NCBI GenBank assembly: GCA_020355165.1
Contig: CP070661.1
Location: 1,946,397-1,999,294, forward strand
Length of the DNA stretch: 52,898 bases
DNA from: Burkholderiales bacterium
Lineage (GTDB): Bacteria; Pseudomonadota; Gammaproteobacteria; Burkholderiales; Burkholderiaceae_F
Direction of reading: 5' to 3'
Positions 1-52,898 of the stretch are shown piece after piece (the stretch's first letter is position 1; each line of letters begins with the position of its first letter). The notes beneath the pieces are model-generated. The model saw only the letters and a program-made list of their open reading frames with translations, was not told where the DNA came from and searched no databases. The position numbers were made by a program, and so were the translations under genes.

Positions 1-1588
1 CCACTTCGGATGCGGGAACCCGGCCGAACGCGGCGCCCTGCTCGAGTGCCCGCCGCAGTTCCCGGTAGTCGACCTTGGCATGGTGGCGCCGGTCGACTGG
101 GATCCGCCGCACCAGCGCGATCTCGTCGACCCGCGCCCACGGGATCGTCGCCAGCAGTGTCGCCAGCGTGTCCCGCCTGCCTCCGGCATCCGCCTCCAGC
201 ACCAGCACGCGCTTCGACTGCCAGCCGACCAGCGCCGCCCGCGGCGCGCCAGGCTGGAACGACAGCGCCACCTCCACCGAAAGCGGATACATAGAGCCGT
301 GCGCGTCGTCGACCCGCGCGCCGCAGCGGCCGACCATCCACAGCCGGCCCGCAACATCGAACGCTCCCGCGTCGCCGGTCCGATGCCAGCGCACGGCGCC
401 GTCATCGATCTTGCTGTCGCGGTCCCCCTCGCCGCCCAGATAGCCCGTCGAGACATGCCCGCCAGCGACCAGGATCTCGCCCGTGGCACCTACGTCAGCC
501 CTGGGAAGCACCCCGGACGGCGTTCTGCAACCGTCCGGCAGGATGCGCACGGTGAGTCCGGTGACCGGTGCACCGAGCGCGATGCCTTTGCCGGCGCGCG
601 CCTCAGCACGCAGCGCGGACGACCAATCCTCGTGGCGCATCACCGCCATCGGCTCCGCCTCGGTGGCGCCATACAACGAACGGATCCGTGCCGCGGGGGC
701 GATCTGCGCGAGCTTGTCTAGTAGGCAAGGGAACACCGGCGCGCCGCCGATGAACACGCGCACCAGGCTCGGCAGGCGCACGTCGGCACCAAGGCACCAG
801 TCCGCCAACCGGTCGACGAATGCAGGCGAGGCCAGCATGCTCCGCGGCGCAAACCGCCGGATCTGCTCCGCTACGCGATGCGCCGGAGTTGCCGCCGGCT
901 TGCCGAGGTCCGCGTCGAGCAGCAGGCTCGGCGCCCCGGTCACCAGGTTCGAGAACACGAACAGCGGAATGATCGGCACCGCAAGCTCATCCGGCTGCGT
1001 CTGAAGCACTGCCTGCAGGGTCGACTGCGTGGCGGCGAGCACGGCGTGGCTGCGCAGCACGCCTTTGGGCCTGCCGGTGTTGCCGCTGGTGAACGTGACC
1101 ATCGCCGTGCTGTCCGGCGCGCATCGCTCCCAGCCGTCGAGCGGCGCGTGGCGGCTCGCCGCGACCAGCGGCGTCGCTCCCGGCAGCAGGCGGGCGGTCG
1201 AAAAGGCGAGCGGAATCGCGCGTAGCGGCGGCACGAACCAGCGCAGCACGCACGCGGCCGGTGTTCCCACAAACCCACGCAGCGGAAGATGGCGCGCGCA
1301 GGACGCGATGTCCTGCCTCCAGCCGGCCGGCTCCACGAAGACGACGACGAGCCCCAGTCGCAACGCGGCGGCCATGATCGTGTACAGCTGCACTGACATC
1401 GGAACGAACACCGCTATCGCGTCGCCCGCCTGCAGCCCGGACGAGCGGAACAGCGCCGCCAGGCGTCGGGAGCGCTCTGACAGCGCGGAAAAGGTCACCG
1501 TGCGTTCGGCGCCCTGCGGCCCATGCACCAGCGCCGGCCGGTCGGCGAATCGGCGCACGCTGTCGTCGAACAGCTCGATCGCGTTCAC
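1..1588 (-). CDS. AMP-dependent (OleC-like) acyl ligase, 3' end missing
   Basis: An adenylate-forming enzyme: it should activate a carboxylate with ATP and pass it to CoA, a carrier, or (if truly OleC-like) close a beta-lactone. The frame is open for 529 codons from GTG at 1588 and runs off the left edge. Visible motifs are the ATP loop TFTSGNTGRPKG (about residues 165-176), YGATE near 300, TGD near 395, and a late HHAKVDY with the candidate catalytic Lys at about 505. The block around residues 85-120 and the DRRHHAKVDY tail resemble OleC (olefin beta-lactone synthetase) more than classical acyl-CoA synthetases, but no oleA, oleB or oleD is in view. The start overlaps the stop of the upstream GNAT gene as GTGA (1585-1588), implying translational coupling. 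Ligase class is firm; substrate is unknown. Confidence 0.85.
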   Translation of the reverse strand, partial: MNAIELFDDSVRRFADRPALVHGPQGAERTVTFSALSERSRRLAALFRSSGLQAGDAIAVFVPMSVQLYTIMAAALRLGLVVVFVEPAGWRQDIASCARHLPLRGFVGTPAACVLRWFVPPLRAIPLAFSTARLLPGATPLVAASRHAPLDGWERCAPDSTAMVTFTSGNTGRPKGVLRSHAVLAATQSTLQAVLQTQPDELAVPIIPLFVFSNLVTGAPSLLLDADLGKPAATPAHRVAEQIRRFAPRSMLASPAFVDRLADWCLGADVRLPSLVRVFIGGAPVFPCLLDKLAQIAPAARIRSLYGATEAEPMAVMRHEDWSSALRAEARAGKGIALGAPVTGLTVRILPDGCRTPSGVLPRADVGATGEILVAGGHVSTGYLGGEGDRDSKIDDGAVRWHRTGDAGAFDVAGRLWMVGRCGARVDDAHGSMYPLSVEVALSFQPGAPRAALVGWQSKRVLVLEADAGGRRDTLATLLATIPWARVDEIALVRRIPVDRRHHAKVDYRELRRALEQGAAFGRVPASEV

Positions 1589-2547
1589 AGCGGCCTCGCG
1601 TACAGCGTGTAGCGGCGGAAATCCCGCGCGCCCGGCCCGCCGAGTCGGCGCGACGGATTGGCCTCGTGCATCAGCGCCAGGATCGCGCGCCGGAATCCCA
1701 GCGCGGCGGCCGCCTCGACGGTGCGCCAGAACAGCAGCCGGCCCAGACCGCGTCCGCCGTGCGCACGGCGGATGCCGAGCGTCTTCATGATCACCGTGCG
1801 ACCGGTCTCGCCGCGCCGAACGGCCAGTACGTCGGGAATCGCGAAGCAGAAGCCGACGGGACACCCGCGGTGCCCCGCAAGCAGGACCAGCCGCGAGTCC
1901 ACCACCGGCAGCAGCTTCTTGTAGCCGTCGACGAACTCCTGACGGCCGACCGGCGCGTAGAGGAAGTTCCGCTCAAACGCGTCGATCGCGATGGTCCAGA
2001 TCGTGTCCAGCGTTTGGCCCAGCCGACCGGGACCGATCGCCCGGATCGAGTAGCCCTGCGCGCTGAGCTGCGCTGCACGCAGCTCCGCCGGTGGCGTCAT
2101 GTCGTCGAGCATTGCCGAGTAATAGTCCGCGATCGGCCTGAAGCCCGCGCCCTCCCAGTGCGCTGGCCACTCGTCCGGATTGTCGGGTTCCAGGAAGAAC
2201 GGTGGCTCGTCGCCGCGCTGCGTCAGCAGTCGATAGCGGCGCCACGTGCTGCCGTCGATCGGCCCGATCGCCAGCGAGCAGCCTGCCTCGCGCAGGCGTG
2301 CACAGCCGAGCGACAGCACCTGCAGCGCCGCGGCCGCGTCGACGGCAACGTAGTGACCGAGCAGCCCGACGCGCTCATCGCGGTACGCGGGCACGTCGCG
2401 CCACCAGAGCGAGCACCGGGCCACGTGGTCGAGCAGCAGCCTGTCGTCCGGCGCGTGCGCGAGAACCGTCTCCGGCGACAGGTCGTCGGGTCCGCGCAGG
2501 ACGCAGAAGGCGGCCAGCTCGGCGGCCGACGTCGTGGTCGCTCCCAT
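1585..2547 (-). CDS. GNAT-fold N-acyltransferase-like protein
   Basis: A 320-residue protein whose C-terminal third looks like a GNAT acetyl-CoA-binding domain, with the motif A segment RRAHGGRGLGRLLF at about 260-273 followed by the usual helix. The N-terminal part is probably a second, degenerate GNAT-like domain; acyl donor and acceptor are unknown. I chose ATG at 2547, two bases after the stop of the upstream kinase-like gene, because the frame further upstream overlaps that gene and lacks family-like sequence. Its stop overlaps the start of the AMP ligase gene. A ligase and an acyltransferase side by side suggest that an activated acyl group is attached to a lipid or amine made by this cluster; that is inference. 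Confidence 0.75.
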   Translation of the reverse strand: MGATTTSAAELAAFCVLRGPDDLSPETVLAHAPDDRLLLDHVARCSLWWRDVPAYRDERVGLLGHYVAVDAAAALQVLSLGCARLREAGCSLAIGPIDGSTWRRYRLLTQRGDEPPFFLEPDNPDEWPAHWEGAGFRPIADYYSAMLDDMTPPAELRAAQLSAQGYSIRAIGPGRLGQTLDTIWTIAIDAFERNFLYAPVGRQEFVDGYKKLLPVVDSRLVLLAGHRGCPVGFCFAIPDVLAVRRGETGRTVIMKTLGIRRAHGGRGLGRLLFWRTVEAAAALGFRRAILALMHEANPSRRLGGPGARDFRRYTLYARPL

Positions 2548-2549
2548 AT

Positions 2550-3938
2550 TCAGAACAGCTCGAGGACGTCGTGCAGCGTCGGCGCGCGCACCCCAGCCAG
2601 CATGCCGTAGTCGGAGCCCAGGGCGATCACCGATGTCGCGGTGGCAATCGCGGCCTGGCGGAGCCAGCGCCCACCGTCGACCGGAAAGGTCGACAGCGCC
2701 GGCTGGAGGCGATAGAACAGCGCCGTGGCCGCAGACAGCGCGAGCAGCGCGAACGCCAGGTCGACGACCACGGCCAGTGCGAGGCCGTTGAACGCGAACA
2801 ACGTCGGCACCACGACGATCAGGCCCTTGGCCACCGCGCCGGATATCGCGCGCCGCGCACCGAGCTCGGGCGTAGCGGTCTTCTGCCGCACCAGCGCGAT
2901 GATCGACAGGTTGGCACCGAAGCAGGCGGCAAACGGCAGCAGCATGCGGGCCTCGTCGGTCTGACGGTAGATCAGCAGCCAGAGGAAGCCACCGACGATG
3001 TTGGCCAGCACCACCGGGAATCCGAACGCGTGCAGGTGCTCCTGCGGGGTCCTGGCGGTGAGGCGGGCATACGTCGCCAGTTGGATCAGCGGCGGCAGCA
3101 CCCATTGCCAGCCGCCAACGATCCACACCACGTAGCCCCACAGCGTGGCGCCGAACAGCGCGTCGTCGCCAAGCGTGGTGTGGCGGCGATAGAAGCGCAT
3201 GAACAGGGCCAGCGCCAGCACGAACGCCAGGTGCGTCGACATGGTCGCCGCATCCATCTGCAGCAGCGACTTCAGCAGCATGTATGTCCACAGCGGAATG
3301 ATGATGTTGTCGATGCCCCACCATGCGGCAACCTCGGCCATCATCACCATCACCCCGACACCAGCGGCAATCAGCAGGCTCTCGAGCCGCCCGGACTGGC
3401 CGGACAGAAGCACCGGCACGTGCACGCAGAAGAACGTCGCAAGCGCGAACGCCGCGGCACCTTCGTAGCTCTTGCGATCACCACGCTTGCGCAGCGGCAG
3501 CTTGCCGTACTGTTCGCCGATCAGCGCCGCCGATGCATCGGCGATCGCCAGCACGAGCAGCGGCACGCTGTACAGCAGCTTGTTACCGTGGGTGAGCCAG
3601 AACAGTAGGCAGACGCTGGCGACGTAGCAGAACTCGCCGACCGTGTTCCGCTTCACGCCCAGCAGCACCTGCCCGACGCCGTCGCGCAACAGCGGCACCT
3701 TGCGCATCGCGATGAACAGGAAGGCGATCGCGCCGCTGGTCAGCAGCACCGGGACCAGCGAATGGAACAGCCAGGGCAACGACAGGCCAAGCAGTCCGCC
3801 GCCGATATGGAACAGCTTGCGCACGAGTTCTGGCCCTGGCGGCGGCTTGCCGCGCAGCTGGAACCAGCGCAGCAGCGCGAGCAGCCCGCCGGCCAGGCTG
3901 AGGACGAGCACGATCCCGAGTGCGTCGCCCATGCTCAT
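2550..3938 (-). CDS. Polytopic phytol/dolichol kinase-like (SEC59/VTE5-type) membrane protein
   Basis: A 462-residue integral membrane protein with about a dozen hydrophobic segments. It carries the hallmarks of CTP-dependent polyprenol kinases related to phosphatidate cytidylyltransferases: RKLFHIGGG at residues 40-48, an acidic IADASAALIGEQYG segment at 131-145 and the KSYEG signature at 156-160. Family members (VTE5 phytol kinase, SEC59 dolichol kinase, DGK1) phosphorylate lipid alcohols with CTP. It is about twice the length of VTE5; the C-terminal half adds membrane segments without a motif I know. The ATG at 3938 overlaps the upstream stop as ATGA (3935-3938). A role in phosphorylating a prenyl or diacyl alcohol fits the UbiA enzyme in the same cluster. 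The substrate is not predictable. Confidence 0.75.
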   Translation of the reverse strand: MSMGDALGIVLVLSLAGGLLALLRWFQLRGKPPPGPELVRKLFHIGGGLLGLSLPWLFHSLVPVLLTSGAIAFLFIAMRKVPLLRDGVGQVLLGVKRNTVGEFCYVASVCLLFWLTHGNKLLYSVPLLVLAIADASAALIGEQYGKLPLRKRGDRKSYEGAAAFALATFFCVHVPVLLSGQSGRLESLLIAAGVGVMVMMAEVAAWWGIDNIIIPLWTYMLLKSLLQMDAATMSTHLAFVLALALFMRFYRRHTTLGDDALFGATLWGYVVWIVGGWQWVLPPLIQLATYARLTARTPQEHLHAFGFPVVLANIVGGFLWLLIYRQTDEARMLLPFAACFGANLSIIALVRQKTATPELGARRAISGAVAKGLIVVVPTLFAFNGLALAVVVDLAFALLALSAATALFYRLQPALSTFPVDGGRWLRQAAIATATSVIALGSDYGMLAGVRAPTLHDVLELF

Positions 3939-5050
3939 GCGCGGATCTCGTCGGCGTATAGGCCGCTGTAGAAGAACGTCTGCGCCTGCTCGTGCAAGCG
4001 CCCGCTCAGTTCCTCGAGGGTCCGCAGGCGCGCCGCCAACCGTTCCGGACGGCGGCGCGGCACGAGCATGTTCCAATAGGCGACGCGGCCGCCGGCGCGC
4101 CCGCAGCGCACGATGTCCTCGAACACGCGCTCGGCGGCGTCGGCCGAGATGTATTCAAAGATATCCGACAGGTTGAACCGGTCGATGCTTGCGGGCGCTG
4201 CCTGCCGCAGCGCGCTTTCGGCCGAGCACAGGCGCAGCCTGAGCCGGTCGACGTGCGCGCGGATCGCCGCGAAATTCTCCGCTCGCCAGACGTGCGGGAG
4301 CGCCTGCGCGAAGGCGCCGCGCACGATCCACGACAGGTAGGGATTGCACGACGGATCGAGGTCGACCAGCGCGTGCTCCGTGCGCCGCAGAATCGGCCCC
4401 GCGACGCCGCCCTGCACATACCTGAAAAAGCTCGGGTCACGTCCCGCGCGGCCCATCACTGCGCGCGAGAAGAACAGGCGGAACAGCAGGCGCCACCGAC
4501 GGTTGTTCCAGGTGTCGCGGTAGAACGCCCGCCGGCCTTCGGCGTCGCGCGGGGCGAGCAGCGCCGCCCTGCAGGCGGCGGAATGAATCAGCGGCAGCAC
4601 GAACCTGCGGAACAGCTCGAAGTACTTTTCGAACTTGCCTGCCCCCGCGAGCCCGGCATCGATCATCGGCAAGCGATGGTCCCAGTAATCGCGCGCCGGC
4701 CGGCTCAGCGCCGGGCACGCCTGCGCGTACAGGTCGCGGCGCCGGGTGCTTGGCCGCACACCGACGAACTCGAGCAGCGCGCCGTATTCCAGGGTGCGGA
4801 AGGCGGCAGACTTCAGTTCGACCAGGTGGATCTGCGCCGGCGACAGATCCACGGCGACGATCTCCGACGGCGCGCACGACAGCATCGAAAGCGTGTTGTC
4901 GCCACCCGAGGCAACCGACAGGCAGCGATCGCCGGGACGGATCGCGAGCGCTGCCAGCAGCACGTCAGTGTCCTCCCAGCACTGCGCGTAGCGCAGGATC
5001 GAGAAGTCCGCGCGCGCCGCGATTTGGCTCGCTGCCTCAGCGCGCAGCAT
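3935..5050 (-). CDS. DUF3419 (BtaA-like) 3-amino-3-carboxypropyl transferase-type protein
   Basis: A 371-residue DUF3419 protein. The best-known relatives are BtaA enzymes, which transfer the 3-amino-3-carboxypropyl group of SAM to diacylglycerol in betaine-lipid synthesis. A SAM-binding glycine-rich segment SVASGGDNTLSML lies at about residues 45-57, followed by an acidic strand (AVDLSPAQ), and the C-terminal region has the DRFNLSDIFEY stretch typical of the family. The ATG at 5050 overlaps the end of the upstream PEP-synthase-like gene by 14 bases. No btaB-like N-methyltransferase is next to it, so betaine lipid is not the obvious product; the aminocarboxypropyl group could instead go to another lipid alcohol. 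Family assignment is good; the reaction is inferred. Confidence 0.8.
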   Translation of the reverse strand: MLRAEAASQIAARADFSILRYAQCWEDTDVLLAALAIRPGDRCLSVASGGDNTLSMLSCAPSEIVAVDLSPAQIHLVELKSAAFRTLEYGALLEFVGVRPSTRRRDLYAQACPALSRPARDYWDHRLPMIDAGLAGAGKFEKYFELFRRFVLPLIHSAACRAALLAPRDAEGRRAFYRDTWNNRRWRLLFRLFFSRAVMGRAGRDPSFFRYVQGGVAGPILRRTEHALVDLDPSCNPYLSWIVRGAFAQALPHVWRAENFAAIRAHVDRLRLRLCSAESALRQAAPASIDRFNLSDIFEYISADAAERVFEDIVRCGRAGGRVAYWNMLVPRRRPERLAARLRTLEELSGRLHEQAQTFFYSGLYADEIRA

Positions 5051-7724
5051 CGGCCGCCTCCTGTTGCGGCGGCGCGACGCGCGTGACCACGCCGGTGGCG
5101 CCGTTCATCTCGACCCACTCGCCGTCGCCGAGCCAGCGGGTCAGGCCGGTCAGCGATACGACAGTGGGCAGGCCGAGTTCGCGCGCGACGATTGCCGAAT
5201 GCGACAGCAGGCTTCCGCGCTCGACCAGCAGGCCAGCCGCCGACGGAAAGATCATGACCCAGCCCGGGTCGGTCCGCTCCGCGACCACGATCTCGCCGGG
5301 CTGCAGGTCGGCGCTGCGCGGATCGCTGACCACGCGCACCGGCCCTCGCACCACGCCTGGCGAGCAGCCGAGTCCGCGCAGCGTATCGCCGGCGACCTCT
5401 GTCGCCGGCCGATCGGCGCCGAAGGTGTGGCCGCGATAGGCGATGCCGTGGGTCTCGAAGCGGTCGGCCGGCGCAGGCTGCTGCTGATAGCGCGCGAACT
5501 CGGCCTTGCGTACGGCAGCAAGCCCCTTCAGGTCGGTCGCCGTGCTACGCGTCTCTACGAACGCGAGGACTTCGTCGACCTCGAGATAGAAGACGTCGCT
5601 CGCGTCGTCGAGCACGTCGAGCGCATGCAGGCGTCGTCCCAACTCGACCAGCACCTGCCGCGCACGCCCAAACACGCGAGTGCGTTCGAAGCGCAGGTCC
5701 TCGCGCGCCCGCACCCGCGCGCGCGCCGCCGACAGTATCCGGACGAACACGAGCCGGCGGAGAGGACGGCCACGCAGCGCGCGGGCAAGCGTGGCCTCGG
5801 CCCGGGCCCGGACGGTTGCGTAGGCAGCCGTCTCGTCACGCGCAGCGCCCGACGCCAGAGCCGCCGCGCATCGCCCGACCGAGCGCAGCAGCGGCATCGG
5901 ATCATCGTGCAGGGTCGCACTCTCAAGCTTCAGTTCCTCGGCGCAGCGATCGCCGAACCTGTCCAGGTACTCATCGACTTCGCGCTGCAGGGCGGGATGC
6001 GCGCGCAGGCAGGCGCGGACCGACATCGGCGGCTGCTCGCACAGCGCAAGAACGAGGTCGCGATCCTGCGCAGCGTGCTCCGCCATCGCTCGCACTCGTC
6101 GCGCCGGCTCTCCGCTGAGCATTCCGGTTCCACCGCACAGAAGGTCGTTGGAGAGTGTGCCGCCGGCGTCGCCCGCCCAGGCCGCGCACAGCCTGCGCAG
6201 TAGGCCGTGGAAGATCATCGTCGCAAAATCGTTCACGATCGGCGCGTCCCAGTGCGTGAGCAGCCCGCGCTCGAGCCCGCGGTAGTACGCCACCAGTTCA
6301 TCAGGGCGCTGAGCGGAGAGATCGGGGCGCTGCGTGCCGAGGGTCCGCTTCAGCCGCTGGTAGAAGCGACCGACACGGCGGTCGAGCGTGAGCAGGCTAG
6401 CTGCGATGCCGCCCAGCGTGAATGCGAGGCGAATCGCGTCGCCGACTCGCCGCGCGCTGCTCGCCGGGCGCTGCGCGCCGGCAACGTCCTCCGGTAGGCT
6501 CTCGCGCACGCCCATCATCTGCTCCATGAAGCGGCGATTGCTCGCGTATCCCGGCAGCAGTGCAACCAGTCGATACCAGTTGATCAGGTTGTAGTAGACG
6601 CGCCCGTTGATCAGCCCCAGCATGCAGGAGAACATGTCGGCATGCGCCTCGATCACCGCTGGCGGCACCCGCATTAGGCGGCAGAACTCGCGGTACACGT
6701 TCTCGTAGGCGCACTGGGCGAACGAGAACGTCAGCGGCGTGGTGACGCCGCTGTAGCTCTCGATGATGTTCGAGTTGTCCCACACCGCGCGCACCGCGTC
6801 GGGATCCGCCTTGTCGGCCAGCGTGGTGATGGGCCGGCTCTGCAGGAGGTAGAGTTCGCCGGCCGCCAGCGTCCATTCGATGTCCTGCGGACGGCCGAAA
6901 TGCGCCTCGGCGCGCCGCGCTAGCGAGGCGACGCGCACAATGCCCTCGTCAGACAGCGCCGGCCGTGCGGCGATCTCCTCGGGCACCGGCACCGAGACCA
7001 CGCCCTCCGCGTGCCTCGGCTTGGCGCGATGCATGACGCGCTTGGACTCGATCGTGCGCTCGACAATCGCGCCGTTCCGGTCGACGCGCCACGCGTCCGC
7101 GGCTGCCTCGCCGGAGACGAGCGCGCTTGCCAGCCCGGGGATCGCCGCGACGACGGCGATGCCACGACGCCCGCTGACCGGATCGGCGCTGAACGACACG
7201 CCGGACACGCTGCCGTCGACCATCCGCTGGACGATCACCGCCGGCACGCCCGACAGCGGATCGATGCCCGCTTCGCGCCGATACCGGAGGATCCGATCGC
7301 CGAAGCCGGAACGCCACACGAGCACGATTCGCGCCGCCAATTCGTCGCGCGGCACGAAGAGAAAGCTGTCAAGCTGACCGGCGAACGACAGGCGCGTACT
7401 GTCCTCGTCCGGCGCCGAGGAGCGCACTGCGAACAGGGCGTCCGCGCCACCGATCCGGTTCGACGCGGTCGCGACCTGCGAGGCCAATTGCGGCGAGAGA
7501 CGAACGCGGTCGAAGACCGACTGCGCACTCTGCGCGGATGTCGCACGACGCAGCACATCGACGATGTCCGGTGTCACGCTGGCAAGGAACGCCGCTGGCA
7601 GCACGACAAACCAGGGCGGGACCGGCAGCCCCGACCCGGTCAACGCGGCGAGCGCCGCCGCCTTGCCACCGGCACGGCTGGCACGTTCGATCTCGTGCGG
7701 GAAGAGCACGATTGCGTCACTCAT
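5037..7724 (-). CDS. PEP-synthase-like (PPDK/RPH-type) phosphotransferase
   Basis: An 895-residue protein with the three-part plan of PEP synthase and rifampin phosphotransferase: an N-terminal ATP-grasp domain (residues about 15-310, starting near RAGGKAAALAAL), a long middle domain, and a C-terminal swivelling domain with the phospho-histidine motif LLSHSAIVARELGLP, catalytic His at about 842. The PEP/pyruvate TIM barrel of true PEP synthase is not visible; the middle region is mostly unfamiliar, as in rifampin phosphotransferase, where it binds the small-molecule acceptor. It probably moves the beta-phosphate of ATP to a non-pyruvate acceptor, perhaps an alcohol made in this cluster. The ATG at 7724 overlaps the UbiA stop as ATGA (7721-7724). 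Family is secure; the acceptor is unknown. Confidence 0.8.
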   Translation of the reverse strand: MSDAIVLFPHEIERASRAGGKAAALAALTGSGLPVPPWFVVLPAAFLASVTPDIVDVLRRATSAQSAQSVFDRVRLSPQLASQVATASNRIGGADALFAVRSSAPDEDSTRLSFAGQLDSFLFVPRDELAARIVLVWRSGFGDRILRYRREAGIDPLSGVPAVIVQRMVDGSVSGVSFSADPVSGRRGIAVVAAIPGLASALVSGEAAADAWRVDRNGAIVERTIESKRVMHRAKPRHAEGVVSVPVPEEIAARPALSDEGIVRVASLARRAEAHFGRPQDIEWTLAAGELYLLQSRPITTLADKADPDAVRAVWDNSNIIESYSGVTTPLTFSFAQCAYENVYREFCRLMRVPPAVIEAHADMFSCMLGLINGRVYYNLINWYRLVALLPGYASNRRFMEQMMGVRESLPEDVAGAQRPASSARRVGDAIRLAFTLGGIAASLLTLDRRVGRFYQRLKRTLGTQRPDLSAQRPDELVAYYRGLERGLLTHWDAPIVNDFATMIFHGLLRRLCAAWAGDAGGTLSNDLLCGGTGMLSGEPARRVRAMAEHAAQDRDLVLALCEQPPMSVRACLRAHPALQREVDEYLDRFGDRCAEELKLESATLHDDPMPLLRSVGRCAAALASGAARDETAAYATVRARAEATLARALRGRPLRRLVFVRILSAARARVRAREDLRFERTRVFGRARQVLVELGRRLHALDVLDDASDVFYLEVDEVLAFVETRSTATDLKGLAAVRKAEFARYQQQPAPADRFETHGIAYRGHTFGADRPATEVAGDTLRGLGCSPGVVRGPVRVVSDPRSADLQPGEIVVAERTDPGWVMIFPSAAGLLVERGSLLSHSAIVARELGLPTVVSLTGLTRWLGDGEWVEMNGATGVVTRVAPPQQEAADAAR

Positions 7725-8653
7725 CGGAGCGGCACCGAGTGGGAGGCAGCGAACGCCAGCACGGCGAGCGAGGCGTACAGGGCCAGCATCCATGTCGCTG
7801 ACAGCGTGAGGAAGACCTTGCCGCCGCCCGGCCGCGGGTCACGTAGGAAGTGCCGGCTCGCAATCGATGCAACGAGCAGCACCGGCACCACGACCGCGCC
7901 CATCACCAGGTACGAGGTCACCGCCGGTGCCGAAAGCACCGCAAAAGCGGCAGCGGCAGCGAGCAGACAGAGCCAGACGCCAACTGCGCGCCGCAGCCCC
8001 CATCGGCAGCTGTACGTGTCCACACCTTCGCGTTCGTCCGTTGGCGCGCGGATCTTGCGGCCGACCTCGAACACGCAGAAGGTCAGGTAGCTCGCCCCGG
8101 CCAGCGCCGCCAGCACGACCTCGCCGACCTGCACGCCCGCCCCAGAGACCAGGTACAGCAGGATCAGCGGCACGATCAGCATGTGCGACACCATGTAGAT
8201 CGCGGGGTGCGCGCGCAGCCAGCGCGGCGCGAAGAATTCCTCGCGCATCAGCCACGCGTATGCCCAGATCACCACCAGCCACGCGACCGCCGCCACACCG
8301 AGCGCCGCCGACGCGACAAGCTGGATGCAGCCGGCGATGACACCGAGACGGCCCAACTCGCGCAGGCTCACCAGCCCGCGCGGGACCGGCCGATACGGGC
8401 GATAGCGCGCGTCGTCTTGGAAGTCCTTGAACTCGTCGAGGATGCGCAGCTGCAGAAAGACGAGCAACACGGTGAGGAAGGCGGCGCCGAACTGCAGCAG
8501 GCCAGCCCAGGGGGGCGCGGCAGTCTGCACACGCGCATAGCCCTGCACCGCGAGCACCCATACGGCGATTGGTACGCCGTGGCCCAGCAGCGGAAAACGC
8601 TCGCGGAAGTAGGTGAGCCAGCGCGCGCCGGAGGAAAGCGGGGCGGCGTTCAT
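7721..8653 (-). CDS. UbiA-family membrane prenyltransferase
   Basis: A 310-residue protein with about eight or nine membrane segments. The first Asp-rich motif lies in ILDEFKDFQDDARYRP (Asp at about 73, 77, 80, 81) and the second in GRKIRAPTDEREGVDTYS (about 198-215), the pair that binds Mg-diphosphate of the prenyl donor in UbiA enzymes. Members prenylate quinone precursors, hemes, chlorophyllide or glycerol phosphates; this subfamily, with its GRKIRAP second motif, is not one of the classic ubiquinone or heme enzymes. ATG at 8653 overlaps the upstream hydrolase stop as ATGA (8650-8653). Two kinase-like genes downstream suggest that it makes, or salvages, an isoprenoid alcohol derivative. 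Confidence 0.85.
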   Translation of the reverse strand: MNAAPLSSGARWLTYFRERFPLLGHGVPIAVWVLAVQGYARVQTAAPPWAGLLQFGAAFLTVLLVFLQLRILDEFKDFQDDARYRPYRPVPRGLVSLRELGRLGVIAGCIQLVASAALGVAAVAWLVVIWAYAWLMREEFFAPRWLRAHPAIYMVSHMLIVPLILLYLVSGAGVQVGEVVLAALAGASYLTFCVFEVGRKIRAPTDEREGVDTYSCRWGLRRAVGVWLCLLAAAAAFAVLSAPAVTSYLVMGAVVVPVLLVASIASRHFLRDPRPGGGKVFLTLSATWMLALYASLAVLAFAASHSVPLR

Positions 8654-9642
8654 GGGTGCCCGGCCGCCGCCGGCTCGGTCCCTACCTGGCGCGAAGTGTG
8701 CGCCGCCAGCGGTGCGACGCCGGGTTCCGGCTCCTCGATCGCATCGCATAGCGACCTTCCGACGACGCGATCGAACAGCAGCGCCAGATGGCCAACGCCC
8801 TCCAGCGCAATCAGCCTCGCGCCCGGGAGAACGGCGCTTTCCTGCGGCGCGACGAAGTTGTCATGGCGGCTGTAAATCGACACGATCGGCACGGCCAGCG
8901 AGGCCGGGTCTGCATTCAGCCGGCACAGCCAGTCGCTGCCCGTCTCGAGCTGGCGACTGTTCGCGCCGATGCCGAGGCGGGCGTGGCGGCTGCCGTGGTG
9001 CGGTGAGCCGATCGTGAGGAGCTTCTCCACCTGCGGTGCCAGCCCGGGCAGCGCCATGCAGGCCCGCGCTACGAGGCCGCCCATGCTGTGGCCGACCAGC
9101 ACGACGCGCTCGGCACCGGTTGCCGTACGCACATGTCCGATGAATCGTGCGAGCTGCCGGGCAAAACCGTCGATGCTGCCCAACGGCGGTTCGACGTCGA
9201 GCGCGTAGACCGGTCCGATTCCGCGACAGTCGAGTCGCCGGCGCATCCACCACCAGCTCGCAGCGTTGCAGTAGATTCCGTGCAGCAGAATCACCGGCCG
9301 CGCCGTTCCTTGCCCGCCCCCCTGCGAAGGGCCGCGCACGAACCGCCGCTCGAATGGCTGCAGCAGCACGTAAAGCATCGACAGCGCCGCCAGCTCGCAA
9401 GCGAACCAGCGCAGGCCGCGCCAAAGTCCAAGCCGGCTGCCGCTGTCATGTGCGTGGCGGAAAGGCATCGCGACGAGGAAGCTCAGCATCGTGGCCGCGA
9501 GTGGCACGCCGACCACCACGACGGGGACTCCGAGCAGACCCCACCCTGCCGGCACTTCGAACGCGCGGGTGATCGTCAGCCCGAGCCAGAGGCCGAGCAC
9601 GACTTCGATCGCGAGAGCCAGGCGGAGAACCGGTGCGAGCAC
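8650..9642 (-). CDS. Membrane-anchored alpha/beta hydrolase (lipase-like), first gene of the cluster
   Basis: A 330-residue protein with three to four N-terminal hydrophobic segments (up to about residue 95) and an alpha/beta-hydrolase domain: oxyanion region LLHGIYCNAASW (119-130), nucleophile elbow GHSMGG (Ser186), Asp261 in YSRHDNF and His285 in GVGHLALL form a complete triad. SPHHGS after the elbow is common in triacylglycerol lipases and acyltransferases. I chose GTG at 9642 rather than the upstream open start at 9759, because GTG is preceded by GGGGAGG four bases away and the extension has no family-like sequence. It may deacylate a membrane lipid or trim the cluster product. No clear promoter can be assigned upstream. 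Confidence 0.8.
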   Translation of the reverse strand: MLAPVLRLALAIEVVLGLWLGLTITRAFEVPAGWGLLGVPVVVVGVPLAATMLSFLVAMPFRHAHDSGSRLGLWRGLRWFACELAALSMLYVLLQPFERRFVRGPSQGGGQGTARPVILLHGIYCNAASWWWMRRRLDCRGIGPVYALDVEPPLGSIDGFARQLARFIGHVRTATGAERVVLVGHSMGGLVARACMALPGLAPQVEKLLTIGSPHHGSRHARLGIGANSRQLETGSDWLCRLNADPASLAVPIVSIYSRHDNFVAPQESAVLPGARLIALEGVGHLALLFDRVVGRSLCDAIEEPEPGVAPLAAHTSRQVGTEPAAAGHP

Positions 9643-10672
9643 GAAACCTCCCCGCTCGCCGCTGTGTTCAAGGTGGCGTCGGGCGAACCCACCCGCGTCA
9701 TCGAGCACACCGCCCTTCGCGCGCCACGCCGTGCAACAGACGGACGCGTCCACCCGCAACGGACGGTTTCATGATGCGCGCCCACCCGCCACCTGCCTTG
9801 ACTGACCTCAAGCAGCGGCCGGCCGCCTGCCCACCCGATCAGGACGACCTCCGCGCGATCCTGCCTCGCTAGGCGACGCGGGTTTCCGGCAACTTCGCCG
9901 CAGCCCGGTTTGCGAACACGGAGGCGCAGGCCAAGGCATCGAGGCCAACGCCGATCGGGAGGCGCCAGAAGTCGCTGACGCCGAGTGGGCGGCGTCGGTG
10001 TGCGATGGCCGCATCGCGTCCACAGCGCTGGCCGGACGCGGCCTCGTGGCATCAACCGTCGCCGTACCCGCGGGTAATCGCATCGCGAAGGCCGTCGTCG
10101 TGCCAGCCGACGAAGCCCACCCAATCGCGCAGGTCGGCCCTGCATTCGGCCAACTTCGGTACCGGTCCTGCGAGGCAGCCCCGCGTTGCAGGGAGAATGC
10201 GGCTCGCCGCTCCCAAGTGCAAAGTTGATCATCGTGGCCGCTCTCCCGGCAGGTGACCCGTGGCGGCGGGGGGCGGTGCGGCCGCCGGGGCATTGCCGTC
10301 GTCCGAGGCGGCCGACCTGACCGGCCGCTTCCGTTCGATTCCGATCCCTGCGACAGGAACGACCAGGGCCGGCGGGCGTTTCCCGCCCGGTCAAATCCCA
10401 GACCGGGACGCGGAACCGCATCTGCGATCCGCCGAATCGCCTTGCCGTGCGACGCACGCGTTGTCGCGACGCGACCGGGCAGTGCTGTTACACTGCGTCC
10501 CGCGGTATGTGACCAGCGCCGTCGTGACATCTCCCGACGGTTCATCTCCGCAGTCAATCCTGACCTGCTTCACCACACCCGTTCGTCTGCAGTCGGCTGG
10601 TCGATGAACGCCTGAGAAATCGGACTCTGACCCCGATTTCCGGCGGCAGGCCGACCTCTAGAGAGTTCTCCG
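9643..10672. other. Gene-poor interval between divergent units
   Basis: About 1 kb separating the minus-strand lipid cluster from rhlE. Several long open frames cross it on both strands but they are arginine/proline-rich and look like GC-driven noise. One minus-strand frame (9869 to about 10228) has more protein-like composition but contains a TGA at 10052-10054 and no recognisable start; see findings. Other contents are a GGCGGG/CCCGCC hairpin near 10371-10387 and the REP-like hairpin at 10616-10640. A possible -10 box for rhlE, TACACT at 10489-10494, has no good -35 partner and would leave a leader of about 170 bases. Confidence 0.6.
10616..10640. repeat. REP-like hairpin upstream of rhlE
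   Basis: GAAATCGG at 10616-10623 and CCGATTTC at 10633-10640 are perfect inverted repeats around a 9-base loop, and the unit contains GGACTCTGACCCC. The core GGGGTCAGAGTC on the other strand is, from memory, typical of REP units mobilised by RAYT (Y1 transposase) proteins in many proteobacteria. Only one copy is in the window and no RAYT gene is present. It ends 32 bases before the rhlE start, so it lies in the likely rhlE leader. Confidence 0.45.
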
Positions 10673-12148
10673 ATGTCTTTTGCAAGCCTCGGCTTGTCCG
10701 ACGCGCTCGTGCGCGCGGTCACCGAAGTCGGCTACACCACGCCGACCCCCGTTCAACTGCAGGCGATTCCCGCCGTGCTCGCCGGCCGCGACGTGCTGGC
10801 CAACGCGCAGACCGGCACCGGCAAGACGGCCGGCTTCGTGCTGCCGATCCTGCATCGCCTGGCGGCGCAACCGGCCGCCGGCCGCCGCGTCATCCGCGTG
10901 CTGGTCCTCACTCCGACCCGCGAACTCGCGGCGCAGGTCGAGGAAAGCGTGCGCGTGTACGGCAAGCACGTCTCGCCGAAGTCGACCGTGATCTTCGGCG
11001 GCGTCAACATCAACCCGCAGATAGACGCTCTGCGCCGCGGCGTCGACATCGTCGTCGCCACGCCCGGCCGCCTGCTCGATCATCACGGCCAGCGAACCAT
11101 CGACCTGTCCAAGGTCGAGGTGCTGGTGCTCGACGAAGCCGACCGCATGCTCGACATGGGCTTCATGCCCGACATCAAGCGGATCCTGGCGATCCTGCCG
11201 AAGAAGCGGCAGAACCTGCTCTTCTCGGCCACCTTCTCCGACGAGATCCGGGCGCTGGCCACCGGCCTGCTGCACGATCCGCTGGCCATCCAGGTCACGC
11301 CGCGCAATTCGACCGTCGACGCGGTGGCGCAGAAGGTGCTGCCGGTGGATGCCAAGCGCAAGAGCGAGCTGCTGGCGCACCTGATCAAGGAGCATTCCTG
11401 GTACCAGGTGCTGGTCTTCACCCGCACCAAGCACGGCGCCAACCGGCTGGCCGCGCAGCTGGAGAAGAACGGCATCAGCGCCCTGCCGATCCACGGCAAC
11501 AAGAGCCAGAACGCGCGCACGCGGGCGCTGGCCGCCTTCAAGAGCGGCGAACTGCAGACGCTGGTGGCCACCGACATCGCCGCGCGCGGGCTCGACATCG
11601 AGCAGCTGCCGCACGTGGTGAACTTCGACCTGCCGAACGTGCCCGAGGACTACGTGCACCGCATCGGCCGCACCGGCCGTGCCGGCGCCACCGGCGAGGC
11701 GATCTCGCTGGTTTCGCGCGAAGAGCAGCCGCTCTTGCGCGACATCGAGCGGCTGATCCGCCGCCAGCTGCCGCGCGAAGTCGTGGCGGGCTTCGAGGCC
11801 GGAGCCGCGCCGGGCGCATCGTTCGTCGACACGCCGGCGCCGCGCGAGGCGCGCCCGGCAGCGCAGCGCGGCCAGCCGCGGCGGGAACAGGGCGGCCGCA
11901 ACGCCCCGCGCGGCGCCTCGCACGGCCAGCCGCGCACGCCGGCCCAGACGGCGGGCGGCAAGGCCACGCAGGCGCGCGAGGCGCGACCGGCGGGACAGCA
12001 GCCGCAGCGCGATGGCAAGCCCGTCGCGCGGCCGCGCAAGGAGGCACCGCGCCCGGCAACCGGCGGCGGGCGTCCGGGCCGGCCGCAGCACGGCCGCGAC
12101 GAGTTGACGGGCAACGTGCGCGCCAACCTGCCGCCGGGCTGGAAGTAG
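10673..12148 (+). CDS. rhlE: DEAD-box ATP-dependent RNA helicase RhlE
   Basis: A 491-residue RNA helicase that unwinds short duplexes during ribosome assembly and mRNA turnover. All core motifs are visible: Q motif ([11 protein letters not shown], 23-33), Walker A AQTGTGKT (45-52), PTRELA, TPGR, DEAD (154-157), SAT near 185, and [10 protein letters not shown] near 328. After about residue 370 comes a 120-residue tail rich in Arg, Gly, Pro, Ala and Gln, a disordered RNA-binding extension common in betaproteobacterial RhlE proteins. ATG at 10673 begins the conserved N-terminus (SFASLGLS). The upstream ribosome site is weak (AGAG). It appears monocistronic. Confidence 0.93.
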
Positions 12149-12385
12149 ACGGCCGCGCGGCGTCACCGTGCTCGGCCCGCCGGCGCGCCGACTGCGGCAG
12201 CCAGCAGCTTCGCCAGCACGGCGTCTTGAGCCGGCGCCAGCGACAGCGGTTTGCTCCGCAGATCGTCAGCGAAGGCCAGCCGCGGCGTGACCTCTGCGGC
12301 AGCTTGTGGATGTCCGGCCGATGAAGCGCGGACGCGCGGGTGGAAAATGGGCTCCCGAGCACCTTGATCAAAGCCGAGCCCGCCG
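12149..12385. other. Spacer between rhlE and small GNAT gene
   Basis: No convincing gene. A short minus-strand frame (stop at 12163, reading back to about 12310) encodes a leucine/alanine-rich stretch ending in LAPAQDAVLAKLLAA that could be a remnant, but it has no family I recognise and no clear start. No terminator with a T tract follows rhlE. Confidence 0.4.
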
Positions 12386-12667
12386 ATGCCTGCCGCAGTC
12401 TCCGCCCGCCACAACCCCCAGGCCAGCCGCTTCGAGACCGAAGTCGACGGCGTGCTCGCCCGCTGCGACTACCGGATGGAAGACGGCGTGATGCACCTCG
12501 TTCACACGGAAGTCCCGCCGTCGCTGGAGGGGCGCGGCATCGCCGCCGCCCTGGTGCGCGCGGCGCTCGAGCACGCCGCCGCCGAAGGGCTGCGCGTGCG
12601 GCCGCGCTGCTCCTTCGTCAGCGTCTATCTGGCGCGGCACCCCGAGTACCGACGCCTGCTCGCCTGA
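12386..12667 (+). CDS. Small GNAT-family N-acetyltransferase (YjdJ/NATD1-like)
   Basis: A 93-residue single-domain protein. The segment VPPSLEGRGIAAALVRAALEHAAAEGLRV has the compact acetyl-CoA-binding motif of the short YjdJ/NATD1-type GNAT family (Pfam GNAT_acetyltr_2-like), followed by the conserved RPRCSFV strand and a terminal helix with HPEYRRLL. These proteins are half the size of usual GNATs and their substrates are mostly unknown. ATG at 12386 matches the typical family N-terminus (FETEVDGVLARCDY near residue 16); the ribosome site is weak. Transcription would end at the terminator at 12957-12986 unless an earlier signal exists. Confidence 0.8.
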   Translation: MPAAVSARHNPQASRFETEVDGVLARCDYRMEDGVMHLVHTEVPPSLEGRGIAAALVRAALEHAAAEGLRVRPRCSFVSVYLARHPEYRRLLA

Positions 12668-12859
12668 CGGCTGCGCCGCCGGCAGACCCGGGGGCAGCGA
12701 CCGGGACTCGGATCGAGCGCGGCCTTGGCCGGGCGTGCCGGTGGAACAACCGGAGCACGGAGCGTCAAGATGGCTGCTCGCAAGGGTTGTCGCACGTCAG
12801 CACTTTTAGATCTATCCCTCAGGTACCCCGATAGGTAACGGTCGGCGGTGCTAGGCTTC

Positions 12860-12986
12860 GCTGCGAAAGTCGTGATGCAACGGCGCCTCGGTCGAAGGGC
12901 GCCCGGCCCGCAGAACGACGACAGGTTGTCTCCTCCACCTCCTCCTTGGTGGTTCAGGCCCGGCTTCATCGCCGGGCCTTTTTTTT
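12860..12986 (+). ncRNA. Candidate small RNA with anti-Shine-Dalgarno loop
   Basis: Three successive hairpins are visible: GGCGCC/GGCGCC (12882-12887 and 12898-12903), then CCACC/GGTGG (12935-12939 and 12948-12952) with the loop TCCTCCTT, then an intrinsic terminator (12957-12978 plus eight T). The loop CCTCC is complementary to Shine-Dalgarno sequences, and a second CTCC copy lies just 5' of the hairpin. This layout recalls the CUCCUCCC-motif (cuckoo) small RNAs described in alpha- and betaproteobacteria. The 5' end is a guess; I could not identify a convincing promoter (TAGGCT at 12852-12857 is one weak -10 candidate). It could also be the 3' end of the GNAT transcript processed into a small RNA. 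Confidence 0.45.
12957..12986 (+). terminator. Strong Rho-independent terminator
   Basis: GGCCCGGC (12957-12964) and GCCGGGCC (12971-12978) form a perfect 8-bp GC stem around the 6-base loop TTCATC, followed directly by eight T (12979-12986). It acts on plus-strand transcription and is the clearest intrinsic terminator in the window. Confidence 0.92.
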
Positions 12987-13104
12987 CTGCCCGCGCGCGC
13001 CGCCGGGCCGGCGCCGCTTACAACTGGTAAAACAATCGGCGGCAGCGCGGTGCACGAGCGGCCGCCCCGGCCGTTTGCTGGGATAGCTACCCCAGGAGGA
13101 CACG

Positions 13105-13458
13105 ATGAAAGCCGCCGTCGCCGCCATTGCCCTGTCCGTCGCCGCCACCGCCGCACCGCTCGATGCCGCGCATGCCCACACCGCCGTCGCTGTCGACATC
13201 GCCACGCCGACGTTCGCCATCCGCCTCGGCGCCCCGCCCGCGCCGATGCCGGTCGTGTACCCGCCGCCGGTCTATGTCGCGCCGCCGCTGTATGCGCCGC
13301 CGGTGTACTACGCGCCGCCGCGGCTGGTGGTCGCGCCGCCTGCCGTGTATCCGGTCGTGCTGCCGTACCGGCCGCCGCTGGTCGGCTATCGCCGGCACGG
13401 CCACCGCGAGCTGCGCGGCTTCATCGTCCCCCGCGGCTACGCCTACGGTCGCCACTGA
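13105..13458 (+). CDS. Small exported Pro/Tyr/Val-rich protein of unknown function
   Basis: A 117-residue protein with a signal peptide (MKAAVAAIALSVAATAAP..., cleavage likely after AHA near residue 24) and a mature part made of repeated PP(V/L)Y and YAPP units with Val, ending in a basic HGHRELRGF segment and a Tyr/Arg/His tail. Low-complexity proteins like this often sit in the periplasm or outer envelope of betaproteobacteria; no enzymatic motif is seen. The ATG at 13105 follows an excellent ribosome site (AGGAGG). It lies just upstream of the DUF6600 gene, whose protein is also Pro/Tyr/Trp-rich, so a shared envelope role is possible. Confidence 0.75.
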   Translation: MKAAVAAIALSVAATAAPLDAAHAHTAVAVDIATPTFAIRLGAPPAPMPVVYPPPVYVAPPLYAPPVYYAPPRLVVAPPAVYPVVLPYRPPLVGYRRHGHRELRGFIVPRGYAYGRH

Positions 13459-13490
13459 CCGCCGGCCTGCCGACTGAACACGCCGCGCCG

Positions 13491-15551
13491 ATGACACTCG
13501 AGCCCACTGTCCCGGTACCGCTGCTCGGGCGGATGCGCCTGCCGCTGTTGGCGCTGCGGCTGGCCGGCACCGTCGTCGCGGTCCTTTTCGCTGCCGGCGT
13601 CGCGCTGGCCCAGTCGCTGGAGGATCCCGAAGCGGTCGACCCCCCCGGTCGCGTCGGCAGCGTCACCCTGCTGGCCGGGCCGGTAACGATGGTCGACCTC
13701 GCCACCGGCAGCCGCGAGCAAGCCCTGCTGAACTGGCCGGTCACCGGCGGCTGGCGCATCGAAACCGGCGCGGCCGGACGGGCCGAGGTGCGCCTCGGCT
13801 CGACCGCGCTGCGGCTCGACGACGACACGACGGTCGACTTCGCCCGCCTCGACGATCAGTACGTCCAGATCGCCGTCCTGCGCGGCAGCGTGTCGCTGCG
13901 CCTGCGCAGCCGCGAGCTGCTCGGCGAGATCGAGGTCCTGACCCAGCGCGAGCGGATGACCTTCGAGGAGGTCGGCCGTTACCGCATCGACGTCGACCGC
14001 ACGCCCGGCGTCACCGCGGTCAGCGCGCTGGGCGGCCGCGTGCGCATCGCCATCAACGGCAGCACCTTCGTCGTCAACAGCGGGCAGCGCGGCGAGCTGA
14101 GCGCCTCGCCGCTGGTCAGCTTCGAGATCACCGGCGCCGTGGGCGACGACTTCGACGCCTGGGTCGCCGCGCGCGACGCCCGCGAGGACACGATCCGCAG
14201 CACCGCCTACGTATCGGCGGAGACCACCGGCGTCGAACTGCTCGACGAATACGGTTACTGGCGCAGCGTCGAGGAGTACGGACCGGTCTGGTTCCCGCGC
14301 GGCGTGCCGGCGACCTGGGCCCCCTACCGCTACGGGCGCTGGATCTGGGTCAGCCCGTGGGGCTGGACCTGGATCGACGATGCGCCGTGGGGCTTCGCGC
14401 CGCTGCACTACGGGCGGTGGGTGGTGATCGGCGGCTACTGGGGCTGGATTCCCGGCGCGATCGTGCCGCGGCCGATCTACGCACCGGCGCTGGTGGCGTG
14501 GTTCAGCGGCCCAGGCATCAGCATCACGGTCGGCGCGCCGATCGGCTGGTTCCCGCTCGGACCGCGCGAGGTCTACGTGCCGGCTTACCGCCACACGCCG
14601 CGCTATCTGCGCGTCGTCAACGTGCAGAACGTGCCGAATGTCGCCCGGGTCACGATCGTGCGGACGCCGACCTACGTGCATCGCCACCCGGATCGATCGA
14701 CATGGGTGCCGGGCGACCGCTTCGGCAGGCCGGATCCGGTGCAAGCCGGCCGACGGCCGCCGCCGTCGGAGTGGCGCCGGTACATCGCCGATCCGCAGCC
14801 GCCTGCCAACGTGCCCAACACCAAGCGGCGGCAGGCAACGGAGGCCGTTGGCCGCGCCGCGCCGGTGATCACGCCGCCGACCGCGCCGGCGGCACCGGCG
14901 AGCAGGCAGCCCGTCGTGCGGCCGCCGTCGGTCGTGCCACGCGCAGTCGAGGCGCCGCGGCCGGTCGAAGCGCCGCGCGCAGTCGAGGTGCCGCGCGCCG
15001 TGCCGCCAGCGCCGGCGCCCGCCGTACGGCCCGAACCTCCGCCCGGTGCCGGCGCAGTTCCCGGCGCCGACAGCCGGCGCATGGCACCGCGAGCGCCTGC
15101 GACGCCGCGGCCGGCAGCCCCCTACACGCCACCGCGCGAGGCTGCCCCGGCGGCAGCGCCGGGCCGTCCGCCGCGAGCACCCGCGGCGCCACCGATCGAC
15201 TACGAGCGGCCGCGCGGGCAGGCGCCGGCACCCGCAGGACAGCTGCCGGCGGCGCCGTCCGCGCCACCGCGGCAGCGCCCGGCTGCCCCGCCTGCCAGTG
15301 CGCCGCAGTCGAGCGACGCGCCGGGGCCGCGTGGACGCGGCGGCCCCGCGCCACGTGACGAGCGACCGCAAGCGCCGCGCTCGCCGGAGGCGACCGGGTC
15401 CGCTGCGCCGCAGGCGGCGCCGGCTCCTGCCGCGCCCGCGGCTGGCGAGACCGTGCGCAAGCCGGTGCCGCGACCGATACCGTCGACGCGCCCCGACAGC
15501 GGCGAACAGCGCAGCGAGCGCCCGGGCGTCGGCCGGGAAGCGGTGCGCTGA
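13491..15551 (+). CDS. Exported FecR-domain/DUF6600 protein with long Pro/Ala-rich tail
   Basis: A 686-residue protein. After a hydrophobic export segment (about residues 18-40) comes a FecR-like beta domain (about 50-220: GSVTLLAGPVT, VQIAVLRGSVSLRL, VRIAINGSTFVVNSGQ), then the aromatic DUF6600 region (about 245-370) with repeated YGRW(I/V), WGW and PWGF units, then about 300 disordered residues of Pro, Ala and Arg. Function is unknown; FecR-like folds bind peptidoglycan-proximal or signalling partners. The start at 13491 is preferred because the open frame upstream overlaps the preceding gene; ATG at 13533, directly before the hydrophobic core, is an alternative. It lies 32 bases after the small exported protein gene. 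Confidence 0.8.
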   Translation: MTLEPTVPVPLLGRMRLPLLALRLAGTVVAVLFAAGVALAQSLEDPEAVDPPGRVGSVTLLAGPVTMVDLATGSREQALLNWPVTGGWRIETGAAGRAEVRLGSTALRLDDDTTVDFARLDDQYVQIAVLRGSVSLRLRSRELLGEIEVLTQRERMTFEEVGRYRIDVDRTPGVTAVSALGGRVRIAINGSTFVVNSGQRGELSASPLVSFEITGAVGDDFDAWVAARDAREDTIRSTAYVSAETTGVELLDEYGYWRSVEEYGPVWFPRGVPATWAPYRYGRWIWVSPWGWTWIDDAPWGFAPLHYGRWVVIGGYWGWIPGAIVPRPIYAPALVAWFSGPGISITVGAPIGWFPLGPREVYVPAYRHTPRYLRVVNVQNVPNVARVTIVRTPTYVHRHPDRSTWVPGDRFGRPDPVQAGRRPPPSEWRRYIADPQPPANVPNTKRRQATEAVGRAAPVITPPTAPAAPASRQPVVRPPSVVPRAVEAPRPVEAPRAVEVPRAVPPAPAPAVRPEPPPGAGAVPGADSRRMAPRAPATPRPAAPYTPPREAAPAAAPGRPPRAPAAPPIDYERPRGQAPAPAGQLPAAPSAPPRQRPAAPPASAPQSSDAPGPRGRGGPAPRDERPQAPRSPEATGSAAPQAAPAPAAPAAGETVRKPVPRPIPSTRPDSGEQRSERPGVGREAVR

Positions 15552-15664
15552 CTGCCGGCCGGCGGCGGCCCGCCGGTGCGCTGCGAGCACCGGCGAAATG
15601 TGATAACAAAGGGGCTGAGCTCAGAGCGCTCGCAGCCACGCGGGCCTGACGTGGAGGTTCCGAG

Positions 15665-16279
15665 ATGCGCCGGTTCCCTGTCTTCTCACTGGCTTTGCCC
15701 GGCGTCGTCGCAGCGGCGGTGCTCGCCGGCTGCGCCACCGAGCCGGTCACCCCTTCGATCAAGGTCATCGAGCCGCCGCAGCCGACGGCACCGGCGGGCC
15801 CGCCGCCCGCCTACAGCGCCGAGTCGCCGGCGCAGATCGAGGTGGTCTCGGCCCAGTTCGGCGTCTTCGGCTCCGACGAAAGCGGCCGCCGCATCCTGCT
15901 CGAGACGGACCGCTTCCCGGCGGTGGTGTCGGCGCCGTACGGCTGGTACATCACCTTCAAGACCGACAAGCCGACGGTGATCTGGCGCGAGGAGTTCGAG
16001 CTGCCGGTTCCCCCTCCGACCTGGGGGCCCGGCGAGGCGATGGGCATCTACATCATCTCGCCCGACCGCAAGACGGCGGTCACCGAGCGGATCATCCCGA
16101 CCCGGCTCGGCTTCGTCGCCAACGAATGGCGCTATGCCCCGGGCGATCCGCTCGGCGCGCACGCCATGCGCGTGTACATCGACGGACAGCTGATCCGCGA
16201 GTTCAGGTTCGACATCGAGGAAGGCCCGGCGCAGCGCAAGGGCGAGCCGCGCACGCCCGAGGGCAGCGCGTCGACCTGA
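15665..16279 (+). CDS. Lipoprotein of unknown function
   Basis: A 204-residue protein with a lipoprotein signal peptide: hydrophobic core then lipobox LAGC, lipidated Cys at about residue 23. The mature part starts with a Pro-rich linker and continues as a probable beta domain with conserved-looking segments SAPYGWYITFKTDKP and GIYIISPDRKTAV, ending in a charged tail. I do not recognise a named family. ATG at 15665 follows GGAGG at 15652-15656. The TPR gene starts 16 bases downstream, so the two are probably cotranscribed. Confidence 0.75.
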   Translation: MRRFPVFSLALPGVVAAAVLAGCATEPVTPSIKVIEPPQPTAPAGPPPAYSAESPAQIEVVSAQFGVFGSDESGRRILLETDRFPAVVSAPYGWYITFKTDKPTVIWREEFELPVPPPTWGPGEAMGIYIISPDRKTAVTERIIPTRLGFVANEWRYAPGDPLGAHAMRVYIDGQLIREFRFDIEEGPAQRKGEPRTPEGSAST

Positions 16280-16295
16280 AAGCCGCGCCAGCGCA

Positions 16296-17222
16296 ATGCG
16301 CGCCCGACGGGGCTGCAGGCGGTCGCTCGCTGCGCTGGCACTTGCCGCTGCCCTCGCTTGCGCACCGGTCGGCGCCATGGACATCGACTCCTACTGGGAA
16401 TACGGCGACCCTGCCGCCAGCGAGGCGCGCTTCCGTGCGGCGCTGGCGCAGGCCCGCGGCGACGAGCGACTCGAGCTGCTGACCCAGGTGGCGCGCACCT
16501 ACAGCCTGCGCCGCGACTTCGCGCAGGCGCACCGGCTGCTCGACCAGGTCGAGCCCGAGCTGGCCGCGGCCGGACCGGCGCCGCGCGTGCGCTACCTGCT
16601 CGAGCGCGGCCGCACGTTCAATTCCGCCGGCGACAAGGATCGGGCCAAGCCGCTGTTCGTCGAGGCGTGGCAGATCGCCAGCGCCAGCGGGCTGGACGGC
16701 CTCGCCGTCGACGCGGCGCACATGGTGCCGATCGTGGTCGGCGGCGCCGAAGGCGCCCAGTGGACGCGCCGCGGCGTCGAGCTGGCGCGCCGCTCGAGCG
16801 ACGCCAAGGCGCGGGCGATGCTGCCGGCGCTGCTCAACAACCACGCCTGGAACCTGCACGACGAGGGCCGCTACGAAGAAGCGCTGCCGGTGTTCCGCGA
16901 GGCCGAGACGGCGTGGCTCGCCACCGGCAGGCAGCCGCAGGGACGGATCGCCCGCTGGTCGGTGGCGCGCTGCCTGCGCTCGCTCGGCCGCCACGAGGAG
17001 GCGCTGCAAGTCCAGCGCGCGCTCGAGCAGGAATGGGCGGCCAGCGGCGGCGCCGACGGCTACGTCTTCGAGGAACTGGCCGAGCTGCTCGAGGCCACCG
17101 GCAAGCCCGAGGCGGCGAAGCCCTACTTCCGGCGTGCCGCCGACGAGCTGGGCAAGGACGACTGGTTCGTCAAGAACGAGCCGGCGCGGCTCGCCCGGCT
17201 GCGCGAACGCGGCGGCAGTTGA
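16296..17222 (+). CDS. Exported tetratricopeptide-repeat protein
   Basis: A 308-residue protein with a signal peptide (hydrophobic core about residues 10-27, AMA-like cleavage) and helical repeats of TPR type: RFRAALAQARGDERLELLTQVARTY, a repeat around EAWQIASASG, and LNNHAWNLHDEGRYEEALPVFREAE are typical units. TPR proteins hold multiprotein assemblies together; the partner here is unknown. ATG at 16296 is close behind the lipoprotein gene. It ends three bases before the convergent DUF454 gene's stop. Confidence 0.75.
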   Translation: MRARRGCRRSLAALALAAALACAPVGAMDIDSYWEYGDPAASEARFRAALAQARGDERLELLTQVARTYSLRRDFAQAHRLLDQVEPELAAAGPAPRVRYLLERGRTFNSAGDKDRAKPLFVEAWQIASASGLDGLAVDAAHMVPIVVGGAEGAQWTRRGVELARRSSDAKARAMLPALLNNHAWNLHDEGRYEEALPVFREAETAWLATGRQPQGRIARWSVARCLRSLGRHEEALQVQRALEQEWAASGGADGYVFEELAELLEATGKPEAAKPYFRRAADELGKDDWFVKNEPARLARLRERGGS

Positions 17223-17225
17223 CGC

Positions 17226-17666
17226 TCAGGCATCGCGCGACGGGATCCGGTACAGCCAGATCGCCAGCGCGACGCCGAAAGCGGCGAGCAGTCCCTGCAG
17301 CCACGGCGGCCTGACGAAGAAGACGATCGACACCGCCAGCATCGCCGACATCAGCGCGATCGCCGTCAGCTTGGTCCGGCGCGGGATCGAGCGGTGCTTC
17401 TCCCACTCGAGGATCAGCGGGCCGAAGGTGCGGTTGGCGAGCAGCCGGTCGTGGAAGCGGCGCGACGAGCGGGCGAAGCAGGCTGCCGCCAGCAGCATCA
17501 GCGGCGTGGTCGGCAGCAGCGGCAGGAAGATGCCGATCACGCCCAGCGCCACGCACAGCACGCCGGCGGCGATCAGCAGCCAGCGCACGAGCGGCGAGTC
17601 GTGCTCGCGCACGCGCTGCTCGTCGCCCGCGGTCTGCCCGTCGGCTGCAGCCCCCTGCCCTTTCAT
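17226..17666 (-). CDS. DUF454 (YbaN-family) inner membrane protein
   Basis: A 146-residue protein of the DUF454 family. The diagnostic opening of the domain, GVLCVALGVIGIFLPLLPTTP, is at about residues 35-55, followed by ACFARSSRRFHDRLL and FGPLILEWEKHR, all family hallmarks; three to four membrane segments are visible. Family function is unknown; E. coli YbaN is a member. It is about 20 residues longer at the N-terminus than YbaN. The gene is convergent with the TPR gene and divergent from the cyclase gene, with 142 bases between the two starts for both promoters. Confidence 0.9.
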   Translation of the reverse strand: MKGQGAAADGQTAGDEQRVREHDSPLVRWLLIAAGVLCVALGVIGIFLPLLPTTPLMLLAAACFARSSRRFHDRLLANRTFGPLILEWEKHRSIPRRTKLTAIALMSAMLAVSIVFFVRPPWLQGLLAAFGVALAIWLYRIPSRDA

Positions 17667-17808
17667 GCGCCGACGTTAGCGCAAGGGCGTGACGACCGCT
17701 GTCGGAGCCCGGCCAGGCATCGCTAGACTGGCCCGCACAAGAGCAAGGCGAGGGCAGCGCAGACAGCGCCCGGCACGGGTCGCTGCGCCTGTCGCCGACA
17801 GGGAGCGA

Positions 17809-19659
17809 ATGAGCACGCCGACGACGCGCCGGCTCGCCGCCGTGATGATCGCCGACGTCGCCGGCTACAGCCGGCTGATGGAAGGCGACGAGGCCGGCAC
17901 GCATGCGCGCCTGCGCGAGATCCGTGCCGAGGTCACCGACCCGGCGGTGCTCCGCCACGGCGGCCGCATCGTGCGCACGGTCGGCGACGGCCTGCTGGCC
18001 GAGTTTCCGAGCGCCCTGGCGGCGCTGCAGGCAGCGGTCGAGATCCAGCGCACGATGGCCGAGCGCAACCGCGGCCTGCCGCGCGAGCGGCGCATCGATC
18101 ACCGCATCGGCATCAACCTCGGCGACATCCTGGTCGACCAGCACGACATCGCCGGCAACGGCGTCAACGTCGCTGCACGGCTCGAGGCGATCGCGCCGCC
18201 GGGCGGCATCGCCGTCTCGGGCACGGTGCGCAGGCAGGTCGGCGACGATCTCGGCGTCAGCTTCGTCGACGCCGGGCAGCAGCAGGTCAAGAACATCGCG
18301 CGGCCGGTCCGCGTGTTCCGGGTCGAACTGGCCGGCCCGCCGTCGAGGTGGCGCCGCCCGCACGGCCGTCGGTGGGCCTACCTGGCCATGGCGGCAGCAG
18401 CGCTGCTCGCCGTCGCCGCCGGCGCATGGCTCTTCGACCTGCAGCCCAGGACCGACAGGTCGCCGGCGTCGCTGGTCGTGCTGCCGTTCACGCACGGCGC
18501 GTCGGTGCCCGAGGCGGCGGCGCTGGCCGACTCGATGACCCGGCAGCTGACCGGCGCGATGTCGCAGCTCGCCGGGCTGGCCGTGATCGCGCCCGCCGTC
18601 GCCGCGCGGTTCGGCAGCCGGCGCAGCGACGTGCAGGCGATCGGCCGCGAGCTGAACGTTCGCTACGCGCTCGACGGCCACGTCGAGCGCGCCGGCAACG
18701 AGGTCAGGACCACCGTTCACCTGATCGACGCCGGCACCGGCGGCTCGACGTGGAGCAGCCGGCTGCAGGCGACGGCCGCCGCCACCGACGCGGCGCCGCT
18801 TGCGCTGGTCGGTCAGCTGGCCGAGTCGCTGCGCGCCGCCCTGCGCGCAGCCGAACTTAGGCGCATCGCCTCGGCCGGGCAGCCGGACAGCGCCTATGCG
18901 GTGGCGCTCGCCGCCGACGACGAACTGCAGCGGGCCGGCGACCCGCAGCAGATGGAGGCGATCCGCGCGCGCTTCGAGTACGCCCTGGCGCTGGATGCCG
19001 AACACGTCCCGGCGCTGACCGGCTACGCGCACGCGCTGGTCTACGAGGCCGACCGCAGCGAAGCCGGCGCGCTGCGCGCCGCCGTGCTGCGCCGGGCCGA
19101 CCAGGTGTCGCTGCGCGCGGTCACCCTGCGGCCGGACGACGCCGACGCGTGGGCCGCGCGCGGCAACGTGCTGTTCTTCCGCGGCCAGCTCGATGCCGCC
19201 GCCGAGGCCGTCGAGCGCGGCCTGCTGCTCAACCCCTACCTGGTGCCGCTGCATTCGTTCAGCGGGCAGATCCGTCTGGCGCAGGGCGAAGGCGAGCGCG
19301 CCCTGGCGGCGTTCGACCGCGGCATCGAGCTGAACCCGGCCGGCGCAGGGCGCGGCGTGCTGATGCATTTCCGCTGCCGGGCGCTGCTGCTGCTGCACCG
19401 ACTGGAGGAGGCGATCCAGTCCTGCGAGCGCGGCCTGGCGTTCGGCCCCGAGTGGCCCGACTACATGGTGCTGACGGCTGCCTACGCGCTGCAGGGCGAC
19501 CGGCTGCGGGCGGAGCGGGCGCGGGCCGAGCTGATGCGGCGGCAGCCGTCGTTTTCCATTCGCTGGCACGAGGCGCTGGCCAGCAGCGGCGGCGCAGCGA
19601 GGACGCCGTTCGACCAGCTGCTGCACGCCGGGCTGCGCAAGGCCGGGGTGCCCGAATAG
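17809..19659 (+). CDS. Class III adenylate/guanylate cyclase with TM segment, TolB-like domain and TPRs
   Basis: A 616-residue protein. An N-terminal class III cyclase domain (about 8-175) shows the two metal-binding aspartates in MIADVAGYSRLM (Asp16) and TVGDGLLAEF (Asp60). One transmembrane helix follows (about 188-210), then a TolB/FlgO-like region (LVVLPF..., about 222-330), then TPR-type repeats to the end. Such cyclase-TM-TPR proteins are common in Proteobacteria; the topology puts the cyclase in the cytoplasm and the repeats in the periplasm, suggesting an envelope sensor. ATG at 17809 follows GGGAG and precedes the conserved start; the longer open frame from 17689 has no family similarity. 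Whether it makes cAMP or cGMP cannot be read off. Confidence 0.85.
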   Translation: MSTPTTRRLAAVMIADVAGYSRLMEGDEAGTHARLREIRAEVTDPAVLRHGGRIVRTVGDGLLAEFPSALAALQAAVEIQRTMAERNRGLPRERRIDHRIGINLGDILVDQHDIAGNGVNVAARLEAIAPPGGIAVSGTVRRQVGDDLGVSFVDAGQQQVKNIARPVRVFRVELAGPPSRWRRPHGRRWAYLAMAAAALLAVAAGAWLFDLQPRTDRSPASLVVLPFTHGASVPEAAALADSMTRQLTGAMSQLAGLAVIAPAVAARFGSRRSDVQAIGRELNVRYALDGHVERAGNEVRTTVHLIDAGTGGSTWSSRLQATAAATDAAPLALVGQLAESLRAALRAAELRRIASAGQPDSAYAVALAADDELQRAGDPQQMEAIRARFEYALALDAEHVPALTGYAHALVYEADRSEAGALRAAVLRRADQVSLRAVTLRPDDADAWAARGNVLFFRGQLDAAAEAVERGLLLNPYLVPLHSFSGQIRLAQGEGERALAAFDRGIELNPAGAGRGVLMHFRCRALLLLHRLEEAIQSCERGLAFGPEWPDYMVLTAAYALQGDRLRAERARAELMRRQPSFSIRWHEALASSGGAARTPFDQLLHAGLRKAGVPE

Positions 19660-19743
19660 CCGCCTTGTCCTCACCGCCGCCGCTCGCTGCGCTGGCGCCG
19701 CGCGGCCGCACGCCGCTTCCTCGCGGCGGCCCGGCGACAGCGG

Positions 19744-22700
19744 CTAGCGACGCAGCGAGTCCCAGACCTTCTGCAGCCGCTTGACCGACACCGGCATCGG
19801 CGTGCGCAGTTCCTGCGCGAACAGCGACACGCGCAGTTCCTCCAGCAGCCAGCGGAAATCCTGCAACCGCGGATCGGCCTGCCCCTTGCGGGCGGCGAGT
19901 TCGCGCAGGTAAGGCGTCTGCAGCGCCGCGATCTGCGCCATGCGCTGCGCGTCGCGCTCCGGATCGGCCTTGATCTTGTCGAGCCGCAGCGCGATCGCCT
20001 TCAGGTACCTCGGGTAGTGCGCCAGCTGGGCGGGGGCGGTGGCGGCGACGAACCCGCGCGGGAACAGCCGCACCAGCTGCTCGCCGACGTCGGCGCAGGC
20101 GGGTCCGAAGGCGCGCGCGGCGGCCAGCTTCTTCGGCAGCGCCGCGGCCTCCTGCACGATCGCCGTCAGCAGGCGGGCCACTTCCTGCGCGATCAGCGAC
20201 AGCCTGCCGCGCGCCTCGTCGCGGCGGGCGAGGAACGAGCCGCGGTCGGCCGGCCAGGGCACGGCGAGCGCGGTGCGGTCGAGCGCCGCGTCGACGACTT
20301 CGCCGCGCAGCACCTCGAAGCTGGGCAGCGCCGCGGCGAGCGCCGGCACGGTGCCAGACTGCATGGCGACAGTCTGCAGCGGCGCGAGCGACTTCTCGAT
20401 GAACTTCACCTGCTCCTTCAGCTGCAGGCGGAACAGGCGGCGCAGGCCGTCGCGGTGCTTCTCGCGCGCCTGCTGCGGGTCGTCGAAGATCTCGAGCGCG
20501 CAGCGATCGCCGCGGTCGACCAGCGCCGGGAAGCCGACCAGCGTCTGCCCGCCGCGGCGGATCTCGAGCAGCTCCGGCAGCTCGCCGAAGTCCCAGTCGG
20601 TGATTCTCTCCTGCAGCTCCGGCGCCACCGTGACGTCGCGCTCGGCCACCGCCTGGAAGCTCTTCTGCGCCTGGCTGCCGAGCTCGGCACGCAGCTGCGG
20701 CAGGCTCCGTCCCATCGCCAGCTGCCGGCCGTGCTCGTCGACCACCTTGAAGTTCATCGACAGGTGCGCCGGCAGCGTCTCGCGCTTGAAGTCCTCGGGC
20801 CGCGCGACGATCGACCGCTGGTCGCGCAGGTCGTCGATCAGCGCGTCGGTCAGCAGCCGGCCCTCTGCCGCGAGCCCGCCGCGCCGCTCGACGAAGCCGG
20901 CCGCGTACTCCGGCAGCGGCACGCAGTGCCGGCGCAGCTTCTGCGGCAGCGACTTCAGCAGCAGGTGCACCTTCTCCTTGAGCATGCCCGGCACCAGCCA
21001 GTCGCAACCCGCCTCGTCGACCTGGTTCAGGGCGTACAGCGGCACCGCCAGCGTCGCGCCGTCGCGCGGGCTGCCGGGCTCGAAGTGGTAGGAGAGCGCC
21101 ATGACCACGCCGCGCATCTCCAGCGTCTTCGGGAACAGCTCGGTGGTGACGCCGGCGGCCTCGTGCCGCATCAGCTCGTCGCGCGACAGGTACAGCAGCC
21201 TCGGGCTGTCCTTCTCCGCCTGCGCGCGCCACTTGTCGAACTGCGCCGCGGTGAACACGTCGGCCGGCAGCAGCCGGTCGTAGAAGGCGTAGATCAGCTC
21301 CTCGTCGACCAGCACGTCGGGCCGGCGCGTCTTGTGCTCCAGCTCGCGGATCTGCGCCACCTGCCGCTGGTTGTGGGCGAGGAACGGCGCGCGCGTGTCC
21401 AGCTCGCCGTCGAGCAGCGCGGCGCGGATGAAGATCTCGCGCGCGGCCCTGGGGTCGGTCGGGCCGAAGTGCACGCGCCGCTGCTGGTAGACGGTCAGGC
21501 CGTACAGCGTCGCCCGCTCGAGCGCGACCACCTGCCCCGCTTTCTTCTCCCAGTGCGGGTCGCTGTGCGACTTCTTCAGCAGGTGGGCCCCGACCCTCTC
21601 GATCCACGCCGGCTCGATGCCGGCCACGGTGCGGGCGAACAGGCGCGAGGTCTCGACCAGTTCGGCCGCCATCAGCCAGCGGCCGGCCTTCTTCACCAGC
21701 GGCGAGCCGGGCCAGACGAAGAACTTGATGCCGCGCGCGCCGGCGTACGGCGGCTCGCGGAAGTCGGCGTCGAGCACGCGGGTGCCGACGTTGCCGAGCA
21801 GTCCGGTGAGCAGCGCCAGGTGCACCGCCTCGAAGGCCGGCGCCTGCGACAGATCGAGCGCCGCGTTCGGCTTCCAGCCGAGCTCGGCCACCACCGTCGC
21901 CAGCTGCGAGTGCACGTCGCGCCACTCGCGCACGCGGCGGGCCGACAGGAAGCTCGCGTGCAGCTCCTCGGTCAGCCGGCGGTTCGACTTCTTGTGCTCG
22001 ATGCGCTCGTGCACGAAGTTCCACAACCTCAGGAAGGCGAGGAAGTCCGAGCGCTCGTCGGCGAACCTGCGGTGCGCGGCATCCGCCGCCTCCTGCGCCG
22101 ACAGCGGCCGCTCGCGCGGGTCCTGCACCGACAGCGCGCTGGCGATGACCAGCACCTCGTGCAGGCAGTTCCTCTCCCGCGCCGCCAGCAGCATGCGGCC
22201 GACGCGCGGATCCAGCGGCAGCCTCGCCAGCTCGCTGCCGACCGGCGTCAGCTCGTTGTCCTGGTCGACCGCGTTCAGCTCGGCCAGCAGCTGGTAGCCG
22301 TCGGCGATCGCCCGAGCCGGCGGCGGCTCGACGAACGGGAACTGCGCCACTTCGCCCAGCTGCAGCGAGCGCATGCGCAGGATCACCGCCGCCAGCGACG
22401 AACGCAGGATCTCCGGGTCGGTGAACTTCGGCCGCTGCCCGAACTCGGCCTCGTCGTACAGGCGGATGCAGACGCCGTCGGCGACGCGGCCGCAGCGGCC
22501 GGCGCGCTGGTTGGCCGCCGCCTGCGAGATCGGCTCGATGCGCAACTGCTCGACCTTGTTGCGGTACGAGTAGCGCTTCACCCGCGCCAGCCCCGTGTCG
22601 ACCACGTAGCGGATGCCGGGCACGGTCAGCGAGGTCTCGGCAACGTTGGTCGCCAGCACGATGCGCCGGCCGGAGGTACCGGGCTTGAACACCCGCTCCT

Positions 22701-23544
22701 GCTCCGGCACCGACAGCCGTGCGTACAGCGGCAGGATCTCGGTGGCCGGCGGGTGGTGCTTTCGCAGCGCCTCGGCCGCCTCGCGGATCTCGCGCTCGCC
22801 CGGCAGGAACACCAGCACGTCGCCGCGGCCGGCGCGGGCGCACTCGTCGACCGCGTCGACGATGCCGTCCATCAGCGTGCGGTCGTCGGCATCGTCGTCG
22901 TCCTGCACCGGCCGGTAGCGGACCTCGACCGGGTACAGGCGGCCGGAGACGTTGATCACCGGCGCCGGCGCGCCGTCGGTGCCGAAGTGCGCCGCGAAGC
23001 GATCGGCGTCGATGGTCGCCGAGGTGATGACGAGCTTCAGGTCGGGACGGCGCGGCAGCAGCTGCCTGAGGTAGCCGAGCAGGAAGTCGATGTTCAGGCT
23101 TCGCTCGTGCGCCTCGTCGATGATGATCGTGTCGTAGGCGGCCAGCTGCGGGTCGCCCTGGGTCTCGGCCAGCAGGATGCCGTCGGTCATCAGCTTGACC
23201 GACGCGCCGGGCCGGGTCCGGTCGGTGAAGCGCACCTTGTAGCCGACCACCTCGCCCGGCGCGGTGTTCAGTTCCTGCGCGATGCGCCGCGCGATGGTCG
23301 AGGCGGCGATGCGCCGCGGCTGGGTGTGGCCGATCAGCCCCTGCCGGCCGCGGCCGCTGGCCAGGCAGATCTTCGGCAGCTGGGTGGTCTTGCCGGAGCC
23401 GGTCTCGCCGCAGACGATCACCACCGGGTGCGCGGCGATCGCGCGCGCGATCTCGTCGCGCCGGCGGCTTACCGGCAGTTCCTCGGGAAACGTGATCGGC
23501 GGGATCGCGTTGCGCGGCGGCGCGCGGCGAGCGGCAGTGGACAT
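19744..23544 (-). CDS. hrpA: ATP-dependent RNA helicase HrpA
   Basis: A 1266-residue DEAH-box RNA helicase, near the family's usual 1300. Walker A GETGSGKT lies at 46-53, HTQPRRIAA at 73-81, DEAH at 143-146, SAT near 175, then NVAETSLTVPGIRYVVDTG, QRAGRCGR, the helicase-associated and OB-fold regions, and the long HrpA-specific C-terminal domain ending with KVWDSLRR. HrpA rescues stalled ribosomes and processes mRNA in E. coli. The ATG at 23544 is 127 bases from the divergent SDR start. The complementary strand is open over almost the whole gene but is not coding. Confidence 0.95.
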   Translation of the reverse strand: MSTAARRAPPRNAIPPITFPEELPVSRRRDEIARAIAAHPVVIVCGETGSGKTTQLPKICLASGRGRQGLIGHTQPRRIAASTIARRIAQELNTAPGEVVGYKVRFTDRTRPGASVKLMTDGILLAETQGDPQLAAYDTIIIDEAHERSLNIDFLLGYLRQLLPRRPDLKLVITSATIDADRFAAHFGTDGAPAPVINVSGRLYPVEVRYRPVQDDDDADDRTLMDGIVDAVDECARAGRGDVLVFLPGEREIREAAEALRKHHPPATEILPLYARLSVPEQERVFKPGTSGRRIVLATNVAETSLTVPGIRYVVDTGLARVKRYSYRNKVEQLRIEPISQAAANQRAGRCGRVADGVCIRLYDEAEFGQRPKFTDPEILRSSLAAVILRMRSLQLGEVAQFPFVEPPPARAIADGYQLLAELNAVDQDNELTPVGSELARLPLDPRVGRMLLAARERNCLHEVLVIASALSVQDPRERPLSAQEAADAAHRRFADERSDFLAFLRLWNFVHERIEHKKSNRRLTEELHASFLSARRVREWRDVHSQLATVVAELGWKPNAALDLSQAPAFEAVHLALLTGLLGNVGTRVLDADFREPPYAGARGIKFFVWPGSPLVKKAGRWLMAAELVETSRLFARTVAGIEPAWIERVGAHLLKKSHSDPHWEKKAGQVVALERATLYGLTVYQQRRVHFGPTDPRAAREIFIRAALLDGELDTRAPFLAHNQRQVAQIRELEHKTRRPDVLVDEELIYAFYDRLLPADVFTAAQFDKWRAQAEKDSPRLLYLSRDELMRHEAAGVTTELFPKTLEMRGVVMALSYHFEPGSPRDGATLAVPLYALNQVDEAGCDWLVPGMLKEKVHLLLKSLPQKLRRHCVPLPEYAAGFVERRGGLAAEGRLLTDALIDDLRDQRSIVARPEDFKRETLPAHLSMNFKVVDEHGRQLAMGRSLPQLRAELGSQAQKSFQAVAERDVTVAPELQERITDWDFGELPELLEIRRGGQTLVGFPALVDRGDRCALEIFDDPQQAREKHRDGLRRLFRLQLKEQVKFIEKSLAPLQTVAMQSGTVPALAAALPSFEVLRGEVVDAALDRTALAVPWPADRGSFLARRDEARGRLSLIAQEVARLLTAIVQEAAALPKKLAAARAFGPACADVGEQLVRLFPRGFVAATAPAQLAHYPRYLKAIALRLDKIKADPERDAQRMAQIAALQTPYLRELAARKGQADPRLQDFRWLLEELRVSLFAQELRTPMPVSVKRLQKVWDSLRR

Positions 23545-23671
23545 CCGGGGTACGGCAGCGCCGAACGCTGCCTCGGCGCGGTCAGGAGTGGCCGGCGATT
23601 ATAGGAAGCGGCCCGCTTGTCGACGGGCGGCGCCGATTCCGCTACGGTGCGAACCCTGGGAGCCCGCAACG

Positions 23672-24418
23672 ATGAAACCGATCCTCCTCGTCACCGGCGG
23701 CAGCCGCGGCATCGGCGCCGCCACCGCGCGCCTGGCCGCGGCGCGCGGCTATGCCGTCTGCCTCAGCTACCGCAGCCAGGCGGACGCCGCCAACGCCGTG
23801 GTGGCCGACATCGAGCGTGCCGGCGGCGAAGCGATCGCCGTGCCGGCCGACGTGGCGGGCGAAGCCGACGTGCTGCGGCTGTTCGAGACCGTCGATGCGC
23901 GGCTGGGCCGCCTGAGCGCGCTGGTGAACAACGCCGGCATCCTCGAGCAGCACACGACCGTGCTGAACATCGACGCCGCGCGGCTGCAGCGCGTGCTGGC
24001 GACCAACGTCATCGGCTCTTTCCTGTGCGCGCGCGAAGCGGTGCGGCGGATGTCGACCGCCCACGGCGGCAGCGGCGGCGCGATCGTCAACGTCTCGTCG
24101 ATGGCGGCCAAGCTCGGCTCGCCCGGCGAGTACGTCGACTACGCGGCGTCGAAGGGCGCCATCGACGCGATGACGATCGGCCTGGCGAAGGAAGTCGCCG
24201 CCGAAGGCATCCGCGTCAACGCGGTGCGGCCCGGCGTGATCTACACCGACATCCATGCCAGCGGCGGCGAGCCCGGACGGGTCGACCGCGTCAAGGGCTC
24301 GGTGCCGATGCGGCGCGGCGGCACCGCCGAGGAGGTCGCGCTGGCGATCCTCTGGCTGCTCTCCGACGAGGCGTCGTACTCGACCGGCACGTTCATCGAC
24401 GTCTCCGGCGGCCGCTGA
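23672..24418 (+). CDS. Short-chain dehydrogenase/reductase (YgfF-like)
   Basis: A 248-residue NAD(P)-dependent SDR oxidoreductase. The cofactor motif TGGSRGIG is at 8-15, NNAG at 86-89, catalytic Ser at 142-143, and YxxxK at Tyr157/Lys161. The whole chain strongly resembles E. coli YgfF, including SPGEYVDYAASKGAID and ASGGEPGRVDRVK, a family whose substrate is undefined. ATG at 23672 begins the Rossmann fold directly; the open frame upstream is not family-like. It is divergent from hrpA and 75 bases upstream of argA. Confidence 0.9.
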   Translation: MKPILLVTGGSRGIGAATARLAAARGYAVCLSYRSQADAANAVVADIERAGGEAIAVPADVAGEADVLRLFETVDARLGRLSALVNNAGILEQHTTVLNIDAARLQRVLATNVIGSFLCAREAVRRMSTAHGGSGGAIVNVSSMAAKLGSPGEYVDYAASKGAIDAMTIGLAKEVAAEGIRVNAVRPGVIYTDIHASGGEPGRVDRVKGSVPMRRGGTAEEVALAILWLLSDEASYSTGTFIDVSGGR

Positions 24419-24454
24419 GGCGGGCCCGTCGCGCGGCGGCACGGTGCCGCTCCC

Positions 24455-24460
24455 TATAAT
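24455..24460 (+). promoter_or_regulatory. Perfect -10 box upstream of argA
   Basis: TATAAT at 24455-24460 matches the sigma-70 -10 consensus exactly and stands out in GC-rich DNA; it lies 34 bases before the argA start. No good -35 hexamer is present at 16-18 bases, so it may depend on an activator or on upstream contacts. No arginine operator was recognised. Confidence 0.5.
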
Positions 24461-24493
24461 TCGCCGCTGTCCCCGCGATCCGGCGCCGATCCG

Positions 24494-25834
24494 TTGAACG
24501 ACACCACGCAAGCCACTGCCGAACTGGACTCGCGCGCGCGGTTCGTCGCCTGGCTGCGCAACGTCGCGCCGTACGTGCACGCGCACCGCGGCCGCACGTT
24601 CGTGGTCGGCTTCGGCGGCGAGCTGATCGAGGCCGGGCGGCTGAACGCGCTGGTGCAGGACCTGTCGCTGCTGCACGCGATGGGCATCCGCCTGGTGCTG
24701 GTGCACGGCTCGCGGCCGCAGGTGCAGGCGCAGATGGCGCTGAAGGCGCTGCAGCCGCGCTTCCACCAGGGCGTGCGCATCACCGACGCCGCGGCGCTCG
24801 AGTGCGCGAAGGAAGCGGCGGGCGAGATCCGGCTGGACATCGAGGCGGCGTTCTCGCAGGGCCTGCCGAACACGCCGATGGCCAATTCCCGCATCCGCGT
24901 GATCAGCGGCAACTTCGTCACCGCGCGGCCGATGGGCATCCACGACGGCGTCGATTTCCAGCACACCGGCGTGGTGCGCAAGGTCGACGTCGAGGCGCTG
25001 GAGTTCTCGCTGGCGGGCAACGCGCTGGTGCTGCTGTCGCCGCTCGGCTTCTCGCCGACCGGCGAGGCGTTCAACCTGACGGTGGAGGACGTCGCCGCCA
25101 GCGTCGCGGTCGCGCTGAAGGCCGACAAGCTGATCGTGGTCAGCGACACCGACGGCGTGCGCGACCGCGCAGGCCGGCTGATTCCCGAGCTGTCGCTGGC
25201 CGACGCCGAGCGGATCCTCGCCTCCGGCGAGGTCGCCGAGGAGGCGGCCGCCGAGCTGCAGGACCTGCTGCGGGCCTGCCGCGGCGGCGTGGCGCGCTGC
25301 CACCTGATCTCGCACGCGCTCGACGGCGGCGTGCTGATCGAGCTGTTCACGCACGAAGGAGTCGGCACCATGGTGTCGGCGGAGAACCTCGAGGCGCTGC
25401 GCGAGGCGACGGCCGACGACGTCGGCGGCCTGCTGAAGCTGATCGAGCCGCTGGAAGCCGACGGCACGCTGGTCAAGCGGCCGCGCGAGGTGATCGAGCG
25501 CGAGATCGACCACTTCACCGTGCTGGAGCACGACGGCCTCATCTTCGGCTGCGCGGCGCTCTATCCTTTTCCGGACACCGGCATCGGCGAGCTGGCCTGC
25601 CTGACGGTGCATCCCGAGTACCGCGAGTACGGCGACGGCGAGCGGCTGCTGAAGCGGATCGAGAGCCGCGCCCGCGCCGCCGGGCTGAGGCGGCTGTTCG
25701 TGCTCACCACGCGCACCGCGCACTGGTTCCTCAAGCGCGGCTTCGCGATGGCCGACATCGACCGTCTTCCGGTCGAGCGCCGGCAGCTGTACAACTGGCA
25801 GCGCCGGTCGCAGATCCTTGTCAAGACTTTGTGA
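24494..25834 (+). CDS. argA: Amino-acid N-acetyltransferase (N-acetylglutamate synthase) ArgA
   Basis: A 446-residue enzyme making N-acetylglutamate from glutamate and acetyl-CoA, the first step of arginine synthesis. It has the N-terminal amino-acid-kinase fold (about 30-290: FGGELIEAGRLNALVQDLSLLHAMGI, LVHGSRPQVQ, VSDTDGV) and the C-terminal GNAT domain (about 300-446: IGELACLTVHPEYREYGDGERLL, LFVLTTRTAHWFLKRGF). Length and order match classical bacterial ArgA, which is normally feedback-inhibited by arginine. The start is TTG at 24494, with a poor ribosome site; no in-frame ATG lies near, so a slightly later GTG is the only alternative. yggX follows after 13 bases. Confidence 0.95.
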   Translation: MNDTTQATAELDSRARFVAWLRNVAPYVHAHRGRTFVVGFGGELIEAGRLNALVQDLSLLHAMGIRLVLVHGSRPQVQAQMALKALQPRFHQGVRITDAAALECAKEAAGEIRLDIEAAFSQGLPNTPMANSRIRVISGNFVTARPMGIHDGVDFQHTGVVRKVDVEALEFSLAGNALVLLSPLGFSPTGEAFNLTVEDVAASVAVALKADKLIVVSDTDGVRDRAGRLIPELSLADAERILASGEVAEEAAAELQDLLRACRGGVARCHLISHALDGGVLIELFTHEGVGTMVSAENLEALREATADDVGGLLKLIEPLEADGTLVKRPREVIEREIDHFTVLEHDGLIFGCAALYPFPDTGIGELACLTVHPEYREYGDGERLLKRIESRARAAGLRRLFVLTTRTAHWFLKRGFAMADIDRLPVERRQLYNWQRRSQILVKTL

Positions 25835-25847
25835 GAGGTAGGTCCCG

Positions 25848-26120
25848 ATGGCACGCATGGTCCACTGCATCAAGCTCGGCCGCGAGGCCGAGGGTCTCGA
25901 CTTTCCGCCGGTGCCCGGCGAACTCGGCAGGAAGCTGTGGGAGAACGTCAGCAAGGAGGCGTGGGCGGCCTGGCAGAAGCACCAGACGATGCTGGTCAAC
26001 GAGAACCGGCTGAACCTTGCCGACGCGCGCGCCCGCAAGTACCTGATGACGCAGATGGAGCAGTACTTCTTCGGCGACGGCGCCGACCAGGTCGCCGGCT
26101 ACGTGCCACCGAAGGCGTGA
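25848..26120 (+). CDS. yggX: Probable Fe(2+)-trafficking protein YggX
   Basis: A 90-residue protein matching YggX along its full length: [24 protein letters not shown] with the conserved Cys7, then [20 protein letters not shown] and the terminal MEQYFFG helix. YggX protects iron-sulfur clusters against oxidative damage and helps iron move in the cytoplasm. ATG at 25848 follows GAGGTAGG and is 13 bases after argA, so both probably share a transcript; the argA-yggX pairing is common in betaproteobacteria. Confidence 0.95.
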
Positions 26121-26285
26121 CGGCCGGACGCGCGGCCGGCCGTCGCCCGCTGGCGGAGCGTTGCATCGCGCCGGGGCAGCCGAGGGGCGACCGCCCGGCC
26201 TCGGGGCACATCGACGGCGCTTGCGACTGAAGGCTGCGCAGCCGGCTCGCACCCGCCACCACCACCACAGTTGCGGATCAAGAAG

Positions 26286-28586
26286 ATGAAATTCGGCATT
26301 GGCCAGGCGATCACGCGCCGCGAGGACGACCGACTGCTGACCGGCCACGGCCGGTTCGTCGACGACCTGGGCGAACCCGGCGACCTGCACGCCGTCTTCG
26401 TGCGGTCGCCCTACGCGCATGCTCGCGTCGACGCGATCGACAGCGCCGAGGCGCGGGCGCAGCCGGGCGTCGTTGCCGTGCTGACCGGCGCCGACCTGCA
26501 TGCCGACGGCGTCGGCAGCTTCCCGCCGAATCCGGTGCTGAAGAACGCGCTCGGCAAGCCGATGAGCACGCCGCCGTACTTTCCCCTGGCGACCGACACG
26601 GTCCGCTTCGTCGGCCAGACGGTGGCGGCGGTCATTGCCGAGTCGCGCGAGGCGGCGGAGCGCGCGGCGGCGCTGCTGAACGTCGAGTACGACGCGCTCG
26701 ACCCGGTGGCCTCGCTGCCGGCTGCGCTGGCCGACGGCGCGCCGCAGCTGTGGCCGGATGCCCCCGGCAACGTCGCTGCGGTCTCGCATTTCGGCGACCC
26801 CGCGGCCTGCGACGCCGCCTTCGCCGGCGCCCATCACGTGACGAAGCTCGCGCTGCTGAACCAGCGGCTGGCGCCGGTCACGCTCGAGCCGCGTGGCGGC
26901 CGCGCCGTCTTCGACGCCGCCAGTGGCCGGCTGACCTACCAGGCGAGTTCGCAGAACCCGTCAGGAATGCACCAGTCGCTGGCCAAGCTGCTCGGCCTGC
27001 CGGCCGCGCAGGTGCGAGTGACGGTCGGCGACGTCGGCGGCGGCTTCGGCATGAAGACGCAGCTGCACGCGGAGGACGTCGTCTGCGCCCACGCCGCGCG
27101 CAAGCTCGGCCGCCCGGTGCGCTGGTGCGCATCGCGCAACGAGGAGTTCCAGGCAGCCAGCCACGGCCGCGACCAGTTCTCCGAATCGGAACTGGCGTTC
27201 GATGCCGACGGCCGCATTCTCGGCCTGCGCGTGCGCATCACCGGCAACATCGGCGCCTATGGCCACGGCCCGGCAGCGATCATCAACACGATGGTCGGGC
27301 CGCGAGTGATCACCGGCGTGTACCACGTGCCGGCGCTGCACCTGACCAGCCGCGCCGTCATCACGCACACCAATCTGGTCGGCGCCTACCGTGGCGCCGG
27401 CCGCCCGGAGGCGATCTTCGTCATCGAGCGGCTGATGGACCGGGCCGCCGCCGAGATGGGGATCGACCCGGCGGAGCTGCGCCGGCGCAACCTGATCCCG
27501 CCGACCGCGATGCCTTACCGCACGCCGATGCACGAGACCTTCGACAGCGGCGACTTCCCGCACATGCTCGAGCGCGTGCTGGCGGCGGCCGACTGGGCCG
27601 GCTACGAGGCGCGCCGTCGCGAAGCGGCAACGCGCGGCAGGCTGCGCGGGCGGGCGCTGTCGACCTTTCTCGAATGGACCGGCGTCGTGCACGAGGAGAC
27701 GGTGCGGCTGCAGGTCGAGGCCGACGGCCGCGTGCTTGCCTTCACCGCCATGCAGGCGATGGGCCAGGGCATCGAGACCAGCTACCTGCAGATCCTCGCC
27801 GAGACACTGCAGATCGACGCCGAGCGGATCGAGATCGTGCAGGGCGACAGCGACGTGGCCACCGGCATCGGCAGCATGGGCAGCCGGTCGCTGTACATCG
27901 GCGGCTCGGCGATGCTCACCGCGTCGAACCAGGCGATCGACGAAGGGCGCAAGCTCGCCGGCGAGGCGCTCGAAGCGCCGCCGGCCGACATCACCTACTC
28001 GGCCGGCCGCTTCACCGTCGCCGGCACCGACCTCGGCATCGACCTGGCGGCGCTGGCCGCGCGCCAGCCCGAGCGGCGCATCGCCGTGTCGACGCTGCAG
28101 AAGGTCGGCGGACCGTCGTGGCCGAACGGCTGCCACGTGTGCGAGCTCGAGATCGACCCGGAGACCGGCGCCACCGAGATCGTCCGCTACACCACGGTGG
28201 ACGACGTCGGCCGCGTCATCAACCCGCTGATCGTCGCCGGGCAGGTGCACGGCGGCGTCGCGCAGGCGGTCGGCCAGGCGCTGATGGAGCAGGTGGTGTA
28301 CGACGACGACGGCCAGCTGCTGACCGGCTCGTTCATGGACTACGCGTTGCCGCGCGCCGACGACCTGCCGCAGATCGACACCCACACCGACGAATCGTCG
28401 CCGTGCAGGATCAATCCGCTCGGCGCCAAGGGCGTCGGCGAGCTGGGCACGGTGGGCGCCACGCCGACGGTGGTCAACGCCGTGATCGACGCGCTGCGCC
28501 CGCTCGGCGTCACCGACATCGCCATGCCGGCCACGCCGGAGCGCGTCTGGCGGGCGATCCGCGACGCCGGGCGAGGCGCCGGCTGA
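26286..28586 (+). CDS. Xanthine dehydrogenase/CO dehydrogenase-type molybdopterin-binding large subunit (CoxL form II-like)
   Basis: A 766-residue large subunit of the xanthine oxidase family of Mo-hydroxylases. GIGQAITRREDDRLLTGHGRFVDD opens the a/b hammerhead domain; GDVGGGFGMKT (about 250) binds the cofactor; AYRGAGRPE (about 365) is the form II active-site loop, not the AYRCSFR of true aerobic CO dehydrogenase; GVGELG near the C-terminus carries the catalytic Glu. It likely hydroxylates an aldehyde or N-heterocycle. No FAD-binding (CoxM) or 2Fe-2S (CoxS) subunit gene is next to it, so partners must be elsewhere. ATG at 26286 was chosen because it starts the conserved KFGIGQ; TTG at 26271 is a possible alternative. 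Confidence 0.88.
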   Translation: MKFGIGQAITRREDDRLLTGHGRFVDDLGEPGDLHAVFVRSPYAHARVDAIDSAEARAQPGVVAVLTGADLHADGVGSFPPNPVLKNALGKPMSTPPYFPLATDTVRFVGQTVAAVIAESREAAERAAALLNVEYDALDPVASLPAALADGAPQLWPDAPGNVAAVSHFGDPAACDAAFAGAHHVTKLALLNQRLAPVTLEPRGGRAVFDAASGRLTYQASSQNPSGMHQSLAKLLGLPAAQVRVTVGDVGGGFGMKTQLHAEDVVCAHAARKLGRPVRWCASRNEEFQAASHGRDQFSESELAFDADGRILGLRVRITGNIGAYGHGPAAIINTMVGPRVITGVYHVPALHLTSRAVITHTNLVGAYRGAGRPEAIFVIERLMDRAAAEMGIDPAELRRRNLIPPTAMPYRTPMHETFDSGDFPHMLERVLAAADWAGYEARRREAATRGRLRGRALSTFLEWTGVVHEETVRLQVEADGRVLAFTAMQAMGQGIETSYLQILAETLQIDAERIEIVQGDSDVATGIGSMGSRSLYIGGSAMLTASNQAIDEGRKLAGEALEAPPADITYSAGRFTVAGTDLGIDLAALAARQPERRIAVSTLQKVGGPSWPNGCHVCELEIDPETGATEIVRYTTVDDVGRVINPLIVAGQVHGGVAQAVGQALMEQVVYDDDGQLLTGSFMDYALPRADDLPQIDTHTDESSPCRINPLGAKGVGELGTVGATPTVVNAVIDALRPLGVTDIAMPATPERVWRAIRDAGRGAG

Positions 28587-28623
28587 GCGCGCTCGCCGCC
28601 GATCCACCCCACCGAGGCCCGTC

Positions 28624-29172
28624 ATGCACACCGCACTGCTGCTGATCGACATCCAGAACGACTACTTCCCGGGCGGGGCGATGGAGCTGGTCGGCAGCGC
28701 CGAGGCCGGGCAGCGCGCGGCGACGCTGCTCGCCGCATTCCGCCGCAAGCAGTGGCCGGTCGTTCACGTGCAGCATTTGTCGACGCGGCCGGGCGCGACC
28801 TTCTTCCTGCCGGACACGCCCGGCGTGGCGATCCACGACTGTGTCGCGCCGCGGCCGGGCGAGACCGTCGTGCGCAAGCATTTCCCGAACTGCTTCCGCG
28901 AGACGACGCTGCTCGAGCATCTGCGCGGGCGGCAGATCGGTTCACTGGTGATCGCCGGCATGATGACGCACATGTGCGTCGACACCAGCGTGCGCGCCGC
29001 CTTCGACCTCGGCTTCGGCTGCCAGCTGGCGCACGACGCCTGCGCGACCCGCGCGCTCGCCTTCGGCGGCGTCGCGGTCGCCGCGGCCGACGTGCAGGCG
29101 GCGTTCCTCGCCGCGCTCAACGGCCTGTTCGCCAGGGTGCGGCCGACCGCCGAGATCTGCGCCGAACTGTAG
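28624..29172 (+). CDS. Isochorismatase-like cysteine hydrolase
   Basis: A 182-residue hydrolase of the isochorismatase superfamily, which splits amides or ureides by a Cys-Asp-Lys triad. All three residues are visible: Asp9 in LLLIDIQNDYF, Lys85 in VVRKHFPNCF, and Cys118 in GMMTHMCVDTS. The cis-peptide and SVRAAFDLGF segments are also typical. Substrate unknown; nicotinamide, biuret or related amides are family options. It starts 37 bases after the molybdoenzyme gene in the same direction, so cotranscription and a shared role in N-heterocycle breakdown are possible. Convergent with aspD. Confidence 0.88.
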   Translation: MHTALLLIDIQNDYFPGGAMELVGSAEAGQRAATLLAAFRRKQWPVVHVQHLSTRPGATFFLPDTPGVAIHDCVAPRPGETVVRKHFPNCFRETTLLEHLRGRQIGSLVIAGMMTHMCVDTSVRAAFDLGFGCQLAHDACATRALAFGGVAVAAADVQAAFLAALNGLFARVRPTAEICAEL

Positions 29173-29183
29173 GCCGGCGCCTG

Positions 29184-30773
29184 TCAGCCGGCGCTCCGCC
29201 GGCGCCACTGGTCGTGGTACTCGGCGAGCAGTTCGGCGATGCCGCGGCCGATCGGCCCGTAGGCGTCGTCTGGGAGGTTCGCCAGCGACACGCGCACCGA
29301 CATCTTCGGCGCGTCGAAGCCACCGCCGTCGAGCAGGACGATGCCGCGCTCCTCGGCCAGACGCACGACGAAGTCGATCGGCTCGAAGCTCGCCACCAGC
29401 CAGTCGGCGAAGGCCGCACCGTAACGCGCGCGCGCCAGCGCCGGGATGTCGAGCGAGGCGTAGTAGTGCGTGAGCAGCGGGTCTTCGGGCGGCGACAGCC
29501 CGGCGCCGCGGTACAGCCGCTCGAAGCGGCCGCGCACGATGGCACGCGCCTCGCGCTTGCGGCCCTGGCCGGCGTCGAGCAGGCCGTCCAGCGCCAGCAG
29601 CGTCATCTGCACCTGCTGCGGCGAGGACAGGCCGGCGGTGTGGTTCAGGCCGATCGCGCGGCTGTCGGCGACCATCCGGTCGATCAGCTTCATTGCCCCC
29701 GGCGCCGTCGAGACGGCGCCGTAGCGGGCGCGCGCCGCCGCGAGCGCCTCGCCGCCGGACGCGGCGAGGCGTTCATCGAGCGTGTTGGACCGATGCAGGC
29801 CGACGACGCCGAGACGCAGCCCGGTCGCGCCCCAGTACTTCGAGAACGAGTACAGGACGATCGTGTTGGCCGGCGCCACCGCTGCCAGCGAGCGGAAGCC
29901 GTCGACGAAGCAGGCGTATACGTCGTCGGTGATGACGATCAGTTCGGGGCGCGCGCGGACGATCTCGCCGATGCGCGCGACGGTGGCCGCGTCCATGGCG
30001 ACGGCGGTCGGGTTCGACGGATTCACCGCCAGGAACGCCTTGACCCGCGGATCGCGCAGCTTGTCGATCTCGGTGGCCGGATAGCGCCAGCCTGCCGCCT
30101 CGTCCTGCACCACCTCGACCAGCTCGAAGCGGTACTCCGGCAGCCGCGGCACCTCCAGGTACGGCGTGAAGACCGGCACGCCGAGCGCGATGCGGTCGCC
30201 CGGCGCGAGCAGCCGCGAGTGCACGAGCGACTGGAAGACGTAGGCGATGCCGGCGCTGGCGCCTTCGACCGCGAACAGGTCGAACGCGCCCGCCGACGCA
30301 TCGCCGGCGAACAGCTCGGCGACCAGATGATCACGCACCAGCGCCTCCGCGTGGGCGAGCATGCGCACCGGCAGCGGATAGTGATCGCCGAGGATCCCGT
30401 CGACCCACTCGCCGACCAGCAGGTCCGGATCGAAGCCGTGCCGCTCGCGCGCATAGTCGATGCCGCGCTCGATCAGCGCGTCGCCAGGAGCGCCGGCCGG
30501 CCCGGCGAGAAACCTCCGCAGCCGGTCGGCGATGCCCCGCTTCTTCGGCAGGCCGCCGAAGCCGGCGGCAAGCGCTACCCGCCGGGCCTCGCCCAGGGCG
30601 AACTCGCCAAGGCGGAAGAACGCCGCCCGCGGCTCGAGCGCGATCCAGTTAGGGTTGCCTCGCCCGGCATTGAGCATCATCCGCTCGCCGCGGTGCTTGG
30701 CGAGCTCGACCAGCTTGTTCTTCAGCTCGAACGGGCTCAGGCCCTCGTAGCGCCGCTCCTCCGCCCTCTCCAT
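29184..30773 (-). CDS. aspD: Aspartate 4-decarboxylase (bifunctional aspartate aminotransferase)
   Basis: A 529-residue PLP enzyme of the AspD family, which converts aspartate to alanine and CO2 and also transaminates. Length matches the family (about 530). The N-terminal LSPFELKNKLVELA (12-25) and NAGRGNPNW (35-43) are family signatures; NPSNPT (251-256), DDVY (283-286) and the PLP-lysine in SFSKYWGATGLRLG (Lys312) are clear. ATG at 30773 has a strong GGAGGAG site four bases upstream; the longer open frame to 31037 is not family-like. No aspartate:alanine antiporter gene (aspT), its usual partner for proton-motive cycling, is adjacent. Confidence 0.9.
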   Translation of the reverse strand: MERAEERRYEGLSPFELKNKLVELAKHRGERMMLNAGRGNPNWIALEPRAAFFRLGEFALGEARRVALAAGFGGLPKKRGIADRLRRFLAGPAGAPGDALIERGIDYARERHGFDPDLLVGEWVDGILGDHYPLPVRMLAHAEALVRDHLVAELFAGDASAGAFDLFAVEGASAGIAYVFQSLVHSRLLAPGDRIALGVPVFTPYLEVPRLPEYRFELVEVVQDEAAGWRYPATEIDKLRDPRVKAFLAVNPSNPTAVAMDAATVARIGEIVRARPELIVITDDVYACFVDGFRSLAAVAPANTIVLYSFSKYWGATGLRLGVVGLHRSNTLDERLAASGGEALAAARARYGAVSTAPGAMKLIDRMVADSRAIGLNHTAGLSSPQQVQMTLLALDGLLDAGQGRKREARAIVRGRFERLYRGAGLSPPEDPLLTHYYASLDIPALARARYGAAFADWLVASFEPIDFVVRLAEERGIVLLDGGGFDAPKMSVRVSLANLPDDAYGPIGRGIAELLAEYHDQWRRRSAG

Positions 30774-30981
30774 AAGGCTCCTCCGCCCCGGCACCGCGCA
30801 ATGCTGGCACGAAGCCGGGCGCGCAGCGGGGCTCACGCCCCCCGCGCGTCGCCTGCCAGCGGCTGGGCAACGCCGGGCGACTGCGCCGACGCGCGGCAGG
30901 CACGCTGGCGCTGGACCCGCCGCTTCGCGCTGCTGTAAGTTACGCCGCTTCGACCCGCCCGCCCACCGGAAGGAGAACGAG

Positions 30982-31407
30982 ATGAAAGCCGACGCCAAGA
31001 CCACCGCCGAGGTCCAGGCCACGATCAAGAAGTTCACCGATGCCTACCAGGCGCGCCGGCTCAACGACGTCATGGACTGCTTCGCACCGGACGCCGACGT
31101 GATGATCTATGGCACCGGCGCCGACGAGAAGCGGATCGGTCCGGAGCAGATCCGGGCGCAGGTCGAGCGCGACTGGGCGCAGAGCGACAGCCTGTCGCTG
31201 TCGTTCGACTGGAGTTCGATCTCGGCCGCCGGGCCGGTCGCCTGGGCCGCGATGGACGGCTCCTTCAAGGTCCGCGCCGGCGGACAGGAGATGACCGTGC
31301 CGGCGCGCGTCAGCCTGGTCCTGGAAAACCGCGGCGGCAGGTGGGTGGTCGTTCACTCGCACTTCTCGACGCCGGCCGCGGGGCAGCAGGAAGGCCACTC
31401 CTTCTGA
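30982..31407 (+). CDS. SnoaL-like/NTF2-fold protein
   Basis: A 141-residue cone-fold protein of the SnoaL_3 type (nuclear transport factor 2/ketosteroid isomerase-like). The pattern of an N-terminal helix (IKKFTDAYQARRLNDVMDCF), APDADVMIYGTG, and the terminal strand RWVVVHSHFS is typical. Members act as cyclases, isomerases or scavenging hydrolases; the pocket residues do not tell the substrate. ATG at 30982 has an excellent GGAAGGAG site. It is divergent from aspD, with 208 bases between the starts. Confidence 0.8.
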   Translation: MKADAKTTAEVQATIKKFTDAYQARRLNDVMDCFAPDADVMIYGTGADEKRIGPEQIRAQVERDWAQSDSLSLSFDWSSISAAGPVAWAAMDGSFKVRAGGQEMTVPARVSLVLENRGGRWVVVHSHFSTPAAGQQEGHSF

Positions 31408-31676
31408 CGCGTCGGGCGCCGCGCGGCCGCCGCTGCGGCTCGCTCGCCGAGGGTCATCGCGCTGCCGGCGGGCAGCCTGACTCCTGCCCGCGGGGGCAAG
31501 AGGCCCGCGCCGCGCGTTGCCGCCGGCCTCGCCCCGTCGTCGCGACATGTCGCGTCCGGCCCTGCCGTCGACGGCCGGCGGTTCCAGGCTGCAGCACGGG
31601 CCGCCGCGCGGCGCTAGGCAACGCGGCCGGTCGGTGCAAAGATGGCGCCCTTTGTGTCCGGCCGAGGTGACCCCCC

Positions 31677-32558
31677 ATGCCGATCCGTCGCGTTGTCGCC
31701 GTACTGGTTCTGCTCGCCGCGTTCTCGCCCGCCACCCGCGCCCAGGACGCCAGGCTCATCGAGCGTGGCAAGTACCTGATGAACGGCATCGTTGCCTGCG
31801 GCAACTGCCATGCGCGGCGCGACCAGGAGGGCCGTGTGCAGCCCGAGCTGGGCCTGTCCGGCGGCATGCTGTTCGACGAGGAGCCTTTCAAGGCCTACGC
31901 GGCCAACATCACGCCCGATCCGGAAACCGGCATCGGCAAGTGGACCGACGAGCAGATCATTCGCGCCTTCCGCGAGGGCATCCGGCCGAACGGCACATTG
32001 ATCGGGCCGCCGATGCCAATCGCCTTCTTCCGCGGCATCTCGGACGACGACGCCAAGGCGCTGGTCGCCTACCTGCGCGCGCAGCCGCCGGTGAAGCACG
32101 TGGTGCCGAAGTCCGAGTACCGGATGCAGCTGCCGCCGGCCTATGGGCCGCCGATCAAGGAGAAGATCGCCGCGCCGCCGCGCAGCGATCTGCGTGCCTA
32201 CGGCGAGTATCTTGCCGGCCCGCTTGGCCACTGCATGGACTGCCACACGCCGTGGGTGCAGGGCCATCCCGACATGGCGCGCGTGGGCGCCGGCGGCAAC
32301 CCGTTCAAGGGGCCGTGGGGCGTGTCGGTGTCGCGCAACCTGACGCCGCACGAGTCGGGGCTCAAGGCCTGGAGCGACGCCGAGATCGCGCGGGCGATCC
32401 GCGAGGGCAGGAGCCGCAACGGTTCGCCGCTGCGGCCGCCGATGGCGTTCGACTGGTACCGCAACATCGACGACGCCGACATGAAGGCGCTGATCGCCTA
32501 CCTGCGCTCGCTCAAGCCGCTGCCGCTCGGCGGCGGGCCGGCGGCGGCGAAGAAGTAG
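31677..32558 (+). CDS. Exported diheme cytochrome c
   Basis: A 293-residue periplasmic electron carrier. A signal peptide ends near ATRA (residue 22). Two c-type heme sites are present, CGNCH at 41-45 and CMDCH at 186-190, each in its own cytochrome c domain with distal Met candidates (PPMP near 111 and PPMAF near 262). The layout resembles the cytochrome subunit of membrane alcohol/aldehyde dehydrogenases, though those have three hemes. ATG at 31677 is preceded by GAGGTGA. No dehydrogenase gene is adjacent; the orphan molybdoenzyme 3 kb upstream is a possible partner (inference). Convergent with the methyltransferase gene. Confidence 0.88.
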   Translation: MPIRRVVAVLVLLAAFSPATRAQDARLIERGKYLMNGIVACGNCHARRDQEGRVQPELGLSGGMLFDEEPFKAYAANITPDPETGIGKWTDEQIIRAFREGIRPNGTLIGPPMPIAFFRGISDDDAKALVAYLRAQPPVKHVVPKSEYRMQLPPAYGPPIKEKIAAPPRSDLRAYGEYLAGPLGHCMDCHTPWVQGHPDMARVGAGGNPFKGPWGVSVSRNLTPHESGLKAWSDAEIARAIREGRSRNGSPLRPPMAFDWYRNIDDADMKALIAYLRSLKPLPLGGGPAAAKK

Positions 32559-32619
32559 CGTCGCTTCCGCCGGGCGCTGCACCGTCGGCGCACCGCCGGA
32601 GGCGTGAACGGCTCGACGC

Positions 32620-33471
32620 TCAGCCCGGCAGCCGGCGGGCCGGTGCCGGCGGGCCGTTGTTCTCGCCGACTCCCTTGAAGAACGTATAGCAGAACACGCC
32701 GTCTGCCTCGGCGGACCGGTACAGAGCGCGCACGCCCGCATCGAAGCGTTCCGGCTGCACGATTCCGGCTCCGACCGCGGCGTCGCGGACGCCCTCGATC
32801 ATGGCGGTGAAGGTCCTCCTGGTGAAGCCGTCGACCAGACCGGGCCTGCTCGCATCGGCGTACACCATCCGGGGCGATACGCGGACCGCGTCGAACCCGG
32901 CCCGTACCAGCAGCGGATAGACCTGCCGACCGATCATCGAGTTGCCGCCGGCCCGGCGCTGCAGCTCGACCAGGCATGCGATCGCCTCGCGGGCGGCGGC
33001 GTTGTCGGGATGAAAGTACGCCGACCCGTGGTCGCCTTCGATGACGGTGATCGTTCCGCCGGGCTTCAGCAGCGCCTTCAGTGCGGCGAGCGCGTCGACC
33101 GGGCGCGGCAGGTGCTCCAGGACGAAACAGACGAAGACGTGGTCGAAGGCCTCGGCCTCGAAGGGCAAGTCGAAGATGTCCGCCTGCCGGAAGCGGACGT
33201 TGGTCAGACCCGCCGCCTGCAGCCTGGCGCGGGCCTCGTCGAGCGAGCGCTCGGCGATGTCGATCGCGGTGATCCGGGCGCCCGGGCTGTTGCGGGCCAG
33301 CGTGACCGTCTGCGCGCCGACACCGCAGCCCGCCTCGAGCACCGTGCAGCCTGCCGGATAGGACGTGTCGGAGTGCAGCAGGTCGACTAGCGCACCCGCC
33401 TGGTCCAGCAGCCGCCCGCTTTCTCGCGCATCGTAGCCGTGCACGTAGGCACCGCTCATCGTCGCCCCCAT
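32620..33471 (-). CDS. Class I SAM-dependent methyltransferase
   Basis: A 283-residue methyltransferase with motif I VLEAGCGVGAQTVTLA (about 44-59), the acidic end of strand 2 (ITAIDIAERSL) and FDHVFVCFVLEHLPRP as motif post-II; the C-terminal half (about 150-283) is a separate helical region seen in small-molecule methyltransferases of the UbiE/MenG-like group. Substrate unknown. ATG at 33471 or, four codons later, 33459 (MSGAYVHGYD, the more typical start). It lies downstream of the potassium channel gene in the same direction, separated by a long hairpin at 33525-33572. Confidence 0.82.
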   Translation of the reverse strand: MGATMSGAYVHGYDARESGRLLDQAGALVDLLHSDTSYPAGCTVLEAGCGVGAQTVTLARNSPGARITAIDIAERSLDEARARLQAAGLTNVRFRQADIFDLPFEAEAFDHVFVCFVLEHLPRPVDALAALKALLKPGGTITVIEGDHGSAYFHPDNAAAREAIACLVELQRRAGGNSMIGRQVYPLLVRAGFDAVRVSPRMVYADASRPGLVDGFTRRTFTAMIEGVRDAAVGAGIVQPERFDAGVRALYRSAEADGVFCYTFFKGVGENNGPPAPARRLPG

Positions 33472-33524
33472 CAGTCGCCGCGCGGCCCGACGCAGGCGCC
33501 GCCCGTGCAGTCTGCCGTTCGGCC

Positions 33525-33572
33525 GCCGGCACGAGACGGCGAAGCCTGTTCTTCGATGCCGTCTCGGCCGGC
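33525..33572. repeat. Long imperfect hairpin between channel and methyltransferase genes
   Basis: GCCGGC-A-CGAGACGGC (33525-33540) pairs with GCCGTCTCG-GCCGGC (33558-33572), giving 15 bp with one bulged A, and an inner GAAG/CTTC stem (33541-33544 and 33551-33554). There is no T tract on either strand, so it is more likely an mRNA-stabilising or attenuating structure than a classical intrinsic terminator. Confidence 0.6.
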
Positions 33573-33624
33573 AAACCGGCGCGCGCGGCAGCGTACGCCG
33601 CGCCTTGCGCAGGACCGCCCGGGA

Positions 33625-35337
33625 CTATGAAGCCTTCGCGCCGGGCGCGCGACCACCGCCCACGAGCAGCCGCCCCAGCCAGGTGCGCGGCGGCTCGTGC
33701 CCTGTGCGCAGGTATTCGATCACCCCGTCGTCGGTCAGCGTGCGCCGCTGCAGCCCCTCGACTCCTTGCTCGCCGGCGAACAGGATCCGGTCGCCGGGAT
33801 GCAGCGGCGCGTGCTCTTCCGGAAGCAGCAGGTCGCGGCCCTTCGTTAGCAGCAGCAGCGGCACCACCTTCATCCTGCGCAGCCGATCGTCCGGGTCCGC
33901 CAGCAGCTGCATCAGCGTCAGCGGCGGCTCGGGCTTCTCCAGCAGCGCAAAGCGCGCGCCGAGCAGCGCCGTGTCGCAGGTGACCGCCCAGGTGTGCGGC
34001 ACCAGATCGCCGATGGCGTCGCGCAGCCGGCCGGCGACGCCGACCGCCCAGGCGTTGCTCTGCCTGCGCGCCAGCATCAGGAAGCGGTTCAGCAGCGGCG
34101 TGGTCAACAGCTGCACGCTCTCGTTGGTCATCACCACCGACTGCACGAACTCCATGTCCGCCCGTGCCGCCTCGATCAGGCTGCGGCTGCCGACCTGGTT
34201 CTGGCGAATGACCACGAACAGCTTGCGCTTCAGGCGCCGCGCATTGTTGACGATCGCCAGGTTGTTGGCGTCGACGTCGGTGCCGGCGACCAGCCCGCAG
34301 GCCTCCTCGATGCCGGCCTTGCGCAGCACTTCCTCGGCCAGTGCCGAGCCGAGGATGCCCTCCTCGCCGCACTGCGCCGGATCGATGTCGATCGCCTTGC
34401 AGCCCAGGCCGGCCGCCTCCAGCGCGCCGGCGATCGAGTGGCCGAAGCGGCCGTAGCCGGCGATCACCCAGTGCCCGCGTGGCGCCTCGATGCGCCGCGG
34501 CGGCGGCTCGTCCGGCACGCCGCTGAGCCAGTCCTCCAGGCGCAGCACGTCGGGCTGCGTCAGCGCCATGCCGAAGTTGACGGCGAAGGTCTCGAACGGG
34601 TTGACGGCGATCACGTCGCCGACCGTGTCCAGCGTCTCCAGCGCTCCCTGCGACTTGAGCCGCGCCAGCACCGGCACGTCGCGCGACAGCGCGCGCGCAC
34701 CGATGGCAATCGCTTCGTTGATCGCATCGCCGCTGGTCAGGGTCACCAGGCCGGCGCAGTTCTTCATCCTGATCCCGGCCGCCTCGAGCACGTCGGGCGC
34801 CCTCGCATCGGCGATCAGCAGCGACGACGTCTGGCGCGTGTCCAGAACCATGTGGGCGCGGGCCCGGTCCGGATCGGCTTCGACGACCACCGTGGCAAAG
34901 CCGATGTGGTCCAGCGCCGACACCAGCCGGCGACCGCTCTGCCCATAGCCGCAGACGATGAAGAACGGGTCGGTCAGCCGGCGCACCCTCCCCTCGAAGC
35001 GATGGCGCGCCACCGCCACCCGGAACGCCGGCTGCCGCGCCAGCCCGAAGATCGAGCCCAGCATGTAGGCCCAGCCGATCACCGTCAGGTAGATGCTGAA
35101 GGTCATCCACAGCCGCTGGGCGTAGGAGAACGGGTGCGGCACCTCGCCGAAGCCGATCGTGGTGGCGGTGTAGCTCATCACGTAGAAGGCGTCGAACAGG
35201 CTCATCCGCCACGGCCTGCCCTCGGGGTCGACGCCGGGCATCAGCACCAGGCCGAAGACGGCGATGGCGTAGACCGCGATCACGGTGATGATCGGCGCGC
35301 GCAGCCGGCGCAGGATCAGGACCAGGATCTCTGACAT
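33625..35337 (-). CDS. Two-TM potassium channel with two RCK (TrkA-N/C) domains
   Basis: A 570-residue channel-like protein. Two membrane helices flank a pore loop with the selectivity filter TTIGFGE (59-65), a variant of the canonical TVGYG. Two Rossmann RCK domains follow, beginning with FFIVCGYGQSG (about 123) and HWVIAGYGRFG (about 292), each with a C-terminal TrkA-C part. This is the MthK/GsuK-type plan with two RCK domains in one chain. Regulation by nucleotides or cations is expected for RCK domains. It is 45 bases downstream of the DUF6394 gene, a frequent neighbour. Confidence 0.88.
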   Translation of the reverse strand: MSEILVLILRRLRAPIITVIAVYAIAVFGLVLMPGVDPEGRPWRMSLFDAFYVMSYTATTIGFGEVPHPFSYAQRLWMTFSIYLTVIGWAYMLGSIFGLARQPAFRVAVARHRFEGRVRRLTDPFFIVCGYGQSGRRLVSALDHIGFATVVVEADPDRARAHMVLDTRQTSSLLIADARAPDVLEAAGIRMKNCAGLVTLTSGDAINEAIAIGARALSRDVPVLARLKSQGALETLDTVGDVIAVNPFETFAVNFGMALTQPDVLRLEDWLSGVPDEPPPRRIEAPRGHWVIAGYGRFGHSIAGALEAAGLGCKAIDIDPAQCGEEGILGSALAEEVLRKAGIEEACGLVAGTDVDANNLAIVNNARRLKRKLFVVIRQNQVGSRSLIEAARADMEFVQSVVMTNESVQLLTTPLLNRFLMLARRQSNAWAVGVAGRLRDAIGDLVPHTWAVTCDTALLGARFALLEKPEPPLTLMQLLADPDDRLRRMKVVPLLLLTKGRDLLLPEEHAPLHPGDRILFAGEQGVEGLQRRTLTDDGVIEYLRTGHEPPRTWLGRLLVGGGRAPGAKAS

Positions 35338-35382
35338 CGTTGATGCTTGCGGCCGGCGCCGACCAGGGCGGGCCCGTGGGCC

Positions 35383-35766
35383 TCAGCGCGTGCGGCGCAG
35401 CGTCTCGCCGATCATCAGCGTCACCGAGATCAGGTTCGCCACCAGCGCGCCGCCGGACAGCGACACCACGGTGGCCATCACCTCACCGCCGGTCGGCAGC
35501 TTGGTGACCTGGGCCGCCCAGAACCACACCACCGACGCCGCCAGCAGCTGGATCACCGCGACGATGCTGGTGGCCAGGTGGATGGCGCCGATGTGCGTGC
35601 GGTCGCCGAACTTCAGCGTCATCGCGATCAGGTTCACCACCAGCGTGGCGGCGAGCTCGAGCTCGTGATGGTGCTGCGGGTTGTCGATCTCGCCGACGAA
35701 GAAGCCGAAGTTCAGCGTGAACGACAAAATGACGAAGGCGCCGAAGATGACTTTCTCGAGGTTCAT
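35383..35766 (-). CDS. DUF6394 small membrane protein
   Basis: A 127-residue, four-helix membrane protein: NLEKVIFGAFVILSFTLNFGFFVG, then ATLVVNLIAMTLKFGDRTHIGAIHLATSIVAVIQLLAA. As far as I recall it matches DUF6394, a family found beside RCK channel genes. The polar-charged segment IDNPQHHHELEL between helices 1 and 2 is conserved and His-rich. Its function is unknown; an accessory channel subunit is plausible. ATG at 35766 is preceded by AAGGAGAAG. It shares a transcript direction with the channel and with the TIGR02117-type gene 82 bases upstream. Confidence 0.8.
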   Translation of the reverse strand: MNLEKVIFGAFVILSFTLNFGFFVGEIDNPQHHHELELAATLVVNLIAMTLKFGDRTHIGAIHLATSIVAVIQLLAASVVWFWAAQVTKLPTGGEVMATVVSLSGGALVANLISVTLMIGETLRRTR

Positions 35767-35848
35767 TTGCTTCTCCTTGCCACCGCCCCGCCGCCCGGCG
35801 TGGCTGCCCGTCGCAGATGGTAAGCGAGCGACCGCCGCCCCGCATCGG

Positions 35849-36532
35849 CTAGCTCAACTGCCAGAACAACGCCGCGTCGAACGGCGCCCAGACGCAGGTG
35901 CGGATGCCGGCGCCGGCCAGCGCGCGGCGCACCCACTCGTTGCTGGTCAGCCAGAGCGTGTAGCGGCCGGTACCCTCGTAGAACGCGTCGGTGTCGAAGT
36001 AGCCGGCGGTCTCGATCCGCAACGGCGCGCCGGCGGCGTCGCGCCGGAAGCCGGCCCGCACCGCAGCCACCAGCGCCCGGTACTGCGCCGCACTGACGTC
36101 GATGCGCTGCACGCGATAACGCTGCGGCTCGGCCAGGTACTCGACGTGCATCGCACCAGTGCCCAGGCCGAGCAGCGCGACGGCGGCCGTCCCGGGTCGC
36201 AGGTCGCGCCAGGTGCGGGTATGGACGTAGAACTCGCGGTCGCCCCAGCCGAACGCGATCCAGCGCAGCAGCCTCGGCTCGCCGAGCCGCGCCGCGCCGA
36301 CGATTCGCTGCGGCGGAAACTCCACCTGCCAGTCGTGCGGCCCGGCCGCCGGCAAGACGAGATCGGCGTGCACGCCGTTCGTGCGCAGGTAGATGGCGAC
36401 GCCGCCGGCCTGCGCCAACGTCGGCGTGAACTCCCGGTTCACCGGCAGCAGGCCGAGCAGCAGGGCGAGCAGCAGGTAGGCGGCCGGCACGGCGAGCAGC
36501 GCCAGCGCCGCGCGAAGCAGCCAGCGCTTCAT
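35849..36532 (-). CDS. TIGR02117/DUF2459 family membrane-anchored protein
   Basis: A 227-residue protein with one N-terminal membrane helix (about 5-30). The mature domain shows VAIYLRTNGVHADLVLPA, WIAFGWGDREFYVHTRTWRDL and VHADAFYEGTGRYTLWLTSNEW-like segments diagnostic of the TIGR02117 (DUF2459) family; a Thr-Cys-Val pair (RTCVWAPF) near the end is conserved. Members have unknown function but resemble papain-like NlpC/P60-type folds in having His and Cys in these positions (my impression). It lies between rpiA and the DUF6394 gene, all on the minus strand. Confidence 0.8.
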   Translation of the reverse strand: MKRWLLRAALALLAVPAAYLLLALLLGLLPVNREFTPTLAQAGGVAIYLRTNGVHADLVLPAAGPHDWQVEFPPQRIVGAARLGEPRLLRWIAFGWGDREFYVHTRTWRDLRPGTAAVALLGLGTGAMHVEYLAEPQRYRVQRIDVSAAQYRALVAAVRAGFRRDAAGAPLRIETAGYFDTDAFYEGTGRYTLWLTSNEWVRRALAGAGIRTCVWAPFDAALFWQLS

Positions 36533-36577
36533 CGGCGCGCAACGGCCGGTCGTGGCACGGCTGCCGCCGGCACGGTT

Positions 36578-37240
36578 TCAGCGGCGCAGCTCGCGCACGC
36601 CGTCGGCGCTCCCGAGCAACAGGACGTCGGCGCCGCGCGCGGCGAACAGGCCGTTGGTCACCACGCCGACGATCCTGTCGATGCGCGACTCGGTGGCCAC
36701 CGGCTCGGTGATCGACAGGCCATGCACGTCGAGGATCACGTTGCCGTTGTCGGTGACCACGCCCTGCCGCCAGACCGGCCGGCCGCCGAGCCGGGCCAGC
36801 TCGCGCGCCACGTGGGCGCGCGCCATCGGGACCACCTCGACCGGCAGCGGGAAGCGGCCGAGCACCTCGACCCGCTTGCTGGCGTCGGCGATGCAGACGA
36901 AGGTCTTCGCCACCGCGGCGATGATCTTCTCGCGCGTGAGCGCCGCGCCGCCGCCCTTGATCATGTGAAAGCCGCCGTCGATTTCGTCGGCACCGTCGAT
37001 GTAGACGGGCAGCTCATCGACATCGTTCAGGTCGAGCACCTCGATGCCGATCGCCGTCAGCTTCGCGGTGCTGCGCTCCGAACTGGACACCGCCTGCTTC
37101 ACATCGAGCTTCGCCGCCGCCAGCGCGTCGATGAACAGGTCGACCGTCGAGCCGGTGCCGACGCCCAGCACCTGCCCGGCTCGTACGAAGCGCAGCGCCG
37201 ACTGCGCCACCTGCCGCTTCAGATCGTCCTGCGTAGTCAC
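36578..37240 (-). CDS. rpiA: Ribose-5-phosphate isomerase A
   Basis: A 220-residue enzyme interconverting ribulose 5-phosphate and ribose 5-phosphate in the pentose phosphate pathway. Family signatures are clear: [11 protein letters not shown] (27-37), [36 protein letters not shown] with the catalytic Asp/Glu/Lys region, and [13 protein letters not shown]. The start is GTG at 37240, with a G-rich ribosome site (GGGGG) four bases upstream; the longer frame to 37366 is not family-like. First gene of a minus-strand set and divergent from the DUF1326 gene. Confidence 0.95.
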
Positions 37241-37383
37241 CGTACCCCCGGTCAAGGCGTGTCGGATGTTACCGGGCGCCGAAGCAGGGCATCGTGCGGC
37301 GCAACCAGCCCAGGCGCGCACGGCGAGCATGCGGCCGCTTCGAAGTCGGCTTCCCGCGATGCACAACGGAGCGGGCCCTGCGT

Positions 37384-37441
37384 GTTACGCAGTCCGTTAC
37401 GCGGATCCGCGATTGCCCTTGCACGCTCCTGCACCTAGATT
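37384..37441 (+). promoter_or_regulatory. Candidate promoter and direct repeats upstream of the DUF1326 gene
   Basis: TTGCCC (37413-37418) and TAGATT (37436-37441) with a 17-base spacer form a plausible sigma-70 promoter reading towards the DUF1326 gene. Just upstream are two direct copies of GTTACGC (37384-37390 and 37396-37402), one helical turn apart and also part of the palindrome TGCGT-GTT-ACGCA, a possible regulator site. Confidence 0.4.
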
Positions 37442-37526
37442 GCCGCCTCACGCCCGGCCGACGCGCGTCGCAGCGGCGCCGGCCGCCCCTTCTGTCTCCA
37501 ACCGCAACTGCCGAGGAGAAAAGACC

Positions 37527-38129
37527 ATGGCCTACTCCCTCGAAGGACGTCTGCTCGAAGTCTGCACGTGCAAGGCGGTCTGTCCCTGCTGGGTCGGCGA
37601 GGATCCCGACAACGGCAAGTGCCACGGGCTGATGGCTTGGCACATCGAAAAGGGAAGCATCGACGGCGTCGACGTTTCCGGCCTGACCTTCGGCGCCGTT
37701 GCCAACATTCCCGGCAATGTCCTGAAGGGCAACTGGAAGATCGTCGCCTACGTCGACGACAAGGCCAGCAAGCAGCAGGAAGAGGCGCTGGTGGCGGTCT
37801 GGTCGGGCAAGAAGGGTGGACCGGTCGCCGACCTGGCACAGCTGATCGGCGAGGTGGCGGCCGTCGAGCGTGTGCCGATCACGTTCGAAGTGCAGAAGGG
37901 CGAGGGTCGGCTGCGCATTGGTGGCGTCGTAGTGGCAGACGTCGAGCCGCTGCGCGGTCCGGACGGCAAGCAGACTGTCCTGGTGGACAGCGTGTTCAGC
38001 ACGATCCCGGGGTCGCCGGCCTACGTCGGCAAGGCGCCGAAATACAAGGCCGACGTCCCGAAGATCGGCGTCAACGTCGACATCAGCGGTCACAACTCCG
38101 TCCAGGGACACTTCAGCTTCGTCAGTTGA
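37527..38129 (+). CDS. DUF1326 protein with N-terminal cysteine cluster
   Basis: A 200-residue DUF1326 protein. The N-terminus has the family's cysteine cluster CTCKAVCPCW (Cys13, 15, 19, 21) and a further KCHG (Cys32), a probable metal-binding site. The rest is predicted beta-rich without other motifs; no signal peptide. Function is unknown, but DUF1326 genes are often beside DUF2182 membrane protein genes, as here (104 bases downstream). ATG at 37527 has a GAGGAG ribosome site. The downstream Sec-type methyltransferase gene is in the same direction, so a thiol/metalloid theme is possible (inference). Confidence 0.87.
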   Translation: MAYSLEGRLLEVCTCKAVCPCWVGEDPDNGKCHGLMAWHIEKGSIDGVDVSGLTFGAVANIPGNVLKGNWKIVAYVDDKASKQQEEALVAVWSGKKGGPVADLAQLIGEVAAVERVPITFEVQKGEGRLRIGGVVVADVEPLRGPDGKQTVLVDSVFSTIPGSPAYVGKAPKYKADVPKIGVNVDISGHNSVQGHFSFVS

Positions 38130-38232
38130 CGAGCCTGGGGCGCGCGGACCCGAGGCTCCGGCACCGGCCGCCGCACGGCGGCGCGCAGGGCCACGCCGCC
38201 GTCTCCCGGCCCCGAGACCATTGCCGCCCGCC

Positions 38233-39045
38233 ATGTCGGCACGCATCGATCGATCATCGGTCCTGCTGACCACGCTCGTCGCGCTGGTCGCGCTGGCCTG
38301 GCTGGCGCTGTGGGTCTGGCACGCATCGCCGTACGGCCGCTACCTGAACCACGCGGAGCTGGCGCACTTCGACCTCGCGCGCGAGCCCGGCGAGGCGGCG
38401 TCACAGGCGGCCGTCTATGTGGCCGGCTGGGTGCTGATGACGGCGGCGATGATGCTGCCGACCACCTTCCCGCTGCTGGAGATCTTCCACCGCATGACGC
38501 GGCAGCGGGAAGACCGCCTCCAGTTGCTGGCCCTGGTGATCGCCGGCTACCTCGGCGTGTGGCTGCTGTTCGGCATCGCCGCGCACGCATTCGACCTCGC
38601 GCTGCACGAGGCCTTCGAACGCAGCGGCTGGCTGCAGGCCAACGCGTGGGTGTTCGGCGCCGGGCCGCTGCTGGTCGCCGGCGGCTTCCAGTTCACGCAG
38701 CTGAAGTACCGCTGCCTCGACAAGTGCCGCGCACCGCTGTCTTTCGTCGTGCAGCACTGGCGCGGCGCCGGCGCCCGCGCGCAGGCGCTGCGGCTCGGCG
38801 CGCACCACGGCGCCTTCTGCGTCGGCTGCTGCTGGGCGCTGATGCTGCTGATGTTCGCCGTCGGCACCGGCAACCTCGGCTGGATGCTGGCGCTCGGCGC
38901 GCTGATGGCGATCGAGAAGAACGCGCCCTGGGGCCGCCGCATCAGCGCGCCACTCGGCGTGGCGCTGCTGCTGTGGGGAGCGGCGGTCATGGTCAACGTG
39001 GCCGCGGCCAGCCCCGCGGAGACGCTGGTCTGCCGCGCGCGATAG
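38233..39045 (+). CDS. DUF2182 polytopic membrane protein
   Basis: A 270-residue DUF2182 protein with six to seven membrane segments. Family signatures are the methionine-rich WVLMTAAMMLPTTFPLL (about residues 66-82), FQFTQLKYRCLDKCRAPLSF with two Cys, and HHGAFCVGCCWALMLLMFAVG with three Cys near a His. The Met/Cys/His pattern suggests metal binding or transport, and the family is annotated as predicted metal-binding. ATG at 38233; an alternative start four codons upstream exists. Paired with the DUF1326 gene, which suggests a common function. Confidence 0.85.
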   Translation: MSARIDRSSVLLTTLVALVALAWLALWVWHASPYGRYLNHAELAHFDLAREPGEAASQAAVYVAGWVLMTAAMMLPTTFPLLEIFHRMTRQREDRLQLLALVIAGYLGVWLLFGIAAHAFDLALHEAFERSGWLQANAWVFGAGPLLVAGGFQFTQLKYRCLDKCRAPLSFVVQHWRGAGARAQALRLGAHHGAFCVGCCWALMLLMFAVGTGNLGWMLALGALMAIEKNAPWGRRISAPLGVALLLWGAAVMVNVAAASPAETLVCRAR

Positions 39046-39252
39046 GCCGCGCGGCGACAGAAACCCGGCGCTGGCCTGTTTGGTCAGCACGGGCGGACCG
39101 ACGCTGGCATCCGACCGCTGTCTTTGCTACAAGGCGGGCGCCGGCCCACGACAAGTGCCGGCGCAGCAGCCTCGCGGCCCCGGGCCGCCACAGCATCGCC
39201 ATCGCCGCATTGCACCAGAACAGCAGCTGTCTCTTTCATGGAGGAAGCACGC

Positions 39253-40029
39253 ATGGGTAGTGACTCAGTCGTAGATCCGTCGACCCTTCGCGAGGAGGTG
39301 AAGCACAAGTACCGGGACGTGGCGATCCACCCGGGCGGGGAGTATCACTTCCACACCGGGCGGCCGCTGGCGGCGCGCCTCGGCTACGAGCAGGCGGTGG
39401 TCGACGCGATGCCCGACCAGGCAGTCGAGTCGTTCGCCGGCGTGGCCAATCCGTTCCTGCTGCGCCGCCTGGAGAAGGGCGAGAAGGTCGTCGACGCAGG
39501 CTCCGGGGCGGGATTCGACTGCTTCATCGCCGCGCAGCAGGTCGGCTCGCAGGGGCACGTCATCGGCATCGACATGCTCGAGGAGATGCTCGCCAAGTCG
39601 CGTCGCTCGGCAGCGATGATGGGGCTGGGCAACGTCGAATTCCGGGAGGGGCTGCTGGAGGACATGCCGGTCGAGGACGGCTGGGCCGATGTCGTGATCG
39701 GCAATGGCGTCGTCAACCTGTGCGCCGACAAGCGAAAGGTGTTCTCCGAAATCTGGCGCGTCCTGCGGCCCGGCGGCTGGCTGCAGCTCGCCGACATCGC
39801 CAACGGCAAGCCGATCCCCGAGTCCGCGCTGAGCATCGTCGATCTGTGGACGGCATGAATCGCCGGTGGTCTTCCGTGTGAAGCCTGGCGAGCCATGATG
39901 GCGGAAACGGGATTCGTCGATATCCAGATCAGCGCGCCGGTGGATACCTTTGCGCAGGCGCGCGGCGAGAAGAAGGCCCGTCAGTTCGAGGTCTACGGCC
40001 ACTCGTTCCTGGCGCGCAAGCCCGCGTAG
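39253..40029 (+). CDS. ArsM-like SAM methyltransferase, probable selenoprotein (in-frame TGA at 39856)
   Basis: A 258-residue class I methyltransferase if TGA at 39856-39858 is read as selenocysteine 202. ATG at 39253 follows GGAGGAAG. The SAM site is VVDAGSGAGFDCF (79-91) and GIDMLEEML (105-113). After TGA the same frame continues without a gap, IAGGLPCEAWRAMMAETGF, to a normal family C-terminus (FEVYGHSFLARKP) and TAG at 40027. In relatives the TGA position is a conserved Cys just before the (I/L)(A/G)GGL motif; in algal ArsM it is the arsenic-binding Cys224. Other cysteines are C90, C157 and C209. A SECIS-like hairpin follows directly. Likely substrate: a metalloid or other soft nucleophile acceptor. 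The alternative is a Cys-to-stop pseudogene, which I consider less likely given the SECIS and intact downstream frame. Confidence 0.8.
39856..39891 (+). promoter_or_regulatory. UGA codon and bacterial SECIS-like hairpin
   Basis: UGA (39856-39858) is followed by a stem-loop: outer stem UCGCC/GGCGA (39860-39864 and 39887-39891), an internal loop, then GG (39868-39869), bulged U39870, CUUC/GAAG (39871-39874 and 39880-39883), loop CGUGU (39875-39879), and CC (39884-39885). The E. coli fdhF element has the same order: GG, bulged U17, four-base-pair stem, GU-containing loop, CC, starting 11 bases after UGA against 9 here. SelB recognises the bulged U and the loop GU. Confidence 0.75.
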
Positions 40030-40221
40030 CGCTCCGCTTCGGCGGGGCGTGCAGCACCCGCCTCGCCGGCCGGCAACGGGTCACGGCACGTGCCGGCCGG
40101 CGGCGGTCGCTCATCGCGAACGGGGCAACCGCGGCCGATAGCGGGCGCCAGGTCGGCGTGCCGTAACCTCGCATCTGGCGCGCTGCCCGCGGAGCTCGTT
40201 CTATTGCCGGGAACCCGACCG

Positions 40222-41559
40222 ATGGCCTCCGAGATCAAATACGCAAAGAACGGCGCCGTTCACATCGCCTACCGCGTGTTGGGGGCGGGCCCGGTCGATC
40301 TCGTCATCGTGCCCGGCTGGGTGTCGCACCTGGAGGCGCACTGGGAGAACCCGCTGGTGTGGCGATTCGCCGAGCGGCTCGCGTCGTTCAGCCGCCTGAT
40401 CCTTTTCGACAAGCGGGGCACCGGCCTGTCCGACCCCGTCTCCGAAGACCGCCTGCCGACGCTTGAAATGCGGATGGAAGACCTGCACGCGGTGCTCAAC
40501 GCGGTGGGCTCGAGCCGGGCGGCGCTGTTCGGCATTTCGGAGGGTGGTGCGATGTCTGCCCTGTTTGCGGCGACCTATCCCGAGCGCACGGCTGCGCTGA
40601 TCATGTCGGGTTGCTACGCAAAGTGGATCAGGGCCGACGATTACCCGTGGGCGCCCACGCGGGAGGAGCACGAGGCCGCGTTCGTAGCCTACGAGAAGCA
40701 CTGGGGCACCGCGATAGGCTTCAAGACGGTCGCGCCGTCGGTGGCGAACGACGAGAGCTGCCGCAACTGGTGGGCGCGCAACCTCCGGCTCGGCGCGAGC
40801 CCCGGCGCGGGCATCGCGCTGTACCGGATGAACATCGAAATCGACATCCGCAACGTCCTGTCTTCGATCAGCGCGCCGACGCTGATTCTCCACCGGCAGG
40901 GCGACCGGCTGATCAGCGTCGAGAACTCCCGCTACCTGGCGAGCCACATCCCTGGCGCCAGGCTGGTCGAACTGAGCGGCGCCGATCACCTGCCCTGGTT
41001 CGGCGACTCCGACACGGTACTCGACGAGGTCGAGGAATTCCTGACCGGGGCCCGCCCCGCGATGGCGACCGAGCGCGTGCTCTCGACGATCCTGTTCATC
41101 GACATCGTCGCCTCGACGGAGCGTGCGCGGTCCCTGGGCGATGCGCGCTGGCGCGATCTGCTCGGTTCTTTTCATGCCCAGGTCGAGCAGGAACTGGCCC
41201 GATTCGGCGGGCGCCTGATCGACACCGCCGGCGATGGCGTGTTTGCCAGCTTCGACGGGCCCGCGCGGGCCGTACGCTGCGCGCTGGCGCTGCGCGAACG
41301 GGCGGCGAGGCTCGGAGTCGCGATCCGTGCCGGTGTTCACACGGGCGAATGCGAGATCGCCGGCGGCAAGCTGGCAGGCATCGCTGTGCATACGGGCGCG
41401 CGAATCGCCGCCGCTGCCGAGCGTGGCGAAGTCCTGGTTTCGAGCACCGTCAAGAGCCTCGTCGCAGGTTCCGGCCTGCGCTTTGCCGGCCGCGGGCGGC
41501 ACCACCTCAAGGGCCTGGAGGACGAACTCGAACTGTTCGCGGCCGAAAGCCTTGCTTAG
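40222..41559 (+). CDS. Alpha/beta hydrolase fused to class III nucleotide cyclase domain
   Basis: A 445-residue fusion. The N-terminal alpha/beta hydrolase (about 1-275) has LFDKRGTGLSD, nucleophile elbow GISEGG (Ser106), HRQGDRL (Asp228) and ADHLPW (His256), a full triad. The C-terminal cyclase homology domain (about 285-445) carries metal Asp294 in FIDIVAST and Asp338 in TAGDGVFASF. Hydrolase-cyclase fusions occur in actinobacteria and some proteobacteria, where the hydrolase may act as a ligand sensor. ATG at 40222 starts the conserved EIKYAKNG. It follows the methyltransferase gene by 192 bases. Confidence 0.88.
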   Translation: MASEIKYAKNGAVHIAYRVLGAGPVDLVIVPGWVSHLEAHWENPLVWRFAERLASFSRLILFDKRGTGLSDPVSEDRLPTLEMRMEDLHAVLNAVGSSRAALFGISEGGAMSALFAATYPERTAALIMSGCYAKWIRADDYPWAPTREEHEAAFVAYEKHWGTAIGFKTVAPSVANDESCRNWWARNLRLGASPGAGIALYRMNIEIDIRNVLSSISAPTLILHRQGDRLISVENSRYLASHIPGARLVELSGADHLPWFGDSDTVLDEVEEFLTGARPAMATERVLSTILFIDIVASTERARSLGDARWRDLLGSFHAQVEQELARFGGRLIDTAGDGVFASFDGPARAVRCALALRERAARLGVAIRAGVHTGECEIAGGKLAGIAVHTGARIAAAAERGEVLVSSTVKSLVAGSGLRFAGRGRHHLKGLEDELELFAAESLA

Positions 41560-41739
41560 CGGGAGCCGGCGCCGATTGCGACACAGCGCCGTTTGTGGGC
41601 CGTTCGGTTGCTCGGCGGCAGAAGCGCGGAAAGCCGCCGGCAATGTCAAGCCGCGGCCCGTCGGCGGACTGGGCGCGCCCGATTGCGCGCATTGCAACGT
41701 GAAGCGACCGGAGTCACCGTCGCCTACAAGGGAAAACGC

Positions 41740-42162
41740 ATGAGAAGAACCCTCGTATCGAATGGAAACCCAATGGAGAAGGTGGTCGGGTTCAGCCGGG
41801 CGGTGAGGGTTGGGCCGTACATCTCTGTCGGCGGTACGGCACCCGTCGGTCCCGACGGAAAGACAGTTGGCGTTGGCGACCCATCCGCCCAGGCCCGCAG
41901 ATGTCTAGAGATCATTGAAGAAGCACTTCGGCGCGCTGGCGCATCGCTTGGCGATGTCGTTCGCACCCGCGTCCTTCTTACTCGCATCGAGGACTGGGAG
42001 GCGGTAATAAGGGTGCGTGCGGAATATTTCGCCGAAGTCCGTCCGGTCGACACGATCATGCAGGTGACCCGCTTCGTGAACCCAGAGTGGCTGGTCGAGT
42101 TTGAAGTCGACGCCGTCATATCCGACGGCAAGGCTCCGCAGGAGATTGGCCCGTCTACTTAA
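41740..42162 (+). CDS. RidA/YjgF family protein
   Basis: A 140-residue RidA-superfamily protein. GFSRAVRVGPYISVGGTAP, the QARRCLEIIEEALRRAGASLGDVVRTRVLLT stretch and the C-terminal VTRFVNPEWLVEFEVDAVI are family hallmarks; the Arg in VTRFV sits where the deaminase Arg of RidA lies, so enamine/imine hydrolysis is possible. ATG at 41740 has a GGGAA site; an inner Met at residue 12 is an alternative. Its DNA has visibly more A and T than the flanking genes. Confidence 0.88.
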   Translation: MRRTLVSNGNPMEKVVGFSRAVRVGPYISVGGTAPVGPDGKTVGVGDPSAQARRCLEIIEEALRRAGASLGDVVRTRVLLTRIEDWEAVIRVRAEYFAEVRPVDTIMQVTRFVNPEWLVEFEVDAVISDGKAPQEIGPST

Positions 42163-42398
42163 GCGCACGACAGGGGCGGCAGAAGACTGATCGAACGGTC
42201 GCGACAGCGATCGGCTCGCTTGGCTATCGCCAACGAACAATGCCAATTCCGCTTCGCCACCGGTCGCTCCGAAGGGCGGGGTCGGCAGCAGGCAAGTGGC
42301 TGGAATTCGCCGACGGCGGGTCCCGGCAGGGCGCCGCAAAGCGGCCAGCGACCGGAAAGCAGACCCTCCGACCGGCGCAGAACGACCCCTTGCCGCCG

Positions 42399-43054
42399 TC
42401 AGGGATTTCCGAAAGCGGCCTTCGATTTCACGCGGAAAGCTGACATCAGCATGATCGCTGGAGCGCGACCGTTTGCGGGCCAATGCAGTTTTCTGCATGA
42501 GCGACAGATCCAGTCGGGTCGCCGGACGTTCACTGGCGTCGACTTGAAAGTCGGGCGCTGAGAAACCCGGTCGATCAGTTCCGCTCCTTGCCAACCCAGC
42601 AGGCCAAATGGAAGCCGGGCAGTCACAGATCGCCGAGCAAGGCGAGGGATGCGGCCTTCGGCCGTCGGTGGCGTCTCACGATCTTGTTCGACGAGAGTCA
42701 GTTCGCCTTCCTTGACGGTCAAAGACACCTTGGCTGCGATTCGCTTGTCAATCGCACGCGCAAGTGGCATGAAGTCCGGATTGGGCGACGAATTGGCCGT
42801 TGGCAGAAACTCGGCCAGGTTTTCGTTGTAGTAAAGCGCGTGATCACCACCGAGTTGGTAGTGAAGGTTGCCGAAGTTCTCGCGTGCCGGCTTGCTGAAT
42901 GCTAAAGGCCAAGGGGACTTCGCCGCTTCGACCGGTAACGTTGTCTTGGCTCCGGGGCCGCAAGGTACTCCGCCAGCGGGTTCTTCTGGTCGGCCGCAGA
43001 AGCTATGGGCGCAGACAGCGCCAGGGCCGCGATGAGTGGAATGGTTCTTTTCAT
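42399..43054 (-). pseudogene. Frameshifted exported protein of unknown family
   Basis: ATG at 43054 opens a clear signal peptide (KRTIPLIAALALSAPIASAA) and a short mature part, then the frame ends at 42902. The next frame takes up protein-like sequence (FSKPARENFGNLHYQLGG, LYYNENLAEFLPTANSSP, DKRIAAKVSLTVKEGELTL) and stays open to 42399. The switch lies between about 42905 and 42960, near GGCCCCGG, and at least one indel is needed. The last third looks less protein-like, so the true end may be near 42650. I do not recognise the family. It lies downstream of, and in the same direction as, the two amidohydrolase genes, 46 bases after the nearer one. A sequencing error is possible. Confidence 0.6.
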
Positions 43055-43100
43055 ATCCGCTTCTCGCATCATCGATCCCGCAAGATCTGCCCGATGCAAT

Positions 43101-44780
43101 CTATCTTTTGAGCAGGTCCCTGGCGCCGGTATCGTCCACTCCATGCATGTCAGGCACATTGATGGCGTGTTCGCTGAACCACTTGCTTGCATCCAGCCGC
43201 TCGTAGCGGCCCTTAGGCTCCACAGGGAAGCGTATCGGTTGGCCAGGCTTGACGGGCAGTACTTTTCCTTCATTCACCACGATCGTGCCGTTGACGATCA
43301 CGTAGGGAATGCCCACCGGCGGCAGCCCATTCTCGCCATTCTTGTAGGTTGCGCGCGGAGCCACGGTCTTCGGATCGAACAGGGTCAGGTCGGCGATCTT
43401 GCCGACTTGCACTCGCCCTCGCTGCTTCATCGCTTCGAGGCCGGTATCCCCCAGATGCTTGGCCGTCCAGTAACTCAGCTGCGACAACGTGAACATCAGC
43501 GGCACGCCGTTGTCTCGCGCCAGTTTCAACGTGGTGGAGTAAGACGACGCTGTGCGCGGGTGTCCGGCGTATTTGCGTACATCTGCGTCCCAGGGCAGGA
43601 GATTTCCGTCTTTGTCCACCCCTTGCATCGCATCTGATGCGACCACCATCTCCGGGATGGACAGCCAGTACTTCATCCACTTCTTGCGCGGCGGAAAGTG
43701 CACCACGATGAAGTAGCCCGGTTTCTCCTTCACCATCTTCAGGTACTCGTCCTTCGACAGGAACTTGTCGGCACCCGGGTCATAAATCGTTTCCTCGTAC
43801 TTGTTCCCGAGGGTCTTCTCCCACAAGTCAGGCCGCAGGAAGTCAGCGCTGACAAGGGTGGAACCGGCGGCAAATGGGTAGTACTCGCCCCACACGTTGA
43901 AGCCCTGCTTGCGGGCCATCTGCAGCTTCTCTTCGTTCTCCCACCAGCCGTAGTCATTGTCGTGCGCCAACAGCAGCGGCGCCTTCAGCAGCATTGCATT
44001 GACCAGCACTTCGTCGAGCGCGATCGGGGCTTCGGTGGGTGTCTGCGTATTCAGGTGATAGCGCGTATGCACGGATGCCAGGCGACCGTATCGCGCCGCG
44101 GTGCGCTGCGCTTCGAACTGCTCGTAGCTGGTTATGCCGCGTGCCGCATAGGCAAGCGGGAAACCAATGCCAATGGCCCCTTCACGCAGCCCTTCGTCGA
44201 GCAGCTGCATGATCTGATTCATCTGCGGAAGGGAACTGCGCGTCAATGACCAGCCCTGCACGCCGTCCTTGGCGCTTTCGTTGATGTACCGCCCTCCGTT
44301 CGAAGCGTCGATCGGCTCGTTGATCTTCACTTCCGGATCATGGACCAGCATCCGCACCAGGTTCATTCCCACCGTGGTGCCGTAGTTCACCTGCCAGCCC
44401 GCCTTTTCCTTCCTGGCGTACCACTCGGCTATGCGCGTCGCTCCCGCCTCGAGATCCATGCCGGTCGTCACGCCATCGGCCACCACCAGTTTGGTGGCAA
44501 ACGGATCAACCGAGTGAAAGTGGGTATCGATGAAGCCTGGCGCCACCACCAGACCCTTTGCGTCGATCGTCTGCTTGCCCTTTATCGCGCTCTTGGTAAT
44601 TACAGCGATCTTGCCGTCGCTGATACCGACGTTGGCGACTGCGTCGTACTGGGTTTCCGGATCCATCACCCGCCCGCCGTTGATGACGAGGTCGTAGTCG
44701 GCGCTCATGACCGGCGAGGCCGCTGTGACCAGAGCGGTTGCGAAGGCGAGTCCTTGGATGATCCTCATTGTCGATCGCAT
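43101..44780 (-). CDS. Exported amidohydrolase (D-aminoacylase-like), paralogue 1
   Basis: A 559-residue metal-dependent amidohydrolase with a signal peptide (about 1-26). FIDTHFHS (His87, His89) is the first metal site; SVHTRYH, LLLAHDND and MVVASDAM provide the later His and Asp ligands. The N-acyl-D-amino-acid deacylase family normally has a bridging Cys in the GVTT segment; here it reads GVTTGMDLEAGA, with Glu as the likely bridging ligand. Substrate unknown, probably an N-acyl amino acid or peptide in the periplasm. ATG at 44780 follows GAGGAAA. The paralogue lies 35 bases upstream in the same direction. Confidence 0.85.
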   Translation of the reverse strand: MRSTMRIIQGLAFATALVTAASPVMSADYDLVINGGRVMDPETQYDAVANVGISDGKIAVITKSAIKGKQTIDAKGLVVAPGFIDTHFHSVDPFATKLVVADGVTTGMDLEAGATRIAEWYARKEKAGWQVNYGTTVGMNLVRMLVHDPEVKINEPIDASNGGRYINESAKDGVQGWSLTRSSLPQMNQIMQLLDEGLREGAIGIGFPLAYAARGITSYEQFEAQRTAARYGRLASVHTRYHLNTQTPTEAPIALDEVLVNAMLLKAPLLLAHDNDYGWWENEEKLQMARKQGFNVWGEYYPFAAGSTLVSADFLRPDLWEKTLGNKYEETIYDPGADKFLSKDEYLKMVKEKPGYFIVVHFPPRKKWMKYWLSIPEMVVASDAMQGVDKDGNLLPWDADVRKYAGHPRTASSYSTTLKLARDNGVPLMFTLSQLSYWTAKHLGDTGLEAMKQRGRVQVGKIADLTLFDPKTVAPRATYKNGENGLPPVGIPYVIVNGTIVVNEGKVLPVKPGQPIRFPVEPKGRYERLDASKWFSEHAINVPDMHGVDDTGARDLLKR

Positions 44781-44815
44781 GCAGTTTTCCTCTGTGGCTT
44801 CAGCAGGTCACGGCG

Positions 44816-46471
44816 TCAGTGGATGTGCTCGTCGCGTTCGAGCCCGAAGAACCCTGTCGGCGCAACCAGATTCCTGTTCGCCCAGCCCTCGACCGACAAC
44901 GGCTCGAAACGGGGCTTGGCCTGCACGGGAAACCGGATGGGCTGGCCGGGATGGACGTCCTTCAGCACTTTGGAGTTCTTCACGACGATCGTGCCGTTGA
45001 CGATCACGTAGGGGATGCCCGTCGTCGGCAACGTGCCCTTCGCATAGGTCGCGTTGTCCTTGACGGTCCTCGGATCGATGAGCGTGATGTCGGCGACCAT
45101 GCCTTTCTGTAGACGCCCGCGCTCCTTCATCGCCTGGAGGCCGGTATCACCGAGATACTTCGCCGCGTTGTAGCTGGAAGCCGCCAGGACCTGCATCAGC
45201 GGAATGCCTTTTTCGCGCGCGATTCGCAGGCAGGTGCCATGCGTTCCGGCCAGGCGCGGATGCGTATTGGGGATCTTCTCGTAGGGCGTGTCCCAGTGCG
45301 GCGGATCGTCCCAGCCGCCCGGCACCATCATGGCGTCGCTCGCATAGACGATGCCCGGCAAGCGGCACCAGTCTGGAATCGCATCGGGCGGCATCTTGTA
45401 GAGCACGATCTGCGTCGCCGGCGCCTCGGCCAGCACCTTCTTGTACTTCTCCAGCGTGTAGAACTCCTGGGTCAGAGGATCCTGCATCGTTTCCTCGTAC
45501 TTGTTGCCGAGCTTCTCGACCCAGTTCTCCGGTCTGGCAAAGGACGCGTTGATCGTCGTCTGCCCCGCCGCGTAGGGATAGATTTCGCCCCAGACGTTGT
45601 GGCCCCGCTTGCGCAGGCGCTCGAGCAGCTCCTGGACGAGCTGCCAGCCCGGGTTGTTGAAGTGATTGATGATGGCGGGCGCGCCGAGGGCAACGGCGTT
45701 GGCGAGGATTTCCTGCGCGCCGTTCGCCTCCGTCGTGACGGTTCCCGGCGTGTAGCGCAGGTGAACCGAGGTCGGCCGCCCGTAATCGGCCCCGACCCGC
45801 TGGACTTCGAACATTTCGCGCGCGGTGGCGCCGGGCATGTAGCCGACGGTGGACGCGACGGCGATCGCGCCCTGGCGCAGACCCTCGTCGATGAGCGCCA
45901 GCATTCGGTTGCCCTTGTCGAGGTCCAGCACTTCGTCGGACCAGGCCTTTCCCGACCCCCGGCCTTTCACCACCGACCACGGGGCATCGAGTAGGTCTGC
46001 ATCCGAAAGGTTCTGCGTGACCTTGGTGCGCGCGAACTCGTGGCCCGATGCCGTGCCGTAGTTCACCTGGCTCCTGCCGGCATGCATCCTGTACCACTCG
46101 TCCACGCGCGGGCCGTACGCCCCCGCCTCCAGATCCATCGCCGTGGTGACACCGTCGCGCAACGCCATCTTGTAGCCGATCGGGCGAGTCCAGTGGAAAT
46201 GGGTATCGATGAATCCCGGGGCTACGACCAATCCCTGGGCGTCGATGGTTTCCTTGCCGGCGATCTTGTCCTTCGTGATGACGGCGATCCTGCCGCCCTT
46301 GATGCCGACGTTTGCGACCGCGTCGAACATCGTCTCCGGATCCATCACCCGGCCGCCGTTGATGACGAGGTCGTAGTCGGCAGCCTGGACCGGTGTGGCG
46401 ATGCCGATGGCCAGAGCGGCGATCGCCGCGGCAGCGAGCTGCCTGCCGCACGATCCTGTCTCTCGTTTCAC
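44816..46471 (-). CDS. Exported amidohydrolase (D-aminoacylase-like), paralogue 2
   Basis: A 551-residue paralogue of the next gene, aligning throughout (ADYDLVINGGRVMDPET near the N-terminus, GIPYVIVNGTIVV and PGQPIRFPV near the end are shared). Metal ligands: FIDTHFHW (His91, His93), GVTTAMDLEAGA (Glu), SVHLRYT, AIINHFNN and IVYASDAM. A signal peptide ends near VQAA (residue 31). The start is GTG at 46471 with GAGGAG seven bases upstream. The two differ in substrate-loop segments, so they may act on related but different N-acyl substrates. The receiver gene ends 24 bases upstream, close enough for cotranscription. Confidence 0.85.
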   Translation of the reverse strand: MKRETGSCGRQLAAAAIAALAIGIATPVQAADYDLVINGGRVMDPETMFDAVANVGIKGGRIAVITKDKIAGKETIDAQGLVVAPGFIDTHFHWTRPIGYKMALRDGVTTAMDLEAGAYGPRVDEWYRMHAGRSQVNYGTASGHEFARTKVTQNLSDADLLDAPWSVVKGRGSGKAWSDEVLDLDKGNRMLALIDEGLRQGAIAVASTVGYMPGATAREMFEVQRVGADYGRPTSVHLRYTPGTVTTEANGAQEILANAVALGAPAIINHFNNPGWQLVQELLERLRKRGHNVWGEIYPYAAGQTTINASFARPENWVEKLGNKYEETMQDPLTQEFYTLEKYKKVLAEAPATQIVLYKMPPDAIPDWCRLPGIVYASDAMMVPGGWDDPPHWDTPYEKIPNTHPRLAGTHGTCLRIAREKGIPLMQVLAASSYNAAKYLGDTGLQAMKERGRLQKGMVADITLIDPRTVKDNATYAKGTLPTTGIPYVIVNGTIVVKNSKVLKDVHPGQPIRFPVQAKPRFEPLSVEGWANRNLVAPTGFFGLERDEHIH

Positions 46472-46495
46472 GCGTCTTCTCCTCGTACCTCGTGA

Positions 46496-46882
46496 TCAGG
46501 GTTGACGAATCGCGCGGTGCAGCGCCTCGAGAACCGCCTCTCGCGGGTCGCTCTTGCGCAGGTAGGCCGCGCAGCCGGCGCGAAGCGCCTGTCCGCGTAG
46601 CTCCGCTTCATCGTGCGCCGTGATGAAGATCACCGGCGTGGTCGAGCCGGCGTCCGCGAGCTGTCGTGCAAGTTCGACGCCGGACATGCCGCCGAGCTGG
46701 ATGTCGAGAACCAGACAGTCGAACTCCGGCCTCAGCCGATCGGCGAGGAAGCCTTCGGCCGACGGGTAGGAGACCGACCGGACGCCGGCCGCGCGAAGCA
46801 TCCTGGCCATCGCTCGGCACAGGCTCTCGTCGTCGTCCACCAGGGCGACACAGGCTTCGGTCGTCACTGCGCTCATCGCCAT
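46496..46882 (-). CDS. Single-domain response regulator receiver
   Basis: A 128-residue CheY-like protein consisting of a receiver domain only: acidic pocket VDDDES (16-20), phosphoacceptor Asp60 in LVLDIQLGG, Thr88 in ITAHD and Lys110 in YLRKSDP. With no output domain it should act by protein contacts or as a phosphate relay. ATG at 46882 or, two codons later, 46876. It lies between the FixJ-like regulator and the amidohydrolases, all on the minus strand; the kinase upstream is the obvious phosphodonor. Confidence 0.9.
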   Translation of the reverse strand: MAMSAVTTEACVALVDDDESLCRAMARMLRAAGVRSVSYPSAEGFLADRLRPEFDCLVLDIQLGGMSGVELARQLADAGSTTPVIFITAHDEAELRGQALRAGCAAYLRKSDPREAVLEALHRAIRQP

Positions 46883-46980
46883 CGAGCGAAGAAGCTACAG
46901 CAGACGAAGCAGCGGAACCACGTCCCTTTGGGGACGGGCCGCGTCAGGCCGAAGGCGGTCGCTCGGCGCAGGCCCGGAGG

Positions 46981-47682
46981 TCAGCCTTGGCCGGCCGGAG
47001 GGTCCCGAGCGACGATTCCGGCCTCGACCGCGAGCTGCACGAGCGCAGCGACCGACCCCACGCCGAGCTTGGCCATCAGGCTCGTGCGGTGGCGCTTCAC
47101 AGAGCGCTCATCCACACCGAGGTCTGCGGCGATCTGCTTGTTCAGTCGACCCGTCAGCACGTGCGCCAGCACCTCTCGCTCGCGCGCGGTCAGGCGCGAG
47201 AACCTCGCCTGCCGTTCGCGCTGGCGGGAACGCTCGAGGCGCTCGCGAGCATCGCGCGCCAGCGCGTTTGCGATGGCGGCGAGCAGCTGATCGCTCGGCG
47301 CCGTCTTCGTCAGGAAATCCTCGGCGCCGTGCCGCATCGCCGTGACGCTTGTCGGTATGTCGCCGTGGCCGGTCAGGAACACGATGGGCAGAGGATCGGC
47401 CGACTGCGCCAGCGCCTGCTGCAGCGACAGGCCGTCCATGCCGGGCATGTGCAGGTCCACGACAACGCATCCCGGCGCCCCGGGCGGGCGACGGGCCAGG
47501 AAATCCGCGGCAGACTGGAAACATGCCACCGGATAGCCCGAGGCGCGCAGCAGTCGCTCGAGGCTCGTGTTGAACGACGCGTCGTCGTCGACGACGAACA
47601 CCGTGGGAAGTGCACCTTCGCGCGGACCGGCTTCGTCCTCCGTGCCCGGCCCTTTCGTCCGATCACGATCTCGCTGGCTCAA
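46981..47682 (-). CDS. FixJ-family response regulator (receiver plus LuxR-type HTH)
   Basis: A 233-residue transcription regulator. Receiver: VVDDDAS (31-37), Asp76 in VVVDLHMPG, Thr in FLTGHGD and Lys in DFLTKTAP. C-terminal HTH (about 165-225): LTAREREVLAHVLTGRLNKQIA and RSVKRHRTSLMAKL are the FixJ/NarL DNA-binding helices. I chose TTG at 47682, which overlaps the kinase stop as TTGA (47679-47682) with a GGAGA ribosome site; the longer open frame overlaps the kinase gene. The coupling indicates one kinase-regulator unit. A 98-base gap separates it from the receiver gene. Confidence 0.9.
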   Translation of the reverse strand: MSQRDRDRTKGPGTEDEAGPREGALPTVFVVDDDASFNTSLERLLRASGYPVACFQSAADFLARRPPGAPGCVVVDLHMPGMDGLSLQQALAQSADPLPIVFLTGHGDIPTSVTAMRHGAEDFLTKTAPSDQLLAAIANALARDARERLERSRQRERQARFSRLTAREREVLAHVLTGRLNKQIAADLGVDERSVKRHRTSLMAKLGVGSVAALVQLAVEAGIVARDPPAGQG

Positions 47683-49505
47683 GCCGGGTCTCCGTCGCGC
47701 GCCGCCTGCAGCGTGAAGCGGACAATCGCGCCGCCCCGCGGATCGTTCTCCGCCCAGACGCGACCGCCGTGCGCCTCGACAATGGTCTTCGAGATGGCGA
47801 GGCCGAGGCCGGTACCGTCGCTCTTCGTCGTCACGAACGTATTGAACACGCTGGTCATCTGCTCCGCCGGGAAGCCAGGGCCCAGGTCGCGCACCGCCAC
47901 TTCGACCAGGCCATCGCCGCACCCGGACGCCTCGACGACAAGTTGTCGCCTTTCGGCCGGAAGATCGCGGACCGCTTCGAGGCTGTTGAGCAGCAGATTC
48001 AGGAACACCTGCTCCAGATGGATGCGGTCGCCGCGAACGTCCGGCAACCCGTCTGGGATTTCGATGCTCAGGATCGCCTGGCGTGCCTGGAACTCGCCCT
48101 GCATCAGCACACCCACGCGCGCAACGAGCTCCCGCAGGCTGACCGTCTCGAATTGCAGAGTGCGGCGATGGAGCAGCGACCGCATGCGGTCGATCACCGC
48201 CGCAGCGCGCTGGTCGTCGCGACGGATGTCGGCGACGATTGCACGAAGTTCCGCGAGATCCGGCCGGTCGCTCTGCAGGAAGAGCTCGGCGGCCTCCGCA
48301 TTGCGCAGGATCGCCCCGAGCGGCTGGCTGAGCTCGTGTGCGAGGGCACTCGAAAGCTGCCCCATCGCGGACGCACGCTGCAGTTGCGCCAGGCTCGCGC
48401 GTTGCTTGTTCAGCTCCGCCTCGTCGCGCCTGCGCGCAGTGACATCCATCGACACGCCACGCAGCTGCACGGGTTCGCCGCTGGCGTTGCGCTCGACCCT
48501 GCCGTACGCGTCAATCCAGCGCGTTGCGCCATCCAACCCGGCGATCCGGTACTCCGCCCGCAGCTCGTCACCGCCCGCGAGCGCCTGCAGCACCGCCTCG
48601 CGTGTCGCTTCCCGGTCCTCGGGGTGGACCTGCCGGAGGTAGCGCTCGAAGGTCACGCTCTCGGCCGCGTCGATGCCGCCCTGCGCCCGCGCGCCGTCGT
48701 TCATCCATACCTTGTCGCGGACCACATCCCAATCCCACAGCCCCAGATCGGCGGCCCGAGCAGCCATATCCATCCGCTGCTGAGTTTCGCGGAGGCGGTA
48801 CGAGAGCGTACCGGCCCGGATCAACTCAAGGCTCAGTTCCCATCCCATCGCGCTAACGATCAACAGAAAGACGAGGCCGACGAGTGGCCCAGGGATCTGG
48901 CCGCGAACCATCAGCTGGGAGAACACCGCGGCTAGGACCGTCACGGCGACGATCGTGCCGCCAATGGTCAGGCCATGGCGTCGATCGCCTTGCCTCCATG
49001 CCTGCGCCGCGGCGTCCACCACAAAGATAATCAGCAGCAGACTGCTGGCATGGATGAGGGACCGCCAAGGGTTCGGCTCGCCCACGGGAATCGACACCGT
49101 GTCGCCCAGGAACTCGAAAGACGCGATTGCCGTGATGTCGCTGAACGTGGCATTGGAGTACCCGAAGAAGTTCGGAACCAGCACCAGCACGCGCAGCCCG
49201 GCGATCGTCCACGCCAGCCACGCGCGACCGGCCTGCAGGTAGGAGCGCACGAACCAGACGACGCCGATCACGATCACCGCTGCCGCCACGTGCATCCAGC
49301 GCAGCATTTCCGCGTATTCGACGGGACTCGACGCGCGCATTGCAGCCAGTTCCAGCAGGGTCAGCACGCCCGCGGCGCCTGCGCTGATGGCGAAGTACAG
49401 GCTTGCCGGCGCGGCGCGCGCGCGCAGCCAGACGAGCAGGTGCACCGCCGCAAAAGACAGGCATACGGCGGCGATCATCGACCAGGTAACGGTGATCCAA
49501 CTCAT
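47679..49505 (-). CDS. Membrane PAS-domain sensor histidine kinase (FixL-like)
   Basis: A 608-residue sensor kinase. Six to seven membrane helices fill residues 5-220, then a PAS domain (about 240-360: MAARAADLGLWDWD, VHPEDREATREAVL, QLRGVSMDVTARR), then HisKA with phospho-His390 in ALAHELSQPLGA and HATPase with N (FLNLLLNSLEAV), G1 (DLGPGFP) and G2 (GTGLGLAI) boxes. The HELSQPLG context is typical of FixL-type hybrid partners. ATG at 49505; the open frame to 49592 adds nothing family-like. The signal is unknown. Its stop overlaps the regulator start. Confidence 0.9.
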   Translation of the reverse strand: MSWITVTWSMIAAVCLSFAAVHLLVWLRARAAPASLYFAISAGAAGVLTLLELAAMRASSPVEYAEMLRWMHVAAAVIVIGVVWFVRSYLQAGRAWLAWTIAGLRVLVLVPNFFGYSNATFSDITAIASFEFLGDTVSIPVGEPNPWRSLIHASSLLLIIFVVDAAAQAWRQGDRRHGLTIGGTIVAVTVLAAVFSQLMVRGQIPGPLVGLVFLLIVSAMGWELSLELIRAGTLSYRLRETQQRMDMAARAADLGLWDWDVVRDKVWMNDGARAQGGIDAAESVTFERYLRQVHPEDREATREAVLQALAGGDELRAEYRIAGLDGATRWIDAYGRVERNASGEPVQLRGVSMDVTARRRDEAELNKQRASLAQLQRASAMGQLSSALAHELSQPLGAILRNAEAAELFLQSDRPDLAELRAIVADIRRDDQRAAAVIDRMRSLLHRRTLQFETVSLRELVARVGVLMQGEFQARQAILSIEIPDGLPDVRGDRIHLEQVFLNLLLNSLEAVRDLPAERRQLVVEASGCGDGLVEVAVRDLGPGFPAEQMTSVFNTFVTTKSDGTGLGLAISKTIVEAHGGRVWAENDPRGGAIVRFTLQAARDGDPA

Positions 49506-49850
49506 CGGATCCCTTGCACCGACCCCATGTTCGCGACCCAGGCCCGCATGCTCAGAGATCGCGGCGCCGGCAGCGACTCCGAGGCACTGCATTCACTGCG
49601 GGGTGACGCACCGCAAGCGTACCAATCGTCGACAACGGCCACGCCGGCGATGTTCCGAAAGCGCAATACCGCACTGATCGTCAGCGGTTCCCGCGAGCTG
49701 CCGTCTTGTCCGGCTGACTTTTTCCCGCTCGTTCGACAGTGCGTGCAGACCCTGTCCCGAGCGATGCCCTCCGCGCCCGACATCGCTAGAAACGTCTTGC
49801 GCAGCCTGACTATCGCCGCCCGCGGACCGTCCCGCCCGGCGTCGCCCGCC
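49506..49850. other. Spacer between kinase and lpdA
   Basis: 345 bases with no gene I can support. Open frames here are Arg/Ser-rich and end in no family-like sequence. It should contain the kinase promoter (minus strand) and the lpdA 3' end signal; no T-tract terminator is visible. Confidence 0.5.
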
Positions 49851-51608
49851 CTACTTCCTTGGCGGCGGCAGGTCGGTGCAGTGGCCCTCGGCCGCTTCGG
49901 CGGCCATGCCGATGCTCTCGCCGAGCGTCGGATGCGGGTGGATCGTCTTGCCGATGTCGACCGCATCGGCGCCCATCTCGATCGCCAGCGCGATCTCGCC
50001 GATCAGGTCGCCGGCGTGCGTGCCGACGATGCCGCCGCCGACGATGCGGTGCGTCTGCTCGTCGAACAGCAGCTTGGTGAAACCCTCGTCGCGGCCGTTG
50101 GCGATCGCCCGACCCGAGGCGCTCCACGGAAACAACCCCTTCTTCACCTTGCGGCCGGAGGTCTTCGCCTCGTCCTCGGTCAGTCCCACCCAGGCGATCT
50201 CCGGATCGGTGTACGCAACCGACGGGATCACCTGCGCGTCGAAGAAGCTCTTCTGGCCGGCGATCGCCTCGGCCGCCACATGTCCCTCGTGCACCGCCTT
50301 GTGCGCCAGCATCGGCTGGCCGACGATGTCGCCGATGGCGAAGATGTGCGGCACGCCGGTGCGCATCTGCCGGTCGACCGCGATGTAGCCGCGCGCATCG
50401 GCCGCGACCCCGGCGCGCTCGGCGCCGATCTTGTTGCCGTTCGGGCTGCGGCCCACCGACACCAGCACCAGGTCGTAGGACTGCGGCCCGGCCGGCGCCT
50501 GCTCGCCTTCGAAGCCGACCAGCACGCCGTCGGCACGCGCCTCGGCGCTGACGGTCTTGGTCTTCAGCATGATGCGGTCGAACCGGCGCGCGTTCGTCTT
50601 CTGCCAGACCTTGACCAGGTCGCGGTCGGCGCCCGGCATCAGCCCGTCGAGCATCTCGACGACGTCGACCCGCGCGCCCAGCGTCGAATAGACGGTGGCC
50701 ATCTCCAGGCCGATGATGCCGCCGCCGATGACCAGCATCCTCTTCGGTACCTGGCGCAGTTCGAGCGCACCGGTCGAATCGACGATGCGCGGATCGTCGG
50801 GCAGGAACGGCAGCTTCACCGCCTGGCTGCCGGCGGCGATGATGGCGTGGGCGAAACGGATGTTCTTCGTGCCCTCGCGGGTGGCCACCGCGAGATGGTT
50901 CGGATCGGCGAAGGTTCCCACCCCCTGCACCACGGTGACCTTGCGCATCTTGGCCATCGACGACAGGCCGCCGGTGAGCTTGCCGACCACCTTGGCCTTG
51001 TGCGCGCGCAGCTTGTACAGGTCGATCTGCGGCTGCCCGAAGGTGACGCCGAGGCCGGCGAAGTGGGCCGCCTCGTCGATCACCGCCGCCACGTGCAGCA
51101 GCGCCTTCGACGGAATGCAGCCGACGTTCAGGCACACGCCGCCCAGCGACGGGTAGCGCTCGACCAGCACCACCTTCAGGCCGAGGTCGGCAGCGCGGAA
51201 GGCGGCCGAGTAGCCGCCCGGGCCCGCGCCGAGGACCAGCACGTCGCACTCGACGTCGGCAGTGCCGGCGAAGCTCGATGCCTCGGCTGTCGCAGCCTTG
51301 ACGGGAACGGCAGCCGGTGCGGCAGCCGGCGCCGCGGACGGCGCCGGCGCAGGTGCTGCAGCAGCCGCGGCCGCCTCCAGCGTCAGGATCGGCGAGCCCT
51401 GCGACACCTTGTCGCCGAGCTTGACCCGCATCTGCTTCACCGTGCCGGCGTGCGACGACGGGATCTCCATCGACGCCTTGTCCGACTCCACCGTGATCAG
51501 CGACTGCTCCTTGGCCACCGCGTCGCCGGCCTTGACCAGCACCTCGATCACCTCGACGTCCTTGAAGTCGCCGATGTCGGGCACCACCACTTCGACAATG
51601 TCGCTCAT
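49851..51608 (-). CDS. lpdA: Dihydrolipoyl dehydrogenase (E3) with N-terminal lipoyl domain
   Basis: A 585-residue E3 that reoxidises dihydrolipoamide in the pyruvate dehydrogenase complex, using FAD and NAD. An N-terminal lipoyl domain (1-78) has the lipoyl-lysine in ESDKASME (Lys44), followed by an Ala/Pro linker (about 80-118). The flavoprotein part shows GAGPGGYSAAFRAADLG, the redox disulfide GGVCLNVGCIPSK (Cys159/Cys164), NAD motif GGGIIGLEMA and the C-terminal HPHPTLGE active-site His. This lipoylated E3 is typical of betaproteobacterial and Neisseria complexes. ATG at 51608 has a GAGGGGG site. It is 10 bases downstream of aceF. Confidence 0.95.
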   Translation of the reverse strand: MSDIVEVVVPDIGDFKDVEVIEVLVKAGDAVAKEQSLITVESDKASMEIPSSHAGTVKQMRVKLGDKVSQGSPILTLEAAAAAAAPAPAPSAAPAAAPAAVPVKAATAEASSFAGTADVECDVLVLGAGPGGYSAAFRAADLGLKVVLVERYPSLGGVCLNVGCIPSKALLHVAAVIDEAAHFAGLGVTFGQPQIDLYKLRAHKAKVVGKLTGGLSSMAKMRKVTVVQGVGTFADPNHLAVATREGTKNIRFAHAIIAAGSQAVKLPFLPDDPRIVDSTGALELRQVPKRMLVIGGGIIGLEMATVYSTLGARVDVVEMLDGLMPGADRDLVKVWQKTNARRFDRIMLKTKTVSAEARADGVLVGFEGEQAPAGPQSYDLVLVSVGRSPNGNKIGAERAGVAADARGYIAVDRQMRTGVPHIFAIGDIVGQPMLAHKAVHEGHVAAEAIAGQKSFFDAQVIPSVAYTDPEIAWVGLTEDEAKTSGRKVKKGLFPWSASGRAIANGRDEGFTKLLFDEQTHRIVGGGIVGTHAGDLIGEIALAIEMGADAVDIGKTIHPHPTLGESIGMAAEAAEGHCTDLPPPRK

Positions 51609-51618
51609 CGCCGCCCCC

Positions 51619-52898
51619 TCAGAGCATCGCGCGGCGGAAATCCGCCAGCAGCGACGCCAGATAGGCATTGAAGCGCGCCGCGCCGGCGCCATCGACGACG
51701 CGGTGGTCCCACGACAGCGACAGCGGCAGGATCAGCCGCGGCGCGAACTGCTTGCCGTCCCACACCGGCTTGGTCGTCGATCGGCACACGCCGAGGATCG
51801 CCACCTCGGGCGCGTTGATGATCGGCGTGAAGTAGGTGCCGCCGATGCCGCCGAGCGAGGAGATCGAGAAGGTACCGCCCTGCATGTCGGCCGGCGAGAG
51901 CTTGCCGTCGCGCGCCCTGGCCGCCAGCGCCGCCGTCTCGGCGGCGATCTCGAAGATGCCCTTCTTGTCGGCGTCCCTGATCACCGGCACCACCAGCCCG
52001 TTCGGCGTGTCGGCGGCAAAGCCGATGTGCCAGTAGTTCTTGCGCACGATCGCCGCGCCGTCGGCGTCGATCGAGCTGTTGAAGTCGGGGAACTTCTTCA
52101 GCGCCGCCACCGCCGCCTTGATCAGGAAGGCGAGCATGGTGAGCTTCGGCGCCTCCTTGTTCTTCGCGTTCTCGGCGTTCAGTTGCACGCGGAACGCCTC
52201 CAGCTCGGTGATGTCGGCGTCCTCGTGATTGGTGACGTGCGGGATCATCACCCAGTTGCGGTGCAGGTTCGGCCCAGACAACTTCTTGATGCGCGAGAAC
52301 TCGACGCGCTCGATCGGACCGAACTTGGCGAAATCGACCTGCGGCCACGGCAGCACGCCGAGGCTGGCGCCGGCTGCGGCCGCTGCCGGCGCGGCGGCCG
52401 GCCGCGCACCGCCGGCCATCACGCCCTTGACGAAGCCGCGCACGTCGTCGGCGGTGATGCGCCCCTTCGGCCCGCTGCCACGCAGCAGCGCCAGGTCGAC
52501 GCCCAGCTCGCGCGCGAACTTGCGCACCGACGGCGAAGCGTGCGGCTTCACGCCGCTGTCCTCGACCGCGACCAGCGGCCGCTCGGCCATCTCGGTGGCG
52601 AAGTCGGTCGACTTCGGCGCCGGCGGCGCGGCCGCCGGGATCGGGGCGGCCGGTTCGGCTGCCGCTGCCCCGCCGGTCGCGGCGAGGATCAGGATCGGGC
52701 TGCCCTCGGAGACCTTGTCGCCGAGACCCACCCGCAGCGATTCGACGGTTCCGGCGGCGGGCGACGGGATCTCCATCGACGCCTTGTCCGATTCCACCGT
52801 GATCAGCGACTGCTCCTTCGCCACCCGGTCGCCCGGCTTGACCAGGACCTCGATCACCTCGACGTCCTTGAAGTCGCCGATGTCGGGTACCTTGACTT
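51619..52898 (-). CDS. aceF: Pyruvate dehydrogenase E2 (dihydrolipoyllysine acetyltransferase), 5' end missing
   Basis: The C-terminal part of E2, which carries the acetyl group from E1 to CoA and forms the complex core. At least 426 residues are in view: a lipoyl domain (its Lys in ESDKASMEIPSP), an Ala/Pro linker, a peripheral-subunit binding domain (HASPSVRKFARELGVDLALLRGSG), and the catalytic domain with SLSWDHRVVDGA (His) near the end. The frame is open to the right edge (VKVPDIGDFKDVEVIEVLV), so the start, and probably a second lipoyl domain, lie outside the window. aceE is expected upstream. Confidence 0.95.
   Translation of the reverse strand, partial: VKVPDIGDFKDVEVIEVLVKPGDRVAKEQSLITVESDKASMEIPSPAAGTVESLRVGLGDKVSEGSPILILAATGGAAAAEPAAPIPAAAPPAPKSTDFATEMAERPLVAVEDSGVKPHASPSVRKFARELGVDLALLRGSGPKGRITADDVRGFVKGVMAGGARPAAAPAAAAAGASLGVLPWPQVDFAKFGPIERVEFSRIKKLSGPNLHRNWVMIPHVTNHEDADITELEAFRVQLNAENAKNKEAPKLTMLAFLIKAAVAALKKFPDFNSSIDADGAAIVRKNYWHIGFAADTPNGLVVPVIRDADKKGIFEIAAETAALAARARDGKLSPADMQGGTFSISSLGGIGGTYFTPIINAPEVAILGVCRSTTKPVWDGKQFAPRLILPLSLSWDHRVVDGAGAARFNAYLASLLADFRRAML

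Follow-up and report, generated by a model that had tools for sequence, protein, structure and literature searches.

Enzymes of the ArsM type are the closest described relatives of the protein analysed here. According to the part of PMC5552862 that deals with its cysteines, ArsM requires at least three of four conserved Cys residues (C72, C174, C224 and C44). In the summary given in PMC8649762, TtArsM of Thermus thermophilus has a single Cys and is able to methylate arsenite, and two His residues matter according to its mutants. The "arsenite methyltransferase" is also an already catalogued selenoprotein family. The 2026 review PMC13188914, citing Fomenko 2007, has the entry "Arsenite methyltransferase, NF008823, UxxG, WP_011987699.1" in the block of its table that precedes "Predicted with high confidence", and it also lists the fusions ArsM_AhpD_UU, ArsM_DUF2284_UU and MTase_UXPK_star with the motif UxxG in all three. 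PRK11873 arsM is listed as a selenoprotein in the relevant part of PMC9312934; the portion of PMC5029168 concerned gives 41 selenoproteins in 39 organisms for arsenite methyltransferase, and for arsenite S-adenosylmethyltransferase a table row of PMC2398784 shows the figure 8, which refers to the Global Ocean Sampling set. Neither arsenite nor ArsM came up when terms were looked up in PMC1088965, PMC12013277 and PMC8318568. None of the literature titles listed concerned a selenocysteine (Sec)-containing ArsM devoid of the other two cysteines, "single cysteine" being the nearest term, which is no proof of absence. Since the family is already listed among selenoproteins, the kind of gene described below is known, and this gene is a well-supported new member of it.

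The window (the whole stretch of DNA analysed, 52,898 nucleotides) belongs to a genome of 3.74 Mb in one contig with a completeness of 93.04. The features that concern the methyltransferase are as follows.

39240-39246, + strand: probable ribosome binding site (ggaggaa) 5' of the ATG at 39253, found by eye
39253-40029, + strand: gene of an ArsM-like SAM-dependent methyltransferase of 258 aa with predicted Sec at residue 202 (translation, profile matches, fold model)
39856-39858, + strand: in-frame UGA, predicted to be read as selenocysteine, at the place of CmArsM C224 (translation, alignment)
39868-39886, + strand: putative hairpin of the bacterial SECIS kind, with 6 of 7 consensus pairs in the window copy (pair conservation over 80 TGA sequences; folding of the copy in the window)
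40027-40029, + strand: terminal TAG (translation)

Translation of 39253-40029 gives 201 residues, the TGA at 39856-39858, 56 more residues and the TAG, 258 aa in all; an alternative start is provided by an in-frame ATG at 39238. Pfam Methyltransf_31 matches residues 74-190 of the protein (5.9e-29) and NCBIfam PRK11873, arsenite methyltransferase, matches residues 13-232 (1.1e-63). The region C-terminal of the TGA aligns with relatives up to the end of the protein. The sequence-only reading had described a single TGA inside an otherwise intact methyltransferase frame that ends at a TAG, and both the translation and the alignment of relatives bear this out.

Named genome contigs were scanned with alignment A2, and out of 509 relatives that were confirmed, the 80 with the best matches were kept as loci. 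The column of residue 202 is TGA in 76 of these 80 loci (L069 and L119 are read as TGA) and TGC in the other four (L089, L095, L108 and L129); the scan used Sec-form queries and therefore 76:4 is not the natural ratio of TGA to TGC. The 76 TGA loci belong to Pseudomonadota (41), Actinomycetota (14), Acidobacteriota (7), Chloroflexota (6), Thermodesulfobacteriota (3), Gemmatimonadota (2), Thermomicrobiota (1) and Candidatus Schekmaniibacteriota (1), with one locus having no phylum label, so that eight named phyla are covered by the best 80 of 509 relatives. One of the loci, L056, is the same DNA as the L022/G076 copy. Cultured organisms are among the carriers, for instance Enhydrobacter aerosaccus (L072) and Pseudonocardia asaccharolytica (L087). 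A search of 200 genomes (the own genome and relatives) aligned 18 loci among the matches listed, with Cys in 13 and TGA in five, namely the own genome, G008 (74%), G076 (73%), G147 (42%) and G001 (74%, a fragment). Matches to the methyltransferase were also present in 253 plasmid records, every one below 60% identity.

The sharing of this column by TGA and TGC means that the placement of the TGA is not due to chance. The UGA thus has homologous sequence on both sides and is aligned with Cys or UGA in homologues, as in a bacterial selenoprotein gene, and the exchange of Cys for Sec proposed earlier at this position agrees with what the homologues carry. Among the three findings that the earlier reading had named as speaking against it are a lack of homologues with TGA at this column and a misread TGC or TGT at 39856-39858. 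Many homologues have the TGA. As to a sequencing error turning TGC or TGT into TGA, nothing suggests it beyond the window being one assembly; the same TGA recurs in contigs from many assemblies with different names, and a misread base can therefore be dismissed as the cause. Sequencing error is ruled out on this ground, its probability being close to nil.

The genes for Sec insertion, selA (574.9 bits), selB (450.4 bits), selC (75.5 bits with a cut-off of 47; tRNA-SeC with anticodon TCA according to ARAGORN) and selD (429.9 bits), are all present in the own genome, and the third objection named in the earlier reading, that sel genes might be missing, falls away. The formate dehydrogenase alpha subunit of this genome (1483.7 bits) has one in-frame TGA, in ARI*HAPTVASLAPTFGRG, which we take to be the usual Sec place of formate dehydrogenase. 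Among 50 genomes tested, which took in 46 of the 76 TGA loci, selA is over the cut-off in 42 (41/46 with TGA and 1/4 with TGC). Short C-terminal pieces of selA are found in two of the five TGA genomes that have no selA over the cut-off. The five TGA-form genomes of an 18-genome set include four with selA (G000, G008, G076 and G147); in the fifth, G001 (a draft, 77% complete), neither selA nor tRNA-Sec is over the cut-off. Six genomes have a one-Cys form and showed no TGA form (G088, G177, G130, G156, G195 and G155); of these, G088 alone has selA. It is present in six of seven carriers of a three-Cys ArsM (G080, G142, G120, G104, G164, G019 and G012), and by itself is therefore no marker of the Sec form. 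Matches to tRNA-Sec near the cut-off (48-50 bits) were also obtained for G177, G142 and G155, all of them without selA, and for this reason only strong matches, such as that of the own genome, were used.

Flanks reaching at most 5 kb on either side of the loci, 628.5 kb in total, were scanned for sel genes. A sel gene lies 40-249 bp from the methyltransferase in five of the 80 loci (L050, L055, L063, L069 and L086). In L063 (171-6863) selA and selB are situated upstream of the Sec methyltransferase and selD starts 52 bp downstream; this is a predicted selenoprotein gene inside a sel cluster. A selA match with one internal TGA was seen at G224:C24:10358-11668, in the genome of L084.

The hairpin is numbered from the T of the TGA as 0, and its 7-bp stem is formed by pairs 12-30 to 18-24. 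It was studied in 80 TGA sequences (the 76 loci, the window, L021, L023 and L035). The fraction of stem pairs formed is 0.945 versus a mean of 0.714 in synonymous re-draws, in which codons were swapped among synonyms according to each gene's own usage (sd 0.014; the highest of 1000 re-draws reached 0.752). All seven pairs are formed in 52 of the 80 sequences, compared with 4.7 on average and 11 at most when 300 re-draws were made; the register of the stem was picked after inspection of the same sequences, and sequences that are related to each other do not count as independent events. The stem columns vary together: in 79 distinct sequences pair 14-28 is CG in 44, TA in 20, TG in 4, GC in 2 and unpaired in 9, and pair 13-29 is GC in 47, CG in 23, GT in 2, TG in 1 and unpaired in 6. 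Cys relatives served as controls, 14 of 17 sequences being entered (L028, L030 and L033 were left out). In these 14, 0.429 of the pairs are formed, five of seven in three sequences and all seven in none. A 7-bp hairpin just 3' of the TGA is thus kept beyond the need of the amino acid sequence and is weak in the Cys relatives tested.

The window copy forms six of the seven pairs, with T facing C at 14-28. Alone it folds no better than its shuffles (z -0.84; 35 of 200 shuffles at least equal), and the case for a SECIS hairpin directly downstream of the UGA therefore rests on comparison. The conservation of identical codons in single sequence pairs is only suggestive, being 10/10 vs 0.63 elsewhere for L020/L021 but 5/9 vs 0.51 elsewhere for L020/L022. 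At the Rfam gathering threshold the sole match in the window is a small RNA unrelated to the methyltransferase, RF02278, Betaproteobacteria toxic small RNA, at 12927-12985 (+) with 54.3 bits (gathering score 50).

These data also bear on the possibility that translation truly ends at the TGA or that the TGA arose by nonsense mutation, leaving a truncated protein or a pseudogene. Formally the frame is indeed closed by the TGA. The identical TGA in 76 of the 80 loci, together with the retention of both the hairpin and the C-terminal part, makes such a stop extremely improbable and rules out a pseudogene. The segment 39253-40029 is almost certainly a selenoprotein gene, the TGA of which is predicted to insert selenocysteine at the active site, and the interpretation of this segment as coding for a Sec-containing ArsM-like methyltransferase is supported.

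The predicted protein has the ArsM fold and the SAM-binding methyltransferase domain. The fold model (mean pLDDT 93.5, pTM 0.92) has ArsM crystal structures as its top PDB matches, namely 4fr0 (CmArsM), which is the best, 5evj and 6cx6. In the phmmer alignment with CmArsM (4fr0, E 4.1e-24), C72 corresponds to V64, C174 to G152 and C224 to residue 202; these numbers were counted by hand from the printed alignment, outside which C44 lies. Residue 152 is Gly in all 80 loci, and residue 64 is Val, Ile or Thr and never Cys in the 79 readable loci (L115 is out of frame). Hence the fold, the SAM site and the C224 place are common to CmArsM, the other three-Cys ArsM proteins and the window protein, whereas the latter has neither C72 nor C174 and has Sec for C224. 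As judged from the alignment, the three-thiolate As site is gone, with only the C224 place kept, as Sec. The designation "ArsM-like" used in the earlier reading is right, but the protein may not be a true arsenite methyltransferase, as two of the three As-ligand cysteines are missing. It is best described as a member of the ArsM superfamily, a predicted Sec methyltransferase in which the metalloid site has been rebuilt. Of 79 readable loci, 77 retain a His-x-His motif at 32-34; since one of the two patterns used for the scan contained this motif, part of its conservation comes from selection.

The profile of arsenite methyltransferase ArsM, NF008823, gives 215.3 bits for the window protein with Sec read as Cys, below the curated cut-off of 263; five other Sec rows score 214-237 bits and three three-Cys ArsM rows 323-345 bits. 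In a quick tree of 62 rows, an SH-aLRT of 98 supports the split between the seven three-Cys rows and the 55 Sec/one-Cys rows. The Sec label needs five changes in this tree, which has 59 inner branches, 25 of them open, and long branches for two one-Cys rows. A separate three-Cys ArsM of the own genome lies at C1:2334321-2335139 (LGCGNP, SNCVINL, LWVGCVAGAL; 359.8 bits), 348 kb from the Sec gene. The frames after it are read, by eye only, as an ArsR regulator and an ACR3-type transporter.

Like the listed Sec "arsenite methyltransferase" (PRK11873/NF008823), the window protein is an ArsM-like SAM methyltransferase with predicted Sec in U-x-x-G, here U-I-A-G. The methyltransferase parts of the three listed fusions also align with it: ArsM_AhpD_UU (NF041537) at residues 7-228 with E 1.3e-62, ArsM_DUF2284_UU (NF041536) at 9-228 with E 1.4e-57 and MTase_UXPK_star (NF047649) at 10-226 with E 3.6e-54. 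Their names mark them as fusions with a second domain, and they are listed with two or three Sec, whereas the window protein consists of a single domain of 258 aa and has one Sec; its scores lie far below the respective cut-offs (211.6 vs 510, 195.1 vs 575 and 183.7 vs 460 bits). TtArsM resembles it in combining ArsM-type activity, one Cys and two His, a likeness drawn from the description of that enzyme in PMC8649762. The Cys of TtArsM (C77) precedes its GxGxG (114-118) and there is no Sec, while Sec202 follows the SAM motif; C77 is therefore not at the C224 place and TtArsM is only a loose precedent. By this analogy, working with one Cys is possible in principle.

The neighbours of the gene vary between loci. 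In 81 loci (the 80 and the window) no gene family is near most of them. Neighbour clusters include ArsR-rhodanese (10), ECF sigma factor (6), metallo-beta-lactamase fold (5), OsmC (5) and DsrE (5), where the clusters were named from a Pfam scan of one member each and the counts have no background rate; they give a hint of sulfur or metalloid stress. Among 126 nearest-gene proteins the commonest Pfam match is another methyltransferase domain (10). This number was obtained from 127 neighbour proteins (selected by base-composition score, less than 600 bp away and shorter than 700 aa) after setting aside two of L056, because that locus duplicates L022, and by taking in the selA of L055. A second methyltransferase-like frame was seen near the Sec/Cys methyltransferase in L108 (4040-4891), L095 (4095-4895), L053 (3659-4489) and others. 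In the window itself, a DUF1326 frame and then a PpoB2 frame (PF09948, copper chaperone) are located directly upstream of the methyltransferase (37044-39045, +); neither family is among the 25 neighbour clusters listed. An alpha/beta hydrolase fused with an adenylate/guanylate cyclase domain is found at 40090-41559 (+), and a tandem pair of similar amidohydrolase-like frames of 559 and 551 aa, noted by eye, at 43101-46471 (-).

The best explanation of the data as a whole, which we consider on balance probable, is SECIS-aided Sec decoding combined with a methyltransferase that holds a trivalent metalloid by its Sec. The UGA would be decoded as selenocysteine by SelA, SelB, SelC and SelD of the host, a step strongly supported by comparison, and the hairpin just downstream would help this decoding. 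The selenol would stand in for the thiolate at the C224 place of a SAM-dependent methyltransferase, as the alignment supports. Its selenolate may then hold a soft trivalent metalloid beside SAM; this is our best guess as to the substrate, and we infer the role of Sec as its ligand because CmArsM C224 aligns at residue 202. Rather than free arsenite, the substrate would most likely be an arsenical that is methylated or bound to a thiol. The N-terminal His-x-His perhaps helps by standing in for the Cys ligands that were lost, and easy redox cycling of the selenolate could speed release after methyl transfer.

The loss of C72 and C174 and the separate three-Cys ArsM in the own genome make any assignment of the substrate tentative. 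The same two observations point to a reading that is possible without being probable: Sec is inserted and the soft-ligand residue of the ArsM site is kept, and the substrate is Se, Te, Sb or a persulfide or thiol instead of arsenic. The separation of the three-Cys ArsM from the Sec/one-Cys rows in the tree, the recurrent sulfur-type clusters (ArsR-rhodanese, metallo-beta-lactamase fold, OsmC and DsrE) and the sel genes close by in five loci agree with a non-arsenic substrate. However, no neighbour family is common near the loci, regulators of the ArsR type also fit arsenic, and the ECF sigma factor cluster fits neither reading. A broader proposal, which we regard as rather unlikely, is a clade of selenol-dependent methyltransferases, seen here in eight named phyla, none of which would methylate arsenite. 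In their rebuilt ArsM site Sec and His-x-His would replace the three cysteines, and the enzymes, some of them encoded in sel clusters, would act on another soft element, a thiol or a persulfide.

It is also conceivable, with a low probability, that Sec is a redox centre, oxidized and reduced in turn, perhaps with C209, and not a substrate ligand. Most known selenoproteins are redox enzymes, as stated in the part of PMC9312934 concerned, and C209, seven residues past Sec, is present in 22 of 46 rows. It is missing in the other 24, and the residue with which CmArsM occupies the column of residue 202 binds As according to the corresponding part of PMC5552862; both observations speak against a redox centre.

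Taken together, there is a strong case that the seemingly broken gene at 39253-40029 is a working selenoprotein gene, and the Sec form is shown to be widespread within one branch of the ArsM superfamily. To name this branch "arsenite methyltransferase" may mislead, and the label may be wrong, because two of the three metalloid ligands are missing. The absence of these ligands and the presence of another ArsM in this genome are the part worth following, and the enzyme of the window would be a clean test case for the role of a selenolate in a methyltransferase.
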